Below, in pieces: positions 1 through 64,000 of a stretch of 64,000 bases of DNA; position 1 is the first letter of the stretch; every line of letters begins with the position of its first letter. The position numbers and the translations under genes were made by a program. The stretch covers positions 60,282-124,281 of the forward strand of contig NZ_FRAA01000002.1 of NCBI RefSeq assembly GCF_900142205.1. The letters run 5' to 3'. This stretch comes from Reichenbachiella agariperforans (GTDB lineage: Bacteria; Bacteroidota; Bacteroidia; Cytophagales; Cyclobacteriaceae). Under the pieces are notes generated by a model. It saw only the letters and a list, made by a program, of their open reading frames with translations. It had not been told where the DNA came from and did not search any database.

Positions 1-600
1 ACAAAATTATCTACTTCTGTTTCTGATAGTTGCGTATCTGTATCATCGAGATAAGGACTCAAATCAATAGTCGTCGCACTACCATTGTTGGTAATTGTTA
101 GATTATTGCCTGACAATTGTAAATCTTGAATCTCATTCGTCACTGAGCCATCTACTTCTGCGGTCAAGTAGCCGTTGTTACCCGCATAAGCATCCACCTC
201 AGCCTCGGTCAACTGTGTACTGACATTAGACACCCATACAGGAGAAGTACCGTCTGTACTAAGGACTTTACCCGCCTGATCAGCTTGCGCTGGCAATTCA
301 ATTTCATTCGTTACAGATCCATCCACTTCAGTGAAAGAGGTCAAGTAACCATTGTTACCCGTGTAGGCATCCACCTCTGCTTCAGTCAGCTGAGTATCAG
401 TATTATCTAAATAGGGACTCAAGTCTATCGTCGTGGCACTACCATTGCTAGTAATCGTCAAATTATTCCCTTCTAATTGTAAATCCTGAATCTCATTGGT
501 TGTAGATCCATCCACTTCTGCGGTCAAGTAGCCATTATTCGCCACAAAATCATCTACCTCTACTTCGGTCAACTTTTCTCCTAAACCTTGTGGTTTATTC
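1..600. repeat. 360-bp direct repeat inside the exported protein gene
   Basis: Bases from 1 to about 240 align with bases from 361 to about 600 at an exact offset of 360 bp, for example 121-180 against 481-540. The match is clear but not perfect. At protein level the unit is about 120 residues built from smaller TAEVDGS-TNEIQ motifs. The array probably continues beyond the left edge. Confidence 0.7.
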
Positions 601-1052
601 GTAAGGTCATCAAAATCACCACTAAATGCATTTCCGGCCGTTTTAGCATACAGTGCATAGGGCACACTCATGAGTTGACTTGTCCCAGTAATGGTATAAT
701 CTGTACCGCCATTTAGATCAATCTCTGTCTTGATAAAAAAACTACCTGTAGACCAATCGATCGATGTAAAATCCCCACTAATGACGGATCCCGAACCAAT
801 CTCCAAAGTGATCAGGCCTCCAGTATTACTAGTAGGCACCTGTGTCTCCATATAAACAGTACTACCTTCAATACTGCCCTGTAGAATACTAATTTGCATT
901 CCTATTTCTTGATTTGATACGAGGGCATTGTTAGCATCTCGTACTACCGCTTGGTAGCTCATTTTCTCTGGCGCTTGCGCAGATGTTTTTTCTGTCAAAA
1001 AACCAGTAACCGTCAGTATAGCCAATGCTATTATTGTGTATATTTTTTTCAT
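1..1052 (-). CDS. Repeat-rich exported protein, C-terminus cut by window edge
   Basis: An open frame starts at the ATG at 1052 and runs without a stop for 350 codons off the left edge. Residues 1-25 are a signal peptide ending T-S-A-Q. The next ~150 residues (QAVVRDAN near the start, MSVPYALYAKTA near the end) are the N-terminal module that in Bacteroidota precedes tail-fibre-like or S74-peptidase chaperone ends. Then come repeats of the type EVD-Y/F-NNGYLTAEVDGSVTNEIQ. I infer an elongated surface protein; the end that would settle its class is outside the window. It lies 52 bp downstream of the T9SS-tail gene and is probably co-transcribed with it. Function is unknown. Confidence 0.75.
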   Translation of the reverse strand, partial: MKKIYTIIALAILTVTGFLTEKTSAQAPEKMSYQAVVRDANNALVSNQEIGMQISILQGSIEGSTVYMETQVPTSNTGGLITLEIGSGSVISGDFTSIDWSTGSFFIKTEIDLNGGTDYTITGTSQLMSVPYALYAKTAGNAFSGDFDDLTNKPQGLGEKLTEVEVDDFVANNGYLTAEVDGSTTNEIQDLQLEGNNLTITSNGSATTIDLSPYLDNTDTQLTEAEVDAYTGNNGYLTSFTEVDGSVTNEIELPAQADQAGKVLSTDGTSPVWVSNVSTQLTEAEVDAYAGNNGYLTAEVDGSVTNEIQDLQLSGNNLTITNNGSATTIDLSPYLDDTDTQLSETEVDNF

Positions 1053-1104
1053 TTGATTAATTTCTAATACTAAATTCATTTTCTTTAATTCTAGCTTTTG
1101 ACAT

Positions 1105-1590
1105 TTAGTTCTTGATGATTTTAAACGTCTTTAACACCTGCCTATCTCCTAGCACTTTCAAGAAGTATGCGGACCTTGGTAGGTCTTTCATATCGATAAC
1201 TGCTCGGTCATTGTTTAACTGATTCTTAGACACTATTTGCCCTTGCAGATTGTACAGCTGATAAGACAACTCCCCGCTATTTCCCCCATCTATTTTCAGA
1301 TGCAAAAAATCTGTAGTAGGATTAGGATACGCTACCAAATCCAGCTGAATCTCCTCACGTTCTATCCCTGTCACTACCGTGATCTCATAGGTCTGCTGAA
1401 CTCCAGCACTCACCGCTCCGTCTTGACCAGAATAATTAGTGTATGCCATCTGACCAATAGTAAAGCTAACTGCCCCGTCTGGTGATAGACCATCCCCCCC
1501 ACTGGAGGACACGGCCTCTTGCGCTTTCAAAGTCACACTCCCCAATGCGACCAAGCACATGACTGCTATGTAAAATTTAAACTGTTTCAT
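1105..1590 (-). CDS. Small secreted protein with type IX secretion sorting domain
   Basis: 161 residues. Residues 1-24 form a signal peptide ending L-K-A-Q. The C-terminal ~75 residues have the type A sorting domain (Por secretion tail): the YPNPTTDFL block, the YNLQGQIV block, and a closing FLKVLGDRQVLKTFKIIK strand. The middle (SSSGGDGLSPDGAVSFTIGQ) is a short glycine-rich segment seen in many small Bacteroidota cargo proteins. Known for the family: export by the Sec system, then crossing of the outer membrane by T9SS and attachment or release. The specific role is unknown. It is upstream of the repeat-rich protein and probably shares its transcript. Confidence 0.8.
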   Translation of the reverse strand: MKQFKFYIAVMCLVALGSVTLKAQEAVSSSGGDGLSPDGAVSFTIGQMAYTNYSGQDGAVSAGVQQTYEITVVTGIEREEIQLDLVAYPNPTTDFLHLKIDGGNSGELSYQLYNLQGQIVSKNQLNNDRAVIDMKDLPRSAYFLKVLGDRQVLKTFKIIKN

Positions 1591-1835
1591 TTTTTATACT
1601 TTATTGAATAAATAAGTTGACAACTTAGTTTTTTGCAAAAACTCACAACGAGCCTTTACAAAAAACTAATTAACCATGTTGTTGTGATCAAAATTCAACA
1701 GCCCTAACTCTTCATGTTCTATTTTGAGTAGTCCCTTAGCGACAGTTCTAGACCTGCCACAGCATTGCATAATAATCACTCAAAAATGTCGGTTTTTCGG
1801 ATTCAATCCGTCAGGAGAAAGGAGTATACAGTCCA

Positions 1836-1853
1836 ATACCTCTTTTGGGGTAC
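1836..1853 (+). promoter_or_regulatory. NarL-type 7-2-7 operator, site 1
   Basis: The sequence is ATACC-N8-GGTAC. Read as heptamers it is TACCTCT, a 2-base gap, then TGGGGTA. The first heptamer fits the NarL consensus TACYYMT exactly and the geometry is the 7-2-7 inverted repeat known for NarL-family regulators. It lies about 246 bp upstream of the T9SS-tail gene start at 1590. The same site type recurs at 3553, 5097, 9529 and 10006. Confidence 0.6.
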
Positions 1854-1863
1854 TGACATGAAA

Positions 1864-1894
1864 AAAGCATTCATTCTATTAGAACAAATGCTTT
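1864..1894 (-). terminator. Hairpin terminator downstream of CxxCH lipoprotein gene
   Basis: The 8-bp arms aaagcatt (1864-1871) and aatgcttt (1887-1894) surround a 15-base loop. On the minus strand the stem runs directly into a T-run, as in an intrinsic terminator. The stem is AT-rich, so strength is uncertain. Confidence 0.5.
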
Positions 1895-2009
1895 ACATTT
1901 CTGAACAGTGTTTTAACACAAAAAAACTAAGCAAAAGCCCATAATGGGCCTTCACTTAGTCAACCTATCCCTGTCTCTTTATAACAGATCAAATACAATC
2001 ACTCAACCT

Positions 2010-3419
2010 CTATTTTGTTTCATTGATATTGCTTTGAATAGACCATGCAAAATCTAATTGCACCCAATCATAAAAGATACTGTCGCTCATATCCACATAT
2101 TGATCTGCTGTGTATTTCAACGATTTACCGTTGGTTGCATTGGCGGTTGCCATTGCATGACAGCTCATACAGTTGGTCTGCATCCCGTATTGATAAGAAG
2201 AATCCAGCTTATTCACATCACCAAAAGGAGCTGAAAGACCAGCCTCCAAATAAGGATTATATCCAATAATCGGTTCTACACCTTCATTTGTCCCGTTGGT
2301 AATAGGCTGATTTGGCCACACCATGGCATAGGCAGTAGACACAGCATAGTGAGCAGCAGCTCCATTAAGTCCCTCTGGCCGTAAACCGGCCTCCCAAGCA
2401 GAACTCGGAAAATTTGGAATACTCGGGTCTGTGGCCCAAAAAAATGTCTGCCACGTCCAGTTGCTAATCTCTTTCGTCCCCACATGCATACATATCAGTA
2501 TTGCCAAATCTCCTGATTTAATCTTATCTCCCGTTTGTCCCAGTTGTTGCTTGTTCATATAAGTCGCCGCATCCGTATCTAGACTGTAATGAATAAATTC
2601 GTTCAAATTAACGATCGCACTAGCTGGAGGGGACGTCACGGTACTGTCTACTGGAACAGCTACTTTTCCAGGTGTCTGTAGGTTATTGACATCTACGAAA
2701 ATATAAGCATTCCATGCAGACGGACCATACACTTGTTCCAAACTCTCAGGTTCACCGTGCCAAGCAGGAATTCGGATAAAATCATCACTCACCTGTCCAA
2801 TGAAATACGTCGGTTTGATAGTCACGCTATTGTTAGGGAAGGGAGGGATTTTACCAATACTATCCTTCACTAGCTTTTTAGTAATGCTCGACTGGTTCAG
2901 TATCAAATTTTTAGTAGCAAAACATGCCGCATTCGGGTCATAAGAAACTGACACATAAAAGCCTGGATTATCCTGAATGGCAGAAGTCACGCTCGAACCA
3001 AAATTATGCGTCAACTGGTTCGGGAAATCTAATTTCTCTCTAGTGAACTTAGCATTGGCACATCCACCCAATGTATCTCCATTAGCACATTGAGTAGCGA
3101 TATCTGACACCCCTAGCCATGTCTCATATATGAGCAACGTGTCTGATAGGTTGTACACCTGATCGGAATTAGCCGTTAGGCCTGCCCAAATACCCCATGC
3201 ATGTTTGGTAATACTTTCTGTATCTCTATTGCTCAGCCACTGATAGATAGTCAGGGAGTCTTCAGGGAAATTAAACCCTGAAACAGTTTCTGGCAAAGCT
3301 TGAGGAGTAACACCCGTTACAATTTCACCTGTCTTATCATTGATCATACAGCCCTGAGAGACCACCATCAAAACTATGGACACCAGACCTAGTCGTTTAA
3401 GATTTTTAATTTTCATCAC
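2010..3419 (-). CDS. Lipoprotein with single c-type heme motif
   Basis: 469 residues. The N-terminus has basic residues, a hydrophobic stretch and a lipobox ending S-Q-G-C at about residue 24, so a lipid-anchored envelope protein is expected. Near the C-terminus the segment [10 protein letters not shown] contains one CxxCH motif, the covalent attachment site of c-type heme. No other heme motif is present, and the rest of the protein is not a typical small cytochrome c. I do not recognise the family. It may be an electron-transfer or heme-sensing envelope protein; this is inference. A 7-2-7 operator lies 134 bp upstream and a terminator follows, so it is probably transcribed alone. Confidence 0.7.
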
Positions 3420-3552
3420 TTTATTTATTTTCCTTTAAACTCTCTTATACCCTTTTGACAAAAAACATTTCGCTCTATCTAGTAATAGATTATTTTTCAA
3501 AAGTGACAAGTCTAGCCATCGTATGCATCAGGTATAATAGGTAAACAACTGC

Positions 3553-3570
3553 ATACCCCAATCGAGGTAT
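3553..3570 (-). promoter_or_regulatory. NarL-type 7-2-7 operator, site 2
   Basis: ATACC-N8-GGTAT with perfect outer arms. The plus strand shows TACCCCA, a 2-base gap, and CGAGGTA, so the invariant TGGGGTA heptamer is on the minus strand, the coding strand of the downstream gene. It is 134 bp upstream of the lipoprotein start at 3419. Confidence 0.6.
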
Positions 3571-3590
3571 TTTTTCAAGTCAGTATAAAA

Positions 3591-3652
3591 AAGTCGTCCT
3601 TTTCAAATCAGAAATACTCGCTGGGGCATTTCTGACTTGAAAAGGACGACTT
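3591..3652 (-). terminator. Long hairpin terminator after thaumatin-like gene
   Basis: Two 25-base arms (3591-3615 and 3628-3652) pair at 24 of 25 positions around a 12-base loop. On the minus strand the stem is followed by a T-run (3586-3590 region). This is one of the strongest hairpins in the window and isolates the thaumatin-like gene from the lipoprotein gene downstream. Confidence 0.8.
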
Positions 3653-3667
3653 GCATGATGCGAACAG

Positions 3668-4324
3668 TTACGCTGGTACAGGAGTATTCAAGATGACTTG
3701 TACGACTCCTCCTCTTTCGGAGCGCTGCACATTACAGATTCTCTCTGACTGTGCAGGCCCGATTGGCAATGTCGGACAGGGAGCATCCCCTACCAATCGA
3801 ACACAATCAGTACAGTTAACAGGGTAGACCCCTGGGTTGCCTTCATTCTCCTGCAACCCCCTGTTGTATATTCTAGTGATAGGTGTACTCTCTGGACCAT
3901 AGCTCCAACCTAACCCTTTTTCTACTTTCACCTCAATAAAACAATTGACACCATTGACACAACTGATATCAAATGCTTCGGCACATGGTGAACTAGGATT
4001 GAGCGTAAACTCGGCGATACTCGTCCCTGTTTTGCCATGATGAAAATCAGCACCAGCCACTGGACACTGTGGAGGAATATAGAAGCCAATGTTTCCACTA
4101 AAACACCGGCCCTCTGCATCAAACAATTGTGTTTGATTTGCTCCTAAAGTAAACTTCCCTCTCAAATCATTTACTTTAGTAAGAAACCCAAACTGCCCTA
4201 CGGCAACTGGACTCGGACAGCATTTGTTTTCGCTATTTTCAGCTGCAAAAGTCACATATACTTCCACTGCTTCGTCAGTATTGTTTGTTACTGATAGTTT
4301 TGTATTATTATCGATCGTACTCAT
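3668..4324 (-). CDS. Thaumatin-like cysteine-rich protein without signal peptide
   Basis: 218 residues with eleven cysteines. The segment IAEFTLN...FDISCVNGVN strongly resembles the thaumatin/PR-5 signature AEFTLN...DISLVDGFN. The N-terminus (KLSVTNNTDEAVEVYVTF) fits the first strands of that fold, in which the start reads as a nitrogen- and threonine-rich beta hairpin. Plant and fungal thaumatin-like proteins are secreted, disulfide-rich, and often bind or cleave beta-1,3-glucan. Here no signal peptide is visible, and none appears from upstream in-frame codons. It could stay in the cytoplasm, as PixA-type inclusion proteins do, or leave by a non-Sec route. It is flanked by strong terminators on both sides. 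Family assignment is by motif only. Confidence 0.65.
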   Translation of the reverse strand: MSTIDNNTKLSVTNNTDEAVEVYVTFAAENSENKCCPSPVAVGQFGFLTKVNDLRGKFTLGANQTQLFDAEGRCFSGNIGFYIPPQCPVAGADFHHGKTGTSIAEFTLNPSSPCAEAFDISCVNGVNCFIEVKVEKGLGWSYGPESTPITRIYNRGLQENEGNPGVYPVNCTDCVRLVGDAPCPTLPIGPAQSERICNVQRSERGGVVQVILNTPVPA

Positions 4325-4371
4325 TGTATTGTTTTATGTTTAAAAATTGAATTGACTTTCTGTTAAAAGCG

Positions 4372-4406
4372 AGAAAACCACCAAAACTTCTTTTTGGTGG
4401 TTTTCT
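4372..4406 (-). terminator. Hairpin terminator after AidA/PixA gene
   Basis: Perfect 15-bp arms agaaaaccaccaaaa (4372-4386) and its complement (4392-4406) around a 5-base loop. It lies 23 bp past the stop of the PixA-like gene. The A-rich start and T-rich end make it usable in both directions. Confidence 0.8.
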
Positions 4407-4428
4407 CTATTGATCAAAACACTAGAAA

Positions 4429-4944
4429 TTATCCTTCTACTGTCACTGTAGGATCCCACTGAAAATAACCGTAGACTTCTGGCTCTCCAGAAGCTCCTCT
4501 AGTGTAGAGAGCAAAAACAACCTGAAAATTCTCAACACCTGCAGTAATCACACGTCCTTCATAGAACCAAAACTGTTCTGACCCTATATGTGCGGGCAAT
4601 ACGTCAAAACCCGAAGGGCTGACCCCATTCTTGGTATAGGTAAAACTCATGAAAGGGCTAAAGACTTGATCTCCTCCAAACCTCTTGATCCCGTACACTA
4701 AAATTGCATTCTCAAAATTATCAGAGGCAGATGTTCCATGAAAACGAACATTGTCACCGACCTGAGCTCTAAAATTCAAATCCGCTCCTCCTTGACCAGA
4801 GATAGAGGCTCCATCCGTGACCACCATAAACTCGTATTGGTGACCAATACCAGTAGGAGCATTAGGATCTTGACTTGGTGTTGAAAAATCTCTGATGATT
4901 GCGTCAGTATCGATCGTGATCTGAACATTAATTATATTATTCAT
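4429..4944 (-). CDS. AidA/PixA family inclusion body protein
   Basis: 171 residues from the ATG at 4944. The frame is open to another ATG at 5025, but those 27 residues are lysine-rich and unlike the family, and 5025 lies only a few bases from the promoter element at 5027-5053. Family features are clear: an N-terminal INVQITIDTDAII strand, PSQDPNAPTG, a YEFMVVTDG strand, VGDNVRFHGTS, and the closing QWDPTVTVEG. PixA forms crystalline cytoplasmic inclusions in Xenorhabdus. AidA of Burkholderia and Ralstonia is quorum-sensing regulated and linked to pathogenicity. There is no signal peptide, as expected. A NarL-type operator sits upstream at 5097. A divergent paralog lies at 10088. Confidence 0.85.
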   Translation of the reverse strand: MNNIINVQITIDTDAIIRDFSTPSQDPNAPTGIGHQYEFMVVTDGASISGQGGADLNFRAQVGDNVRFHGTSASDNFENAILVYGIKRFGGDQVFSPFMSFTYTKNGVSPSGFDVLPAHIGSEQFWFYEGRVITAGVENFQVVFALYTRGASGEPEVYGYFQWDPTVTVEG

Positions 4945-5026
4945 AGCAATATTATTTTTTAGTCCCCTACTCTGTTTGCCAATAGGCTTTTCGGGTTTCG
5001 CCTTTGCCTCTTTTTTGATGCGCATT

Positions 5027-5053
5027 GTTTTAAAGACATATCAAAGTTGATCA
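5027..5053 (-). promoter_or_regulatory. Shared promoter element before AidA/PixA gene
   Basis: This 27-bp element is identical at 26 positions to 8087-8113, before the RhiA-like gene, in the same orientation. Its minus-strand CAACTTTG (5042-5049) differs by one base from the Bacteroidota -7 box TAnnTTTG. No -33 TTTG is found 19 bp upstream, which suggests dependence on an activator. The inferred start near 5036 gives a leader of about 90 bases before the ATG at 4944. Confidence 0.6.
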
Positions 5054-5096
5054 TTAGCACACGCTATTTTATCCCCCGTGATAGGGATAATCACAT

Positions 5097-5114
5097 ACAC
5101 CGCATCTGGGGTAC
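5097..5114 (+). promoter_or_regulatory. NarL-type 7-2-7 operator, site 3
   Basis: ACACC-N8-GGTAC, with heptamers CACCGCA and TGGGGTA separated by 2 bases. Its centre is about 70 bp upstream of the inferred start of the PixA-like transcript, a usual activator position. The bases following it (TACTGAC) are also shared with the site at 1836. A weaker palindrome of the same 5-8-5 spacing, ATCCC-N8-GGGAT, lies at 5071-5088 between it and the promoter. Confidence 0.6.
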
Positions 5115-5159
5115 TGACTCACACTAATGTGGTATGGGTGACTATGAGAAGTATCGAAA

Positions 5160-5196
5160 AGAGAGAAGGGTATCTGTATACATACCGCTTCTCTCT
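5160..5196 (-). terminator. Hairpin terminator after endonuclease I gene
   Basis: Arms 5160-5173 and 5182-5196 pair as agagagaag-ggtat with one bulged base. On the minus strand the stem ends in ctctct followed by TTTTCG. It lies 30 bp past the endonuclease stop codon. Confidence 0.7.
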
Positions 5197-5225
5197 ACCA
5201 ATATAGCTGATCAAAAAAATTGTGC

Positions 5226-6071
5226 TTAATTACCCCAAATTCGCTGCACAAAATTGGCAGAGTCTATAAATGGGTTTCTATTGTTTTGTATCAAATAGAC
5301 GGCATTGTTTCGATCTACCTCCTTTTGGCTGACAGGATCTTTTTTATGCCAGCCGAGCAAAAGATCTAAATACCACTGCTGATAAACCGTAGTGTCCGTT
5401 CCATCCAAAACTTGTCCTGCATATAAACTATTGGTATTCCAACTTGCTATTTTATCCTGATAGCGAGTAGCCATATAAAAGTACGTTCTCGCAAAATCTC
5501 CCTTGTATTCATCTATAGGTTCGAATACGATGATATCCTTCCCTAGCTCTTTATTCGTCGATGAATAGCCTAGTTTACTACCATTTTGTGAAGCGTATAA
5601 CTCAGTTTTGTCTGCATTACCAAACGGGTAATTGCTCCGTTTGCTATTGACATAACCGTCAGTTGGATAGATATGAAACAAATCTGTGTACATCGGTTTA
5701 GGTTTCTTATTTTTTGTTGCGCCAAACCAGCTTGCTGGAAACGAATGTTCCCTGTTGTAACAGTCTCCTTCCATTTTATATGTCCCACATTGTGTGACCT
5801 GGTATCCATAGTAATAAGGATTGGGCTTACCAACTAGAGGAGGGAATGAATACATATCCCAGAGCGTATCCCCTTTCATATCTGTCAAATCAAAACATGC
5901 CCATAGTTGACCATAGGTCTTCTCCTTGTGCCCCTTAATGATATTGTAAAGGGTCGTTTTCAATTGATAGCCTGACTCACCTACAGTATTGTCATAATAT
6001 GACTCAGGTGGTTGAGCATAGGTGCCCGTGAGCAGTAGACATACTACTACTGTTGAAAATATACTTTTCAT
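5226..6071 (-). CDS. Secreted endonuclease I family nuclease
   Basis: 281 residues with a signal peptide (about 1-19, ending G-T-Y-A). The central NREHSFPASWFG motif is the catalytic signature of the EndA/NucM/Bsn endonuclease I family, a beta-beta-alpha metal fold that cuts DNA and RNA without strong sequence preference. The following DLFHIYPTDGYVNSKRSNYPFG block also belongs to the family and carries the conserved asparagine and histidine positions. Length fits an unfused enzyme, and there is no sorting domain, so the product may stay periplasmic or leave by another route. Likely roles are nutrient release from extracellular DNA or defence. It lies between the tail-collar and PixA-like genes. 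Confidence 0.88.
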   Translation of the reverse strand: MKSIFSTVVVCLLLTGTYAQPPESYYDNTVGESGYQLKTTLYNIIKGHKEKTYGQLWACFDLTDMKGDTLWDMYSFPPLVGKPNPYYYGYQVTQCGTYKMEGDCYNREHSFPASWFGATKNKKPKPMYTDLFHIYPTDGYVNSKRSNYPFGNADKTELYASQNGSKLGYSSTNKELGKDIIVFEPIDEYKGDFARTYFYMATRYQDKIASWNTNSLYAGQVLDGTDTTVYQQWYLDLLLGWHKKDPVSQKEVDRNNAVYLIQNNRNPFIDSANFVQRIWGN

Positions 6072-6120
6072 GATTTTAAATTTTAAGTTTGTTAATAGAT
6101 TAAGTATCGGGATGAATCAA

Positions 6121-6139
6121 CCTCTCATGATCAGAGAGG
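6121..6139 (-). terminator. Small hairpin just after tail-collar gene
   Basis: Perfect 6-bp arms cctctc (6121-6126) and gagagg (6134-6139) with a 7-base loop, three bases past the stop codon at 6142. There is no T-run on the minus strand, so it may protect the transcript end instead of terminating. Confidence 0.4.
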
Positions 6140-6141
6140 CG

Positions 6142-7128
6142 TCATGCCCATTTAATAGTATAGAGTTCGGAGATATTAGAAGGTCTAGTTTCATTGCCCC
6201 CGGTCATGGTTGTAGACGTTTTACCCTTCCCTACCAAGTTGACAGATGCCTGTCCCACAGGGGTAGCAATCTCCGAGAAAGCTATGGAGTGATTATGCTC
6301 CTTAAATTCCTCTAATTCCAATGTCCCTACATGGTCTCCGCTGACATTAGACGCTCCCCATTTCTGCCTTTGGTTAGCGTCTGGATCGATACTAGCGCCA
6401 TGATTCCATGCACGGCTAAAGTAACCCCTCATGTCTGGCAACAATGACCTATTTTCCCCCTTACCGTATCTATGGTTGAGCACTGAGTCCAAACGTGAAT
6501 AGCCTATACCTAATTCTTCGGCAGATTGACAAAGCGATAGCTCCTGTGCAGGAGGGTTCTCTGTGGCAATATATTGCTTTCGTTCTCCGATCACCCCATT
6601 TACCATACAAGCGAGATTACTCAAAGCAATAGAACCGATATTCGCGTACACTTTGCTGATATCAACAACTACATTTGGCGTACTGCATTCTATTTTCAGT
6701 ATTAGCCCAGTTGCGGCGGCACCAACAGCTAACTGCACTTCCAACTCATAGTCTCCCGCAGCATTCGTACTGCTTTCTTTGGTAACGATACCATCTGATA
6801 GAGAAAGACTGACAGCAGCTTCTGTTTCTAGGTGTACATGTGCTTTGGCCGTAACGGTCTCGCTACTCAATAACTCCTGCCATCTAGGAAACTCGTGTAG
6901 TGCCTGACTCAATACAGCCTGCCCACTAGCTTCAGTAGCAAGCCTGCAACAATTATTACTGGTATCAAGACCCACCGAGCCTTCACCTACAAACACCCAT
7001 CCATCTGGATGCCCATATTCTGCGGGCGAAACATAGTTGCTGAAATACAAAAAATTATAATTGTAGACCAAGTTCAACTGCTGCATAGCGCGTAACGTTT
7101 CTTGAACATACGTAGTGTAATTTTCCAT
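6142..7128 (-). CDS. Orphan phage tail-collar/tail-fibre-like protein
   Basis: 328 residues, no signal peptide. The C-terminal ~120 residues match the receptor-tip region of phage tail-collar proteins: LLPDMRGYFSRAWNHG, a QRQKWG segment, FKEHNHSI and the closing GGNETRPSNISELYTIKW. The N-terminal half (YSNFLYFSNYVSPAEYGHPDGW-like, then a beta-rich segment) resembles the carbohydrate-like part of such fibres. No capsid, tail-tube, baseplate or lysis gene is nearby, so this is not a prophage. It may be a fibre recruited to a contractile particle encoded elsewhere, or a self-assembling adhesin. It lies between the RhiA-like and endonuclease genes, with 50 bp to the latter. Confidence 0.75.
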   Translation of the reverse strand: MENYTTYVQETLRAMQQLNLVYNYNFLYFSNYVSPAEYGHPDGWVFVGEGSVGLDTSNNCCRLATEASGQAVLSQALHEFPRWQELLSSETVTAKAHVHLETEAAVSLSLSDGIVTKESSTNAAGDYELEVQLAVGAAATGLILKIECSTPNVVVDISKVYANIGSIALSNLACMVNGVIGERKQYIATENPPAQELSLCQSAEELGIGYSRLDSVLNHRYGKGENRSLLPDMRGYFSRAWNHGASIDPDANQRQKWGASNVSGDHVGTLELEEFKEHNHSIAFSEIATPVGQASVNLVGKGKTSTTMTGGNETRPSNISELYTIKWA

Positions 7129-7272
7129 CTTAATTAATCGTTTAGATTGATCCCCCTACATCCATAATTAAATGATCTATCACAGTGTCTAAAAAATGAC
7201 AAGAAGCTAACCGCTACATAGTTGCACCAGTAGATCAAAACATGGATTGAGAAAGGAGAGGTAGGTAGATGA

Positions 7273-7300
7273 CAGTACTCAATAGTTACAATGAGCACTG
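7273..7300 (-). terminator. Hairpin after RhiA-like gene
   Basis: Arms cagtactca (7273-7281) and tgagcactg (7292-7300) pair at 8 of 9 positions around a 10-base loop, 30 bp past the RhiA-like stop. No T-run follows, so terminator function is uncertain. Confidence 0.4.
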
Positions 7301-7329
7301 CCAAATTATTTCAAAAGAACATCGGATGA

Positions 7330-7938
7330 TTACCCTACAGTCCAAGTATTATCCTCGTTGAGTGTGACCTCTAGGTTGTACTGGTTGACAGGAAATGCAA
7401 TCTCCTGAGCTGTAGCAGTGATCTTCTCAAGATCCAAAACCTCTCCTTGAGTAAAAGTTCCGAATGTGATCCAATACTTTGGATGAGGAGTAAACTGTAG
7501 TTGCATATTCGGTTGTGAGTTTACCACGAAAGTCCCATTACCAGACATCCCGATTCCTACCGAACATTCGTTGGCACCTACATTCCTTTTTTCATTGATG
7601 TACAAACTGCCATCTTCAGAACCTGCTGTTTGATTTTCAAACGAATAGGCATCCAATGAAGTGTCCTTTATGAAATCTATGGCATTCTTATTGGTAAGGT
7701 CTGCCACCCACGTTTGTGCCGCTTCATATATTATCCCAGGTTTTAGAATTCCCTGTCTAGACCAAGTGTAGCAGTAATCAATTTGCCACTGGAATAAAAT
7801 ATTTGTCGTAGGATAGGCTGACTTTGCAAACCAAGCCAATGACATGACATCATGTACGCCCAAATCTGGGTCTGTCTGATAGATACATACATTTCCCTTT
7901 TGGGAAGAATTGTTTTTAAAATTTAATGAATACTTCAT
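7330..7938 (-). CDS. RhiA-like protein
   Basis: 202 residues from the ATG at 7938. The frame extends to 8022, but the extra 28 residues are low-complexity and the family start MKYSLNFKNNSS fits better. Segments NVCIYQTDPDLGV, DVMSLAWFAKSA, FQWQIDYCYTWS and GILKPG resemble the RhiA protein of Rhizobium leguminosarum and its homologs in Burkholderia and other genera. RhiA is a quorum-sensing controlled protein made in the rhizosphere; its biochemical role is unknown. No signal peptide is seen. The shared 27-bp promoter element at 8087-8113 ties it to the PixA-like gene, and the adjacent AraC-type regulator is transcribed in the same direction upstream. Family recognition is from memory of motifs. 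Confidence 0.6.
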   Translation of the reverse strand: MKYSLNFKNNSSQKGNVCIYQTDPDLGVHDVMSLAWFAKSAYPTTNILFQWQIDYCYTWSRQGILKPGIIYEAAQTWVADLTNKNAIDFIKDTSLDAYSFENQTAGSEDGSLYINEKRNVGANECSVGIGMSGNGTFVVNSQPNMQLQFTPHPKYWITFGTFTQGEVLDLEKITATAQEIAFPVNQYNLEVTLNEDNTWTVG

Positions 7939-8086
7939 CTCATTTAGTTTTAGGTGATATAATTTATTATTGTACTGATTTATCTCGAGTATTTGCTTTG
8001 TTGATTCATGATTTAAAATCAATGTTCAATCTAAGTAGGGCCTGCTCTGATCATATGTCTAGGTTTTAGATTTTATAGTCCTCTTC

Positions 8087-8113
8087 GTTTTAAAGACAAA
8101 TCAAAGTTGATCA
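8087..8113 (-). promoter_or_regulatory. Shared promoter element before RhiA-like gene
   Basis: 26 of 27 bases match 5027-5053, with the same orientation relative to the gene. The minus-strand CAACTTTG is a one-mismatch -7 box. The element lies about 150 bp before the chosen ATG at 7938. No NarL-type 7-2-7 site was found at the position equivalent to 5097, so the RhiA-like gene may use another activator, for example the double AraC protein next to it. Confidence 0.6.
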
Positions 8114-8147
8114 ATAACTCAAGCCCTTACTTGTATCAAATCCGCAA

Positions 8148-8996
8148 TCACATCTCATCGTGTAGCATAAGTTCTTTTTTTAGCCAAGTGCAAAAATTTT
8201 CTTGGCGCTTCTGCTTCTTATAGACCGAAGGCGAGCAACGGTATGTCCCTTTGAAAGCATGAGAAAAATGAGCTTGATCAAAAAAACTAGCTCTATAGGC
8301 AACTGTAGCTATCGATACAGTCTCATCGGCGAGTAACTCTGCCGCATACAAAATTCGAAGCTGTTGTAAAAATCGAATGGGGGTAATACCTAAGCAAGAT
8401 TTTAAATTCCTTATCAATTGGGAAGAGCTCAGATTTAGCGATGCGGCTAGCTCATCTAATACGACTGATTCGTCTCCCAAGTGATCTAGTAGTAACTTTA
8501 AAAACGTACATAGCCATGGCTTTCCTCTAGCTATGGCTAGCATAGAATTTCTCAGTTCTGGAGATGGGGGCATAACCCACAAGACACACGAGGGGCATAC
8601 CTGTTTGGAAGGATCCCTACACATTCGGTAAGCTGAGGGGGAGCATCCATAGCGCGTAACGAAGGCTTTCCAAAAGCTCTGGTAGCTAACAAACCCACAG
8701 TTCCAGGCTACTTGCTTGACAGGGGCATCTCCCTCACGCAACAATACAGATGCCATATGTAAGCGAACCATTAGAATTTGCCTACCTGGCGATACCCCAA
8801 TGAGAGCTGTTAGTTTTCGACTCAGCTGTGCACGGCTATAGCCTACTATCTCAGCCAGCACTTTGACATCAAATCTGGTCTCTCTGGCGTGCTTTTTTAT
8901 GATCCGGGCTACTTCCTGGATAAACATACGGTCAGAGTCGATCTCCGAATTAGGTACTTCGTAGATCGTTAGTTCGGGGCAATCAAGTGTTTGCAT
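8148..8996 (-). CDS. Regulator with two tandem AraC DNA-binding domains
   Basis: 282 residues made almost entirely of two AraC/XylS DNA-binding domains: about residues 27-125 and 165-262. Each ends in the family signature: GFVSYQSFWKAF...GCSPSAYR and ASFFDQAHFSHAF...RCSPSVYK. A 40-residue linker with CPSC joins them. The usual N-terminal ligand-binding or sensor domain is absent, so the protein may be a constitutive binder of two adjacent sites, or act with a partner. The second domain of most AraC proteins is single, so this is an unusual layout. It lies directly upstream of the RhiA-like gene and is the likeliest local regulator besides the two-component system at 10581-13087. Confidence 0.85.
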   Translation of the reverse strand: MQTLDCPELTIYEVPNSEIDSDRMFIQEVARIIKKHARETRFDVKVLAEIVGYSRAQLSRKLTALIGVSPGRQILMVRLHMASVLLREGDAPVKQVAWNCGFVSYQSFWKAFVTRYGCSPSAYRMCRDPSKQVCPSCVLWVMPPSPELRNSMLAIARGKPWLCTFLKLLLDHLGDESVVLDELAASLNLSSSQLIRNLKSCLGITPIRFLQQLRILYAAELLADETVSIATVAYRASFFDQAHFSHAFKGTYRCSPSVYKKQKRQENFCTWLKKELMLHDEM

Positions 8997-9445
8997 GTCT
9001 ACTCAAAATTTTGAGCGACACCAGCGGCAGCCTATCCTATATCACAAATATCGAAGGCATAGTTATCTTGCTAATACGTCATTGTATTTCTTTAAATTAA
9101 TTCATGATGCAATACCAAACATAGCAGGTCGGAGTGCTAAAATTCGGAAGTAAAGGTGATCGCTGGGTCTTGGTTAAAAATGGATTAAACAGGCAATGTT
9201 GTTCAGCGCCCCTCATTCGACACCCCACAGATGAATCAAAAATATTTTAGCCATTCATATGTTATTCGACCAGTACTACACTACTGTAGCTGGTTTTCAT
9301 GACACGCTGCATATGACAAAATCAAAGCACCTAATCAGATATTTATGTGAGGGGTTCCTAGCTCAAGTGATCATACATCAGGCACTTATTTGCCCCTGCG
9401 ACTATACACTGAGATAGTTTTTTGGTTTATTTTCCACCTACTCTA

Positions 9446-9739
9446 TTAAGGCTTTTCGGTGTCCGCCAGTCTGTGACATATCTCACAGATCGTAGCATGC
9501 AGTATCACCATTTTATTGTCCTTTTCCTCTACCTTTTTTGGGGTATAATGGCACATATGGGATCCTTTACAAGACGATTTAAAGCCAAGTTGGAAAATAT
9601 CAGCAGGGATAAATTGTAAGAAATCGGCATTCATATCTGATATTGTCTCATCACCATATTTCTCCATTTCATCATGAAAGACCTTAGCTATAGCAAACAA
9701 CGGAATGTGCCTATCTAAACGTGAATAAATACTGGACAA
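9446..9739 (-). CDS. Doubtful small hypothetical protein
   Basis: 97 residues with several cysteines (SSCKGSHMCHY, CEICH) and no recognised family. The frame overlaps a plus-strand ORF and contains an operator-like site at 9529-9546, so it may be a chance frame or the remnant of a decayed gene. No ribosome-binding site is obvious. Confidence 0.25.
   Translation of the reverse strand: MSSIYSRLDRHIPLFAIAKVFHDEMEKYGDETISDMNADFLQFIPADIFQLGFKSSCKGSHMCHYTPKKVEEKDNKMVILHATICEICHRLADTEKP
9529..9546 (+). promoter_or_regulatory. NarL-type 7-2-7 operator, site 4
   Basis: CTACC-N8-GGTAT, with heptamers TACCTTT and TGGGGTA around a 2-base gap. It is 533 bp upstream of the double AraC gene and inside a doubtful ORF. 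Its target is unclear: it may be a distal site for the divergent regulator gene or for the operon at 10088. Confidence 0.45.
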
Positions 9740-10005
9740 AAGCAGGAGTTTCCTTCCCTAAAAATGTATCCGCTAGCAGAAGTGTCTGCTCATAAGAATG
9801 CTTCACTATAAGTATATTTAATAGTTTAAAGGAAATGACATTTCATAATCCAAATTGATCTCATAACTGTTTGAACTGAATCAGCCCGTCAAACTCATGA
9901 ATACGAGAATAACACCTTTCTCCCTTTGGTCATTAGAATCACTATTAAGAGATGACACATGGTGGTGATACCTAATACAAAGCACTCCTTCATAAACAGA
10001 AAGAA

Positions 10006-10023
10006 ATACCGCTTTTGGGGTAT
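10006..10023 (+). promoter_or_regulatory. NarL-type 7-2-7 operator, site 5, before two-component operon
   Basis: ATACC-N8-GGTAT with perfect outer arms; heptamers TACCGCT and TGGGGTA around a 2-base gap. It ends 64 bp before the ATG at 10088, and its centre is about 43 bp upstream of a start inferred from TATTATTG (10045-10052). This position suits autoregulation by the NarL-family response regulator encoded in the operon. Confidence 0.65.
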
Positions 10024-10087
10024 CATCTCAATGGTTAAAACCTGTATTATTGTACAATACAATTAAACGAGATAAATTATATAAGAA

Positions 10088-10588
10088 ATGGGAACATCTT
10101 CAAAAAACATTTTCATTCAAGTTGACACAAACAGCGTCCTTCTTGGATCTCCTTCTTTACAAAGCCCTAGTAGTAGCCTAAACGCTCTAGCTTTACAACA
10201 CACCATGATTTTTAGCCCTGGCTCTATGTCATTGGGAAATTCGGTTACTAATTTCACTATAGGAAGCAATCAAGAAGTAAAAGCAGGATCAATCATATAT
10301 TTCACAATATTACCTCTTCAACTCTACTCTACTCACTCCCTGTATTTCGCGTCTTCAAACCCCATTTCAGCTCCCCAAAATGCAGCACATCCTATTCTGC
10401 CCACCTATTTTAAGATCGTTGACAATAACCCGTTAAGTCTGGGAATGGAGATCACAAATGAATTTCCTCTTAAAGAGAATGTAGAATTTTGCTTAAACAT
10501 CATCCTTGATTATCATAAGCTCAACGGAGACCCAGCTTCTCTTGAGATTTGCATTGACCCCAAACTAAAAGTTGGCCAAGGTGATTGA
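10088..10588 (+). CDS. Divergent AidA/PixA-like protein
   Basis: 166 residues, no signal peptide. I recognise it as a distant paralog of the PixA-like protein at 4429-4944 by collinear motifs: NIFIQVDTNSVL against INVQITIDTDAII; QHTMIFS against YEFMVVT; EVKAGSIIYF against VGDNVRF; and a matching C-terminus, ENVEFCLN...GDPASLEICIDPKLKVG against ENFQVVF...GEPEVYGYFQWDPTVTVEG. Overall identity is low, so a profile search is needed. It is the first gene of an operon with the histidine kinase and response regulator; the kinase frame overlaps its end. It may be a product or a sensor partner of the system. Confidence 0.6.
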   Translation: MGTSSKNIFIQVDTNSVLLGSPSLQSPSSSLNALALQHTMIFSPGSMSLGNSVTNFTIGSNQEVKAGSIIYFTILPLQLYSTHSLYFASSNPISAPQNAAHPILPTYFKIVDNNPLSLGMEITNEFPLKENVEFCLNIILDYHKLNGDPASLEICIDPKLKVGQGD

Positions 10589-12458
10589 TTACTTCAAAAG
10601 TAAAACCATACTGAAAATAGCAATGGTCTACGCCATTGCTATTTTCAGTATCAAACCAAATATTTATGCCCAAAACCTAGAAGCCGCCGATAGCCTAAAA
10701 ATATTGTTAACAGAAGACGATACCCTTTCTTCAACCAATAAACTAATCATCCTTAGTAATCTTTCCCAGCTTTGCAGCTCCCCAGAAGATGTATTGACCT
10801 ATTCCAAACGCCTACTTCGATCTGCTCATGACCATAAACAGACCAATTACGTTGTTAAAGCATATCAGTATCAGGGAGTAGCCTATAGAATGAAAGGCAA
10901 CCTAAAAGAATCACTAAAACAACTTATCAAAAGTGCAGAATTAGCCAAAGAAAATCACTACCTGCAGTTACAAGCAGAGGCATATTTAGAAATCGCCAAT
11001 ACCTACACTGCAAACAGTCAGTTCAAGAACTCTCTATTGTATGAAAAAAAAGCGATCGAAATTTTGCGCAAAGATGGTGATATCAAAAAATTAGCCATCA
11101 ACCTTCTCAATACAGGATACAGCTACTATACTCTGAACTACCTTGATTCTTCCCTAGCTCTCTATAACGAGGCTGAGCCACTGTTTGACACTACAGGTCT
11201 AACCATCGGTAAGGCTTACGTGATAGGCAACCGTGCCTTAGTCTATTGGCAACAAGGTGATGACCAAACTGCCGAACGAGACTTGTTAAAAGCCATCGAC
11301 ATGCTAGAGCCACTCGGAGATCAATTTGGGATGTCAGATTATCACAATCAACTCGGTAGGTTGTATGCCGAGAGAAATGATATAACTTCATCTATTAATC
11401 ATACCAACGCAGCACTCCAAATGGCCAAAGCACTTGACCTCAAGGAGCAAATCCGAGATGCCTCATTACTCTTGTCTCAACTCTACGAAGAGCAGCAAGA
11501 CTATACTCAAGCCTATACCTACCAAACCCAATACATAACCTACAAGGACAGCATAGAAAACACTGAAACCACAAAGAAAATGGCAGACCTACGAACAGAA
11601 TTCGAGGTAAACCAGAAAGAAAAAGAAATTGCCATCTTAGAAAAAAGCCAACTCATGAACCGAACCTACATTATCATAGCAGTGTTTTTACTGGCGCTAG
11701 CTATACTTCTAATCCTCTACTTTCGTCAGCGATTGCACAACACGCGCCTCATGTCAGCCAATGAACGCAAACAGCATGACGAAAAAATAAAAAAACTCCT
11801 CAACACCCAAGAGACCAAAGCACTACAGTCCATGGTAGAAGGCAAAGACCAAGAGCGTAAACGCCTCGCTCAAGAACTGCACAACCATTTCGGTAGCCTA
11901 CTCGCTACCATCAAAGTCAACATCAACGGAATAGAGGAAGAAAGCATCCCTAATCACTACACCTTGACTACACTCGTAGATCAAGCCTGTAACGATATCC
12001 GTAATATGTCGCATTCGCTCAATATGGGCATCTCCGAAAACTTCGGCTTAGTCTCCGCACTAAAAGAACTCTCGGAGCACCTCCGCCAGTCTGGAGACTT
12101 GGAAGTCGAATTTTCAGCATCCATGTGTGGACATGCACTCGCTGCAGACGAAGAGATCACGATCTACCGAATCGTTCAAGAGTTAGTCAGTAACGTACTC
12201 AAGCACTCCCACGCGACCAAGCTCAGTATACTCCTGACCTGCTTTGAGGAGGAACAAATCATGAATATCATGGTACAAGACAATGGCAGAGGGTTTGATA
12301 CCAAAAACAAACCAAAAAGTGGTGGTATTGGAGTCGAAACCCTTAACAAAATGGTGGCAGACAAACAAGGTGACATCAAATTTGACAGCAATACAATAAG
12401 TGGCACTACTGTCATCATAGACTTACCACTATCCTACGAAAACATCGAAGAGTTATGA
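10581..12458 (+). CDS. TPR-containing hybrid-type sensor histidine kinase (HisKA_3)
   Basis: About 625 residues. A signal peptide precedes tetratricopeptide repeats (about residues 60-330), one transmembrane helix (near residues 360-385), a coiled coil, the HisKA_3 dimerisation box with the phospho-accepting His in AQELHNHFG, and a HATPase domain with QELVSNVLKH, DNGRGFD and GGIGVETL. There is no receiver domain. This layout is common for Bacteroidota kinases that pair with NarL-type regulators. Start choice: the GTG at 10581 gives a normal signal peptide; a TTG at 10572 and an ATG at 10623 are alternatives. A perfect inverted repeat (10610-10649) covers the signal-peptide codons. It overlaps the preceding gene by 8 bases and the regulator by 4. 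Confidence 0.9.
   Translation: MIDYFKSKTILKIAMVYAIAIFSIKPNIYAQNLEAADSLKILLTEDDTLSSTNKLIILSNLSQLCSSPEDVLTYSKRLLRSAHDHKQTNYVVKAYQYQGVAYRMKGNLKESLKQLIKSAELAKENHYLQLQAEAYLEIANTYTANSQFKNSLLYEKKAIEILRKDGDIKKLAINLLNTGYSYYTLNYLDSSLALYNEAEPLFDTTGLTIGKAYVIGNRALVYWQQGDDQTAERDLLKAIDMLEPLGDQFGMSDYHNQLGRLYAERNDITSSINHTNAALQMAKALDLKEQIRDASLLLSQLYEEQQDYTQAYTYQTQYITYKDSIENTETTKKMADLRTEFEVNQKEKEIAILEKSQLMNRTYIIIAVFLLALAILLILYFRQRLHNTRLMSANERKQHDEKIKKLLNTQETKALQSMVEGKDQERKRLAQELHNHFGSLLATIKVNINGIEEESIPNHYTLTTLVDQACNDIRNMSHSLNMGISENFGLVSALKELSEHLRQSGDLEVEFSASMCGHALAADEEITIYRIVQELVSNVLKHSHATKLSILLTCFEEEQIMNIMVQDNGRGFDTKNKPKSGGIGVETLNKMVADKQGDIKFDSNTISGTTVIIDLPLSYENIEEL
10610..10649 (+). promoter_or_regulatory. 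Perfect 17-bp inverted repeat at start of kinase gene
   Basis: Arms 10610-10626 (actgaaaatagcaatgg) and 10633-10649 pair at all 17 positions around a 6-base loop. It begins 22 bases after the stop of the PixA-like gene. No T-run follows. In RNA it would form a very stable stem within the first kinase codons and would bury the alternative start ATG at 10623. I infer an attenuator, processing or translation-control site that lowers kinase output relative to the upstream gene. Confidence 0.65.
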
Positions 12459-13087
12459 TAAAGGTACTGATAGTCGACGATCACCCTCTCTTTGCCGAAG
12501 GCATGAAATCAATGTTCAAACCTGGTGACGGTATAGAAGTGGTTAGTCAGACAATAAACGGTCACGAGATTCCCTCCATTCTTGACACTACAGAGGTCGA
12601 TTTAATCTTGATGGACATAGACATGCCTGTCATCGATGGCATAGCAACCATGGAACTAATCCTATCCAAGGGATACGATCTACCTATACTGATGCTCACC
12701 ATGCATCAGTCAATGAAACAAATCAAACGAGCATTGGAAAAAGGTGCCCAAGGGTATATCCTAAAAGATGCACACAAGAGCGAACTCATAGAAGCAATCA
12801 CACTAACCAGTCAAAGAAAAAATTATTTCCATCCCAAAATCAACAATCAAATATTTGACTATTTCCGAGGCAAGCGCTCCGTCAAATCAGATATGCCTGA
12901 ACTCTCCGAGAGAGAAAAGGAAATCATCCAATGTCTAGCCAAAGGGCAAAACAGCAAGGCTATTGCCAATACACTCCACATCAGTGAGCATACCGTAAAA
13001 ACTCACCGCCGTAATATTATGCATAAAATGAACGTAAAAACCTCCGCAGAACTAATCAACACCTGCCTCGAAAAAGGGATTATATGA
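12455..13087 (+). CDS. NarL/LuxR-family response regulator
   Basis: 210 residues. The receiver domain (1-120) has the acidic pair D8-D9, the phospho-acceptor D54 in LMDIDMP, and K104-region KDAHK. The C-terminal LuxR-type helix-turn-helix (about 148-205) has LSEREKEIIQCLAKG and HTVKTHRRNI. The ATG overlaps the kinase stop (ATGA), so the two are translated together. NarL-family regulators bind inverted TAC-type heptamers. Five such sites in the preceding 11 kb, one before this operon, make this protein the best candidate for their binder; that link is inference. Confidence 0.93.
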   Translation: MIKVLIVDDHPLFAEGMKSMFKPGDGIEVVSQTINGHEIPSILDTTEVDLILMDIDMPVIDGIATMELILSKGYDLPILMLTMHQSMKQIKRALEKGAQGYILKDAHKSELIEAITLTSQRKNYFHPKINNQIFDYFRGKRSVKSDMPELSEREKEIIQCLAKGQNSKAIANTLHISEHTVKTHRRNIMHKMNVKTSAELINTCLEKGII

Positions 13088-13238
13088 CTCCTCAAATACA
13101 CGCACAATTCATGCTATCTAAAAAAATAACCCTAGCTATAGTTACGTCTCAATTGACATAATCCCTAATGACTTATATATTGCGAGATAATCTGTGGAAC
13201 TTTGATTCTACTCATTTTACATACCAACTAGTTACACT

Positions 13239-15074
13239 TTGTTATACACGCTCCTTACGCTATGCATTTGGTTAGGAACTCCACGTCAACCAGACGCTGA
13301 AATCATACGCTACGACAGTCAGATCACCATTGCGGAATCAGGTAAAATCAGCTACCGCGAAGAAGTTATCATTCAGGTCAACAACAGGCAGGGGGATTGG
13401 ATCTCTGAAATAGAAATCGCCTATAGCAAGGGCAATAAAATTGAAGCCCTAGAAGCTGAGCTACTGGACAGTAAGGGACAAATCATCAAAAAACTAAAAA
13501 AGAAGGATATCACTGAGCGACATAGTATTTCACAAATCGCATGGTACGAAGATGACTATGTCAAAGAATTTCAACTGATTCACAACCAATACCCCTACCA
13601 AATCCACGTGTCCTATACGCAAGATTTTGACGAGTACACGTCGATCGCACGATGGACACCCTACTACCGCTACCAAGTCCCCACGCGTGCTGCACAACTG
13701 AGCCTAACCAAACCCGCTAACTTCAATATCAACATTCTCAGGACAGACACGACCTTGATCCGTCATAGCAATGGACCAACCTACTATGAATGGACTGCCC
13801 AAAACTGCCCCGCACTACCTAGTGAAACACATGGCCCTAGCCGCTACGAACTGTCTCCCAAGATCATCATCACGCCTGATCAGTTCGTCTACGACCAGCC
13901 TGGATCTTATGAGAGTTGGGCTACCTATGGAGACTGGAGCCTAGCGCTTAATCAGGGATGTAGTGACCTGACTACTGCTGACCAAATCGCTATTCGAAAG
14001 TTGGTCGAAGGAATAGAAGATGACCATGAAAAAATAAAAACGCTCTACAACCACATGCAAGATCAGGTCCGCTACATCTATGTAGGGATCGAGTATGGAG
14101 GACTAAAAAGCTACCCTGCCAGCTACGTCTCTACCAACAAATATGGAGACTGCAAAGCACTCACTACCTACATGCAGAGCACTCTAGCGGCGATAGATAT
14201 CGATTCTTACCCCGTCTTCGTCTACGCTGGAGATAACCCTGTCCCCATGATCGACAGCTTTCCTAGTCATCAATCCAACCACGTCATTCTATGCGTTCCT
14301 CTAGCATCAGATACGGTCTGGTTAGAAAACACCAGCAACAGTGCACCTTTCGGGTATTTGGGAAGCTTTACTCAGAATAGAAAAGGACTTTTCGTCAAAA
14401 AAGGAGAAAGCCAACTCGTCAACCTTCCCAAACTAGAGATAGATGAAATCGCCACTACCCGTCGCATTGACATCACGCTAAACGGAGACAAGTACCTTAC
14501 AAAATTTAGAGGAATCTATCGTGGAGAAAACTATGAGTATTACCACGGGATTAAAAAAAACCTCAGCTCCTCCCAAATCGACAAAAGGATAAAACAAGAT
14601 TTTCCCATATCTAAAGCAGAAGTTAACCAGTGGAATATCGTCACTGCCGAAGATCGAAACGAAGCAATCATAGAAATGACAGCAGAAGCAACCATCTATG
14701 GCCTCACCAAAAACTATGGATCAAACAAAGTACTATTCCTGCCTAAATCACAACTGATCAAACTCGACGATCCCGACGAACGTCAGAGTGAACTAAGAAT
14801 CAGAGTACCAAAAAACGTGACCGACTCAATCATTTTCAACATTGACACTAATCAATTTTCTCAACTCCATAAACCAGAGAACATTATCATAGACACGCAA
14901 GCAGGTCAATATTCTCTGGATTTTTATCTGGAAGACCAAAAAGTACTTTGTGTGCGTCAGCTAACCATGCCACGAGCTACCTACGCTGTTGGCGAATCCT
15001 ACGAGGCATTTTACGACTTTCAGCAATCCATTAAAAACGCAGAAAGAAAAACCACCATTACGCTCAAACCATGA
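13239..15074 (+). CDS. DUF3857 and transglutaminase-like protein
   Basis: 611 residues. The frame starts at a TTG (13239); a stop at 13203 and no ATG in between exclude a longer start. A short hydrophobic N-terminus suggests export. The first ~220 residues match DUF3857 (beta-rich, YEEVIIQV-like strands). Residues ~250-340 are a transglutaminase-fold domain with the catalytic Cys in YGDCKALTTYM and His in NHVILCVP. The C-terminal part is beta-rich and matches the usual domain after this module. Such proteins are common in Bacteroidota, often in tandem, with unknown substrates. The stop overlaps the next gene by 4 bases. Confidence 0.8.
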   Translation: MLYTLLTLCIWLGTPRQPDAEIIRYDSQITIAESGKISYREEVIIQVNNRQGDWISEIEIAYSKGNKIEALEAELLDSKGQIIKKLKKKDITERHSISQIAWYEDDYVKEFQLIHNQYPYQIHVSYTQDFDEYTSIARWTPYYRYQVPTRAAQLSLTKPANFNINILRTDTTLIRHSNGPTYYEWTAQNCPALPSETHGPSRYELSPKIIITPDQFVYDQPGSYESWATYGDWSLALNQGCSDLTTADQIAIRKLVEGIEDDHEKIKTLYNHMQDQVRYIYVGIEYGGLKSYPASYVSTNKYGDCKALTTYMQSTLAAIDIDSYPVFVYAGDNPVPMIDSFPSHQSNHVILCVPLASDTVWLENTSNSAPFGYLGSFTQNRKGLFVKKGESQLVNLPKLEIDEIATTRRIDITLNGDKYLTKFRGIYRGENYEYYHGIKKNLSSSQIDKRIKQDFPISKAEVNQWNIVTAEDRNEAIIEMTAEATIYGLTKNYGSNKVLFLPKSQLIKLDDPDERQSELRIRVPKNVTDSIIFNIDTNQFSQLHKPENIIIDTQAGQYSLDFYLEDQKVLCVRQLTMPRATYAVGESYEAFYDFQQSIKNAERKTTITLKP

Positions 15075-17038
15075 TTAGATTTTCACTCCTATTGTTCCTA
15101 TTGATCCTCCTTCAATCAGCGCTATTTGGCCAAACACCCGAAAGGAGATATGGCAAACTGAGTCAAGCAGAATTCGATCTCGAATATTATGAACAGGACT
15201 CTACCGCAGCGGCCGTTATTTTATTTGATCTCGGAGAGTCCTGTTTTAAGATCAGCAGTGATGGAGGACTGGATTTATACTTCACCAGAACCACTCGCAT
15301 CAAGATTCTCGACGAATCTGCCATAGATGACTGGTCCAATGTCTCCATCCCCTACTATGTAGATGGCTACAACAAAACAGAAAAAGTCTCCGAAATAAAG
15401 GCTGTCAGCTACAACTACGAAAACGCACAGCTGACCACCAGTGAATTAGAAAAAGAGGAAATCTTTGATGAACAACTCAGCGAACGATGGCATCAAAAGA
15501 AATTTGCTATCCCAGGAGTCAAAAAAGGATCTATCATCGAATATACCTATCAGATCAATTCTCCGTTCAAATGGAACCTTAAAAGCTGGGAGTTTCAATC
15601 CACCATACCTGCACTATACAGTGAGTACACTGTCAAAATGACTCCATTCTACGAATACATCATGCTTTTTCAGGGACAAAACGAGGGATTGAAAAAGGAA
15701 TCTTACGTAGAGAAAGGGCTAGAAAACAGCTTTGGCGGAGTAAAGTATCGGGATATGGTATACACATATTCATCCAGCGATGTTGCAGCTTTTTCTGACG
15801 ATGATTTTATCACATCACGAGAAGACTATATCCAAAAAATCGAGTTTCAACTCGCCAAAGTAACTCAGCTCACAGGCGCATCTACCGAATACGTGACCAC
15901 ATGGCAGGACATGGTAGATGACTTCAACAAAGAAGACACCTTTGGCAAATACATTAATAGTGCGGAGCGGTATGCGGCCAAAAATATCCTTCCAGAACTT
16001 AACCTAAACGGGCTAGCCCGAACTAAAAAGATTGAAATCATCACGAAGTACATCAAAGATCAGTTCCGATGGAATCACTACTATGGCAAATACACCACAC
16101 AACGTCCTCGCGAGCTCATCAGCAGCAAAACTGGTAATGACAGTGATCTCAACCTCTTCTTGATCGGCATGCTTCGCGCAGCAGGACTAGAATCCAACCC
16201 AATCCTCATCAGTACCAGAAGACATGGCAAAATATATACGCAATACCCCATCACCCAAAAGTTCAATTACGTCATCGCAGAGGTAGCAGTAGATAACGGT
16301 GTCCTCCTTCTCGACGCTACAGAGCCTTTGCTCCCCTACTACCTCCTCCCCACCCGATGCTTCAACGATTACGGTTTCATCATCAAGGATGACAGCCATG
16401 AATGGATTGGACTTAGCCCGCTCGCTACTTCGCAAAAATTAGAAGCCTCTACCTTCAAAATCAGTGGGAATGAAACGACCATGTCTGTCCGCGAACAACT
16501 AACTGGCTATGATGCCTGGCGAGCAAGACAAGAGTACCTAGACGACCCAGATGCCTTCAACGCATCACTAATCTTCGAGCATGAAGAGCTGAACGGAGAC
16601 ATCTCCGTCAACAACGACGATGTGCTAGAGGCTCCACTCTTAATCAACTATAAAAAAATACGACCTATCGATAGCTTCGAAGGAGACAGATACCTCGTCC
16701 CCTTCAACAAAATAGAGTACGCTCAAAACCCACTGGTGAAGCTCAAAAGAAAATACCCAGTCGACCTAGTCTACACTAAAAAGAGGGTCTACACCAGTAC
16801 CATAGGCTGTGATGAGAACTCAAAGTTCAAACACCTTCCAGAAAGCACCTCGTTTGATGATGAGCTGATGACATTCAGCTACAACGTACAAGCGTTCGAC
16901 ACCTTCGTCAAAATAGATGCAACCTTCGAATTCAAAAAGAACGTCTACCAACCCGAAGAGTATGATCAATTGAAAAAGGACTTTGACATCCTCTACAAAA
17001 AACTAAATGAGCAAATAGTCGTCACAACCAAAAAGTGA
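15071..17038 (+). CDS. DUF3857/transglutaminase-fold protein, probably inactive
   Basis: 655 residues with a signal peptide (about 1-20, ending L-F-G-Q). DUF3857 occupies about residues 50-240 and a transglutaminase-fold domain about 270-400. At the place where active members have a cysteine the sequence reads KTGNDSDLNLFLIGMLRAAG, so the nucleophile is missing. This substitution is usual in one clade of Bacteroidota paralogs, which points to a binding or structural role. The ATG overlaps the stop of the upstream gene, so the pair is co-expressed and may work as a dimer. Confidence 0.8.
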   Translation: MIRFSLLLFLLILLQSALFGQTPERRYGKLSQAEFDLEYYEQDSTAAAVILFDLGESCFKISSDGGLDLYFTRTTRIKILDESAIDDWSNVSIPYYVDGYNKTEKVSEIKAVSYNYENAQLTTSELEKEEIFDEQLSERWHQKKFAIPGVKKGSIIEYTYQINSPFKWNLKSWEFQSTIPALYSEYTVKMTPFYEYIMLFQGQNEGLKKESYVEKGLENSFGGVKYRDMVYTYSSSDVAAFSDDDFITSREDYIQKIEFQLAKVTQLTGASTEYVTTWQDMVDDFNKEDTFGKYINSAERYAAKNILPELNLNGLARTKKIEIITKYIKDQFRWNHYYGKYTTQRPRELISSKTGNDSDLNLFLIGMLRAAGLESNPILISTRRHGKIYTQYPITQKFNYVIAEVAVDNGVLLLDATEPLLPYYLLPTRCFNDYGFIIKDDSHEWIGLSPLATSQKLEASTFKISGNETTMSVREQLTGYDAWRARQEYLDDPDAFNASLIFEHEELNGDISVNNDDVLEAPLLINYKKIRPIDSFEGDRYLVPFNKIEYAQNPLVKLKRKYPVDLVYTKKRVYTSTIGCDENSKFKHLPESTSFDDELMTFSYNVQAFDTFVKIDATFEFKKNVYQPEEYDQLKKDFDILYKKLNEQIVVTTKK

Positions 17039-17507
17039 TTCACTAGCCTGGCTACCTTTTGGTAGTAACATCACGGACTTTCAACTTCCTCATTTTGACT
17101 ACACATATCCTCAAATAGTCTACTAGAAGGCAAGTATGGTTATTGATTTTTGTAATATTCTAATCATAAAATCAATATCATGAAAAAGAGAACAAAGTTT
17201 GGTTCATCACAGGCTCTTCTCCTGGATTTGGGCGAATTTGGGCTGAGGCAGCGTTAAAGCGTGGAGATAAAGTTGTAGCAACTGCACTAAAAGTAGAAAG
17301 ACTATCTACTACTAATCACTCCGTAAGCCAGATTGCCTATGCATTAGGGTATGAACACCCACACCTTTAGTAAGCTCTTCAAATCCAAAACTAGTTGCTC
17401 TCCATTAGAGTTTAGACAGGCATTCTTCAATTAATAACTGGTTCACGTACCTCATCTGACGTACGAAACAGAACCGTATAACACTTAAAGAACTCTAGCT
17501 TGACAAG
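17039..17507. other. Intergenic region holding a pseudogene
   Basis: A 469-bp gap between convergent gene sets. A small ctacc-tttt-ggtag hairpin near 17050-17064 may end the DUF3857 operon. The remainder is the SDR/AraC remnant at 17180-17434. Confidence 0.5.
17180..17434 (+). pseudogene. Chimeric remnant: SDR N-terminus fused to AraC C-terminus
   Basis: After an ATG at 17180 and a frame slip, a frame reads NKVWFITGSSPGFGR and AEAALKRGDKVVATAL, the Rossmann start of a classical short-chain dehydrogenase. It continues in the same frame into VERLSTTNHSVSQIAYALGYEH, the second helix-turn-helix of an AraC regulator. A second slip then leads to FSKLFKSKT and SPLEFRQAFFN before the stop at 17434. 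So a deletion joined two neighbouring genes and two frameshifts followed. The AraC tail resembles that of the intact regulator at 29710-30621, which also sits beside an SDR gene. Confidence 0.8.
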
Positions 17508-18245
17508 CTATTCCAAACCTTTCTTTTCAGGGTTCCAGAATGGTTTCGTTTTTATCCGTTTGGTATCCCAGCCCAATTCCTTTTTAAAACATTGATTCAG
17601 CGCTACACACACTCGACTATCCCCAGCTATATAGACTGTTTTAGTACCTGTCATGCTAGACACGATCTCTTTTACCTTTGTAATGAGTTCATCGGCGGGA
17701 TTCTGAGGCAATTCATAAAAATCGAAAGGAGTCGAACCATCAACATCAGGAAACAAATCCGTCTTATCCTGACTATATATGATACTCTCTACTTTTTTGT
17801 TTCCCGACAGGTGACGTCTGATCATATACAGGTGTGACAGAGCTGACAAGTCACCAATCATCAGATAACTCTCTGCCGAATCATCCACTAGAAAATTACC
17901 TTTCTTCCACTTAAAGTAAACCGCATCTCCAGGCTTACACTGTTTTGCCCAGTCAGCCCCTATCCCTTCGCTATGTGTGGCTATCGCTAGATCCACATGA
18001 CCTGTTGATTGATTGATATCCCATACACTATAGCTCCTTACTTTATCCTTTAGCGGGACATCCTCCTGATCGATCCCAATACCCAATCGAAAAAAGCATC
18101 CTGCTATAAAATCCACTCTACTTATGTCTGCCCCTTTGATGCGTATCCGATAGGCAGCTTCAGACAGTTTGACTTTCTCTTCAATCACAGCTTCCTGAAG
18201 CACCACTTTTTTCAATATGCTTTCTACAAATCCCATACTCTTCAC
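17508..18245 (-). CDS. Siderophore-interacting-type FAD protein
   Basis: 245 residues. The N-terminal half is the FAD-binding domain of the siderophore-interacting protein (SIP/ViuB) family, with YSVWDIN in the flavin-binding RxYS/T region and DLAIATHSEG. The C-terminal half has the NAD(P)H-binding fold (YLMIGDLSAL, VYIAGDSRV). Known members reduce ferric siderophores. It is the last gene of an apparent operon after a cytochrome b561, an SDR and a zinc-ribbon protein. The pairing with a b-type cytochrome suggests electron flow to or from the membrane; no siderophore receptor is near, so the substrate is open. Confidence 0.75.
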   Translation of the reverse strand: MKSMGFVESILKKVVLQEAVIEEKVKLSEAAYRIRIKGADISRVDFIAGCFFRLGIGIDQEDVPLKDKVRSYSVWDINQSTGHVDLAIATHSEGIGADWAKQCKPGDAVYFKWKKGNFLVDDSAESYLMIGDLSALSHLYMIRRHLSGNKKVESIIYSQDKTDLFPDVDGSTPFDFYELPQNPADELITKVKEIVSSMTGTKTVYIAGDSRVCVALNQCFKKELGWDTKRIKTKPFWNPEKKGLE

Positions 18246-18254
18246 TTATTAATA

Positions 18255-18785
18255 TTATTTAAACCAAATCCGCTTCAAGGTGTTCTCTCTATTTCTGATC
18301 AGATGAACAAAGTAGCCTGTAACATGAAATATTAGTAGTAGGAATACGAACTTGGCTACTATATGATGTGACATCATGATAGGATGAAATCCATCCTTGC
18401 TAATCTCAGGCAAATCTGCAAAATCCCCACTACGCAGTGCAAGAATTATCCCTTCTAAAAACAGAGAACTAATTCCTGAAATGCACATCCATAAAATAAC
18501 GATATAGAACCCGTAGTGCACAAAAGTGATAAATCTTTGATGAAAGGATTTTTTAGGTTGTAAAGGGGCTGGCCGAGGATCCTGCATAAGAGCCAAAATT
18601 CTCATAATCGTAAGGACAAAAACAGTAACCCCCATAACAAAATGTATTCTATACAAGTTGAACTTTTGTAGATCATGCGCTCCATGCTCCATATTAATTC
18701 CTGTATAAATCAAAGCAAAAATCAGCCCTGCTGAAACCCAGTGAATCCAAACGGTCCTGCTACTATAATTTGTAACCTCCATCAA
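18255..18785 (-). CDS. Cytochrome b561-like membrane protein
   Basis: 176 residues with four predicted transmembrane helices. Histidines sit in or next to helices at WIHW (about 15), RIHFVMG (about 48), SHHIVAKF and IFHVTGYFVH, the usual bis-His pattern of cytochrome b561 proteins that carry two b hemes. Known members move electrons from quinol or a cytoplasmic donor across the membrane. The ATG-stop overlap with the SDR gene upstream (18782-18785) and the 9-bp gap to the flavoprotein support an operon and a redox pair with that protein. Confidence 0.8.
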   Translation of the reverse strand: MMEVTNYSSRTVWIHWVSAGLIFALIYTGINMEHGAHDLQKFNLYRIHFVMGVTVFVLTIMRILALMQDPRPAPLQPKKSFHQRFITFVHYGFYIVILWMCISGISSLFLEGIILALRSGDFADLPEISKDGFHPIMMSHHIVAKFVFLLLIFHVTGYFVHLIRNRENTLKRIWFK

Positions 18786-19630
18786 GCGTTTTTGATTTCT
18801 TGGATCATCTCTAGTGGAGCCTTGTGTACTCTACCCGCAGCTTTCTCATAGTCAGAAAACACATCGTTGGAGCCAATGGCGATTCCTTCGTAGATACCTG
18901 CTATTATGGTACCCATAAATTCCCCTAACTCATCTTTCCTTTCTGTCTCATAATCCTCTACAGAAACGGAATGATATACAAGATCAGTTTTATACACTTG
19001 ATTGATCAACGCTGCTAACTCTCCTTGGGTGATAGGCTGACCTACTAGGTTATATGTCTGGCCATTGTGACGGTCGCTCAAGAGCATTTTCGCATAGGCA
19101 TATCCCAATTCCCCTCTACTGGTATAACTACACTTGCCCTCGCCTGCACAGTTTCGGATTTCTCCTGCTTTGATATACTGATCGAGGTATTCCAAATCGG
19201 GCTCGATGTAGATACCATTCCTGCCAATGGCCCATTGAAGTCCCGATTCTCTTACATCCTCTTCGGTTTGGCGATTGGTTTTTACGATCGGTGCAAAAGC
19301 ACTTTTTGTTTCATCTCCCACGATACTCGTATACACGATCTTTCGAACACCATTTGTTTGAGCTGCTGCTATGACATTTCTGTGCTGCTCGATTCTTTTC
19401 TGTGGTTCGTCCATACCAGAGACTAGCAGTACGGCATCCACCCCTTTTAGTGCTTGTTCAAATTGCTGCCGATCGTTGTAGTCTCCCTTTCGGATTTCAA
19501 CTCCCAAGTGGCTAGCTTTCTCTGGCGTTCGTGCGATTCCTATTACGTTTTCTTTTCCGATTTCTTTGATCAATTGTTTGACAATCGATGCTCCCAATTG
19601 TCCGCTTGCTGAGGTTACTGCTATTTTCAT
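18782..19630 (-). CDS. NmrA-like SDR family oxidoreductase
   Basis: 282 residues of the atypical short-chain dehydrogenase family (NmrA, QorB type). The dinucleotide-binding motif is TSASGQLGASIV at the start, followed by IARTPEKA, KGDYNDRQQFEQALKGVD and YTSIVGDE. QorB-type members reduce quinones with NADPH; NmrA-type ones sense the NADP/NAD ratio. It overlaps the zinc-ribbon gene upstream (ATGA type, 19627-19630) and the cytochrome b561 gene downstream. A paralog with a similar gene neighbour lies at 28830. Confidence 0.85.
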   Translation of the reverse strand: MKIAVTSASGQLGASIVKQLIKEIGKENVIGIARTPEKASHLGVEIRKGDYNDRQQFEQALKGVDAVLLVSGMDEPQKRIEQHRNVIAAAQTNGVRKIVYTSIVGDETKSAFAPIVKTNRQTEEDVRESGLQWAIGRNGIYIEPDLEYLDQYIKAGEIRNCAGEGKCSYTSRGELGYAYAKMLLSDRHNGQTYNLVGQPITQGELAALINQVYKTDLVYHSVSVEDYETERKDELGEFMGTIIAGIYEGIAIGSNDVFSDYEKAAGRVHKAPLEMIQEIKNA

Positions 19631-19836
19631 GATTGCATGTTTTGATTCAACTGGATTGTTTCTAGCTCCTTTTCTAGTTGCTCTGCTTTAGCCTTGAACT
19701 TCTCCATAGCCTTTTTTAGTTGGCCTATTTTACTGAATGCTTCATCATCTTGCACTACTTGATACACGACCTTTCCATTTGTTTCTTTGACTTTTGACTT
19801 GCTGCCACATGTTGGGCATGTTGCTACTTGACTCAT
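19627..19836 (-). CDS. Small zinc-ribbon protein
   Basis: 69 residues. CPTCGSKSK at residues 8-16 looks like one half of a zinc ribbon; the second cysteine pair is absent, so metal binding would need a dimer. The rest is a charged helix (KKAMEKFKAKAEQLEKELE) that may form a coiled coil. It starts the redox operon. Function is unknown. Confidence 0.65.
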   Translation of the reverse strand: MSQVATCPTCGSKSKVKETNGKVVYQVVQDDEAFSKIGQLKKAMEKFKAKAEQLEKELETIQLNQNMQS

Positions 19837-19927
19837 TGTTTATTGTTTTAAAGCAAAATTCTACTTTCAACCACTGCTGTAAAAGGTAAATACTCTCCTA
19901 AAAATGGTAAATATGGAACTGGATCAA

Positions 19928-20791
19928 TCAAAGAGATGACTTGTACTCCTTTGGAGTAATACCTGTATGCTTTTTAAAAAATTTGGTAAAGTTGGTCACT
20001 TCATCAAACCCCAACTCGTAAGCGATTTCCTTCAAACTATTGTTGGTACTGAGGATTGCTCTTTTTATTTCCAAAACCACATACTCGTCTATGAAATGTT
20101 TGGCAGTATTCAAGGTAAAATTTTGGACGACCGCATTCAATTGCTTGGCAGAGACGGACATGTATTCCGCATAGTCCTTCACATTTCTCGTGTCCATGTA
20201 CCTCTCTTCTACCAAGTTCTTAAATTGAAAGAACAGTGGGTACTGCTCTGTGTTACGTTTCGTAGAAATAGCTAAGTGCGACACTCTCTCCAATTTCAAC
20301 AGATACAGCTCCAGCATTTTGGCTATTATATTCCTTTGGGCATAGGTATTTTCATTATTCAGTTCCTGTGCGATCAGTGCCAAAAATGATTCATTGAAAT
20401 TACTACCCTCCACCAGTGGATCTGAAATATGATAGTTGTAGAGGTGCGAAATAAAGTCAATGGTAGACTTAGAGAAAAACTTCAAAACAAAGTCTTCTGT
20501 AAAAACGACAAGGTAACCGTCGTAGCTTAGATTTTCTTGAAAAGCATGCACTTGCCCTTTAGCGATTTTCAATACAGACCCTTTCTTTAGTAAGTAGTTC
20601 TCTAGATCGACTTGATGCATTCCCTCTCCTTCCATAACAATCAACAAGGCAAAGAAGGTAATTCGGTGAGGTTTCAGTGGATCATGGTTAGGATTTTCTT
20701 CGACGCGCTCGAATAATTCAGATATCCTCAAAAATTCAATATCTGTGGTCTTTTCGCTACTATCGAATGATATGTTTGGGATATTGTTCAT
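19928..20791 (-). CDS. AraC-family transcriptional regulator
   Basis: 287 residues. The N-terminal ~150 residues form a cupin-like sensor domain (ITFFALLIVMEGEGMHQVDLENY). The C-terminal AraC DNA-binding domain (about 185-285) has YAEYMSVSAKQLNAVV and ends GFDEVTNFTKFFKKHTGITPKEYK. It is transcribed in the same direction as the redox operon and lies 92 bp upstream of it, so it is likely to control that operon. The ligand is not known. Confidence 0.88.
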   Translation of the reverse strand: MNNIPNISFDSSEKTTDIEFLRISELFERVEENPNHDPLKPHRITFFALLIVMEGEGMHQVDLENYLLKKGSVLKIAKGQVHAFQENLSYDGYLVVFTEDFVLKFFSKSTIDFISHLYNYHISDPLVEGSNFNESFLALIAQELNNENTYAQRNIIAKMLELYLLKLERVSHLAISTKRNTEQYPLFFQFKNLVEERYMDTRNVKDYAEYMSVSAKQLNAVVQNFTLNTAKHFIDEYVVLEIKRAILSTNNSLKEIAYELGFDEVTNFTKFFKKHTGITPKEYKSSL

Positions 20792-21005
20792 AGAAGTCCG
20801 TTCAGATTAATGTCCTTAGTGTTCAACTAAACAGATTTAACATAAACAATAGTCTTCTATCTAGCGACATTCCCTCCTTGTTTATTTAACTACTATTCCC
20901 AACACACACCGTCCCTATTAATTCTGTATCATGATTCTAATACAACATATATAAAAGATTTTTGTAAATTACATCGCGCACGATCTAATTGTAAACGAAT
21001 CAAAT

Positions 21006-21434
21006 ATGATACCCCCAAAAATAGAGACGAACAACTATCAAAAAGTACTGAGAATTATACTTGGGCTTTTCATGGTGATGGCAGCTATCGGTCACTTTAC
21101 CTTTCAGCGAGCAGAGTTTCAGGCGCAGGTTCCGCTCTGGATCCCGCTGAGTAAAGATCTGGTCGTGATCCTTTCGGGTGTGGTGGAGATCAGTTTAGGA
21201 CTAGGCATGATATTCTGGAAGAATTACCGAATCTATGTGGGATTGGCCTTGGCGATGTTTTACATTCTAATCTTCCCTGGCAACATCGCCCAATACCTAA
21301 ACGGAACGGATGCTTTCGGTCTGGACACAGATCGCGCTCGTTTGATTAGGCTTTTCTTTCAGCCTGTACTGATCCTATGGGCACTTTGGTCCACAGGCGC
21401 ACTCAAATTTTTAATCCAAAAAACGAACAAATAA
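21006..21434 (+). CDS. DoxX-like membrane protein
   Basis: 142 residues with four predicted transmembrane helices; the start fits the DoxX family (LRIILGLFMVMAAIGHFTF, then VVILSGVVEISLGLGMIF). DoxX members appear beside oxidative-stress genes; in mycobacteria DoxX works with SodA. Here the stop overlaps the glutathione peroxidase start by one base (TAATG), so it belongs to a peroxide-defence operon. Confidence 0.8.
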   Translation: MIPPKIETNNYQKVLRIILGLFMVMAAIGHFTFQRAEFQAQVPLWIPLSKDLVVILSGVVEISLGLGMIFWKNYRIYVGLALAMFYILIFPGNIAQYLNGTDAFGLDTDRARLIRLFFQPVLILWALWSTGALKFLIQKTNK

Positions 21435-21925
21435 TGAACACTCCATTTTACGAATTAGAAGCAACTACCCTCCAAGGAAAAACTGCACAGATGAAAGATT
21501 TTGCTGGCAAAGCGGTCTTGGTGGTCAATACCGCCAGTCAATGCGGGCTGACACCACAGTTCGAAGGGCTAGAAAAGCTGTATCAAAAATACAAAGACGA
21601 CGGCTTGGTGATCATAGGCTTTCCTTGCAACCAGTTTGGCAATCAAGAACCTGGAGGAAAAGAATCCATCGAAGAAGGATGCATGATCAACTACGGCGTG
21701 ACATTCCCGATGATGGAGAAGATCGAAGTGAATGGCGAGGGCACACACCCTGTTTTTCGCTATCTCAAAAATGAACTGGGAGGACTCTTTGGCAGTCGAA
21801 TCAAATGGAACTTCACCAAGTTTCTCATCGATCCACAAGGTCAACCCGTCAAGCGTTTTGCTCCGACCACCAAGCCCGAGAAGATTGACAAGTACATACA
21901 CCAAACCTTGGCTCATGAAGAATAA
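21434..21925 (+). CDS. Glutathione peroxidase family thiol peroxidase
   Basis: 163 residues. The ATG at 21434 sits in the TAATG overlap; the frame is open further upstream (21377) but that part is inside the DoxX gene. Catalytic Cys37 is in NTASQCGLT, and FPCNQFGNQEPG with Cys65 follows, as does the conserved KWNFTKFL block. Bacterial members with this Cys65 are usually thioredoxin-dependent peroxidases, not selenium enzymes. The substrate class is lipid or organic hydroperoxide. The neighbour OhrR-type regulator supports this. Confidence 0.93.
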   Translation: MNTPFYELEATTLQGKTAQMKDFAGKAVLVVNTASQCGLTPQFEGLEKLYQKYKDDGLVIIGFPCNQFGNQEPGGKESIEEGCMINYGVTFPMMEKIEVNGEGTHPVFRYLKNELGGLFGSRIKWNFTKFLIDPQGQPVKRFAPTTKPEKIDKYIHQTLAHEE

Positions 21926-22391
21926 TCCTGAGACACTGTGGCTAGAGAACCAAATATGCTTTCCGATCTATGCGGCCTCTCGCATGGTGACCAAGCTATA
22001 CACCCCGTTTCTCAGTCAGTTGGACATCACCTACCCACAGTATTTGGTGCTACTGACCCTCTGGCAGACAGACCAGATGACCGTGTCGGAGATCAGTCAT
22101 CTGGTCCATCTAGAATCAAATACCCTCACCCCTGTACTCAAGCGGATGCAGGGCAAAGGACTGATCGAACGCCAACGTTCTGAGAAGGACGAAAGAAGTG
22201 TAATCATCTCCTTGACGGAAAAAGGGAAAGCCCTGCGAAAAGAAGCGATGTGCATCCCTCAGCAGATCATAGACCAATTCGCATCAGATGAAATCAATGC
22301 GCAAGAAATCCATCAACTAAAGCAGACACTGACGAAGTTGACTGATATCTTAAGTAAGAAAGAGATGGTGCCTCTTAGGCAGAATGTGTAG
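21915..22391 (+). CDS. OhrR/MarR-family organic peroxide sensor regulator
   Basis: 158 residues from the ATG at 21915, which overlaps the peroxidase stop; a longer frame from 21732 lies in the peroxidase and is rejected. Cys15 in ENQICFPIYAASR matches the reactive N-terminal cysteine of OhrR, the residue that is oxidised by organic peroxides to release DNA. The winged helix includes SEISHLVHLESNTLTPVLKRM and RSEKDERSVIISLT. It probably represses its own DoxX-GPx-OhrR operon. No palindrome was identified in the upstream gap 20792-21005. Confidence 0.92.
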   Translation: MKNNPETLWLENQICFPIYAASRMVTKLYTPFLSQLDITYPQYLVLLTLWQTDQMTVSEISHLVHLESNTLTPVLKRMQGKGLIERQRSEKDERSVIISLTEKGKALRKEAMCIPQQIIDQFASDEINAQEIHQLKQTLTKLTDILSKKEMVPLRQNV

Positions 22392-22545
22392 TACTCTTCA
22401 TAGCCATATTGTACCCAAAGGGTTGTGAATCATAGAAAAATAAAGCACTATTGCAGCCCATAAATATATGCCTCCTCTCGTAAGGTTTTGAGGCACAATC
22501 AAACAACAAATCACAACACCTTGCCATGGTGCAAGTCACATAGAA

Positions 22546-23343
22546 GTGAACCCGATGGATAGAATACAAGAGATAGAAAGTGAGATCGCTGGATTGCGTA
22601 CCCAATTGCAAAAACACTCGCTCTACGAAAACCTAAAGGACATCAATGACATCAAAATTTTCATGGAAAACCATGTTTTTGCCGTATGGGATTTTATGTC
22701 TTTGTTGAAGGCTCTACAGCTGAAATTGACGAACGTACATACCCCTTGGACTCCTAGAACTAACCCGACACTAGCACGATTCATCAATGAGATCGTACAT
22801 GGTGAGGAAAGCGATATCAACGAATTAGGAGAACCTAAAAGTCACTTTGAAATGTACCTAGAGGCGATGCTCCAAGTCGGTGCAAAGACGAATGAAATCG
22901 ATCAGTTCATTCGATTGATCGAACAAGGACAGTCTGTCTCTGATTCTTTACAAGCCATCAATATTGATCAACGTGTGATTGATTTTGTGGAGTTTTCTTT
23001 CTCGACGATAGCCACGGACAAGCCTCACTTGGTGGCTGCAGCATTTACTTTTGGGAGAGAAGATGTCATTCCAGACATGTTCATCGAGATTCTGAAAAAT
23101 GCAGACGCAGAGAACACGCGCTACAACAAGCTGAGCTACTATCTCGAACGCCATATCGAACTAGATGGAGACGAGCATGGACCACTTTCTCTACAAATGG
23201 TAGCAGAACTCTGTGGCGAAGAAGAAACCAAATGGCAGGAGACATTGACTATAGCCAAAGACGCATTGACCAAGCGGATCAGCCTTTGGGACGGGATCCG
23301 TGATTTGATAGCAAAAGAAAGAGTAAGTTTAGCATTGTCTTGA
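22546..23343 (+). CDS. DUF3050 family protein (heme-oxygenase-like fold)
   Basis: 265 residues. The conserved motifs [50 protein letters not shown] and the C-terminal RISLWDGI match DUF3050, predicted to adopt a heme-oxygenase-like helical fold with metal-binding His and Glu. Start is the GTG at 22546 or the ATG at 22555. Biochemical function is unknown. It is probably transcribed with the small secreted protein downstream (20-bp gap). Confidence 0.82.
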
Positions 23344-23362
23344 CTCTACGAATTTAAAAAAC

Positions 23363-23986
23363 ATGAACCTTCACGCATCTATATTCTTCATCACACTATC
23401 GATCGTGAGCAGCGTGGATGTTTTAGGTCAAGGACACAACCGTATGGAAATCGAACACATAACAACCTTAGGAAAGAATTCGATCACTGAGATCGCTCAT
23501 GGCATTGTTCGGCAGAAATATCCGGACTTGGACATCATTCTTGGTGATTTTGACATCTCTGTTTGGTCCAATACCCAAGAGGTTCTGGTACAGTACAAAA
23601 GACGCATTCGGTTCGTGCCACTAGGTCAAGAAACGAGGAATTATACATACGACTTTACAGTCCATGTGATGACCCACGGGATCAGTCCTTTTGATTTTTT
23701 TGGGATAGATGACTTTTACCTACCTACAAGCGAGGACAGAGAAAAGATTTCTTTTGTCCAAAATGCTTTTGGCTTGCCTCGTCAGTGGTTTGATAGCGAG
23801 GTGACGGAGAAGGAGAACAAGTATGTGGTTTCGTTGAGCAATGAGGTGTCTTTTGGAATATACGAGATAGATAAAGTCACAGGCATGGAAATTCCACAAA
23901 GCTCCATAGAAGGCAACTGGGAACCTGAGCCTGATATATTGGGTGGGGAAGAGGACAAGGATCCTTATGTCGAAATAAAGGAGTAG
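23363..23986 (+). CDS. Secreted protein of unknown function
   Basis: 207 residues with a signal peptide (about 1-22, ending V-L-G-Q). The rest has no domain I recognise. It is rich in charged and aromatic residues with an acidic C-terminus (GGEEDKDPYVEIKE). It follows the DUF3050 gene closely. A hairpin near 24024-24047 followed by a T-run may terminate the transcript. Confidence 0.7.
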   Translation: MNLHASIFFITLSIVSSVDVLGQGHNRMEIEHITTLGKNSITEIAHGIVRQKYPDLDIILGDFDISVWSNTQEVLVQYKRRIRFVPLGQETRNYTYDFTVHVMTHGISPFDFFGIDDFYLPTSEDREKISFVQNAFGLPRQWFDSEVTEKENKYVVSLSNEVSFGIYEIDKVTGMEIPQSSIEGNWEPEPDILGGEEDKDPYVEIKE

Positions 23987-24127
23987 CAAACCTCTAAAAT
24001 CTACTAGATGTAGTGGCTTTCGATGCAGATGAAGATGATTTAAGCATCTACTTTTTTTCTATCCAAAGCCCAATGGGTATCTTGAGTGAGCGCAACTGAG
24101 GGTATAGCAGTTGTGCCAACTATCATC

Positions 24128-24526
24128 ATGAAACCAGAAGACCTCAGTCGCGCATGGACGCATCGACAAATCCTCGAACTCAACTTCAACAACAGACTCA
24201 ATTTCTTCCTTTTGTTTCAGTCCATCCTCTTGGCTGCCACTGTCAACGGGATCGGTGACGGCAATGACCACATGATCTTGATGGCTCTCTGTGTGTTTGG
24301 GGGAGTGATCACCGTCATCTGGTGGCTCATCCAATCCAAAGAGCACCACATGCTGGACAAGGTCAAGAATTTCCTCAGAGAAAACGACGAGAGCTACCGC
24401 GAGCGTAGAAAACTCTACGAAAGCTACCTCTCCAAGTTTTCTGTCAATCAACTATTCAGCAGAGTGATCCCTCCTGTACTGACTGTGATTTGGGTTCTGC
24501 TTATCGTGTACTTGGTGGTGAAGTAG
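24128..24526 (+). CDS. Small integral membrane protein
   Basis: 132 residues from the ATG at 24128; the frame starts earlier at 24086 but this start removes a non-membrane tail and fits hydrophobicity better. Three predicted helices: FFLLFQSILLAATVNGI, MILMALCVFGGVITVIWW and a C-terminal VIPPVLTVIWVLLIVYLVV. The segment between the second and third helices is charged and helical. No family is recognised. Confidence 0.65.
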   Translation: MKPEDLSRAWTHRQILELNFNNRLNFFLLFQSILLAATVNGIGDGNDHMILMALCVFGGVITVIWWLIQSKEHHMLDKVKNFLRENDESYRERRKLYESYLSKFSVNQLFSRVIPPVLTVIWVLLIVYLVVK

Positions 24527-24670
24527 TCTGTTCGCCTACTGATCTATTTTTTAATTGGCTTTATTAAATACATGTTATGTGACATAAAACAATATGACAT
24601 ACATTTCGGTTTTGCTTGTTGCAAACTTGCCTTTTGATTAATTTCAAACTCGACATTTTATAAAACCGAC

Positions 24671-25780
24671 ATGAACAACATCAGAAAAATAGGAGCACTC
24701 AGTCTACTCCTGAGTCTCACGATGCTCCATGCCCTTCAGGCACAGGACGAGGAAGATAACAGCGATTTGGGTCTATCCATCAGTGCTTTTGTGGATGCAT
24801 ATTATGCTTATGATTTTGATCGACCGACACAAGGTTATCGTCAGTCGTTTTTCTACAACCACAACCGTCACAACGAATTCAACATCAATCTCGCCCTGAT
24901 CCGAATGGCCGTAGAGAACGATCGCTACCATGCCGTCGTGACATTACAGGGCGGTACCTATGCGCAGGACAACTACAGCCCAGAGCAAGACCTGCTCCAG
25001 CATCTACACGAGGCATACGCAGGCGTAGCTCTCAACGCATCGGGTAGTCTCTGGCTTGATGCAGGGGTGTTTGCTTCCAACTTGGGGTTCGAAAGTGCCG
25101 TATCGATGGACAACTATACACTAACTCGCTCTTTGGTTGCGGAGGAATCGCCTTACTTCCTCTCCGGGGCGAAGTTGACCTACACTCCCTCGGATCAGTG
25201 GCTTTTCATGGCGCTCGTCTCCAACGGGTGGCAGCACATCCAGCGTGTCGATGGCAACAGTCTGCCGGCATTTGGCTCACAGATACAGTATATGCCCAAT
25301 GACAACATTCTCCTCAATTGGAGCACCTTCATCGGGTCGGACGATCCAGACGCGACGCGACGCATGCGCTACTTCAACGACATCTTTGGGACATTCAAAC
25401 TATCCGACAAACTAGACCTCATCGCGGGCATAGATGTGGGATGGCAGCAGACCGCCAAAGAGAGTTCTACTTACGACAGTTGGATCGCTCCGGTAGCGAT
25501 TTTGCACTACCAGATCGATGACCAGTGGGGTTCGGCTGTGCGTGGGGAGTATTTCAACGATGCACAGCAGATCGCTGTGTCGACAGACAGCGGTCTGGGG
25601 TTCAAGACCACCAGCGTCTCTTGGAATCTCGACTACCAGCCTGACCCGAAAGTCATGTGTCGTGTAGAAGGCCGATACTTCAGTAGCCCAAATGACATCT
25701 TCAACAACGGCGAGGTACTCTCTGACAGCAACTTTTTTATCACCGCTTCGCTAGCCGTCAAGCTCAACAAGGATTTCTAA
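24671..25780 (+). CDS. Outer-membrane beta-barrel porin
   Basis: 369 residues with a signal peptide (ending L-Q-A-Q, about 1-24). The rest is amphipathic beta strands: ISAFVDAYYAYDF at the start and a terminal strand ending F-F-I-T-A-S-L-A-V-K-L-N-K-D-F. The FVDAYYAYDF-RQSFFYNHNRHNEFN stretch matches the putative porin family (BBP2/OmpL-like) of Bacteroidota. The transported substrate is unknown. It is alone between the small membrane protein and katG. Confidence 0.8.
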   Translation: MNNIRKIGALSLLLSLTMLHALQAQDEEDNSDLGLSISAFVDAYYAYDFDRPTQGYRQSFFYNHNRHNEFNINLALIRMAVENDRYHAVVTLQGGTYAQDNYSPEQDLLQHLHEAYAGVALNASGSLWLDAGVFASNLGFESAVSMDNYTLTRSLVAEESPYFLSGAKLTYTPSDQWLFMALVSNGWQHIQRVDGNSLPAFGSQIQYMPNDNILLNWSTFIGSDDPDATRRMRYFNDIFGTFKLSDKLDLIAGIDVGWQQTAKESSTYDSWIAPVAILHYQIDDQWGSAVRGEYFNDAQQIAVSTDSGLGFKTTSVSWNLDYQPDPKVMCRVEGRYFSSPNDIFNNGEVLSDSNFFITASLAVKLNKDF

Positions 25781-28404
<2,624 letters not shown>

Positions 28405-28428
28405 GATAGCAGAGTCCTATCCAAGATA

Positions 28429-28466
28429 AAGACGCAGCGTAGGCCGATGGCTTACGGTGCGTTTGT
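28429..28466 (+). terminator. Hairpin terminator after katG
   Basis: Arms acgcagcgtaggcc and ggcttacggtgcgt pair at 12 of 14 positions around a short loop, followed by a T-rich run (tttgtttta). It lies about 25 bp past the katG stop. Confidence 0.6.
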
Positions 28467-28518
28467 TTTATAGACGGACTCCCTCAGTATGTTTCTCATC
28501 TTGTGCAACATGGGGAGA

Positions 28519-28584
28519 CTCCTTGCGCAAGATCAAGCCCCTCCTTGCGCAAGGCCAAGTCCCTCCTTGCGCAAGATGGAGGCT
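28519..28584. repeat. Three tandem 22-bp repeats with TTGCGCAA core
   Basis: Units start at 28519, 28541 and 28563, each opening ctccttgcgcaag. The core ttgcgcaa is itself a palindrome. A decayed version (ttgtgcaac) flanks the array at 28501 and a similar one (gtgcaacc) follows at about 28593. Possible tandem binding site or recent expansion; three units without spacer diversity do not make a CRISPR. Confidence 0.75.
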
Positions 28585-28829
28585 GTCGTAGTGCAACCAT
28601 ATGCTGACAGTAAGCTTACAGGGAATCCAAATACACTCATCTCAAAATTTTAGTTGTCATAGCATCAAAAAAACCTATTCATCCACTCACGAGATGTAAA
28701 GCTGTGTTCGTTTAGCAATTAATCAAAGGCGCCTCTTTGAAAGCCTAAAACGATTACAACAAAGCAAGATATGACTAAAAATATCTGCCATACACGCTAG
28801 AGCTTTGCATAAATCAAAAACAGATCATT

Positions 28830-29693
28830 ATGCAAATATTAGTAACAGGAACTACCGGTAATCTTGGCCGTTCGGTCATTGAAACTTTATTAAAGAATAT
28901 TCCAGCTCAAAACATCTCTGCCTTTGTTCGCGAGGAAGAAAAAATATTAGAGCTAAAAGCAAAAGGAATAAATGTTTTTCGAGGCGATTATGATAATGTG
29001 TCCACTCTTGAAAGTGCAATGGCAAATGTAGATACCGTGCTTTTAATTTCAGCAGGCGATCAAGGCAACCGACTGCAACAACACAGAAATATCATTGATA
29101 CCGCTAAAAAATCAGGTGTTAAAAACATTGCCTACACGAGTAGAGCCATGAAAAATAGAAGCACATTGGCACATCAGTTGATGGAAGAACATTTTCTTAC
29201 GGAAGATTACATCAAAGCAAGCGGGCTAAACTATACCATTTTTAGAAACACCTTGTATATGGATGTACTCCCGCTCTTTGTGGGTAAAAAAGTGTTTGAA
29301 ACGGGCATTTATCAACCTGCAGGAGATGGAAAAGTAGCTTTTGCCTTAAGAAAAGAAATGGGCGAAGCAATGGCTAATGTACTCTCAAATGAAGCTTGTG
29401 AAAACAAAACATACAAATTCACAAACAATGAATCCTATTCGTTTTATGATATTGCCAAAGCTTTGACCACCCTTTCGGGGAAAGAGGTGAATTACCAACC
29501 AGTAGACATTTCTGCTTTTCAAGAAAGAATGAGACCAACAGGAATACCAGCAGCCATGCTCCAAAAAGTAATAGAATTCAACACCGATATAAAAAACGGA
29601 CAAGAAGACGAAACAACCAATGACTTAGAAAACAAACTAGGGCGCAAACCAACCACACTAAAAGAAGGATTAAAAACACTCTTTGGATTATAA
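28830..29693 (+). CDS. NmrA/QorB-type SDR oxidoreductase
   Basis: 287 residues. The dinucleotide motif TGTTGNLGRSVI opens the protein; AFVREEEKI, FRGDYDNVSTLESAM and IAYTSRAMKN follow in family order. Members are NAD(P)H-dependent quinone or aldehyde reductases or redox sensors. It is 16 bp upstream of an AraC regulator and probably co-transcribed. It is paralogous to the SDR at 18782-19630. Confidence 0.85.
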   Translation: MQILVTGTTGNLGRSVIETLLKNIPAQNISAFVREEEKILELKAKGINVFRGDYDNVSTLESAMANVDTVLLISAGDQGNRLQQHRNIIDTAKKSGVKNIAYTSRAMKNRSTLAHQLMEEHFLTEDYIKASGLNYTIFRNTLYMDVLPLFVGKKVFETGIYQPAGDGKVAFALRKEMGEAMANVLSNEACENKTYKFTNNESYSFYDIAKALTTLSGKEVNYQPVDISAFQERMRPTGIPAAMLQKVIEFNTDIKNGQEDETTNDLENKLGRKPTTLKEGLKTLFGL

Positions 29694-29709
29694 ACCGCAA
29701 CTTTGCTTG

Positions 29710-30621
29710 ATGTCAAAACCCTATCATATAAAATCCATCACCGAATACCATAAGGTGATGGGTTTGCCTAAGCCTGAGCACCCACTGATCAGTGTGATAA
29801 AATTTGAGGAAATAAAGCACCATGAGACTAATCCTGTAAATATTACGAATGATTTCTATTCCATCGCTTTAAAAAAGGACTTTAATGCCAAATTAAAGTA
29901 TGGTCAACAGTCCTATGATTTTGATGAAGGAATCCTGCATTTCATGTCCCCTAAGCAAGTACTTTCTTTTGAATTCAGAACGGATGAAGAGTTGAACCAT
30001 AAGGGATGGTTATTGCTAGTACATCCCGATTTTCTTTGGAATACTCCCCTAGCGAAAAAAATAAAAGCCTATGAATTCTTTGACTACAAAATAAACGAGG
30101 CACTGCATTTGTCTGACAAAGAAGAAAAAATGATTGCCGGTGTTATAGATAGTATTGCTCAAGAATACCGAGCCAATATTGACCCTTTTAGCCAAGAGGT
30201 CATCATAGCGCAATTGGCGTTATTACTCACCTACTCCGAACGATTTTACCAGCGCCAATTTATCACACGAAAAATCACCCATCACACACTCTTAACCCAG
30301 TTTGAGGAATTGCTATGTGCTTATTATCATAAAGAAGATTTGATAGAAAAGGGAATTCCAACCGTTCAGTATTTTGCCAATGAACTGAATCTATCTGCCA
30401 ATTATTTAAGTCGCTTGCTAAAAAATCTAACAGGCAAAAGCACCAAGCATTTCATACAAGATAAGGTGATTGATCTGGCAAAAGAAAGGCTGTCGACCAC
30501 TGAGTTGTCCGTCAGTGAAATCGCCTATACATTAGGCTTTGAGCACATACAATCGTTCAGTAAACTATTCAAGCGTAAAACAGACCTTACACCTTCTGAA
30601 TTCAGGCAATCGTTTCACTGA
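29710..30621 (+). CDS. AraC-family transcriptional regulator
   Basis: 303 residues from the ATG at 29710; the TTG at 29683 overlaps the SDR stop and adds nine residues that are not needed. The N-terminal ~170 residues form a cupin-like domain. The C-terminal DNA-binding domain (about 200-300) has YFANELNLSANYLSRLL and ends GFEHIQSFSKLFKRKTDLTPSEFR. Its last 40 residues resemble the fragment in the pseudogene at 17180-17434. It probably regulates the SDR gene in front of it. Confidence 0.88.
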   Translation: MSKPYHIKSITEYHKVMGLPKPEHPLISVIKFEEIKHHETNPVNITNDFYSIALKKDFNAKLKYGQQSYDFDEGILHFMSPKQVLSFEFRTDEELNHKGWLLLVHPDFLWNTPLAKKIKAYEFFDYKINEALHLSDKEEKMIAGVIDSIAQEYRANIDPFSQEVIIAQLALLLTYSERFYQRQFITRKITHHTLLTQFEELLCAYYHKEDLIEKGIPTVQYFANELNLSANYLSRLLKNLTGKSTKHFIQDKVIDLAKERLSTTELSVSEIAYTLGFEHIQSFSKLFKRKTDLTPSEFRQSFH

Positions 30622-30679
30622 AAGTATGACACCACCGCCATGACCTTATCAATCCGCTTGTTACCCCGTGCACTAACAC

Positions 30680-31528
30680 CTAAAACCACTCCTTCAGCAT
30701 ACGGATGTAATTGAATAATTGCAAAACTCCGAAAGATAAAGTGAGGAAGATCACGATAGACCACAGCTTGGAATCGTTGCGATTTTCTTTTGCTACAAGC
30801 GTACTCATGAGGAAATAGAGACCTCCGCCTAGCATGGGCACAAAGTACAGTAGACTTTCTCCTTCACCAAAAAACTGAGCGAAAGTAAGTCTCTCTCCAA
30901 AGAGCTTCACTGCAGTCCAGTGCAGACCAAAAAGTAGCATCTGAAAAATCAATACTCCCAATAGAGGAACAATGCGCTGCTCTAACACCGTCTGTGATAT
31001 GGCTTTTCCATTCTTTTGAGTTTCTTGTGAGAATAGCAAGAGCTGGATAGGCATAAAGGCATGACCGACAAAGCCTAGCCAAAAGTATCGGGTATCAACT
31101 GTCGGCGCAGATACATCGACCGAAAGAGAAAAGAGACTGGAGACGTTGACTGCTATCAGTGCAAGGGAAGTCACCGCTATCATGGGAAAGAATATAAAGC
31201 CCATGATATTGCCTTCCATGCCACGAAAGTAAGTGCGCAAGGTGAATAACGTCACAGCCCAGCCGATGGCAGATAACCACCAATACTTAGGCTGGTAAGC
31301 CTGCCATACATCAAAATCAGCAAGGAGCAGATAGCCTATGCCATAGCTGATCCCCAATACCGCGGTTGTATACACCATAGAGTAGATCACATAGGGTTGG
31401 ATCTTTAGTTTGCTGGTATTGGTACTGTCGGGCGTGAAATAGGAAGGTCCCGAAAAGCAAATAAAAAAAAGAATCAAACCAAAGGGGCTTAGCAAGATGT
31501 TGACCAGGGCTATCGCTACTTCTATCAT
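30680..31528 (-). CDS. Polytopic membrane protein of unknown function
   Basis: 282 residues with about eight hydrophobic segments, for example ILLSPFGLILFFICFSG, VIYSMVYTTAVLGISYGIGYLLL and SLLYFVPMLGGGLYFLMSTLV. No family is recognised. It lies convergent with the AraC gene at 30621, with no clear partner downstream. Confidence 0.7.
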   Translation of the reverse strand: MIEVAIALVNILLSPFGLILFFICFSGPSYFTPDSTNTSKLKIQPYVIYSMVYTTAVLGISYGIGYLLLADFDVWQAYQPKYWWLSAIGWAVTLFTLRTYFRGMEGNIMGFIFFPMIAVTSLALIAVNVSSLFSLSVDVSAPTVDTRYFWLGFVGHAFMPIQLLLFSQETQKNGKAISQTVLEQRIVPLLGVLIFQMLLFGLHWTAVKLFGERLTFAQFFGEGESLLYFVPMLGGGLYFLMSTLVAKENRNDSKLWSIVIFLTLSFGVLQLFNYIRMLKEWF

Positions 31529-31732
31529 AATTTAGGGCATTCAGAGTTCAACCTATTAGTCTCTGAAATGATTAAGTCCACACCTACTTTGATTTCGTAC
31601 ATTTTGCTCAGGTTTGATTTGTATAAACTATTCAATTTCGTTGAAATTATTAAAAAGATAAGACTAAAAACAAACATGCCATTTTAAAGTTCCTTTGCTG
31701 AAAAACAACTAGATAATCATGAAGGAGCCTGA

Positions 31733-32056
31733 CTACTGCGGTTTTATCAAGCGAATCTTGTTTCCAAATCCCCACAAAAGAACAGGGTTAGTTATCAGTA
31801 GCACGATGAATGTTGGGAGATGAATAGGACCGAACATAATATCAAATGTAGCGGGCCACACACCCCAAACTAAAAATGAGCCGAACAGCCCAATAACAAC
31901 TGTCAAAATGATAAATATCAGGAAACTCATCCAGCGAAAGGTATTGGCTCGCATCACTAAAAACGAAAACATAAACGTCATGAGGTAGGTTATAGAACCG
32001 ATATATAATTTGAACACAACTAGCTCCAAAACTGGTATTGGCAATTGTTCTTCCAT
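31733..32056 (-). CDS. Small membrane protein
   Basis: 107 residues with three predicted helices (LVVFKLYIGSITYLMTFMFSFLVM, FLIFIILTVVIGLFGSFLVWG and LPTFIVLLITNPVLLWGFG). It begins directly at the stop of the STAS-like gene upstream (32057), so the two are co-translated. No family is recognised. Confidence 0.65.
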   Translation of the reverse strand: MEEQLPIPVLELVVFKLYIGSITYLMTFMFSFLVMRANTFRWMSFLIFIILTVVIGLFGSFLVWGVWPATFDIMFGPIHLPTFIVLLITNPVLLWGFGNKIRLIKPQ

Positions 32057-32407
32057 CTACAACAGTGCCAGCGCCTCTTCCATAGTAGAAACCTCTAGCG
32101 CCTCATAACCTGCAGCTGAGCCCGTGCGGTTAAACTGCATTTTGACCACAGGGTTGTCAGTCACTCGAATAACTTTGGTGACACCTATTCCTAACACAAA
32201 TGCTTGGGCACGCTTGATTTCTTGTGCCCCTTGGGGTGAAGCAGGTTTCATGCGAGAGATATCATTGATTACCACAAAACCAGGCCTCAATTTTTTCGCT
32301 TCAGAAATGCACAAATCAGCTCCTTCTATTAGCTCTTGGTCTGTCAAAAAGCCCTCTAGTATCAATACTAGTAAGTTCTTTTTCTCATCAGCTTTAATAT
32401 CATACAT
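32057..32407 (-). CDS. SpoIIAA/STAS-like protein
   Basis: 116 residues resembling the STAS-like SpoIIAA fold: short beta strands with a central FVVINDISRMKP strand, then KRAQAFVLGIGVTKVIRVTDNP. Such single-domain proteins act in signalling or partner switching. It lies between another STAS-like gene and the small membrane protein, in the same orientation. Confidence 0.55.
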   Translation of the reverse strand: MYDIKADEKKNLLVLILEGFLTDQELIEGADLCISEAKKLRPGFVVINDISRMKPASPQGAQEIKRAQAFVLGIGVTKVIRVTDNPVVKMQFNRTGSAAGYEALEVSTMEEALALL

Positions 32408-32485
32408 GGTATTTGGACATATTAACTATAGTAATGTTACTATATATCCTATCGACAAACAATGAATACGCCTGTATTTATTTGT

Positions 32486-32857
32486 TCATTTCTCTCCCAT
32501 ATGCACAAGATAAAGCCACTCTTTGGCGTCCTCTACAGTATCAAAGAGTTCTGCCTTTCGCCCTGTGAATTTGATCATGGTTCGTGCGATCAGTTTAGTC
32601 ATAGAGGTTAGTCCCACGGCTGCCGTACCTTTGACATAGGGTGCATTAGATTTTCCAACTCTCTTTATCTCATCGATAAAAGCGGAGTTGATTTTGATCC
32701 CTTCGACATTTATTAGAGAATAAACTGATTTGGGAGGATACTGACTGATCACATCGACAGCTTCTTGTAACACTTCGAATCCTTCTTCTTTGGCGAGACC
32801 AGACAGATTGGTATAGATGATACTAATATCCTTGTAGGAGATGATTTCGACACTCAT
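32486..32857 (-). CDS. STAS-like protein
   Basis: 123 residues with a VEIISYKDISIIYTNLSGL start, then SVYSLINVEGIKIN and TAAVGLTSMTKLIARTMIKFTGRKAELFDTVEDAKEWL. This ordering of strands matches the SpoIIAA/STAS-like set of small proteins, and it is similar in size and arrangement to the next gene. It probably heads a three-gene unit 32857 to 31733. Confidence 0.55.
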   Translation of the reverse strand: MSVEIISYKDISIIYTNLSGLAKEEGFEVLQEAVDVISQYPPKSVYSLINVEGIKINSAFIDEIKRVGKSNAPYVKGTAAVGLTSMTKLIARTMIKFTGRKAELFDTVEDAKEWLYLVHMGEK

Positions 32858-33009
32858 GCTTATGATAGTTTAGGTAGATTCTACATAAGTTCCTCTACTT
32901 TTAGTGCTTCTCCAAATTTTTCATGCAAAAAACCACCATTACATAACATCACAAGGTGTAGTACATCACAGTACAGTCATACAAATCTCTATGAGCTTGA
33001 ATCTACACG

Positions 33010-34566
33010 TCAGCTAGTTCTAAAAAATCCTCCACGGTTTTCGTCCCTTTTCAGCGACTGCTGAATAATGAGATAAGACACCGTGATCAAATTTCTCAAC
33101 TCAGACAACTGAGGGGATATTTTGGACTTTTTGTAAAGTTCCTCCGTTTCGTCATAGAGCAGCTTCAGGCGTTTATTGGCCCGATCTAGACGCTGGGTAG
33201 AACGGATAATCCCGACATAGTTGGACATGATCGCTTGCACCTCCTTGCGGTTATGCGTGATCAAAATCAGCTCCTTGGGATCTGTCGTTCCTTTGTCACT
33301 CCAATCACGTGGGGTAGGCATATAAGTGATTTGATCGAAAATATCCAAAGACTTTTGGTAACTGCGATGCGCATATACGATCGCTTCTAGGAGTGAATTA
33401 GATGCCAATCGGTTGGCGCCATGAAGCCCTGTACACGCTGACTCTCCCACCACAAACAAGTTGCCCACACATGACAACCCTGAATGATCCACCTCTATAC
33501 CTCCACAGAGATAATGCGCCGCTGGCACGACTGGAATCATATCATGTTCTATATCTATGCCTATGCTGCGGCACTTATTGGTAATGTTAGGAAAATGCTT
33601 CTCAAACTCTTCTATGTCTAGATGTCTACAGTCGAGATATACATATTCATCTCCAGATCGCTTCAGTTCTGCATCGATAGCGCGAGACACGATATCGCGA
33701 GAGGCTAACTCCTGACGCTCGTCATAGTGCTGCATGAACGACTCTCCATTCTTATCACGCAACATGCCTCCAAATCCACGAACTGCCTCTGAGATCAAAA
33801 AAGTCTGTCCTTTTCGCTCAGGTTCATAGAGCGCCGTAGGATGAAACTGGACAAATTCCATGTGACTAACCTTTGCTTTGGCACGGTAGGCCATCGCCAC
33901 ACCATCGCCTGTTGCTACCTTGGGATTGGTTGTGTTTTGGTAGACATGTCCTATTCCTCCACTGGCGAGCATAGTGATTTTCGAGGTAAAACTCTCAATG
34001 CTCTTGGTCTTCTCGTTGAGCACATAAGCACCAAAGCAAGTACGTGACTTACCTGCTGCCCCTTCGTCGAGATGATGCTCCGTGATCAGATCCATCGCAA
34101 AATGATGCGGTAGTATCTCTACATTTTTACAACGGTGTACTTGCTCAAGGAGTGCTCTCTGGATTTCATATCCAGTAATGTCTTTGTGATGAAGAATCCG
34201 ATTCGCTGAGTGCCCCCCTTCTTTGCCTAAATCATACTTACCGTGCTTCCCTTTATCAAACTTCGTCCCCCATGCGATAAGCTCTTTGAGCCGAACAGGC
34301 GCCTCCCTGACGACAAACTCCACCACTGCCTCATCGCACAGGCCATCTCCCGCGATCAAGGTATCTTTGATATGCTGATCGTAGGAGTCTAACACCTTGT
34401 CCATCACTACCGCCATACCACCTTGGGCATATTTGGTATTGGACTCACTCTCGTAGGATTTGGTAATCATAGCCAAGCGCTTATCTGGGCACTCTTTGGC
34501 TATTTTTAAGGCATAGGTTAACCCTGCTATTCCTGATCCTATGACCAAGTAATCGTAATGTGGCAT
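33010..34566 (-). CDS. nadB: L-aspartate oxidase
   Basis: 518 residues; E. coli NadB has 540. The FAD-binding motif YLVIGSGIAGLTYAL opens the protein. The substrate region has FHPTALYEPE, the arginine in LASRDIVSRAID and the H-R-rich segment QKSLKRDENRGGFFR at the end. It oxidises L-aspartate to iminoaspartate with fumarate or oxygen as acceptor, the first step of NAD synthesis from aspartate. It is 6 bp behind nadA, so the pair forms one transcript with a shared promoter at 35575-35605. Confidence 0.97.
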   Translation of the reverse strand: MPHYDYLVIGSGIAGLTYALKIAKECPDKRLAMITKSYESESNTKYAQGGMAVVMDKVLDSYDQHIKDTLIAGDGLCDEAVVEFVVREAPVRLKELIAWGTKFDKGKHGKYDLGKEGGHSANRILHHKDITGYEIQRALLEQVHRCKNVEILPHHFAMDLITEHHLDEGAAGKSRTCFGAYVLNEKTKSIESFTSKITMLASGGIGHVYQNTTNPKVATGDGVAMAYRAKAKVSHMEFVQFHPTALYEPERKGQTFLISEAVRGFGGMLRDKNGESFMQHYDERQELASRDIVSRAIDAELKRSGDEYVYLDCRHLDIEEFEKHFPNITNKCRSIGIDIEHDMIPVVPAAHYLCGGIEVDHSGLSCVGNLFVVGESACTGLHGANRLASNSLLEAIVYAHRSYQKSLDIFDQITYMPTPRDWSDKGTTDPKELILITHNRKEVQAIMSNYVGIIRSTQRLDRANKRLKLLYDETEELYKKSKISPQLSELRNLITVSYLIIQQSLKRDENRGGFFRTS

Positions 34567-34572
34567 GAAGAT

Positions 34573-35532
34573 CTATTTAGATAAGTCAAGCATTCTCTCT
34601 AATGGCACGAGCGCCTTTTTGCGGATATCCTCTGGCACATCGACTTCTGGCAACTCATTCTTGAGGCAAGCGTAAAGCTTCTCTAGGGTATTCATTTTCA
34701 TGTAATGACATTCGCTACATGCACAGGTGTTGTCATCTTTGGCAGGTGCAGCGATCAGTTTTTTATGTGGGACACGCTTTTGCATTTCGTGCAGAATCCC
34801 AGCCTCTGTAGCAATGATAAACTCCTCCGAATCGTCCTCCTGCACAAAATTGAGCAGCTTTTCTGTAGAGCCTACAAAGGCTGAAATACGAAGGATATTC
34901 TGTGTAGATTCTGGATGCGCAATGAACTTAGCTTTAGGGTGTTCCTTGTGCAAGTCGAGTATCTTATCCATCGCAAAAGCCTCATGCACCATACACGCCC
35001 CGTCCCACAGCAGTAGATCTCTACCCGTCTGATGAATCAAATACTCTCCTAGGTTTCTATCTGGAGCACAAATAATCTTCTGATCCTTAGGGATAGAATT
35101 GATAATATCGACCGCATTGGACGAGGTACAGATGATGTCACTCATCGCTTTGATCTCCGCAGTACAGTTGATGTACGTCACCACAATATGATCAGGGTGA
35201 GCATCCACAAATTCCTTGAACGGGCCAGGCTGTGCAGAATCTGCAAGTGAACAACCTGCATTGACATCTGGTAAAATCACCTTTTTGTTTGGGTTGATAA
35301 TTTTAGCCGTCTCCGCCATGAAATGTACTCCGGCAAATACGATAATATCAGCATCCGTCTCCGCTGCTTTTCTCGATAGTCCTAGGCTATCTCCCACATA
35401 GTCCGCTAAGTCCTGAATGTCTGCTTCTTGGTAATAATGAGCCAACAACACGGCATTCTTCTCTTTCTTCAATCGAAGAATTTCCTCCATGTATTCCTTT
35501 CTTGTCTTGGGGATATCAATCACATGCTCCAT
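34573..35532 (-). CDS. nadA: Quinolinate synthase
   Basis: 319 residues. It joins iminoaspartate to dihydroxyacetone phosphate to form quinolinate, using a [4Fe-4S] cluster. The cluster cysteines are C94 ([10 protein letters not shown]), C180 ([10 protein letters not shown]) and one of the C-terminal group CACSECHYM (270-275). [13 protein letters not shown] and ICTSSNAVD are further conserved motifs. It is the first gene of the nadA-nadB operon. Confidence 0.97.
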
Positions 35533-35574
35533 ATCTATATTTTCAAAGGTTCTTCACCCTCTTGTACGCAAGCG

Positions 35575-35605
35575 CAAAAGTAACCGATGGACCATTGAGG
35601 ACAAA
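35575..35605 (-). promoter_or_regulatory. Bacteroidota-type promoter of nadAB
   Basis: On the minus strand a -33 TTTG (35602-35605), an exact 19-base spacer and a -7 TACTTTTG (35575-35582) match the phylum consensus TTTG-N19-TAnnTTTG. The inferred start near 35568 leaves a leader of about 36 bases before the nadA ATG at 35532. Confidence 0.75.
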
Positions 35606-35721
35606 AAAAGCAATTAAGTATGTGTGCATTCTTAGTGTTTTGATAACAAAATAAATTGGATCAGTCCAGATACAATGATTATCTTCATCGCCTAATTGCC
35701 AATACCTATTACTAAACATCG

Positions 35722-36804
35722 ATGAGTCAGATTTCAGATACTTCTACGCAAAGCATAACCAAATTCACTTACATACTCCTGTCACTCATAGCGGTCATCG
35801 TCATCTTAGTGTACACTGAGGAATATGTAGTCCCTTTTATCATCGCACTAATTATCTGGTTTATCATCCACGAGCTGAGAGAAAACCTCCAATGGATCCC
35901 TTGGGTACGGAAGAATGTTCCTATTTGGCTACAGAGTCTGATCGCTTTTGTGATCATCAACCTTGTCATAATCGGGGTAGGCGAACTAGTATATATTAAC
36001 TCCACAATCTTGTACGAAAATATCGATCTCTACGAGCAAAATTTTCAAGCAGTACTCCTTCAACTCAATGAAATTTTCAACATAGACATAGCCTCCAAGG
36101 TCAACAAGTACACGCACGATTTTGATGTGGACGAGTTCGCAGCATCCATGCTCAATACGACTACCGCACTATTCGGAAATGGCTTTCTCATTGTCATATA
36201 CGTTATTTTCTTACTTATCGAGGAGTCTATCTTCCCACTCAAACTCAAAGCCTTTTACCCTGACGAAGAAGAACAAGAAAAAAAACAAGATCTATTCTAC
36301 AAGATGGATCAAAACATAGGCCGATACCTTCGCCTCAAAACGATTGTAAGTTTCCTAACAGGAGCACTGAGCTATATTGTATTGCTGATCTTTGGTGTAG
36401 AAGCTGCATTATTTTGGGCCTTACTCATCTTCGTGCTCAACTTTATTCCTACTGTAGGTTCACTGATAGCCACTGTCTTTCCTGCCATATTCGCAGTACT
36501 ACAAATGGCTGAACTAGCCCCTTTTGTGTACATCATGCTATCCGTAGGAGCAGTACAGATCATCATCGGTAATGTCGTAGAACCCAAGCTCATGGGCACT
36601 TCCCTCAACATGAGTTCACTTGTCGTCGTACTATCACTGACGATATGGGGTGGAATATGGGGCATCATGGGAATGATACTCAGTGTGCCAATCACGGTCA
36701 TGATGATCATAGTCTTCGAAGAAATCCCTAGCCTCCGATTTATTGCAGTAGCCTTATCAGAAAAAGGAGAACTGTCAGAAGCTCCCAAGCGAGTCAAAAA
36801 ATAG
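35722..36804 (+). CDS. AI-2E family transporter (PerM/TqsA type)
   Basis: 360 residues with eight predicted membrane helices: two at the start, a long extracytoplasmic stretch, then a C-terminal set including NFIPTVGSLIATVFPAIFAVL and the family signature VEPKLMGTSLNMSSLVVVLSLTIWGGIWGIMGMILSVPI. Members export autoinducer-2 or other small molecules, or act in sodium-linked transport; the true substrate is unknown here. It is divergent from nadAB. Confidence 0.88.
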   Translation: MSQISDTSTQSITKFTYILLSLIAVIVILVYTEEYVVPFIIALIIWFIIHELRENLQWIPWVRKNVPIWLQSLIAFVIINLVIIGVGELVYINSTILYENIDLYEQNFQAVLLQLNEIFNIDIASKVNKYTHDFDVDEFAASMLNTTTALFGNGFLIVIYVIFLLIEESIFPLKLKAFYPDEEEQEKKQDLFYKMDQNIGRYLRLKTIVSFLTGALSYIVLLIFGVEAALFWALLIFVLNFIPTVGSLIATVFPAIFAVLQMAELAPFVYIMLSVGAVQIIIGNVVEPKLMGTSLNMSSLVVVLSLTIWGGIWGIMGMILSVPITVMMIIVFEEIPSLRFIAVALSEKGELSEAPKRVKK

Positions 36805-36917
36805 AGCAATCGCAGTTTTGCAGTGTTAACTTTTCCAAAGCTCTATCTTTTAATTCTTCAAAAGCCCTAACCTCTAGAAGTGAATGGAATGAAAACTTTG
36901 GAAAAATTAGGGTGCTT

Positions 36918-37865
36918 CTAAACCTGATTATTGTACGTACTACGTGTGACTTGTCCTAAATCAGGCCCGATCGTGATGCATTCGGTAGTCAAGTCACCTA
37001 CCTCGCTAGTTTGAACGCCTGCTAACAGAGGTCCCGAAGTAACACCTGCCGCAGCAAAAATCGCCCAATCACATAACACCAAATCATCCACCTGATAGAC
37101 ACGACTCAGGTCTATTCCCTCACGCTCTAAACTAAGTTCCTCTTCAGCTTTTTGAGGTGCTAGCTTGCCCTGCATATCACCGCCAAGCGCGCGAACTGCC
37201 GCAGCAGTAATCACCGCCTCTGGCGCGCCACCTATTCCCATCAAAACATCTATTCCCGTATCTGGCATTAGCGCCAATACTGATCCGATGACATCTCCTT
37301 CTTTATGGATATAAACAAGGACTCCTGCAGCTTTCAGCTCCTCTATCAGCGCATGGTGTCGTGGTTTGTCTAGGATGTAAACACCTACTTCGGTGACAGG
37401 CTTATCGAGTGCTTTCGCGATAGCTTTTATATTTTCCATAGGTGTGCGATTGATATCGATGGCTCCTTTGGCCTCCGCTCCCACGACTAGTTTGTCCATG
37501 TAATAGGCTGAACCAGAATCCCAAAAACGTCCCCGTTGAGTAGCCGCGATCACGGTGATAGCATTGGGTAATCCCTCCGCCATCAAGCGAGTCCCTTCGA
37601 CAGGATCAACTGCTATATCTACAGCTACTCCCTTACCTGTACCTAAGGTCTCTCCGACATAGAGCATCGGTGCCTCATCCTTCTCTCCCTCCCCGACACG
37701 AACAATCGCATCCAGTCTAGCACCATCAAAAGCCCGCCGCATCGCATCCACTGCCGCCTGATCTCCTGCTTCTTTCTCTCCGCTCCCAATAAACTCCTTA
37801 GTAGCTAAAGCAGCCTGCCCAGCTACTACTCTCAATATCTCCGTAAGTTCCTTTGCCTCTTTCAT
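36918..37865 (-). CDS. glpX: Class II fructose-1,6-bisphosphatase
   Basis: 315 residues from the ATG at 37865; a TTG at 37898 gives an N-terminal extension that overlaps the terminator of the gene upstream and is rejected. The metal and substrate motifs are present: VGEGEKDEAPMLYVG and VDPVEGTRLMAEG, then the GIGGAPEAV turn. It hydrolyses fructose 1,6-bisphosphate to fructose 6-phosphate in gluconeogenesis. It appears to be transcribed alone. Confidence 0.95.
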   Translation of the reverse strand: MKEAKELTEILRVVAGQAALATKEFIGSGEKEAGDQAAVDAMRRAFDGARLDAIVRVGEGEKDEAPMLYVGETLGTGKGVAVDIAVDPVEGTRLMAEGLPNAITVIAATQRGRFWDSGSAYYMDKLVVGAEAKGAIDINRTPMENIKAIAKALDKPVTEVGVYILDKPRHHALIEELKAAGVLVYIHKEGDVIGSVLALMPDTGIDVLMGIGGAPEAVITAAAVRALGGDMQGKLAPQKAEEELSLEREGIDLSRVYQVDDLVLCDWAIFAAAGVTSGPLLAGVQTSEVGDLTTECITIGPDLGQVTRSTYNNQV

Positions 37866-37898
37866 GTGCACCAAAGCTAGGTATCCCGTCAGTAACAA

Positions 37899-37933
37899 AA
37901 AACCCCGACAGAAATTAACTCTATCGGGGTTTT
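37899..37933 (-). terminator. Terminator after SGNH lipoprotein gene
   Basis: Perfect 10-bp arms aaaaccccga (37899-37908) and tcggggtttt (37924-37933). On the minus strand the stem is followed by a T-run. It ends the TonB receptor-SGNH transcript just before glpX. Confidence 0.85.
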
Positions 37934-37953
37934 CAAAAATCGTTTACCGTATC

Positions 37954-39486
37954 CTACTGCTGAAACGGCGAGCTATTATAATCCATCACATTTAGTTTTG
38001 GGATTTCTGACTGAAATTCCTCCTCCAGTACATCAATCAACTCATTTGCCAATATCGCATGTCCGCGAGGGTTCGGATGAATCCCATCATTAGAAAATAT
38101 TCCATTGGGAGTAAAGTCAGGCGAAAGATTAAAACCTCCCGTTTCTGGAGAAGAGTAGCCCCCTCCAACTGCTATCCCCAGCAAAAGCGTATAAGCATCG
38201 AACAGTACTATTCTATCCTCGGTAGCTGCCACCGTAGCAATAGATGTATTAATAGCCGTGAGGTTCGTAGCTATCTTGGTCAGCTCATCCACTCTGAGAG
38301 AATATTTATCATCCAATGGCACCCCTACACCAATAACAGAAGCGGGATTATCAGGATCAGCCAATGTCCCTAAGATATTGCTAGCCGCCAAAAGGACGAT
38401 TTCACCATCCTGTAACTGTCTATACTTAGGGATTGGTATCGCTCCACCAGAATTTGTCTCAACATCCGTAAGGTTTGGGTCAACAATCACAATTCCATTT
38501 CCTCCTAACGCGTAAGAGATGGTTCTTAAAGCAGCCTCATCAGAATCAATGATTCCATTGGCTAATGCTGCTTGAACACCTCCATTATATCCAGCAAACG
38601 CACCATTCGCTTGATCTACACTTTCTTGACTAGACATAGGTATGGCATTGAATGGCACTGCCTGAAAATGTGGTAACGCTAGTATATTTGGCACATTGAC
38701 AATCACTCCCTTTGCGCTAGTATTTGCCATCAACTGGCCCACGATTGCATTGATATACCCATCTACTTCGGTAGGATCAGTCAGTATGGCTTCATTCGTA
38801 CCTCCACTAGCAGCATAACCCAAAACATCATTGCCCCCTGCCCAAAGCGTGAAAAATGTTGGCTGTCTTGCTATCGCGTCTCCGAGTATAGTAGAACTAC
38901 CAGGATCAGAAGCAAACCTTGCATAAAGTGCGTTATAAGCAGGGTTTCCAGATGCTGGACCTCCGGTTAATGGAGTTAAGATTTGTGAAGTCTGTATACC
39001 TGGAACACCAAAATTATTTAAAACGGCTTTATCTCCAGTAAATGGCGTAGGGACTTCCCCTTCAGACAAGACTAAGCCTGCATCACCCAGTGCTCCGTCA
39101 TTGTTTAGATCCAAATCTAAAATATACTTCCCATAAATCGTCCCGTCGCTCGTTGCACTCGAATACCCATTAACAGATTCAATAGACGGCACATTAAACT
39201 CTCCCCCTCCGATATCTTCATGAGCTAGTTGTTTCGCAAGCAACACAGGGAATGAATTGTTTTGTGAGTGCGTATACAGTGCAGCATCCATCGTGCCCCC
39301 TGTAATCGAAGCGCCAATGGAGACATAAGTACTATAATCGACCAGTCCTGGATCTCCTGTTTCAGGCACTTCCGCACCGTCCTGAGTGTTTTCTACTCTT
39401 TCTTCTATTAACTTATCTTCCTCATCACAACCAAAAGCAATGAAGGTGAATGCTAAAAGTGACATGTATAATTTTATGCTTTTCAT
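37954..39486 (-). CDS. SGNH/GDSL-hydrolase lipoprotein
   Basis: 510 residues. A lipobox ends A-F-G-C at residue 20. SGNH blocks are recognisable: block I VSIGASITGG (nucleophile Ser), block III FFTLWAGGNDVLGY (Gly and Asn), and block V NDGIHPNPRGH (Asp and His). Such enzymes are esterases or lipases; anchored to the outer membrane the protein could release fatty acids or acyl groups for uptake. It follows a TonB-dependent receptor by 13 bp and probably shares its transcript, so the two may form an import module. Confidence 0.88.
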   Translation of the reverse strand: MKSIKLYMSLLAFTFIAFGCDEEDKLIEERVENTQDGAEVPETGDPGLVDYSTYVSIGASITGGTMDAALYTHSQNNSFPVLLAKQLAHEDIGGGEFNVPSIESVNGYSSATSDGTIYGKYILDLDLNNDGALGDAGLVLSEGEVPTPFTGDKAVLNNFGVPGIQTSQILTPLTGGPASGNPAYNALYARFASDPGSSTILGDAIARQPTFFTLWAGGNDVLGYAASGGTNEAILTDPTEVDGYINAIVGQLMANTSAKGVIVNVPNILALPHFQAVPFNAIPMSSQESVDQANGAFAGYNGGVQAALANGIIDSDEAALRTISYALGGNGIVIVDPNLTDVETNSGGAIPIPKYRQLQDGEIVLLAASNILGTLADPDNPASVIGVGVPLDDKYSLRVDELTKIATNLTAINTSIATVAATEDRIVLFDAYTLLLGIAVGGGYSSPETGGFNLSPDFTPNGIFSNDGIHPNPRGHAILANELIDVLEEEFQSEIPKLNVMDYNSSPFQQ

Positions 39487-39499
39487 CTTTCTATTGATT

Positions 39500-42313
39500 T
39501 TAATTCAAGAATTGATCAAATGTGATAGAAACGTAGTAGATCGCCCCCATTCGAGGGTTACCTATCCCTGTCGTGTATCTCTTGTTCAGTACATTGCTAC
39601 CACCTAATTTGACCACCGATTTCAAACTAGAAAGTTTATAACTAACCTGTGCATCTAAGGTACCAAAAGCAGGTACTACAGCATTACCAAAGGAAGAAGA
39701 CCAAAGAAAGGCATCTTGCCATCTCCACTTTACATTGAAGCCAACGTTATCGATCACTTCTCTATTACTCAACCCAATATTGTAAGTGTACTCAGGGGTA
39801 TTGTATTGTGACCTAAACCCTTGATCTCTCAATGCTTGATCATCAAGCAATTCATTAAACGCCACATTACCGGATAGTTTATACCCTTTACCCATAAAAT
39901 AATCTGCTTGCAGCCCCCATCCATGTGTCTTGATAGACCCTTCTGCATTCACATCAAAACCATACTCTTGTGTAGGAACAGTTCCTTGTATGATATTGTC
40001 TTGAGCAGCTTGAGTGTTGGGATCATAACCAGGATCATTTTGAAGACCATTAGGTACTGCTTGTACAAAGTAAATCTCAGCGATAAAATCCTGATAACTA
40101 CTATGGTAATAATACCCATCAACCATCAATTTATCTTGTAAAAACAATCCACGATAACCTACTTCGAAAGTACTAATCTTTTCTGTAGTGAAATCATCGT
40201 CCACCTGACTGGCTCTTTCTAAGTCCGTTCTCAGTCCAGCACGAGCGTCAGCCAAACTTTGTGTAGTATAAACTGTATTAGTTTTGAATCGATATCTATC
40301 AACCAACAGGCTATTACTGCCAATCAACCTTCTTGTTTGAACATCTAAGTCAATAAATTGATCTTGAGTCGTCGGAATTCTAAATCCACGTTGAAACGAT
40401 CCACGTAAATTATGGTTTTCAGCAATTGTTCCTACCACAGAGACTCTTGGAGAAAACTGTCCATCGAAGTTTTCATTTTTATCATACCGACCTGATGCTT
40501 GAACTTTTAATCTATCATCAACAAAAGATTTAGACAACTGTACATAAGCACCATACTCTCCATAAGACTGCTCATTTCCATCATCATCCAACGCAAATAA
40601 AGTACCGTCAGAATTTAAATTATACCTACGATAGTTAGCTCCTGCTATGATCTCAACCGCATCCACTAAGTGACTAAAGTTATAGCTTCCTTCGAAGTGG
40701 TTCATACTAGAGGCATCCTTAAACTTAGCCCCTCCATCAAAAATAGAAATCTGTCTTAACGAATCCATTCCTACCTGCCACTGTTCAGTCCCTGGAGCAT
40801 AGGCCGCTTGCAAACCATCCGCATAACCTCTAGCTGCGGCATGCGCTTGATCGATAGTAGCACCTTGCCCTCTCGCTCCCAAGAACCCTAAAGTGTAATC
40901 TGGCACATACTTGTTCTGATTGATCAGAGAAGCTACAGTATTAGCAGCATAGGTATCACCTGAGTTTTCTTGTGTGGTATAAGCTCTCACATAAAAATTC
41001 TCATTTCTTAACTCCAATTTAGCCGTCCATATTGAGAATCCATCTAAAACAAACCTATCGTTCGCTGTATAGACAGTACTACCAGACCCATAGTTAAATT
41101 GTCCAGACACCTCCAAGTTGTCAGTAATCCTGTAATGCAAGGCTCCTCCTATCTTAAAACTCTCAGTGGTATTGTCTACGAAAGAAGACTCTGTGAAACC
41201 TGTAGGTGAGAATGCTCCATCAGGACCAGTAGGCAACTGACCTGCTACCGCTTCATATGCAGGATCCAATCTCGGGATCAAACCAAGGTTAAACCCAAAA
41301 TCGCCATAAGTGTTGACACCATCATAGTTTCTGTTATTCTGTCTGTTTCGACCCTCACTCTCTACAACATATCCAGACCCCTGACCATTGGTTGTAGTAC
41401 TTTGGTCTCTGTAATCCACACCACGAAAATCATTGGCTTTCAGATAGGATGCTGTTACTTTGACAGCAAATTTATTATTAAATGCTTTAGCATAACGAAT
41501 GCCATAATCTTGATAAAGAGAAGGATCATCGTCTTCACCATCCACGTGATTGACTCCCAGCTTGGTATATGCACTTAAACCTTGGTATTCAAATGGACTC
41601 TTGCTATTCATCAACAAGACTCCATTAAGAGCGTTGGGACCGTATAGCGCAGAAGCAGCACCAGGGATCATTTCAGCACTTTCCAAATCGAGATCGTTGA
41701 TACCAACAATGTTCCCAACGGCAAAATTAAGACCAGGAGCGACATTATCTATCCCGTCAATAAGTTGCACAAATCGGTTGTTACCATTCGCTCCAAAGCC
41801 CCTCGTATTGATTGATTTAAACGTGATACTTTGTGCACTCATATCTACTCCTTTGAAATTAACCAATGCATCGTAGAAATTAGTAGCAGCTGTTTCTTTA
41901 ATAGCCAGCACATCCATTTTTTCAATCGAAACTGGCGATTGCATCACAGACTCTTCAACTCTAGAAGCTGAAACCACCACTTCTTGTCCCATGATGGCTG
42001 TTTCAGTAAGTGCGACCTCCAAACCTTGGACATTGGCTGTTGTGATTTCTTGTTCCACGGCGGAATACCCCACCATCGAAAATACTAGAGTAATCGGGGG
42101 GGCAGAATTGACCTGCAGTCTAAAATCACCATCCGTATCAGAAATGGTCCCAACCACTTTATCTTTCACGCGAATACTCACGCCGAGTAAGGGTTCTCCT
42201 GAGCCCGCATCCTTGACGCTACCCGAAACGTCAGTTTGTGCCACTGCGGCAAAGCCAACCAATACGGCACAGGCAAATGCAAGCGCAAATTGCTTAGTAA
42301 TTAGTCTTATCAT
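39500..42313 (-). CDS. TonB-dependent outer-membrane receptor
   Basis: 937 residues with a signal peptide (about 1-25, ending A-V-A-Q). Residues ~26-110 are the carboxypeptidase-like (CarboxypepD_reg) domain with VSGSVKDAGSGEPLLGVSIRV. The plug follows (NFYDALVNFKGVDMSAQSITFKSINTRGFG, MIPGAASALYGPNALNGVLL), then a 22-strand barrel that ends ...GAIYYVSITFDQFLN. The domain set resembles SusC-like receptors, but the partner here is a SGNH lipoprotein and not a SusD, so the cargo is more likely lipid or ester than glycan. Energy comes from the TonB system. Confidence 0.92.
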   Translation of the reverse strand: MIRLITKQFALAFACAVLVGFAAVAQTDVSGSVKDAGSGEPLLGVSIRVKDKVVGTISDTDGDFRLQVNSAPPITLVFSMVGYSAVEQEITTANVQGLEVALTETAIMGQEVVVSASRVEESVMQSPVSIEKMDVLAIKETAATNFYDALVNFKGVDMSAQSITFKSINTRGFGANGNNRFVQLIDGIDNVAPGLNFAVGNIVGINDLDLESAEMIPGAASALYGPNALNGVLLMNSKSPFEYQGLSAYTKLGVNHVDGEDDDPSLYQDYGIRYAKAFNNKFAVKVTASYLKANDFRGVDYRDQSTTTNGQGSGYVVESEGRNRQNNRNYDGVNTYGDFGFNLGLIPRLDPAYEAVAGQLPTGPDGAFSPTGFTESSFVDNTTESFKIGGALHYRITDNLEVSGQFNYGSGSTVYTANDRFVLDGFSIWTAKLELRNENFYVRAYTTQENSGDTYAANTVASLINQNKYVPDYTLGFLGARGQGATIDQAHAAARGYADGLQAAYAPGTEQWQVGMDSLRQISIFDGGAKFKDASSMNHFEGSYNFSHLVDAVEIIAGANYRRYNLNSDGTLFALDDDGNEQSYGEYGAYVQLSKSFVDDRLKVQASGRYDKNENFDGQFSPRVSVVGTIAENHNLRGSFQRGFRIPTTQDQFIDLDVQTRRLIGSNSLLVDRYRFKTNTVYTTQSLADARAGLRTDLERASQVDDDFTTEKISTFEVGYRGLFLQDKLMVDGYYYHSSYQDFIAEIYFVQAVPNGLQNDPGYDPNTQAAQDNIIQGTVPTQEYGFDVNAEGSIKTHGWGLQADYFMGKGYKLSGNVAFNELLDDQALRDQGFRSQYNTPEYTYNIGLSNREVIDNVGFNVKWRWQDAFLWSSSFGNAVVPAFGTLDAQVSYKLSSLKSVVKLGGSNVLNKRYTTGIGNPRMGAIYYVSITFDQFLN

Positions 42314-42441
42314 ATCATGTGTCTTAAATGTTGCTAAATCTGGTCTCTATACAATTGGAAATACACAACCAGCCTCTAATAATAGTGAAAAAATCTCTTT
42401 TGACAGATCCACTACTGCTTAATTTAAAGGAATAAAATGAA

Positions 42442-42466
42442 AAAAGTAGGCGTGCATACTACTTTT
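42442..42466 (-). terminator. Hairpin at end of gldC
   Basis: Perfect 8-bp arms aaaagtag (42442-42449) and ctactttt (42459-42466) around a 9-base loop. The stem overlaps the gldC stop codon, and on the minus strand it is followed by a short T-run. Confidence 0.55.
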
Positions 42467-42785
42467 GATTCAGGTACTCTACCAATTTTTCGCAGAGATT
42501 GGCAATTTCGGTCGACATGAATTCATCACCAGTAGCATTGAGTAGCGTGCTGGAGGCACTTCCTAGCATATTGACATAAAACATCTTCATCGCATCGACA
42601 TTCATGTCCTTAGTCCAGAGATCCAGATTCAGGGTATCCTTTTTATCATGATCCCAAAAAGAGAGAGATACGGCTTTGGCATTTTGGAGTGCACCATTGG
42701 CATTGTCCTCAGCTGACCAAGTTATTTCTTCTGGCACGCTATTTTCGTCGAGTGTTACGTCTACACTTATCTTAGATTTTCTCAT
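42459..42785 (-). CDS. gldC: Gliding motility protein GldC
   Basis: 108 residues. The family pattern is clear: KSKISVDVTLDENSVPEEITWSA, then NAKAVSLSFWDHDKKDTLNLDLWTKDM and MKMFYVNMLGSASSTLLNATGD. GldC is a small cytoplasmic protein needed for full gliding in Flavobacterium. It follows ribF, in a gene order that is conserved in gliding Bacteroidota. Confidence 0.92.
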   Translation of the reverse strand: MRKSKISVDVTLDENSVPEEITWSAEDNANGALQNAKAVSLSFWDHDKKDTLNLDLWTKDMNVDAMKMFYVNMLGSASSTLLNATGDEFMSTEIANLCEKLVEYLNQK

Positions 42786-42792
42786 CCTATTT

Positions 42793-43722
42793 TTATCTTA
42801 AAACTGCTAAACTTTCCTTTTTATCTATCTTCAACTGCTCTTGTAGCCTAGTCAATGAGTCGAATTTTTGTTCTCCTCGCATATACTGAATAAAGGAGAC
42901 TGTGATCTCTTGATCATATATATCCTGCTGGAAATCAAAAATATGTGCTTCGATCACACGGTGTACACCTTCTACAGTGGGTCTAAATCCAATATTAAGC
43001 ATTGCGTCCTTTTCCTGTCCGTCTAGTCGGACTTTGATTGCATACACGCCATCTTTGGGTATTACTTTATAATGTGCACCTAATCGAATATTCGCTGTAG
43101 GAAAACCGATTTCACTCCCTATTTTTTTTCCAGACACTACCGTACCAGTGATCTCATAGGGTCTACCCATATATTCGTGTGCGAGGTGTACATTTCCTTC
43201 GAGAAGGGCTTTTCTGATTTTGGTAGAGCTGACCCCTACATCATCTATATCTTGGCGTGGGATCTCTTCCACATCAAAATTAAATAGCTGGCTATGCTCT
43301 TTGAGGTACTCAAAACTACCTTCTCTGTTCTTTCCAAACTTGTGATCATAACCAATGATCAACTTTCGAGTACCTATACGGTCAACTAGTACGTCTTGGA
43401 TAAACTCCTGAGAACTCAGCTGTGAAAAAGCGGGGGTAAATGCAATCTTTACTAGATAATCGATACCGACTTCCTCCAGTATAGCAGCCTTTTCTTCAAA
43501 GGTCGTGAGTAGTTTGAGAGAAGTATCATCAGGAAAAAGCACAAATCGCGGATGAGGCCAAAAGGTCAGCACGACACTTTTCCCTCCTGCTTTCTGTGCT
43601 GCTTTGACTATCTTTTTGAGGATTTTCTGATGACCTATGTGTACACCATCGAAAGTACCACTAGTAACAATGGCATGAGGTATATTATGAATCTGATCAA
43701 TTCCGTCCAGTACGATCATCAA
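42793..43722 (-). CDS. ribF: Bifunctional riboflavin kinase/FAD synthetase
   Basis: 309 residues. The N-terminal FAD synthetase has SGTFDGVHIGHQKIL (HxGH nucleotidyltransferase motif) and GYDHKFGKNREG. The C-terminal flavokinase starts near residue 185 with GKKIGSEIGFPTANI and has DGVYAIKV. It makes FMN and FAD from riboflavin. Start is one of two adjacent ATGs (43722 or 43719). Confidence 0.96.
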   Translation of the reverse strand: MMIVLDGIDQIHNIPHAIVTSGTFDGVHIGHQKILKKIVKAAQKAGGKSVVLTFWPHPRFVLFPDDTSLKLLTTFEEKAAILEEVGIDYLVKIAFTPAFSQLSSQEFIQDVLVDRIGTRKLIIGYDHKFGKNREGSFEYLKEHSQLFNFDVEEIPRQDIDDVGVSSTKIRKALLEGNVHLAHEYMGRPYEITGTVVSGKKIGSEIGFPTANIRLGAHYKVIPKDGVYAIKVRLDGQEKDAMLNIGFRPTVEGVHRVIEAHIFDFQQDIYDQEITVSFIQYMRGEQKFDSLTRLQEQLKIDKKESLAVLR

Positions 43723-43752
43723 GCTTGGGGTTCTAAGATTTACGACGCAAAT

Positions 43753-44442
43753 TTAATCTCTTTCGAGACTTGCTATAAATTCCTCCAGATTATATGCGTC
43801 CTCGACACGATGATCACCGATCGCAGTACGACGCAGTTCGGACATATAGGCGCCACATCCTAAAGCCTCGCCTAGATCTCGTACCAAACTCCTGATGTAG
43901 GTTCCTTTAGAACAGTCTATTTCGAATTTAACCTCAGGGAGGTTAGATGCATCAATTATAAACTTCGTAACACTGACAGGGCGCGGATCTAGCTTAGCCT
44001 CTTCTTTTCTTCTAGCAATTTTGTAGGCTCGTTCTCCGTCTATCTTAATCGCACTATAAATTGGCGGCACCTGCATAATATCTCCAGTGAGCTCATCCGC
44101 AGCAGCCTGTATCTCGGATGTAGTGATATGGCTGTAATCCGATTCAGAATCGAACTCAGTCTCCAGATCAATGGACGGAGTTGTTTTACCGAGCACCAAA
44201 GCTCCGGTATAGCTTTTTCCTAAATCCTGAAATTCATTAATTTTCTTAGTGGCTTTGCCCGCACATACGATCAGCAAACCTGTGGCTAGTGGGTCTAAAG
44301 TACCAGCATGACCTACCTTTTTTATTCTTAATCTATTACGAACCTTTTTGACTACATCAAAAGAGGTCCACTCATAAGGCTTGTCAAGTAAAAAAACCTC
44401 GCCTTTCTGAAAATCCAATTCCGACAGCTTTATCTCTTTCAA
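43753..44442 (-). CDS. truB: tRNA pseudouridine(55) synthase
   Basis: 229 residues. The catalytic aspartate is in KVGHAGTLDPLATGLLIVC; KSYTGALVLG, PPIYSAIKIDGERAY and CSKGTYIRSLVRDLGE are further family blocks. It converts U55 of the T-loop of tRNA. It follows uppP with a 4-base overlap. Confidence 0.97.
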   Translation of the reverse strand: MKEIKLSELDFQKGEVFLLDKPYEWTSFDVVKKVRNRLRIKKVGHAGTLDPLATGLLIVCAGKATKKINEFQDLGKSYTGALVLGKTTPSIDLETEFDSESDYSHITTSEIQAAADELTGDIMQVPPIYSAIKIDGERAYKIARRKEEAKLDPRPVSVTKFIIDASNLPEVKFEIDCSKGTYIRSLVRDLGEALGCGAYMSELRRTAIGDHRVEDAYNLEEFIASLERD

Positions 44443-45236
44443 ATCAATAACCCTCCTATGACAGCTCCCAACCCTACTACCCCACAGTAAACTGCGAAAT
44501 AGATCAGCTTGCCTTTTTTGACAATCGAAATCATCCAGTTACATGCCAAGAGTCCCGCCACAAAGGCAGCTATAAACCCTACGACCAAGCTGGTCACAGG
44601 TAGACCTGTCGCCAACTCAGGAGCTTCGATGAGGTCTTTAGTTTTGAGTAGCATCGCACCTATAATGGGTGGCAACACCATCAAGAATGAAAAGCGCGCT
44701 GCTTTCTCCTTGTTGACTCCTAGAAGTAGTGCTGTTGATATAGTCGATCCTGATCTGGAGACACCTGGCAGAATAGCAATGGCTTGCGCTAACCCTATGA
44801 TGAGTGCGCTCTTGAATGTAACTGAGCCTTCGTGCTTTTGACTGAAGTAGGTAAAAGCTAACAATGCAGCAGTCACCAGTAACATCGCGCCAACTAACAA
44901 TATTTTACCTCCAAACAATGCCTCAATTTGATCTTCGAATAATACTCCTACTAACCCTACTGGAATCATCGACAGTAGAATCTTCGCTGCAAAAGAGGTC
45001 TCATCGTTCCATTGGAACTTAAACAAACCTTGAATAATTTCTAAAATATCTTTTCGGAATACGACTATGGTACTCAGTGCTGTAGCCCCATGTACTAAAA
45101 TCGAAAAAAGCAGATTATCCTCGGACTGGACGCCTAAAAAGTAGCTTCCTAACTCCAAGTGGCCACTACTACTAACGGGTAAAAACTCTGTCAGCCCTTG
45201 AATAATCCCAAGGATCAACGCTTCGATTACACTCAT
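44439..45236 (-). CDS. uppP: Undecaprenyl-diphosphatase
   Basis: 265 residues, about eight membrane helices. The two catalytic motifs are GLTEFLPVSSSGHLEL near the start and PGVSRSGSTIS in the middle. It recycles the lipid carrier of peptidoglycan synthesis. The start overlaps the DUF3098 gene stop by 4 bases. Confidence 0.97.
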   Translation of the reverse strand: MSVIEALILGIIQGLTEFLPVSSSGHLELGSYFLGVQSEDNLLFSILVHGATALSTIVVFRKDILEIIQGLFKFQWNDETSFAAKILLSMIPVGLVGVLFEDQIEALFGGKILLVGAMLLVTAALLAFTYFSQKHEGSVTFKSALIIGLAQAIAILPGVSRSGSTISTALLLGVNKEKAARFSFLMVLPPIIGAMLLKTKDLIEAPELATGLPVTSLVVGFIAAFVAGLLACNWMISIVKKGKLIYFAVYCGVVGLGAVIGGLLI

Positions 45237-45445
45237 TTATTCTCCTTGGATTTGTATAAAATAGCGACAAACTCAATAACAAAACCTAGCACTACTACGA
45301 TAGGGCCAAGAGTCAGTCCTTTGAACCCAAACCCGTAAGGTTCAGTATCTAGCGTCATGATAAAGAATCCGAGTACCAGCACACAGACCCCCGCAATCAT
45401 GATTATATAGTTGATTTTCGAAAACGCTAATTTGTTATTACTCAT
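45233..45445 (-). CDS. DUF3098 family membrane protein
   Basis: 70 residues from the ATG at 45445, just past the ftsX stop; an ATG at 45463 would overlap ftsX and is less likely. Two predicted helices (NYIIMIAGVCVLVLGFFIM and LTLGPIVVVLGFVIEFVAIL) fit DUF3098, a Bacteroidota-specific family found between ftsX and uppP. Function is unknown. Confidence 0.85.
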   Translation of the reverse strand: MSNNKLAFSKINYIIMIAGVCVLVLGFFIMTLDTEPYGFGFKGLTLGPIVVVLGFVIEFVAILYKSKENK

Positions 45446-45446
45446 A

Positions 45447-46340
45447 TCAATAAAGTTCGTCAAGCGACATTTTCATGTATTTTTTAATGGCTGCAAATGT
45501 ACTGATAAATCCCACAAGTAGCCCAACCAATAGCATTGCTGCTGTCAACACCAAAAGCTCATCCATTCTCACCAAATCAATCAACCCCTCTATCTCGCGT
45601 TCTGCAAGTTGCAAGACACCCCAGATGAGTGCACATGCCAACATCCCTGACAGCAACCCAAACCAAGAAGCTCTAGACAAAAATGGCTTTCGGATGAAAG
45701 ATGAGGTCGCACCCACCAGTTGCATACTACGGATCAGAAAACGCTGAGAGAACAGCGCCAGTTTGATTGTATTGTTGATTAGAACCACCACCACGATCAA
45801 TAATATGACAGTAAATCCTACCAGCACATAGCTGATCTTTCGGACATTTTTATTGATACTTTGTACTAGGTTCTCTATGTAAGTCACCTCGAAAACTCCC
45901 GAGATAAAACCAATTTCCTTTTTGATCTCTGCTAGATTTTGTGACGCCTGATACTCGGGCGAAACCTTGATTTTGATCACATCCCGCAGTGGATTATCGC
46001 CTAGGAAGTTGACAAAATCCTCTCCTGTTTCCTCCATAAAGGTCTCGGCGGCTTCTTCTTTAGTGATGTGCTGAATTTGAGCTTGTCCTCCAGATTTGAG
46101 GACATAGTCTTTACTCGATAAAATCTTAGTAATCTTCACTACTTCATTTTGACTGAGCCCTTTGTGAAGGAAAACTTGTATCTCAACATTCTCTTGAATC
46201 AGGCGTGTCAAATTATTGGTCGTAAGGATTAGAAGTCCAAACAAGCCCATAACAAATAATGCCAAGGTGACACTAAACACGACACTAGCAAACGGATAAC
46301 TTCCGAGCTTCTTTTTGCGATATTTCTTGTCCTTTGCCAT
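45447..46340 (-). CDS. ftsX: Cell division protein FtsX
   Basis: 297 residues with four predicted membrane helices, one near residues 20-45 and three in the C-terminal half (VGFTVILLIVVVVLINNTI, SWFGLLSGMLACALIWGVL, LVLTAAMLLVGLLVGFI). The extracytoplasmic domain between helix 1 and 2 matches FtsX (NVEIQVFLHKGLSQNEVVKI). FtsX works with FtsE as an ABC-like complex that activates cell-wall hydrolases at division; FtsE is not in this cluster. Confidence 0.95.
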   Translation of the reverse strand: MAKDKKYRKKKLGSYPFASVVFSVTLALFVMGLFGLLILTTNNLTRLIQENVEIQVFLHKGLSQNEVVKITKILSSKDYVLKSGGQAQIQHITKEEAAETFMEETGEDFVNFLGDNPLRDVIKIKVSPEYQASQNLAEIKKEIGFISGVFEVTYIENLVQSINKNVRKISYVLVGFTVILLIVVVVLINNTIKLALFSQRFLIRSMQLVGATSSFIRKPFLSRASWFGLLSGMLACALIWGVLQLAEREIEGLIDLVRMDELLVLTAAMLLVGLLVGFISTFAAIKKYMKMSLDELY

Positions 46341-46419
46341 AGTGAAAAATCAAAAATAGTTTCAAACCATGAAATTACTTTCAATTCTTAGACTTTTCGA
46401 TAAAAGGGGATGCAAATGA

Positions 46420-47319
46420 CTATAGGTTACTGCTTTTGATCACGTCAAGCTCATTGATTAGCTTGCGGTTTTCAATCTTGGAAAGAGGGGTTATTTCAGT
46501 TGCCTCTTTATTGAGTGTAAAGAAATCACCATCATAGTAGAAGAAAAGCTTCTTCGCTCCCGGTGTATTAATTTCTATAATTTCATAGGGAGACTCATTG
46601 AATTTACCATAGAGATAAAGTCTATTTTCCTCCATACGGTAGTGAAAATCATAACGTCTAGAATTGATCGTCTGTATATTGACTCTATCGATTTTTGACA
46701 CAGATGGCACTTCTTCGATACGTTTAGCCGACTCCAATGCCACCACTGGCCCTGCCTCGAACTCATCTTGTTGATATCCAGCATCCACCTCCGGTACTTC
46801 GAATCGAATCTCCTGTGTAACCACTGGGACATCCCCTTTAGACAATTCCTCTTTGGCTATTTCACGTTCTTCTGCTACAGGTAGTATGTTTTCCGAATGC
46901 ATGTATCGGTAGTTGAGACTCGGTGCAGTATGGACAGTGAGTCCCGTCTCCAATGCATATTGATTTTTTGATTCCAGACCTTGGAGGTGATATTCTATAG
47001 CTGCATCCGTATCAAGATAAAGGTATGCGCCTACAGAAACTGCCAAGCCTGTCACAGCATATACTACGGGCTTGAACGCCGCACTCTGCATCAGCGTCCC
47101 TATCAATGTAGTCTCTACCGAAATATTATTCAAACGAGTCTTGAGCTCTGCCACACGGTGTGCGCGAAGGCTCTCGACTATTTCCTGTTGTCTAACGAAC
47201 TCTTCTTTGAGCATAGGGTCTGACTCTACACGTCCCTCAAAGACGAGTCGGTCTGCACCTTGCATTTCCCCATTGAAATAGGCCTCTATTTGTTCGTTAT
47301 AGTTGCTTCTAATCGACAT
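46420..47319 (-). CDS. Probable anti-sigma factor
   Basis: 299 residues. The N-terminal ~75 residues have the look of a zinc-less anti-sigma domain (YNEQIEAYFNGEMQGADRLVFEGRVESDPMLKEEF). One predicted helix (about 80-98, KPVVYAVTGLAVSVGAYLYL) then leads to a periplasmic domain of about 200 residues with no recognised fold. It follows the ECF sigma gene at 1 bp, so it is likely to bind that sigma factor. Confidence 0.75.
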   Translation of the reverse strand: MSIRSNYNEQIEAYFNGEMQGADRLVFEGRVESDPMLKEEFVRQQEIVESLRAHRVAELKTRLNNISVETTLIGTLMQSAAFKPVVYAVTGLAVSVGAYLYLDTDAAIEYHLQGLESKNQYALETGLTVHTAPSLNYRYMHSENILPVAEEREIAKEELSKGDVPVVTQEIRFEVPEVDAGYQQDEFEAGPVVALESAKRIEEVPSVSKIDRVNIQTINSRRYDFHYRMEENRLYLYGKFNESPYEIIEINTPGAKKLFFYYDGDFFTLNKEATEITPLSKIENRKLINELDVIKSSNL

Positions 47320-47320
47320 A

Positions 47321-47860
47321 CTAATCTAAAAAATCACTTGACGTATAATTTCTTTTAATCATCAAATCAAGCTTTTTCTTGCACTTATATTTTTTCGTTT
47401 TGGCCGTATCGGTATTCGCAAAATTGAGCTTCTCAGCGATATCTTGCATCGATAGTCCGTCAAAGTAGTGGTATGTTAATATTTTCCTACAGGCATCTCC
47501 AAGTTGATTGATACAATCATTGACAATCTTGATTTTCTCCTGCCGCTCTATATCTTGGTAGGTAGCTTCCTCGATCATCTCTCCAGAATGCCTGCTTTTT
47601 CTATCCAGTTCTTTTCTCCAAAGGTTCAGACAAATACTATAAATGAACGTGCTGATTTTGGAAGTCAAAACAAGATTGCCAGAAATCGCTTTCTGCCAAA
47701 ACACCAATAAAGCATCTTGAAACACGTCTTTGGCTTCATCTTCCGTACCGCTATTATTTAAGACAATGCGCGTCATCATCTTATAGTACTTCTTGTAGAG
47801 ATAGTCCAAAGCAGCCTCGTCCCCTCTACTCACCCGTTCTAATATTTCGTGATCCTTCAT
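47321..47860 (-). CDS. ECF-type RNA polymerase sigma factor
   Basis: 179 residues. Region 2 (DYLYKKYYKMMTRIVLNNSGTEDEAKDVFQDALLVFW) and region 4 (CRKILTYHYFDGLSMQDIAEKLNF) are present and there is no region 1 or 3. It is co-transcribed with the anti-sigma factor, which it probably shares in stress or envelope signalling. A TAnnTTTG-type -7 box (TAAGTTTG) occurs upstream at 47895-47902 without a matching -33. Confidence 0.92.
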   Translation of the reverse strand: MKDHEILERVSRGDEAALDYLYKKYYKMMTRIVLNNSGTEDEAKDVFQDALLVFWQKAISGNLVLTSKISTFIYSICLNLWRKELDRKSRHSGEMIEEATYQDIERQEKIKIVNDCINQLGDACRKILTYHYFDGLSMQDIAEKLNFANTDTAKTKKYKCKKKLDLMIKRNYTSSDFLD

Positions 47861-48016
47861 CGGATAAAAAGCTTCTGCTTTTGATTAGATACTACAAACT
47901 TAATTAATGTAACCCCTCTAGGTTGAGATATGGTGGAAATTCTAATTTAATTGAAATTCTCTAGCAATACAATTACCTAACGTGCAACTGGCTACATTTC
48001 GCATATACTCCACGCA

Positions 48017-48712
48017 CTATAGTTCAAAAGCATGCACCACCTTCGTTCGACCTGGTGTATGATACCAGTCGTTGATCACGAGCTCTAGCACTGTCACAGG
48101 GGATGCCCCAAAAACTCTTTCTTTATGCTCCAAAACAAATGCTTCATACTGTTTCGGGTCAGCCAAAGCCTGCTGATATCTCATAATGGTCGTGTGGGCA
48201 GTTTTCAGTGTGTACCGAGCATCCATGCTGTGCTTAATAACACTAGCACGAAAAGCCTCCCTCAGCTGTGAACGTAACTGCTCTAAAACACTATCGTTTG
48301 GGAATCCCTGTATCAATAAACCAACAGGCGACAATGTGAGCCCTTGAAAAAGGATACTTGTATTTTTAACTCCTTTCAAAGCTTGTTGGATCAAAGTGAT
48401 ATATGGAGAAGGGTCTTCCAAATCACCCAACCTAACCTCTGTAGAACAGGAAATAACAGACAAGCCTGTCACATGGATGGCACTGCTCGGATAGTGATAT
48501 TGTTCAGGAGCTACTTCGATTAATTCGTCTTGAAAAGCTGCTAGACGACTCAAGACCTCCGCGTCAGGTCTAATCCTCAGTGTCAAGCCAAATCGCATAT
48601 CATCCTCCAATGAGGTCAAATACGAATCTATAAAATAATCACTATACTGTAGCCCTTGCCAGCCCAGACGCCACATCTCCTCATAGTGCTGCCCTAACGA
48701 AATATCTATCAT
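48017..48712 (-). CDS. 2H phosphoesterase superfamily protein
   Basis: 231 residues. The two HxT/S motifs that define the superfamily are visible: HVTGLSVI (residue ~80) and AHTTIMRY (residue ~172), each on a strand of the same fold. Known members include LigT/ThpR RNA cyclic phosphodiesterase and 2',5'-oligoadenylate phosphodiesterase. Substrate here is unknown. Its start overlaps the stop of the gene upstream by a few bases or none, so the two are probably one transcript. Confidence 0.75.
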   Translation of the reverse strand: MIDISLGQHYEEMWRLGWQGLQYSDYFIDSYLTSLEDDMRFGLTLRIRPDAEVLSRLAAFQDELIEVAPEQYHYPSSAIHVTGLSVISCSTEVRLGDLEDPSPYITLIQQALKGVKNTSILFQGLTLSPVGLLIQGFPNDSVLEQLRSQLREAFRASVIKHSMDARYTLKTAHTTIMRYQQALADPKQYEAFVLEHKERVFGASPVTVLELVINDWYHTPGRTKVVHAFEL

Positions 48713-49147
48713 CTATTTATAGGGGAGCCAAGTTTGTGTCCTAAACAGAAAAGAAATATATCCACGAACCTGAAGGTTTCCGTCTTCCACCCAGAGTTTG
48801 CAGTCATACACTTTTCCATTTTCGGGATCGAGGATCGTTCCATCCTCATATTCATCTCCATCTTTTTCCAACCCTTCGATAATCTCCATTCCTATAACAG
48901 GTTGCTGGTAGCGTTTATCTTTTGGATCACAAGACTTGCACATTGGGTTTTGCTCCTCGCCGGGTGACCGAAACAACTTGGTGACCTTACCATAATATTT
49001 CCCTCCTCGTTCGTAGATTTCTACTACAGATTTAGGTTTTCCTGTGTCATCATCTATCGTCTTCCATGAACCAACGGTCGTACTTTGCGCTAATACCGGC
49101 CAACTAACACTGGCGACAAACATCAACATTAACAGTAATTTTCTCAT
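48713..49147 (-). CDS. DUF2147 family secreted protein
   Basis: 144 residues with a signal peptide (about 1-20, ending V-L-A-Q). TVGSWKTIDDDTGKPKSVVEIYERGGKYYGKVTKLF, then MCKSCDPKDKRYQQPVIGMEIIEGL and the end GYISFLFRTQTWLPYK, match DUF2147. A C-x-x-C pair (MCKSCDP) may bind metal or form a disulfide. Homologs are found in the periplasm of many Gram-negative bacteria with no known activity. Confidence 0.85.
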   Translation of the reverse strand: MRKLLLMLMFVASVSWPVLAQSTTVGSWKTIDDDTGKPKSVVEIYERGGKYYGKVTKLFRSPGEEQNPMCKSCDPKDKRYQQPVIGMEIIEGLEKDGDEYEDGTILDPENGKVYDCKLWVEDGNLQVRGYISFLFRTQTWLPYK

Positions 49148-50487
<1,340 letters not shown>

Positions 50488-50520
50488 GTTTTCTCTTCTA
50501 GGAGATCAAACAATATGTAG

Positions 50521-50549
50521 AAACCCTGGCAGACTGTCAGGGTTTTTTT
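50521..50549 (+). terminator. Terminator of gapA
   Basis: Arms aaaccctg (50521-50528) and cagggttt (50538-50545) with a T-run running into the next bases. Confidence 0.85.
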
Positions 50550-50554
50550 GTATT

Positions 50555-51712
50555 CTAAAACGCTTCCGTAAATGCAACGACAAATGCACTAGCCCCTTCC
50601 TGACCAAGACCATAATCTAACCTCAGGTTTGCATTATTCTTACTATCTACCCGAATCCTTAGCCCTAGTCCTCCGCCATACCAAAGCCCCTGCACCGTCA
50701 TCGATGAGTAGTCCGGAGCAACGCGCCCAGTACTCGCAAAGGCCACCACTCCTATTATATTCCATACAGGCATTCTATACTCAACCTGGGTATCTAAGAT
50801 GGTTTTGTCACGCAACTCGCCACTAAAGTAGCCACGCATCCGGTCAGACCCACCCAGTTGATTGAGAGAGTAAAAAGGCACCTCACCTACCGTCCCTGCT
50901 GTGTGAAATTGAAAAGCAATAACGTGATTGTACCACGGTTTGATGAATTTCCGAAAGTCTATCCCAAACGAACTATAATCAAACTCGCTACCGATCGCTG
51001 CACCCGCCCAAGAATAACTCATCTCTAAATACATTCCACCCGAAGAGGTATATCTATTGTCTCGAGTATCATAGACAAAACTCGGTCCTATTTTAGATAC
51101 GGCACCTCCCTGATATCCTTCTATTTGATTGCTATACATGTAACCCACAGAGTCGAAATCGATCAAATCATAGGTTTTAAAATCTTGATTGAACCCTACG
51201 TACAGTGTTTTCGAATCATTCACTGCGAACATCATGGTATTCGCAAAATGGAGACTAGCTGTCTTAATCTGTTCCTCGTTCTCTGGGGTCACCTCATTAC
51301 CTACCCCGTAGAGCTGCTGAGGAAAGTTGATATAACTAGCCTTGCTTCGGATTATGACTTTATTTCGATTCAAATAACCCGAACTACGCAGCACGAACTT
51401 CACCAGTCCTATGGACGACACAGATGCCAATGCCGTAAAACTAGAAGCTGTACTCACAGTATCATCCTTGACAAGATTCAACAAGTTATATTTGACCAAA
51501 CCAAAAACTTGCCCCGTCTCCTGTGCATAAGAATAGACTGGAAATGGCACATACTGAAACAGCACTTCTGCCTTTTTGTTGAAAAAATCAAATTTGGAGT
51601 GAGGCACCTTCATGATTGAATCCTCAACATCCTTGGCTCGCTGGCCTAGCACATTTAAACTCGATAGCCAAACTAATAGCCCTGACACCAATAGTACCTT
51701 ATATTTCAACAC
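50555..51712 (-). CDS. BamA/TamA-like outer-membrane barrel, copy 1
   Basis: 385 residues with a signal peptide (about 1-23, ending V-L-G-Q). It lacks POTRA domains and is only the C-terminal barrel of the surface-antigen (D15/Omp85) type: the strand motif FVYDTRDNRYTSSGG and the loop GGSDRMRGYFSG match the conserved VYDTRDN and RGY/F signatures, and the last residues are a barrel strand ending A-F. Such short homologs are common in Bacteroidota; their client is unknown. It follows a paralog at 51739 and the two probably share a transcript. Confidence 0.82.
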   Translation of the reverse strand: MLKYKVLLVSGLLVWLSSLNVLGQRAKDVEDSIMKVPHSKFDFFNKKAEVLFQYVPFPVYSYAQETGQVFGLVKYNLLNLVKDDTVSTASSFTALASVSSIGLVKFVLRSSGYLNRNKVIIRSKASYINFPQQLYGVGNEVTPENEEQIKTASLHFANTMMFAVNDSKTLYVGFNQDFKTYDLIDFDSVGYMYSNQIEGYQGGAVSKIGPSFVYDTRDNRYTSSGGMYLEMSYSWAGAAIGSEFDYSSFGIDFRKFIKPWYNHVIAFQFHTAGTVGEVPFYSLNQLGGSDRMRGYFSGELRDKTILDTQVEYRMPVWNIIGVVAFASTGRVAPDYSSMTVQGLWYGGGLGLRIRVDSKNNANLRLDYGLGQEGASAFVVAFTEAF

Positions 51713-51738
51713 TTCTATGTTTCAGCGCCAACTGCCCC

Positions 51739-52902
51739 TTAAAAGGACTCTGTAAACCCGATCACAAATGCCTTAGCTCCCTCTTGTCCCCATCCAAAGT
51801 CCATTCGTAGGTTTGCACGGTTTTTACTATCCACCATGACACGCAAGCCAAGCCCCCCGCTCATCCATACATCTTTGAGCTGCATGGCACTATAGTCTGG
51901 TGCCACACGACCTGCACTAGCGAAAGCCACCATGCCAAATATCTTCCATACTGGCATTCTATATTCTACCTGTACATCGGCAATGGCTTTATCTCTAATC
52001 GCTCCTTCATAGTAGCCTCGCATTCTCTCCGAGCCTCCTAGCAGCGCCAGAGAGTAAAAAGGAACTGCCCCTGTATTGAGTTCGGTGTAGGCCTGAAAAC
52101 CAATCACATGATTCATCCATGGGTTGATAAATTTTCTCACATCTAAGGTAAAAGTGCCATAGTCAAAATCGCTCCCTAGGTACTTCCCAAAATATTTATA
52201 ACTCGTAAAAATATAAGCTCCTGTACGGCTATTGTACCGATGGTCTCTCGTGTCATATATGAACGCTGGCCCTACTCCAGAGATCGCTCCCCCCTCAAAA
52301 CCAGGTACTTGGTTAACATTTAAATAACTACTACTGTCTTTCTCTACTTCGTAATAGTTTCTGAACTCCTGCGACACCCCAGTATATACCGTCTTAGAAT
52401 AGTTGACCGCAAAGAGTGCTGAATTGACAAAGTTTAAACTCTTCGTAGAGATTTCCTCCAACCCCTCACGCGTCACATCATTTCCTATCCCCAAAAAAAA
52501 CTGTGGAAAATTGATATAGCTCGCCTCTCCTTGTAATACAATTCTATCTTCTTTGAGATAAACTCTGCTACCCATTACAAACTTGATCTGGCCCAATGCC
52601 GAAGCAGATGCCAATGCACTAAAACTCGACGCGGCACTCACAGTATCCCCTTTGACAATATTGATTAGATTGTATTTGACCAATCCATACACCTGACCGG
52701 TCTCCTGCGAGTAAGAATATATAGGGAATGGAAGGATCTGAAAAAGCACTTCCGCTCTTTTATTAAAAGCATCGAATTTTGACATCTCAGGACTGTCCCT
52801 CGATAGTGTGTCAGCAGCCTGTTGCGTGCTTTTATCTTGACAGATTGCTTGCCATGAAAGCAAGGTGATCAATAGGAAGACAGGTAGGTTTTTACAATTC
52901 AT
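51739..52902 (-). CDS. BamA/TamA-like outer-membrane barrel, copy 2
   Basis: 387 residues from the ATG at 52902, where a normal signal peptide begins (ending A-I-C-Q); an ATG at 52920 adds six residues before it. Sequence and length match copy 1, with FIYDTRDHRYNSRTG and GGSERMRGYYEG. Tandem duplication with later divergence is likely. Confidence 0.82.
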   Translation of the reverse strand: MNCKNLPVFLLITLLSWQAICQDKSTQQAADTLSRDSPEMSKFDAFNKRAEVLFQILPFPIYSYSQETGQVYGLVKYNLINIVKGDTVSAASSFSALASASALGQIKFVMGSRVYLKEDRIVLQGEASYINFPQFFLGIGNDVTREGLEEISTKSLNFVNSALFAVNYSKTVYTGVSQEFRNYYEVEKDSSSYLNVNQVPGFEGGAISGVGPAFIYDTRDHRYNSRTGAYIFTSYKYFGKYLGSDFDYGTFTLDVRKFINPWMNHVIGFQAYTELNTGAVPFYSLALLGGSERMRGYYEGAIRDKAIADVQVEYRMPVWKIFGMVAFASAGRVAPDYSAMQLKDVWMSGGLGLRVMVDSKNRANLRMDFGWGQEGAKAFVIGFTESF

Positions 52903-52955
52903 CGTTGGTACTAAATACATGGTTTCATCAAAAATTCAATATAGCTTATTTTAGG

Positions 52956-53708
52956 TCAGTTTTCTAGTAATTCTTCCTGCCCTTCTCCCATTTCTAGGTT
53001 GTGCCACACTTTTTGCACATCGTCATGATCTTCGAGCATATCGATAAGCTTCATCACCTCCTGAAACGCCTCATCGTCGACCTTAACAGTGGTCTTTGGC
53101 AAACGCTGAAGCTCGGCATTCTCCAGTTCCAAACCCAAGGAGTCCAACTTCTTGTTGAGCGAGCCAAAATCCTCCATTGCCGAATGTACGATGACAAATC
53201 CATCCTCTATCTCGACCTCCTCTGCTCCTGCTTCTATTAGCTCCAGTTCGAACTCGTCCAAATCCATTTCCGATGGAACAGGAAGGCTAAAAACACCTTT
53301 TCGATCAAAAATAAACTCCAACGAACCATTCGTCCCCAAACTCCCGTTGTTCTTAGTAAATGCAGCTCTGACCTCCTGCACCGTACGGTTCTGATTATCC
53401 GTCAGTGTTTCGACAAATACTGCCACCCCATGGGCAGCGTACCCTTCAAAATCCTGTTCAAAATAAGACGCAGCATCTCCGCCAAGACCTTTCTTGATCG
53501 CCCGCTCAATGTTATCTTTTGGCATATTGGAGCCTTTAGCATTGAGAATCGCTAAGCGCAAACGTGGATTAGCCTCCGCATCGCCACTATTCCCTTCCTT
53601 GACTGCTATGGTTATCTCCTTGCTAAGTCGACCAAAAATCTTCCCTCGTTTGGCATCCAATGCTCCCTTCTTTCTTTTGATCGTTGACCACTTGCTATGT
53701 CCTGACAT
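52956..53708 (-). CDS. YebC/PmpR family DNA-binding regulator
   Basis: 250 residues. The start SGHSKWSTIKRKKGALDAKRGKIFGRLSKEI and RNQTVQEVRAAF-like TDNQNRTVQEVRAAFTKN are the family signature; an acidic C-terminus follows. Members act in transcription control and in ribosome rescue of polyproline stretches. Apparently transcribed with the two barrel genes, or alone. Confidence 0.95.
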   Translation of the reverse strand: MSGHSKWSTIKRKKGALDAKRGKIFGRLSKEITIAVKEGNSGDAEANPRLRLAILNAKGSNMPKDNIERAIKKGLGGDAASYFEQDFEGYAAHGVAVFVETLTDNQNRTVQEVRAAFTKNNGSLGTNGSLEFIFDRKGVFSLPVPSEMDLDEFELELIEAGAEEVEIEDGFVIVHSAMEDFGSLNKKLDSLGLELENAELQRLPKTTVKVDDEAFQEVMKLIDMLEDHDDVQKVWHNLEMGEGQEELLEN

Positions 53709-53822
53709 ATTTCAGATGTGAAATTTTAGATTCAAAAATCAAATTTCTAAAGAAGAGGACAAAAGAAAAAACAAATCTTGAAAATGACGTATCATTGAGT
53801 CTCAATCCCTAGAGGTTTGCCC

Positions 53823-54920
53823 ATGAGTGTAGCATCAAAAAGCATGTTTGTCCAAACTATCCGTAGCACGGGGTTCTTGCTTCCCATTCTCCTGCTCCTA
53901 TGCTCTTTGCTCGTATTCACCTTGTACTATGAGATCCAGCCAGACTTAAGCGTTTTCCCTAATCGGGAATTTGAATACCACACCTATACGGATCGTGCCA
54001 ATGAGGGAAACTCTACAATCCTCGGTTTCCAAGTGAATGACTCCCTGATCCAGGTAGACTTCAAACTCAATGACCAGTTTCAAAGCCCCTACATCGGCAT
54101 CACATTGGCTCCCAAATCTCAGCAGCCAATCGATGTTTCGTACTACAACGAGCTACTGTTTCGTGTGCAAGGGGAAGGGATCGATAAATTAGGACTTTCC
54201 ATCTTCACTCCGCTGATGTCAGAACCCGAAGCTCCTTTCCACACCTTTCTCAGTATATCCGAAAAGACAACAAGCTACCACCTACCGATAGATGATTTTT
54301 TATTGCCTGACTGGTGGAAAGAGCTCCACAGCATCCCTATGAAAGAAAACCCAAGACCAGCCTTGGACCAAACTCTCCACCTCAATATTGGGACAGCCTA
54401 CACCCCTAACATAGTCCAGCCAATGACACTAAAGATCCACAGTATCCAATTGACGCGTGACAATGCCCCTCTATATACCAAACTAGCCTTGATTTATCCT
54501 ATTTCTTGCCTGCTGCTCTTTCTAGTCATCTTTTTGACCAAAGCCTACCATGCGAAAAACACCTCCATCACTGTCCAATATCAAGCACTCCAGCTGGACA
54601 AAAAACAACCCATTGAAAGCTTCATTGATTACATCAATACGCACTTTCAAGACAGCCAGTTGAGCATTGAGTCAGTCGCCAAGGAGACCGGGATCTCGCC
54701 ACGCAAAATCACCCAAACCATCAAAGAGCAATTCAACTGCAATTTCAAAAGCTATATCAACCACATTCGAATCAAGGAATCACAAAGGTTGCTCTCCAGT
54801 ACAAGGCTCAACATTGGAGAAGTCGCCTACAAAGTCGGGTTCAACAACCAGAGTCACTTTAACCGAGTCTTCAAAAATGAAGTAGGACAAAGTCCTAGTG
54901 AATACCGAGACTGTACATAA
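53823..54920 (+). CDS. Membrane-anchored AraC-family regulator
   Basis: 365 residues from the ATG at 53823; a TTG at 53817 adds two residues. A first helix lies near residues 18-38, an extracytoplasmic beta-rich domain of about 180 residues follows (FEYHTYTDRANEGNST; HLNIGTAYTPN), a second helix is near 220-240 (LIYPISCLLLFLVIFL), and the AraC DNA-binding domain is at the end (about 265-365), closing GFNNQSHFNRVFKNEVGQSPSEYR. The periplasmic part could sense a sugar-like ligand. It is divergent in no sense but lies directly before the GH5 and GH51 genes, so it probably activates them. Confidence 0.88.
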   Translation: MSVASKSMFVQTIRSTGFLLPILLLLCSLLVFTLYYEIQPDLSVFPNREFEYHTYTDRANEGNSTILGFQVNDSLIQVDFKLNDQFQSPYIGITLAPKSQQPIDVSYYNELLFRVQGEGIDKLGLSIFTPLMSEPEAPFHTFLSISEKTTSYHLPIDDFLLPDWWKELHSIPMKENPRPALDQTLHLNIGTAYTPNIVQPMTLKIHSIQLTRDNAPLYTKLALIYPISCLLLFLVIFLTKAYHAKNTSITVQYQALQLDKKQPIESFIDYINTHFQDSQLSIESVAKETGISPRKITQTIKEQFNCNFKSYINHIRIKESQRLLSSTRLNIGEVAYKVGFNNQSHFNRVFKNEVGQSPSEYRDCT

Positions 54921-55047
54921 GTTACCCCGAAGCGAGTCATACCATCACCCTCCCGCATTTTTTGCAAAGCCTTTTACCGCTTTTGCAAAAGCACTTCTTC
55001 CTTATCCCTCTATCATTGTTCGACTTGAACAAGCAGATATAAGAAAG

Positions 55048-56766
55048 ATGAAAGGCTATTTACTATCCCTACTAGTCATGCTGACGATGACGGCATGCAA
55101 CCAAGAAGAATCACACACCCTATCCGTCACCCCTACCGAAGTAGAATTCCCGCTGGAGGGGGGCAGTAGAAATATCCAGATTGAAACCAATGCCGGAGAA
55201 TGGCAACTTGAGTACCATGCGGACTGGCTCACACTCTCTAGTGACGGAGGGATTGGCAATAAAGCCAAAATCACGCTGACAGTCGAGGGTAAAACTTTGG
55301 AACCGAAAACCGAAGACTTGATTGTCACGGCTGGTGATGCTGACCCTGTCCATGTCTCTATTTCCCAGTTGATCTCGGACTATCTCCATGCGCTGAGCGC
55401 AAATACTACTTCCATAGACTTGGGTGATTTCGCTAACTCACAGAATATCGAGATTAGCTCGGAAGCCGAAGCTTGGACACTCCAATCGGACGCGGACTGG
55501 CTCAACATCACCCCAAGCAGTGGCGGCATAGGAACCACTACGGTCACAGTAGTCGCAAGCAGCGAGCTATCTGAGGCCCGCAGCACGACACTCCTCCTCA
55601 GTGCCGAGGGAGCTCCGACGAGCCAAATCACCGTCTCTCAAACTCAAGGATACCCTGACTACAACACCAACCCACTCGCGCCAGACGCCAGCGGCATGGG
55701 CAGTACAGCCATGCAACTCTACGACAAGATGACCATCGGATGGAACATCGGAAACACCCTAGAGGCCATCGGTAGCGAGACCGCTTGGGGCAACCCCCAA
55801 GTCACCGAAGAGCTCATCCAACTTGTCAAACAAAATGGATTCAACGCCATCCGAATCCCCTGTGCATGGGATCAGTACATCGAAAACCAGGCCACTGCCA
55901 AAATTTCGGAGGATTGGCTCAACCGAGTGAAGGAGGTCGTACAATACTGCGTGGATAACGACATGTATACCGTCCTCAACATCCACTGGGACGGAGGATG
56001 GCTCGAAAACAACATCACGCCCGAATATCAAATAGCCAACAATGCCAAACAAAAAGCGCTATGGGAGCAAATCGCTACCCACCTCCGCGATTTTGACGAG
56101 CACTTGATCTTCGCCGGCACCAACGAACCCAACGTAGAGGATGCTGAGCAAATGGCTATCCTAGACAGCTACCACCAAACATTTGTAGACGCTGTGCGCG
56201 CCACTGGTGGAAAAAACAGTCACCGTGTGCTGATTGTACAGGGACCTTCCACAGATGTCGAAAAAACCCACAACCTCATGTCTACCCTCCCAACCGACGA
56301 GATCGCTGACAAAATGATGGTCGAGGTACACTACTACACCCCTTTCCAATATTGCCTCATGGGTGAGGATGCCAGTTGGGGCAAGATGTTCTACTACTGG
56401 GGAGCTAACTTCCACTCTACTACAGATGTAGATCGCAATGCGACGTGGGGAGAAGAGGCAGATGTAGATCGCCTGATGGCTTTGATGAAAACACAGTTTT
56501 TCGACAAAGGAATTCCCATGATCATGGGCGAATACGCCGTGGTACAGCGACTGAGCCTGACCGGGGACAACTTGGACTTGCACCTCGCCTCTCGAGCTCA
56601 CTACCTCGAATACGTGACACGACAAGCCAAGGCCAACGGCATGATCCCTTTCTACTGGGATGCCGGAAACAAAGGTGACCTGAGTTCCGCACTGTTTGAC
56701 AGAGCAACCAACACAGTCTACGACCAACGAGCTTTGGATGCCATAGTAGCGGGTTCTAATCCATAA
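55048..56766 (+). CDS. BACON-GH5 glycoside hydrolase lipoprotein
   Basis: 572 residues from the ATG at 55048; the frame opens at 54898 but those 50 residues overlap the AraC end and lack a signal peptide. The lipobox is M-T-A-C (Cys17). Two BACON domains (about 25-195; WLTLSSDGG and WLNITPSSGG are the repeated cores) precede a GH5 domain with WNIGNTLE, IRIPCAW, the acid/base Glu360 in FAGTNEPN and the nucleophile Glu495 in MGEYAV. Members cleave beta-1,4 links in cellulose, mannan or xylan; subfamily is not set here. It is anchored to the envelope. Confidence 0.93.
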   Translation: MKGYLLSLLVMLTMTACNQEESHTLSVTPTEVEFPLEGGSRNIQIETNAGEWQLEYHADWLTLSSDGGIGNKAKITLTVEGKTLEPKTEDLIVTAGDADPVHVSISQLISDYLHALSANTTSIDLGDFANSQNIEISSEAEAWTLQSDADWLNITPSSGGIGTTTVTVVASSELSEARSTTLLLSAEGAPTSQITVSQTQGYPDYNTNPLAPDASGMGSTAMQLYDKMTIGWNIGNTLEAIGSETAWGNPQVTEELIQLVKQNGFNAIRIPCAWDQYIENQATAKISEDWLNRVKEVVQYCVDNDMYTVLNIHWDGGWLENNITPEYQIANNAKQKALWEQIATHLRDFDEHLIFAGTNEPNVEDAEQMAILDSYHQTFVDAVRATGGKNSHRVLIVQGPSTDVEKTHNLMSTLPTDEIADKMMVEVHYYTPFQYCLMGEDASWGKMFYYWGANFHSTTDVDRNATWGEEADVDRLMALMKTQFFDKGIPMIMGEYAVVQRLSLTGDNLDLHLASRAHYLEYVTRQAKANGMIPFYWDAGNKGDLSSALFDRATNTVYDQRALDAIVAGSNP

Positions 56767-56863
56767 GTACTATACGTGGGCAAATCAGGGCGCTACAAAG
56801 AGACATTTGCCACGGATGAAAACGAGGCATACCTTATAGATTTAGACAAAAAACAACACGAAC

Positions 56864-58396
56864 ATGAAGCAACTAACATTACTACTTTCCTTCGTATGTG
56901 GCTGGACCCTGAGTTCAGCACAAGACATCCAGGTACAAATCGATACCAAAACAAACGGGCCAACGATCAGCAAGCACATCTACGGTCACTTTGCCGAGCA
57001 CCTCGGGCGCTGTATCTACGGTGGCTTCTATGTCGGAGAAGACGAAACCAAGATCCCTCATACCGATGGCGTACGCAACGACATCATCGAAGCACTCAAA
57101 GAACTACAAATTCCCAACCTCCGTTGGCCTGGGGGCTGTTTTGCAGACACCTACCACTGGCAGGATGGCATAGGACCAAAAGACCAGCGCGCAACCATCG
57201 TCAACCAATGGTGGGGCGGTGTGACCGAAGACAACAGCTTTGGTACACATGAGTTTCTCAACATGTGCGAATTGCTCGAGACAGAACCCTACCTCTCTGG
57301 CAATGTAGGCAGCGGCACGGTCAAGGAGTTTGCCGACTGGATGCAGTACACCAACAACGGAGGCGTGAGTCCCATGTCAGAGCTGCGCAAAGAAAACGGT
57401 AGAGAAACCCCATGGAATGTAAAGTACTGGGGAGTAGGCAATGAAGCCTGGGGCTGTGGTGGTCACATGACCCCCGAATACTACGCGAATGTCTATCGCC
57501 AATTTGCCACTTACATGACTGGGAGTAACATCCAACGTATCGCCTCTGGTGCCAGCAGCAATGATTACAACTGGACCGAAACACTCATGAAAAACATCCC
57601 TGCTCATCTCGTAGATGGTCTCGCTCTACACCACTATTCGGTGATTGATTGGAACGACAAGGGGTCCGCTTCTCAGTTCACCGAGGAGCAGTATTTCATC
57701 ACTTTGCAGCGTGCCTGGGAGATGGAAGAACTCGTCACCAAACACGTAGCGATCATGGACAAGTACGATCCCGAAAAGAAAATCGACCTGATCGTCGACG
57801 AATGGGGCGGATGGTACGATGTGGAAGAAGGTACCAACCCCGGCTTCCTCTATCAGCAAAACACCATGAGAGATGCCATGATTGCAGGCATGACACTCAA
57901 CATATTCAACAACCACGCGGACCGAGTCAAAATGGCCAACCTCGCTCAAAGTGTCAACGTGCTACAAGCCGTGATCCTGACGAAAGAAGAAAAAATGATA
58001 CTCACACCGACCTACCATGTCATGAAAATGTACACGGTACATCATGATGCAAAACTGCTCCCGCTCAAAATCCAAAACAACGCCACTTACAAAAATGGGG
58101 CAAACGAACTACCCGCGATATCCGCTTCGGCGTCCGTCGATCAAGCTGGAATCACACATATTTCGCTAGTCAATATCGACGCTCGCCAGTCTCAGACAGT
58201 GAGCATCCCACTATCGGGAGTTAAAAAAGCAGATGTCTCAGGTAGTGTTTTGGCTTCTGCTAAAATCCAAGACCACAACTCCTTCGACAAGCCAAGCAAA
58301 ATTCAACCTGTTGATTTCAAAGAATTCAAGGTTAAAGGCGGGCAACTTGAAGTGACGTTGCCTCCTGCCTCTGTGGTAGTATTAGAAGTAAAGTAG
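56864..58396 (+). CDS. GH51 alpha-L-arabinofuranosidase
   Basis: 510 residues with a signal peptide (about 1-19, ending S-S-A-Q). The GH51 catalytic pair is present: acid/base Glu194 in YWGVGNEAWGCGG and nucleophile Glu313 in LIVDEWGGW; YGHFAEHLGRCIYGG and NLRWPGGCFADTYHW are conserved blocks. It removes arabinose side chains from arabinoxylan or arabinan. With the GH5 protein and the AraC regulator it forms a small hemicellulose-degradation set. A 97-bp gap separates it from the GH5 gene. Confidence 0.94.
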   Translation: MKQLTLLLSFVCGWTLSSAQDIQVQIDTKTNGPTISKHIYGHFAEHLGRCIYGGFYVGEDETKIPHTDGVRNDIIEALKELQIPNLRWPGGCFADTYHWQDGIGPKDQRATIVNQWWGGVTEDNSFGTHEFLNMCELLETEPYLSGNVGSGTVKEFADWMQYTNNGGVSPMSELRKENGRETPWNVKYWGVGNEAWGCGGHMTPEYYANVYRQFATYMTGSNIQRIASGASSNDYNWTETLMKNIPAHLVDGLALHHYSVIDWNDKGSASQFTEEQYFITLQRAWEMEELVTKHVAIMDKYDPEKKIDLIVDEWGGWYDVEEGTNPGFLYQQNTMRDAMIAGMTLNIFNNHADRVKMANLAQSVNVLQAVILTKEEKMILTPTYHVMKMYTVHHDAKLLPLKIQNNATYKNGANELPAISASASVDQAGITHISLVNIDARQSQTVSIPLSGVKKADVSGSVLASAKIQDHNSFDKPSKIQPVDFKEFKVKGGQLEVTLPPASVVVLEVK

Positions 58397-58756
58397 AGTA
58401 TTGTCCCTCCAAAAGCGATCGTCTCAATTTTTGTCTGTTGATACCGATTGCTTTTGGAGGATTTCTCTATCAGTTTAGCTTTCTTACTCTGTGATAACTG
58501 CTTGAATTTTCGTTCTCATATCCGCCGATCTCGCTTGGCTGTTCTACCATTATGTAGAAATAGCACAACCAGAAAAATGCCTTACCCTAACCAAAACAAA
58601 CCTAAAAACTGATTGAGAATATAATATTCACAGACTCCTATTAGCACCGTATGAGGATCACGAAACTATACATCTGAAAAAGTGCTCTAAACCGATAACC
58701 ATGGAGTAATCAAGTCAATACATACTGCTATGTATATTTTATTCTAGGTATATCCA
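58397..58756. other. Convergent intergenic region
   Basis: 360 bp between two converging genes. It holds the bidirectional terminator at 58406-58460; from 58470 to 58756 nothing recognisable was seen. Confidence 0.6.
58406..58460. terminator. Bidirectional hairpin terminator
   Basis: Arms cctccaaaagcgatcg (58406-58421) and its complement (58445-58460) pair at 15 of 16 positions, with T-runs available on both strands. It probably serves the GH51 gene on one side and the MORN gene on the other. Confidence 0.8.
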
Positions 58757-60025
58757 CTAAAACGTTTTCTCACGAATGACTTTGCCGCGTTTATTGAAGT
58801 ACTGCCAAGTACCTGAAGCTTCATTCTCCTCGTATTGACCTTGGGATTCTAGGTCGCCATTGTCACTGTAGTATTTGGCAGGACCGTTCGCTTCTCCTCC
58901 GACGAAGGTCTCTTCGGACTGAAGTGTTCCATCAGCGTAGTAGGTGTACTTGACTCCATTGCCATTGCTAAATGTGCCTTTGGGCAGTTTTGCCCCCTTC
59001 CCTGTATAATAGTCACTCACCTCTAGCAAATAGCCGTTCTTCCAGTGTTCATCTTGCTTCAGTTGGCCGTTTTGGTAGAAGTGCCCCCATAGCCCGTTTT
59101 TCAAGTCCAACTTGAAGCTACCGATGGATTTGAGTTTACCTGACTCATAATACTCCATCCATTGATCATTTTTCTGATCATGTAGATATTGCCCTTCTAG
59201 TTCCAGCGCACCCGATGGATAGAAATACTTCCAATGCCCATGCTTCAAATCATTTTTGTAATCTCCGATAGAGTAGACGCTACCCGTTTCGGTCATGGTC
59301 ATCCACACATCGGTCTTTTGCCCCGATTCATATTTTCCTTTGACACTCACTCCCCCAGTCGGAAAATACTCCTTGTACTGACCGTTGAGCGAGCCGTACT
59401 GATACGTTGCCCTTATATAGGGCATGCCACTCTTATAGTTTTCTTCATAGGCACCATCGAGATAGCCATTGGTATAGTGCTGACGAATCTCTACTTGTCC
59501 ATTCGAATGATAAAAAACCCATTCCCCAGCGGATAGTCCGTTTTTGTATCGCTGCTTAAAAGTCGGTCTGCGGTACTCATCAAACTCCACCCATAAACTG
59601 TCCTTTTTTCCATTGGCATAGTACCCTTGCAGCGAAGGACTACCATCAAAGTGATACTCTGTGTACTGTCCTTCTAGTTTGTCGTTTTTGTATCCTGCTT
59701 GTAACAGCGCCAGCCCAGTACCTTGTTCGTAGATGATGAAAGCACCATTCTTTTGCCCATTTCTGAGCATGATCACTTCGTCCACCTGATTGTTTTTGTA
59801 GAGATACCACGTACTGTCAGGGACGCCATCCACATAGTACCCACTGGCTACATAGGCTCCCTTTGGACTTTTGAATATCCAAAGTCCTTGCTTGAATCCT
59901 TTGATCACTTTTCCTGATTTGATCAAAGTAGTGTCATTGATCACCTTCTTATAAAAGTCCTGGGCGAATGAAGATTCTGCTACGAATAAAAGTGCCACTA
60001 ATACGGCGCGCTGAATGATATGCAT
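58757..60025 (-). CDS. Secreted MORN-repeat protein
   Basis: 422 residues from the ATG at 60025 (a TTG at 60034 is rejected). Signal peptide about 1-21, ending S-F-A-Q. The remainder is at least twelve repeats of the form G-x(2)-W-x(5)-G-x-L-x(4)-Y-x-x-G, for example GHWKYFYPSGALELEGQY and GLWGHFYQNGQLKQDEHW. The pattern is MORN/YwqK-like; bacterial proteins of this type are extracellular and sometimes annotated as antitoxin-like. No toxin partner is adjacent. Function is unknown. Confidence 0.85.
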   Translation of the reverse strand: MHIIQRAVLVALLFVAESSFAQDFYKKVINDTTLIKSGKVIKGFKQGLWIFKSPKGAYVASGYYVDGVPDSTWYLYKNNQVDEVIMLRNGQKNGAFIIYEQGTGLALLQAGYKNDKLEGQYTEYHFDGSPSLQGYYANGKKDSLWVEFDEYRRPTFKQRYKNGLSAGEWVFYHSNGQVEIRQHYTNGYLDGAYEENYKSGMPYIRATYQYGSLNGQYKEYFPTGGVSVKGKYESGQKTDVWMTMTETGSVYSIGDYKNDLKHGHWKYFYPSGALELEGQYLHDQKNDQWMEYYESGKLKSIGSFKLDLKNGLWGHFYQNGQLKQDEHWKNGYLLEVSDYYTGKGAKLPKGTFSNGNGVKYTYYADGTLQSEETFVGGEANGPAKYYSDNGDLESQGQYEENEASGTWQYFNKRGKVIREKTF

Positions 60026-60090
60026 ATAAGCCAATTGATTTATTACTCCCTATACGAGCAAATTGTATGCTAGGGTTAAACAGTTCTTCA

Positions 60091-61101
60091 TTACCACCGG
60101 ATCAGTGCTGACGCCCAAGTAAACCCACTACCGAATGCTGCTAGACAAATCAAGTCCCCATCCTTCACTTTGCCAGCATGCATGGCTTCACTAAGCGCTA
60201 GTGGTATAGATGCCGCTGTAGTATTGCCATACTTTTGGATGTTGTTAAAGACTTTCTCATCGGGTAGATTCATTTGCTTTTGGATGAACTGACTGATGCG
60301 CAGATTGGCCTGATGAGGAATCAAAAGATCTATTTCATTCGCTCCAAGATTATTAGCGATCAAAGCTTCATGAATCACTTCCTGAAAACGTACCACAGCA
60401 TTCTTAAAGACGAAATTGCCATTCATGTGTGGATAGTAACGAAGATCTTCTGGGTCATTTCTTTCGATATAATTAGGAATCCAGTCAGTAGTCGCAGGCC
60501 CTATCAAAGCAAGCTCTTCTGCAAACTGCCCTTCGGAATGAAGGTGCGTAGATAAAACTCCTTTGTGTTTTTCATCTGTGGACTGCATCACGACCGCTCC
60601 AGCACCATCTCCGAATATCACCGACACCCCTCGACCTCTGGTCGTCATGTCCAGCCCACCACTGTGCACTTCGCTACCTACTACGAGTACAGTTCGGTAC
60701 ATGCCTGTCTTAATAAACTGATCTGCGACCGATACCCCGTAGATAAAACCCGAACACTGGTTACGAACATCCAGAGCACCTATTTCTTTTTTGAACCCCA
60801 GCTGCTGCTGCAACATCACTCCTGGGCCAGGAAAGTAATAATCAGGACTCAGTGTAGCGAATACGATAAAATCTATATCATCCACTTCGATCCCTGCCTG
60901 CGATATCGCCATCTGTGCAGCTCTGGTCCCCATCCGAGAGGTCGTGTCTTCACCTCCTGGCACCACATGTCGGCGCTCTTGGATTCCTGTTCGCTCTTGG
61001 ATCCACGCATCATTGGTATCCATAAGTTTTTCCAAATCGGCATTTTTGACAACATGGTCAGGCACATAATGTCCCGTTCCTATGATCTTTGATTGCTTCA
61101 T
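60091..61101 (-). CDS. 3-oxoacyl-ACP synthase III (FabH-type)
   Basis: 336 residues. The Cys-His-Asn triad is complete: C116 in DVRNQCSGFIYG, H263 in LIPHQANLRI and N293 in KYGNTTAASIP. FabH starts fatty-acid synthesis from acetyl-CoA and malonyl-ACP. This sequence is diverged (HVVPGGEDTTSRMG) from typical FabH, so a specialised ketoacyl synthase is possible. It is not next to other fab genes. Confidence 0.9.
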   Translation of the reverse strand: MKQSKIIGTGHYVPDHVVKNADLEKLMDTNDAWIQERTGIQERRHVVPGGEDTTSRMGTRAAQMAISQAGIEVDDIDFIVFATLSPDYYFPGPGVMLQQQLGFKKEIGALDVRNQCSGFIYGVSVADQFIKTGMYRTVLVVGSEVHSGGLDMTTRGRGVSVIFGDGAGAVVMQSTDEKHKGVLSTHLHSEGQFAEELALIGPATTDWIPNYIERNDPEDLRYYPHMNGNFVFKNAVVRFQEVIHEALIANNLGANEIDLLIPHQANLRISQFIQKQMNLPDEKVFNNIQKYGNTTAASIPLALSEAMHAGKVKDGDLICLAAFGSGFTWASALIRW

Positions 61102-61175
61102 ATCGATATATCTATTGGCCTAATAATCTAGTCTTATGCTTAAGTTAGTTCAGATTTGGGCAATAGCCAACTGTC

Positions 61176-61868
61176 CTATTCGAAGAGCGTATAGTTACCG
61201 AGTTGATCCACCTGTGCCTGAGGCTTGATCAAATCCGCAGAGTTATTGGTCAAAGAAGTGATGTGTGGTGAAACGGGATGATTGGTCAGCTTCGGAATAT
61301 TCGTCAGCATGTCCATCAGTTCATCAGGAGAGCTATAGTCATCGAGCCATTTTTTCTCCATATCCTTGGACAGCACGGCAGGCATGTTATCACCGAATTC
61401 CGTCACACCAGAATAGTTAGGCACTTCGATAAACTTAAAGGTATAGTTGATCTTCCCATCCATATCTTCGTATTCCTCCCAGATGCCTGGTAAACTAATC
61501 AGCTCCTCATCGGTAGCATAAAAATAATGAGGTGTCATGCGCTTCTTGCTGTACTGCTTCCATAGATAAAAACCATTGACAGGAATGACACATCGTCTGT
61601 CCATCAGAGCAGTTTTCAAGGTCGTCGATTTGGTAAGTTTATCTCTTTCGGCAGACAGCAGTTTTGGAGAAATGCTCTTGTTGTTAGACCACTGCTTGTT
61701 TGTTCCCCAAAAGAAAAAAGAAATTCCTTTCTTGGACTTATTGGCAATGATAGGTAGCTGCTGCGCTGGTGATGCATTGTAGTTAGGGACGGTAAACTCC
61801 TCTCCCTCCAGACCATAGCGCTGGTTGATATCTTTAAAATCTGAAAATATGGCGTACCTATCGATCAT
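61176..61868 (-). CDS. SRAP-fold protein lacking catalytic residues
   Basis: 230 residues in the SOS response-associated peptidase (YedK/HMCES) fold: the N-terminus, NYNASPAQQLPI and CVIPVNGFYLWKQ blocks align in order. In active members the protein begins M-C-G-R-Y; here it is M-I-D-R-Y, so the catalytic Cys2 that traps abasic sites is gone. The usual Glu in GFYEW is Leu (GFYLW), and the His before RMP is replaced (FGDNMPAVL). The NAR-E motif is also not evident. This looks like a pseudoenzyme that may still bind DNA. It lies 3 bp downstream of the YheT-family hydrolase and is probably co-transcribed with it. Confidence 0.8.
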   Translation of the reverse strand: MIDRYAIFSDFKDINQRYGLEGEEFTVPNYNASPAQQLPIIANKSKKGISFFFWGTNKQWSNNKSISPKLLSAERDKLTKSTTLKTALMDRRCVIPVNGFYLWKQYSKKRMTPHYFYATDEELISLPGIWEEYEDMDGKINYTFKFIEVPNYSGVTEFGDNMPAVLSKDMEKKWLDDYSSPDELMDMLTNIPKLTNHPVSPHITSLTNNSADLIKPQAQVDQLGNYTLFE

Positions 61869-61871
61869 GAA

Positions 61872-62834
61872 TTAAACTTGCTTAGAAATAAAGTCAAATG
61901 CGCGCTGTTCGGACCAGTAGACACCCTGTGTACCTTTGGTACTAAAACCCACATGACCACCAAATTTAGGCATCTCAAAATAAACATTGTCTGATGTTTC
62001 GAAATTTGTTGTGTTGTAGCAACTCTCGGAGAGAAAAGGGTCGTTCTGTGCATTGACCACTAAGGTCGGGATTGTGATATCTGGCACAAAATGTATCGCA
62101 CTGCAACTTGAATAATAGTTGTCTGCCGTCCCAAAACCGTGCAATGGAGCCGTCAAGAAGTCGTCGAATTCATAGACACTCTTAGATAAAGCTACTTTGT
62201 CCAGATCTACCAAACCGGCGAGTAAGTTCGATTTCAATCGTACTTTTTCTTTCAGTGATTTCAAAAAACGAGCAGAATAAACCGTGTTGTGCGACTTGTC
62301 TATTTCCTGAGCACACCCTGCCAAATCCAATGGCACTGAAAACACCGCAGCTGACCGAATCTCCTCAGGCGTGTCATACTCCCCTAGATACTTCAAAGTC
62401 AAATTTCCTCCGAGACTAAAGCCAGACAGGCTAATCGCGTCAAACCCCAAACGTATTGCATACTGTACTACTGCATCGAGATCATCGCTAGCTCCACTGT
62501 GATAAAAACGCTCTTTTCGATTGGGAGAGCCACTACATCCTCTATAGTTCCATGCGATCACATCCCAGCCCTCAACATAGAATTTATTGACCATCCCCAA
62601 AATATAAGGGCGCTGACTATCTCCCTCCAGACCATGGGACACGATGAGTAACTTTCCCGAATCTCTACGATACCAGTCTAGATCCAAGAAATCTTCGTCC
62701 TGAGTAGCCATCCTCAAACGAACAGGCTCTACTACCGTCCGAACCCTACGCAGTGTGCTCGGTACGATTGTCTCCATATGTCGGTTGACGAGCCATCTTG
62801 GCTTTTTATAATCAGAATATAGAATTAGTGGCAT
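61872..62834 (-). CDS. YheT-family alpha/beta hydrolase
   Basis: 320 residues. YheT features: NRHMETIVPSTLRR, LIVSHGLEGDS, a WNYRGCSGSPNR oxyanion-side loop, and the nucleophile elbow GFSLGGNLTLKY. The remaining Asp and His of the triad are in NDPFLS and FGGHVGFS. Function in vivo is unknown; relatives hydrolyse short-chain esters. It probably shares a transcript with the SRAP-like gene. Confidence 0.9.
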   Translation of the reverse strand: MPLILYSDYKKPRWLVNRHMETIVPSTLRRVRTVVEPVRLRMATQDEDFLDLDWYRRDSGKLLIVSHGLEGDSQRPYILGMVNKFYVEGWDVIAWNYRGCSGSPNRKERFYHSGASDDLDAVVQYAIRLGFDAISLSGFSLGGNLTLKYLGEYDTPEEIRSAAVFSVPLDLAGCAQEIDKSHNTVYSARFLKSLKEKVRLKSNLLAGLVDLDKVALSKSVYEFDDFLTAPLHGFGTADNYYSSCSAIHFVPDITIPTLVVNAQNDPFLSESCYNTTNFETSDNVYFEMPKFGGHVGFSTKGTQGVYWSEQRAFDFISKQV

Positions 62835-63017
62835 TTGAAAAAACTACTTAGTTGCAAGCCTCAAATTTAAATTTTTTAAAATATAGGCTTTATGATTTCG
62901 AAAACTATACGAAATACCATTGCCCACAAGACGAAATCCAATTTTAGCCCATGATATATTTGAAATAAGGGGCTTTTAAAGCTAATTTAGCGGCTCGATT
63001 TTTAACTAATCAAAAAC

Positions 63018-64000
63018 ATGGCAGAAGTAATAAAAATGCCAAAGATGAGTGACACCATGGAAGAAGGTGTGATCGCGTCTTGGCTCAAAAAAGTAGGAGA
63101 TACAGTAAAATCAGGAGATATATTAGCAGAAGTGGAGACCGACAAAGCTACCATGGAACTAGAATCTTACGATGATGGTACTTTATTGTATATCGGAGTT
63201 GAAGAAAAAGCTTCTGTCCCTGTCGACGGTGTGATTGCAATCATCGGTGACAAAGGCGAAAATGTAGACGACTTGGTAGCATCTATTGGTAGTGGCGAAA
63301 GTGCTGCGAACCAAGAAGAAAAATCTGAAAGCACTGAAGAAACTAAAGCCGAAGCACCTGCTGCTGAAGCGATAGACACCTCTGGCATCAACGCTACAGT
63401 TGTCAAAATGCCAAAAATGAGTGACACCATGGAAGAAGGTGTGATCGCAGCATGGATCAAGAATGTAGGTGATGACGTCAAATCTGGTGATATTCTAGCA
63501 GAAGTCGAGACTGACAAAGCAACTATGGAACTAGAGTCTTATGACGATGGTGTCCTACTATATACTGCTGTAGAGGCAGGCAAAGGCGTACCTGTAGATG
63601 GCGTGATTGCTATCATAGGAGAAAAAGGCGCTGATTACGAGACCTTATTGAAAGCTGAAGAAGCTAACTCGGCAGCACCTGCAGCTGAAGCTGCTCCAGC
63701 AGAAAAAGAAGCTCCAAAAGCCGCTGCTCCAGCAAAAGCAGCAGCTCCTAGTGCGGCGCCCGCTCCTGCTCCATCAAACACTAATGGCAGAGTGATCGCT
63801 TCTCCCTTGGCAAAGAAAATGGCCGAGGAAAAAGGATTTGATATCGCCAAAATCCCTGGATCAGGTGACGGAGGACGTATCATCAAGAGAGACGTAGAAG
63901 CTTATGTACCTGCTGCTTCTCCAGCCATCGCTGGTGCAACTAGCGCAGCAGCTGTAGGCGTAGAAAGCTATGAAGACATCCCTGCTACGCAGATGAGAAA
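63018..64000 (+). CDS. Pyruvate dehydrogenase E2 (dihydrolipoamide acetyltransferase), cut by window edge
   Basis: The frame starts at ATG 63018 and runs off the right edge after 327 codons. Two lipoyl domains (about 1-80 and 125-205) have nearly identical sequence, with lipoyl lysines K43 and K167 in VETDKATMELES. A proline-alanine rich linker and the peripheral subunit-binding domain (GRVIASPLAKKMAEEKG...GSGDGGRIIKRDVEAY) follow; the catalytic core is outside. A TATATTTG -7 box lies at 62955-62962 without a clear -33. Confidence 0.92.
   Translation, partial: MAEVIKMPKMSDTMEEGVIASWLKKVGDTVKSGDILAEVETDKATMELESYDDGTLLYIGVEEKASVPVDGVIAIIGDKGENVDDLVASIGSGESAANQEEKSESTEETKAEAPAAEAIDTSGINATVVKMPKMSDTMEEGVIAAWIKNVGDDVKSGDILAEVETDKATMELESYDDGVLLYTAVEAGKGVPVDGVIAIIGEKGADYETLLKAEEANSAAPAAEAAPAEKEAPKAAAPAKAAAPSAAPAPAPSNTNGRVIASPLAKKMAEEKGFDIAKIPGSGDGGRIIKRDVEAYVPAASPAIAGATSAAAVGVESYEDIPATQMR

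Follow-up and report, generated by a model that had tools for sequence, protein, structure and literature searches.

Several bacterial receptors operate with a partner whose gene lies beside their own. LuxP-LuxQ and TorT-TorS are receptors with a co-encoded binding protein, and RRNPP systems are pairs of a TPR protein and a peptide. The pair examined in this study, consisting of a small gene and the gene for a TPR receptor, is similar to these systems in that the partner gene adjoins the receptor gene. To our knowledge, a partner of the fold described below, three interchangeable outputs and a terminator within the receptor gene are features of none of them.

The protein SO1698, which is titled an aspartic peptidase, undergoes self-cleavage. 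SO1698 and the DP-EP family (PF08985) resemble the small protein in fold (Z 10.3) and in having Asp-Pro near the C-terminus, whereas there is no profile match between them and the Ser at position -2 is not conserved in the small-protein family. The PixA/AidA family (PF12306) shares with the small protein its predicted fold, a VDT-like start and a DP in the last strand. Unlike these proteins, the small protein has no PF12306 match and is tied to receptors. MakC and MakD of Vibrio cholerae are the closest solved relatives of the small-protein branch, but their genes belong to a toxin operon whereas the small gene belongs with a receptor. Both are reported to be cytosolic accessory proteins of this operon, with function unknown (PMC11484084). 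Bnr1, a Burkholderia PixA protein, has been reported as a DNA-mimic regulator (PMC9060813), and thus offers a precedent for a regulatory role in the PixA fold. The fold and the outputs are already known, and what appears to be new is a co-encoded receptor partner with a PixA/Mak fold; no description of the pairing was found among titles and abstract starts of the open-licence literature.

The small gene and its operon

The window is a 64,000-nucleotide stretch of the Reichenbachiella agariperforans genome (contig NZ_FRAA01000002.1, positions 60,282 to 124,281). An initial annotation of this stretch reported a PixA-like gene encoded together with a sensor histidine kinase. The features of the window that are most relevant to this arrangement are as follows.

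10088 to 10588, plus strand: partner gene for the small protein P0001 (166 amino acids) of predicted PixA/MakD fold, assigned by ORF, fold, profile and synteny
10556 to 10573, plus strand: codons of the C-terminal DPKLKV strand, in which D157-P158 is the motif common to nearly all members
10581 to 12458, plus strand: receptor composed of a signal peptide, a TPR region, a transmembrane helix and a histidine kinase of HisKA_3 type (proposed start GTG; TTG 10572 opens the longest ORF)
10608 to 10651, plus strand: 19-bp perfect inverted repeat with a loop of 6, in the signal-peptide codons just 3' of the small-gene stop (z -4.1)
12455 to 13087, plus strand: LuxR-type response regulator (Response_reg 1.4e-28, GerE 4.8e-20)
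4429 to 5025, minus strand: PixA proper (PF12306, E 3.8e-42), a candidate regulated product of the system

The ORF at 10088-10588 is real, with an in-frame TAA immediately 5' of its ATG and homologues in the same position elsewhere. The kinase ORF begins at TTG 10572 or, with greater likelihood, at GTG 10581, and the stop of the small gene overlaps this start. No signal peptide is apparent by eye in the 166-amino-acid product. The receptor matches Pfam models for TPR_12 (1.5e-12) and HATPase_c (3.2e-11), and it carries an LHN box along with a HisKA_3 match that is under the cut-off (0.0084). Its signal peptide and transmembrane helix were assigned by eye, the alignment of receptors supports this layout, and by inference the TPR region is periplasmic. 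A HATPase-bearing kinase and an adjoining response regulator are thus both present, as is characteristic of a two-component system.

Pairing of the small gene with TPR receptors

P0001 used as a single query against 59 genomes matched only itself. Homologues of the small gene were instead reached via kinase synteny, the single-protein search having failed. The closest kinase relatives in the genus are those of Reichenbachiella faecimaris (59%) and R. versicolor (52%), and both have immediately 5' of the kinase a short gene that ends in a DPKLQ strand. A first set of loci, drawn from 8 genomes of the genus and 295 of the family, has the small gene upstream in 22/22 kinase loci, including that of the window. 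D157 and P158 are invariant in 22/22 proteins of this set and, besides the initial Met, are the sole residues there that never vary.

A second set was prepared by a receptor-alignment scan of named genomes, from which the best 80 of 195 loci were used. Bacteroidota contribute 78 of these 80, and L063 and L071 are labelled as Pseudomonadota MAGs. Addition of the window gives 81 loci, of which 80 are testable after L056, with merely 205 bases upstream of its receptor, is left out. The two sets overlap in part, and so their counts are not additive. A small gene of 107-212 codons is located directly upstream of the receptor in 78 of the 80 testable loci, a proportion that is not valid for all TPR receptors because the loci (best 80 of 195, plus the window) were picked by TPR conservation and most small genes by motif. 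The two loci without it (L085 and L093) both have other outputs. The initial annotation had proposed looking for the same gene next to kinases in other genomes, and had considered the arrangement unexpected. The gene is present as proposed, and in the loci examined its upstream position is the rule rather than an oddity, with cyclase receptors included. Among the 77 small genes from loci other than the window, overlap with the longest receptor frame is seen in 22, and in 48 the stop is no more than 30 bases from that frame.

Most small genes of the second set were chosen by the presence of DPx[LIMVF] in the last 30 residues, and this motif is therefore not independent evidence of membership. 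It occurs in 76 of the 78 small proteins, in 75 of them within the last 30 residues, and is followed by a median of 7 residues after the DP. This tail is conserved (K, I/L, V/I) and the body of the protein is variable. In the window, a similar end motif is found in 5 of 98 open frames, two of which are the small protein and PixA. Three genes (L069, L070 and L102) were added by hand, and all match profile A7. Evidence that depends less on the motif comes from profiles: 74 of the 78 small proteins match one of five family profiles at E 0.01, as do 9 of the 13 that lie outside the four receptor-linked profile builds. Members L040, L042, L050 and L051 match no profile and are included by position and end motif. 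With regard to a possible copper site of cupredoxin type, the small proteins contain a median of 2 His and 1 Cys each. As judged by eye, 67 of the 78, the window's included, have no export signal. The other 11 have an apparent signal (8 from cyclase loci, 3 from HisKA loci, 0 from HisKA_3 loci) and would consequently sit on the TPR side.

Searches in other directions place bounds on the pairing. The genome that contains the window yields 32 receptor-profile matches at 1e-20, a number that includes pieces of one gene (L149, L156) and TPR-only matches rather than whole kinases, and the small gene is upstream of only 2, the two best. A reverse search of 247 genomes with profile A7 gave 4 matches (18 of 23 candidates scored) and did not return an own-genome copy detected otherwise at 2.1e-8. 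Three of the matches are directly 5' of a signal-peptide-TPR protein, one of these being the L102 locus, and the fourth precedes a second small homologue.

Some loci are more elaborate. The second partner-receptor pair in the window's own genome (L165:4332-6642, contig C7) joins a kinase of HisKA type to a small A6-like protein whose C-terminus reads TLDPRVDVKGP. In the small partner at L102:9412-9864 (the same locus as L167), the DPKISV strand is followed by an apparent membrane helix at the C-terminus, and a second small homologue is located upstream at 8984-9331. Additional long genes whose starts look like those of receptors flank the pair on both sides in L053, L071 and L075, and L053 and L075 carry a second small homologue ~2.7 kb upstream.

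The receptors have a common layout of signal peptide, TPR and transmembrane helix, followed by one of three outputs that were classed by motifs. These are HisKA_3 (18 loci, plus L043 assigned by eye from DLHNHFG), HisKA (36, one untestable) and class III cyclase (24), the last confirmed by Pfam PF00211 in two loci, L082 and L111 (5e-60 and 2e-56). The small gene is present before 24/24 cyclases and 35/35 testable HisKA kinases. A regulator-sized gene with a matching start adjoins the receptor in the window, where it was checked with Pfam, and in all 17 loci L035-L051. On a quick tree of the TPR region the output changes ~10 times, an approximate number given the many weak branches, and the small gene is kept throughout. 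Its retention across three outputs suggests that the partner goes with the TPR sensor.

Sequence variability within the HisKA_3 operons differs greatly among their products. Mean identity over 18 operons (window plus L035-L051, 153 pairs) is 0.27 for the small protein (0.23 when shuffled), 0.46 for the TPR region, 0.60 for the kinase and 0.68 for the regulator. Small-protein identity has a Spearman correlation of 0.27 with TPR identity and 0.22 with that of the kinase domain, and because these correlations are weak, co-evolution is not shown and is not used here as support. The small-protein family is thus very variable, and is apparently undescribed.

The inverted repeat in the window has no U tract on the sense strand, and its core is single-copy in the genome (≤3 mismatches). 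Across the set, 27 of 81 receptors have terminator-like hairpins with a U tract in the opening 140 bases of their frame, by a criterion that was fixed after examples had been viewed. They occur in 28 of 603 signal-peptide or membrane genes of the same loci, and in 10 of 170 such genes within operons. On the other strand the numbers are 5/81 receptors and 16/603 control genes. In 20 runs of synonymous-codon resampling the count averaged 6.2 and never exceeded 11, versus 27/80 observed, an excess indicating that the signal appears to be selected at the nucleic-acid level. We read these hairpins as putative terminators of the small gene that are placed inside the signal-peptide codons of the receptor, and that would keep the receptor scarce. 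By class they are found in 14/36 HisKA, 9/24 cyclase and 4/18 HisKA_3 loci. Given their position in the first codons of the receptor, many HisKA and cyclase loci probably produce more of the partner than of the receptor. Almost none of the loci in the window's clade show this sign (1/15). Such a buried terminator would be a simple device for fixing the partner-to-receptor ratio.

Relation to PixA, MakC/MakD and SO1698

Individual database searches with the small protein were uninformative as to its family. No NCBIfam model matches the 166-amino-acid product at E ≤1, its Pfam match is sub-threshold, no family is significant, and a search of PDB sequences with P0001 alone gave 1 match at chance level. 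A death-like domain (bDLD1, E 0.11) was considered for this product and dropped, because the match falls short of the cut-off and a beta sandwich is predicted. Pfam searches with 22 family members likewise gave no family with a convincing score. PF12306 has no match to P0001 up to E 1, and so the Pfam cut-off for PixA proper is not reached, whereas 7 of 20 relatives reach this model at E ≤1 (best 2.4e-8). PF08985 is listed neither for P0001 nor among the families of the 20 relatives. A BLASTP comparison of the small protein with the window's PixA, as a pair alone, gave E 5.4, which is no better than chance. The two proteins do have common ends, with IFIQVDT versus INVQITIDT at the start and IDPKLKV versus WDPTVTV at the end. 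The shared motif order proposed in the initial annotation is accordingly genuine at both ends, with a slightly different spacing from the pattern it gave.

Profiles of subfamilies were compared by using hhalign, where A4 represents the window's type, A6 an intermediate family and A5 PixA. A4 and A6 are linked at 96.2% (96-97% across settings), A6 and A5 at 97.5-97.7%, and A6 and A7 at 99%. The direct A4-A5 comparison is weak, at 24.8% (P 7.8e-4) and 3.1% under other settings. Controls with reversed and shuffled targets (six pairs, 20 shuffles each) reached a maximum of 8% over the six pairs and of 0.5% for A4-A6 and A6-A5. In addition, 9 receptor-linked proteins were matched directly at E ≤0.01 by a PixA profile built for this study. 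These comparisons strongly support homology of the small protein to PixA via the intermediate family.

AlphaFold models were produced for the window protein (pLDDT 78.7, 8 sequences) and for a short member, L111 (pLDDT 93.3, 20 sequences). With Foldseek, the top PDB matches of the window model are PixA structures (8.7e-6 to 4pib). Its Z scores are 13.4 with 8rqy, 13.3 with 6tct (MakD), 12.3 with 4lzk, 11.7 with 4q52, 11.1 with 4pib and 10.3 with SO1698, and the best folds outside PixA, Mak and SO1698 begin at Z 6.5. For the two models together, MakC/MakD, PixA and SO1698 rank first (Z 8.5 to 13.4), and other folds are at Z ≤7.0, including plastocyanin with the L111 model (Z 7.0, a cupredoxin-like sandwich). 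A search of a viral structure library gave no match at E ≤0.001. By sequence, the best matches of the A6 profile among solved structures are Vibrio MakC/MakD, namely 8rqy (1e-9) and 6tct (7.5e-8); the former is assigned to MakC, since it does not have the MakD sequence. These data show that the predicted fold of the small protein is the PixA/MakD beta sandwich. The structure and profile check that was suggested for the 'PixA-like paralog' of the initial annotation therefore came out in its favour, with a model of the PixA/MakD fold and indirect profile links, and with the Pfam PixA model silent. Membership in the PixA superfamily stands, and the protein belongs to a separate receptor-linked branch; it is not a near-duplicate of the PixA at 4429.

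Neighbouring genes and candidate roles

HisKA_3 operons are often adjoined, mostly divergently, by genes for proteins without a signal peptide as judged by eye. The identified neighbours are as follows, in a purely descriptive listing.

L035 and L051, divergent: PixA
L036: ricin-type lectin
L037: mannan-binding MVL
L038: GH72
L041, same strand: PA-IIL lectin
L046: hemopexin
L050: DUF1842

The neighbours in L039, L040, L044, L047 and L048 have no Pfam match at E 0.01. The pattern does not extend to L043, L045 and L049, where different genes occupy this position, or to L042, where only a fragment is present. In the window, PixA is 5 kb from the operon with other genes between, and two further genes on the minus strand have relatives near equivalent operons.

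6142 to 7128, minus strand: protein with a sub-threshold phage-collar-like stretch (44% identical gene near the equivalent operon of L040)
2010 to 3419, minus strand: protein without a Pfam match (63% identical gene near the equivalent operon of R. versicolor, L051)

The minus-strand cluster at 2010-8996 contains PixA along with a sub-threshold thaumatin-like protein (3668-4324), a gene at 5226-6071 that presumably resembles an endonuclease, the collar-like protein at 6142-7128, a leaderless product at 7330-8022 reminiscent of RhiA, and a regulator (8148-8996) that contains two HTH stretches of AraC type. A 16-bp perfect stem at ~4320-4440, in scan windows that span the intergenic stretch from PixA to its neighbour, is perhaps the PixA terminator.

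We propose that the small protein is probably a dedicated partner of the TPR sensor, in the role of ligand or co-sensor. The PixA-fold partner, encoded directly before the receptor, would set the activity of the TPR sensor, and would do so from a position of excess where terminator-like hairpins are present. The low hairpin count in the window's clade leaves the odds of this proposal unaffected, because partner excess is not its ground. In the HisKA_3/LuxR version, nearby effector-type genes whose products lack a leader, for example PixA at 4429, may be under the control of the output. The initial annotation had suggested that the small protein could be a signal partner or a product under tight control. 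Because pairing is the rule in the receptor loci examined, cyclase receptors included, the signal partner is favoured by this evidence, short of proof, and tight control is less favoured. A point against the partner role is that most small proteins are leaderless by eye whereas the TPR domain is expected to be periplasmic. A leaderless partner might meet the TPR region through release by lysis or non-Sec export, or it might act on the cytosolic side of the receptor. A more specific form of the proposal is that PixA-fold proteins, mostly intracellular, are specific ligands of periplasm-facing TPR receptors and are sensed on leaving cells such as lysed kin, with the signal passing to kinases or cyclases and, in the window, switching on lectin- and PixA-type effectors. 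We regard this form as speculative and distinctly improbable.

The PixA fold would also suit an effector or inclusion product like PixA, encoded next to its regulator and uninvolved in sensing, an explanation we judge to be unlikely. PixA proper and lectin-type genes adjoin several HisKA_3 operons, the terminators suggest high small-gene expression in the other classes, and MakC and MakD have the same fold and are cytosolic accessory proteins of a toxin operon (PMC11484084). However, the small gene also precedes all of the cyclases and testable HisKA kinases, and among those loci a regulator-sized gene adjoins only in L067 (HisKA) and L097-like (HisKA_3) cases. Comparable effector neighbours were not seen by eye in the portion of loci inspected. 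Moreover, the small gene is always upstream, in most loci in overlap or near contact with the receptor gene, whereas the effectors differ from locus to locus in type and orientation. The same close spacing, together with the mostly leaderless state of the proteins by eye, is compatible with a cytosolic protein that chaperones or stabilises the receptor as it is made. Loss of makC or makD alters the levels of neighbouring Mak proteins, an effect that the authors attribute partly to polarity (PMC11484084). Export signals in 11 of the 78 small proteins, as judged by eye, argue against such a function, and a chaperone diverging faster than its client would be unexpected. We therefore assign this explanation a low probability.

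The constancy of the Asp-Pro motif raises the further prospect of a self-cleavage site as in SO1698 (DP-EP), from which a freed short peptide would be read by the TPR region in an RRNPP-like manner. A TPR receptor with an adjoining small gene does resemble RRNPP pairs, DP is the most constant motif with its median of 7 residues following, and the model matches the fold of SO1698 (Z 10.3). Among SO1698 structures, wild type, K98A, Y26F and P115A align only to residue 116, and D116A, P117A, S114A and D37A align to 123-124. Nevertheless, a conserved tail on a variable body is the reverse of what is expected for a specific pheromone. S114 of SO1698 is not kept, as Ser is found at that distance in 8 of 75 small proteins and Cys in P0001, and 8rqy and 4lzk align through the DP end (to residues 131 and 184). 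The DP-EP profile matched nothing in 148 Bacteroidota searched, a result that is uninformative because no positive control responded. Taken together, peptide release by cleavage seems to us very doubtful.

If the small protein is a partner of the TPR sensor as we favour, it is a candidate input for a Bacteroidota receptor family with kinase or cyclase outputs. Should the ligand be released from cells, the pair would represent a new class of bacterial receptor-partner pair and a kin- or damage-sensing system. Structures have been solved, or regulation is known, for PixA, AidA, MakC and MakD, with no agreed function in the literature examined, and a receptor-tied branch of the PixA superfamily would give this fold a testable function.
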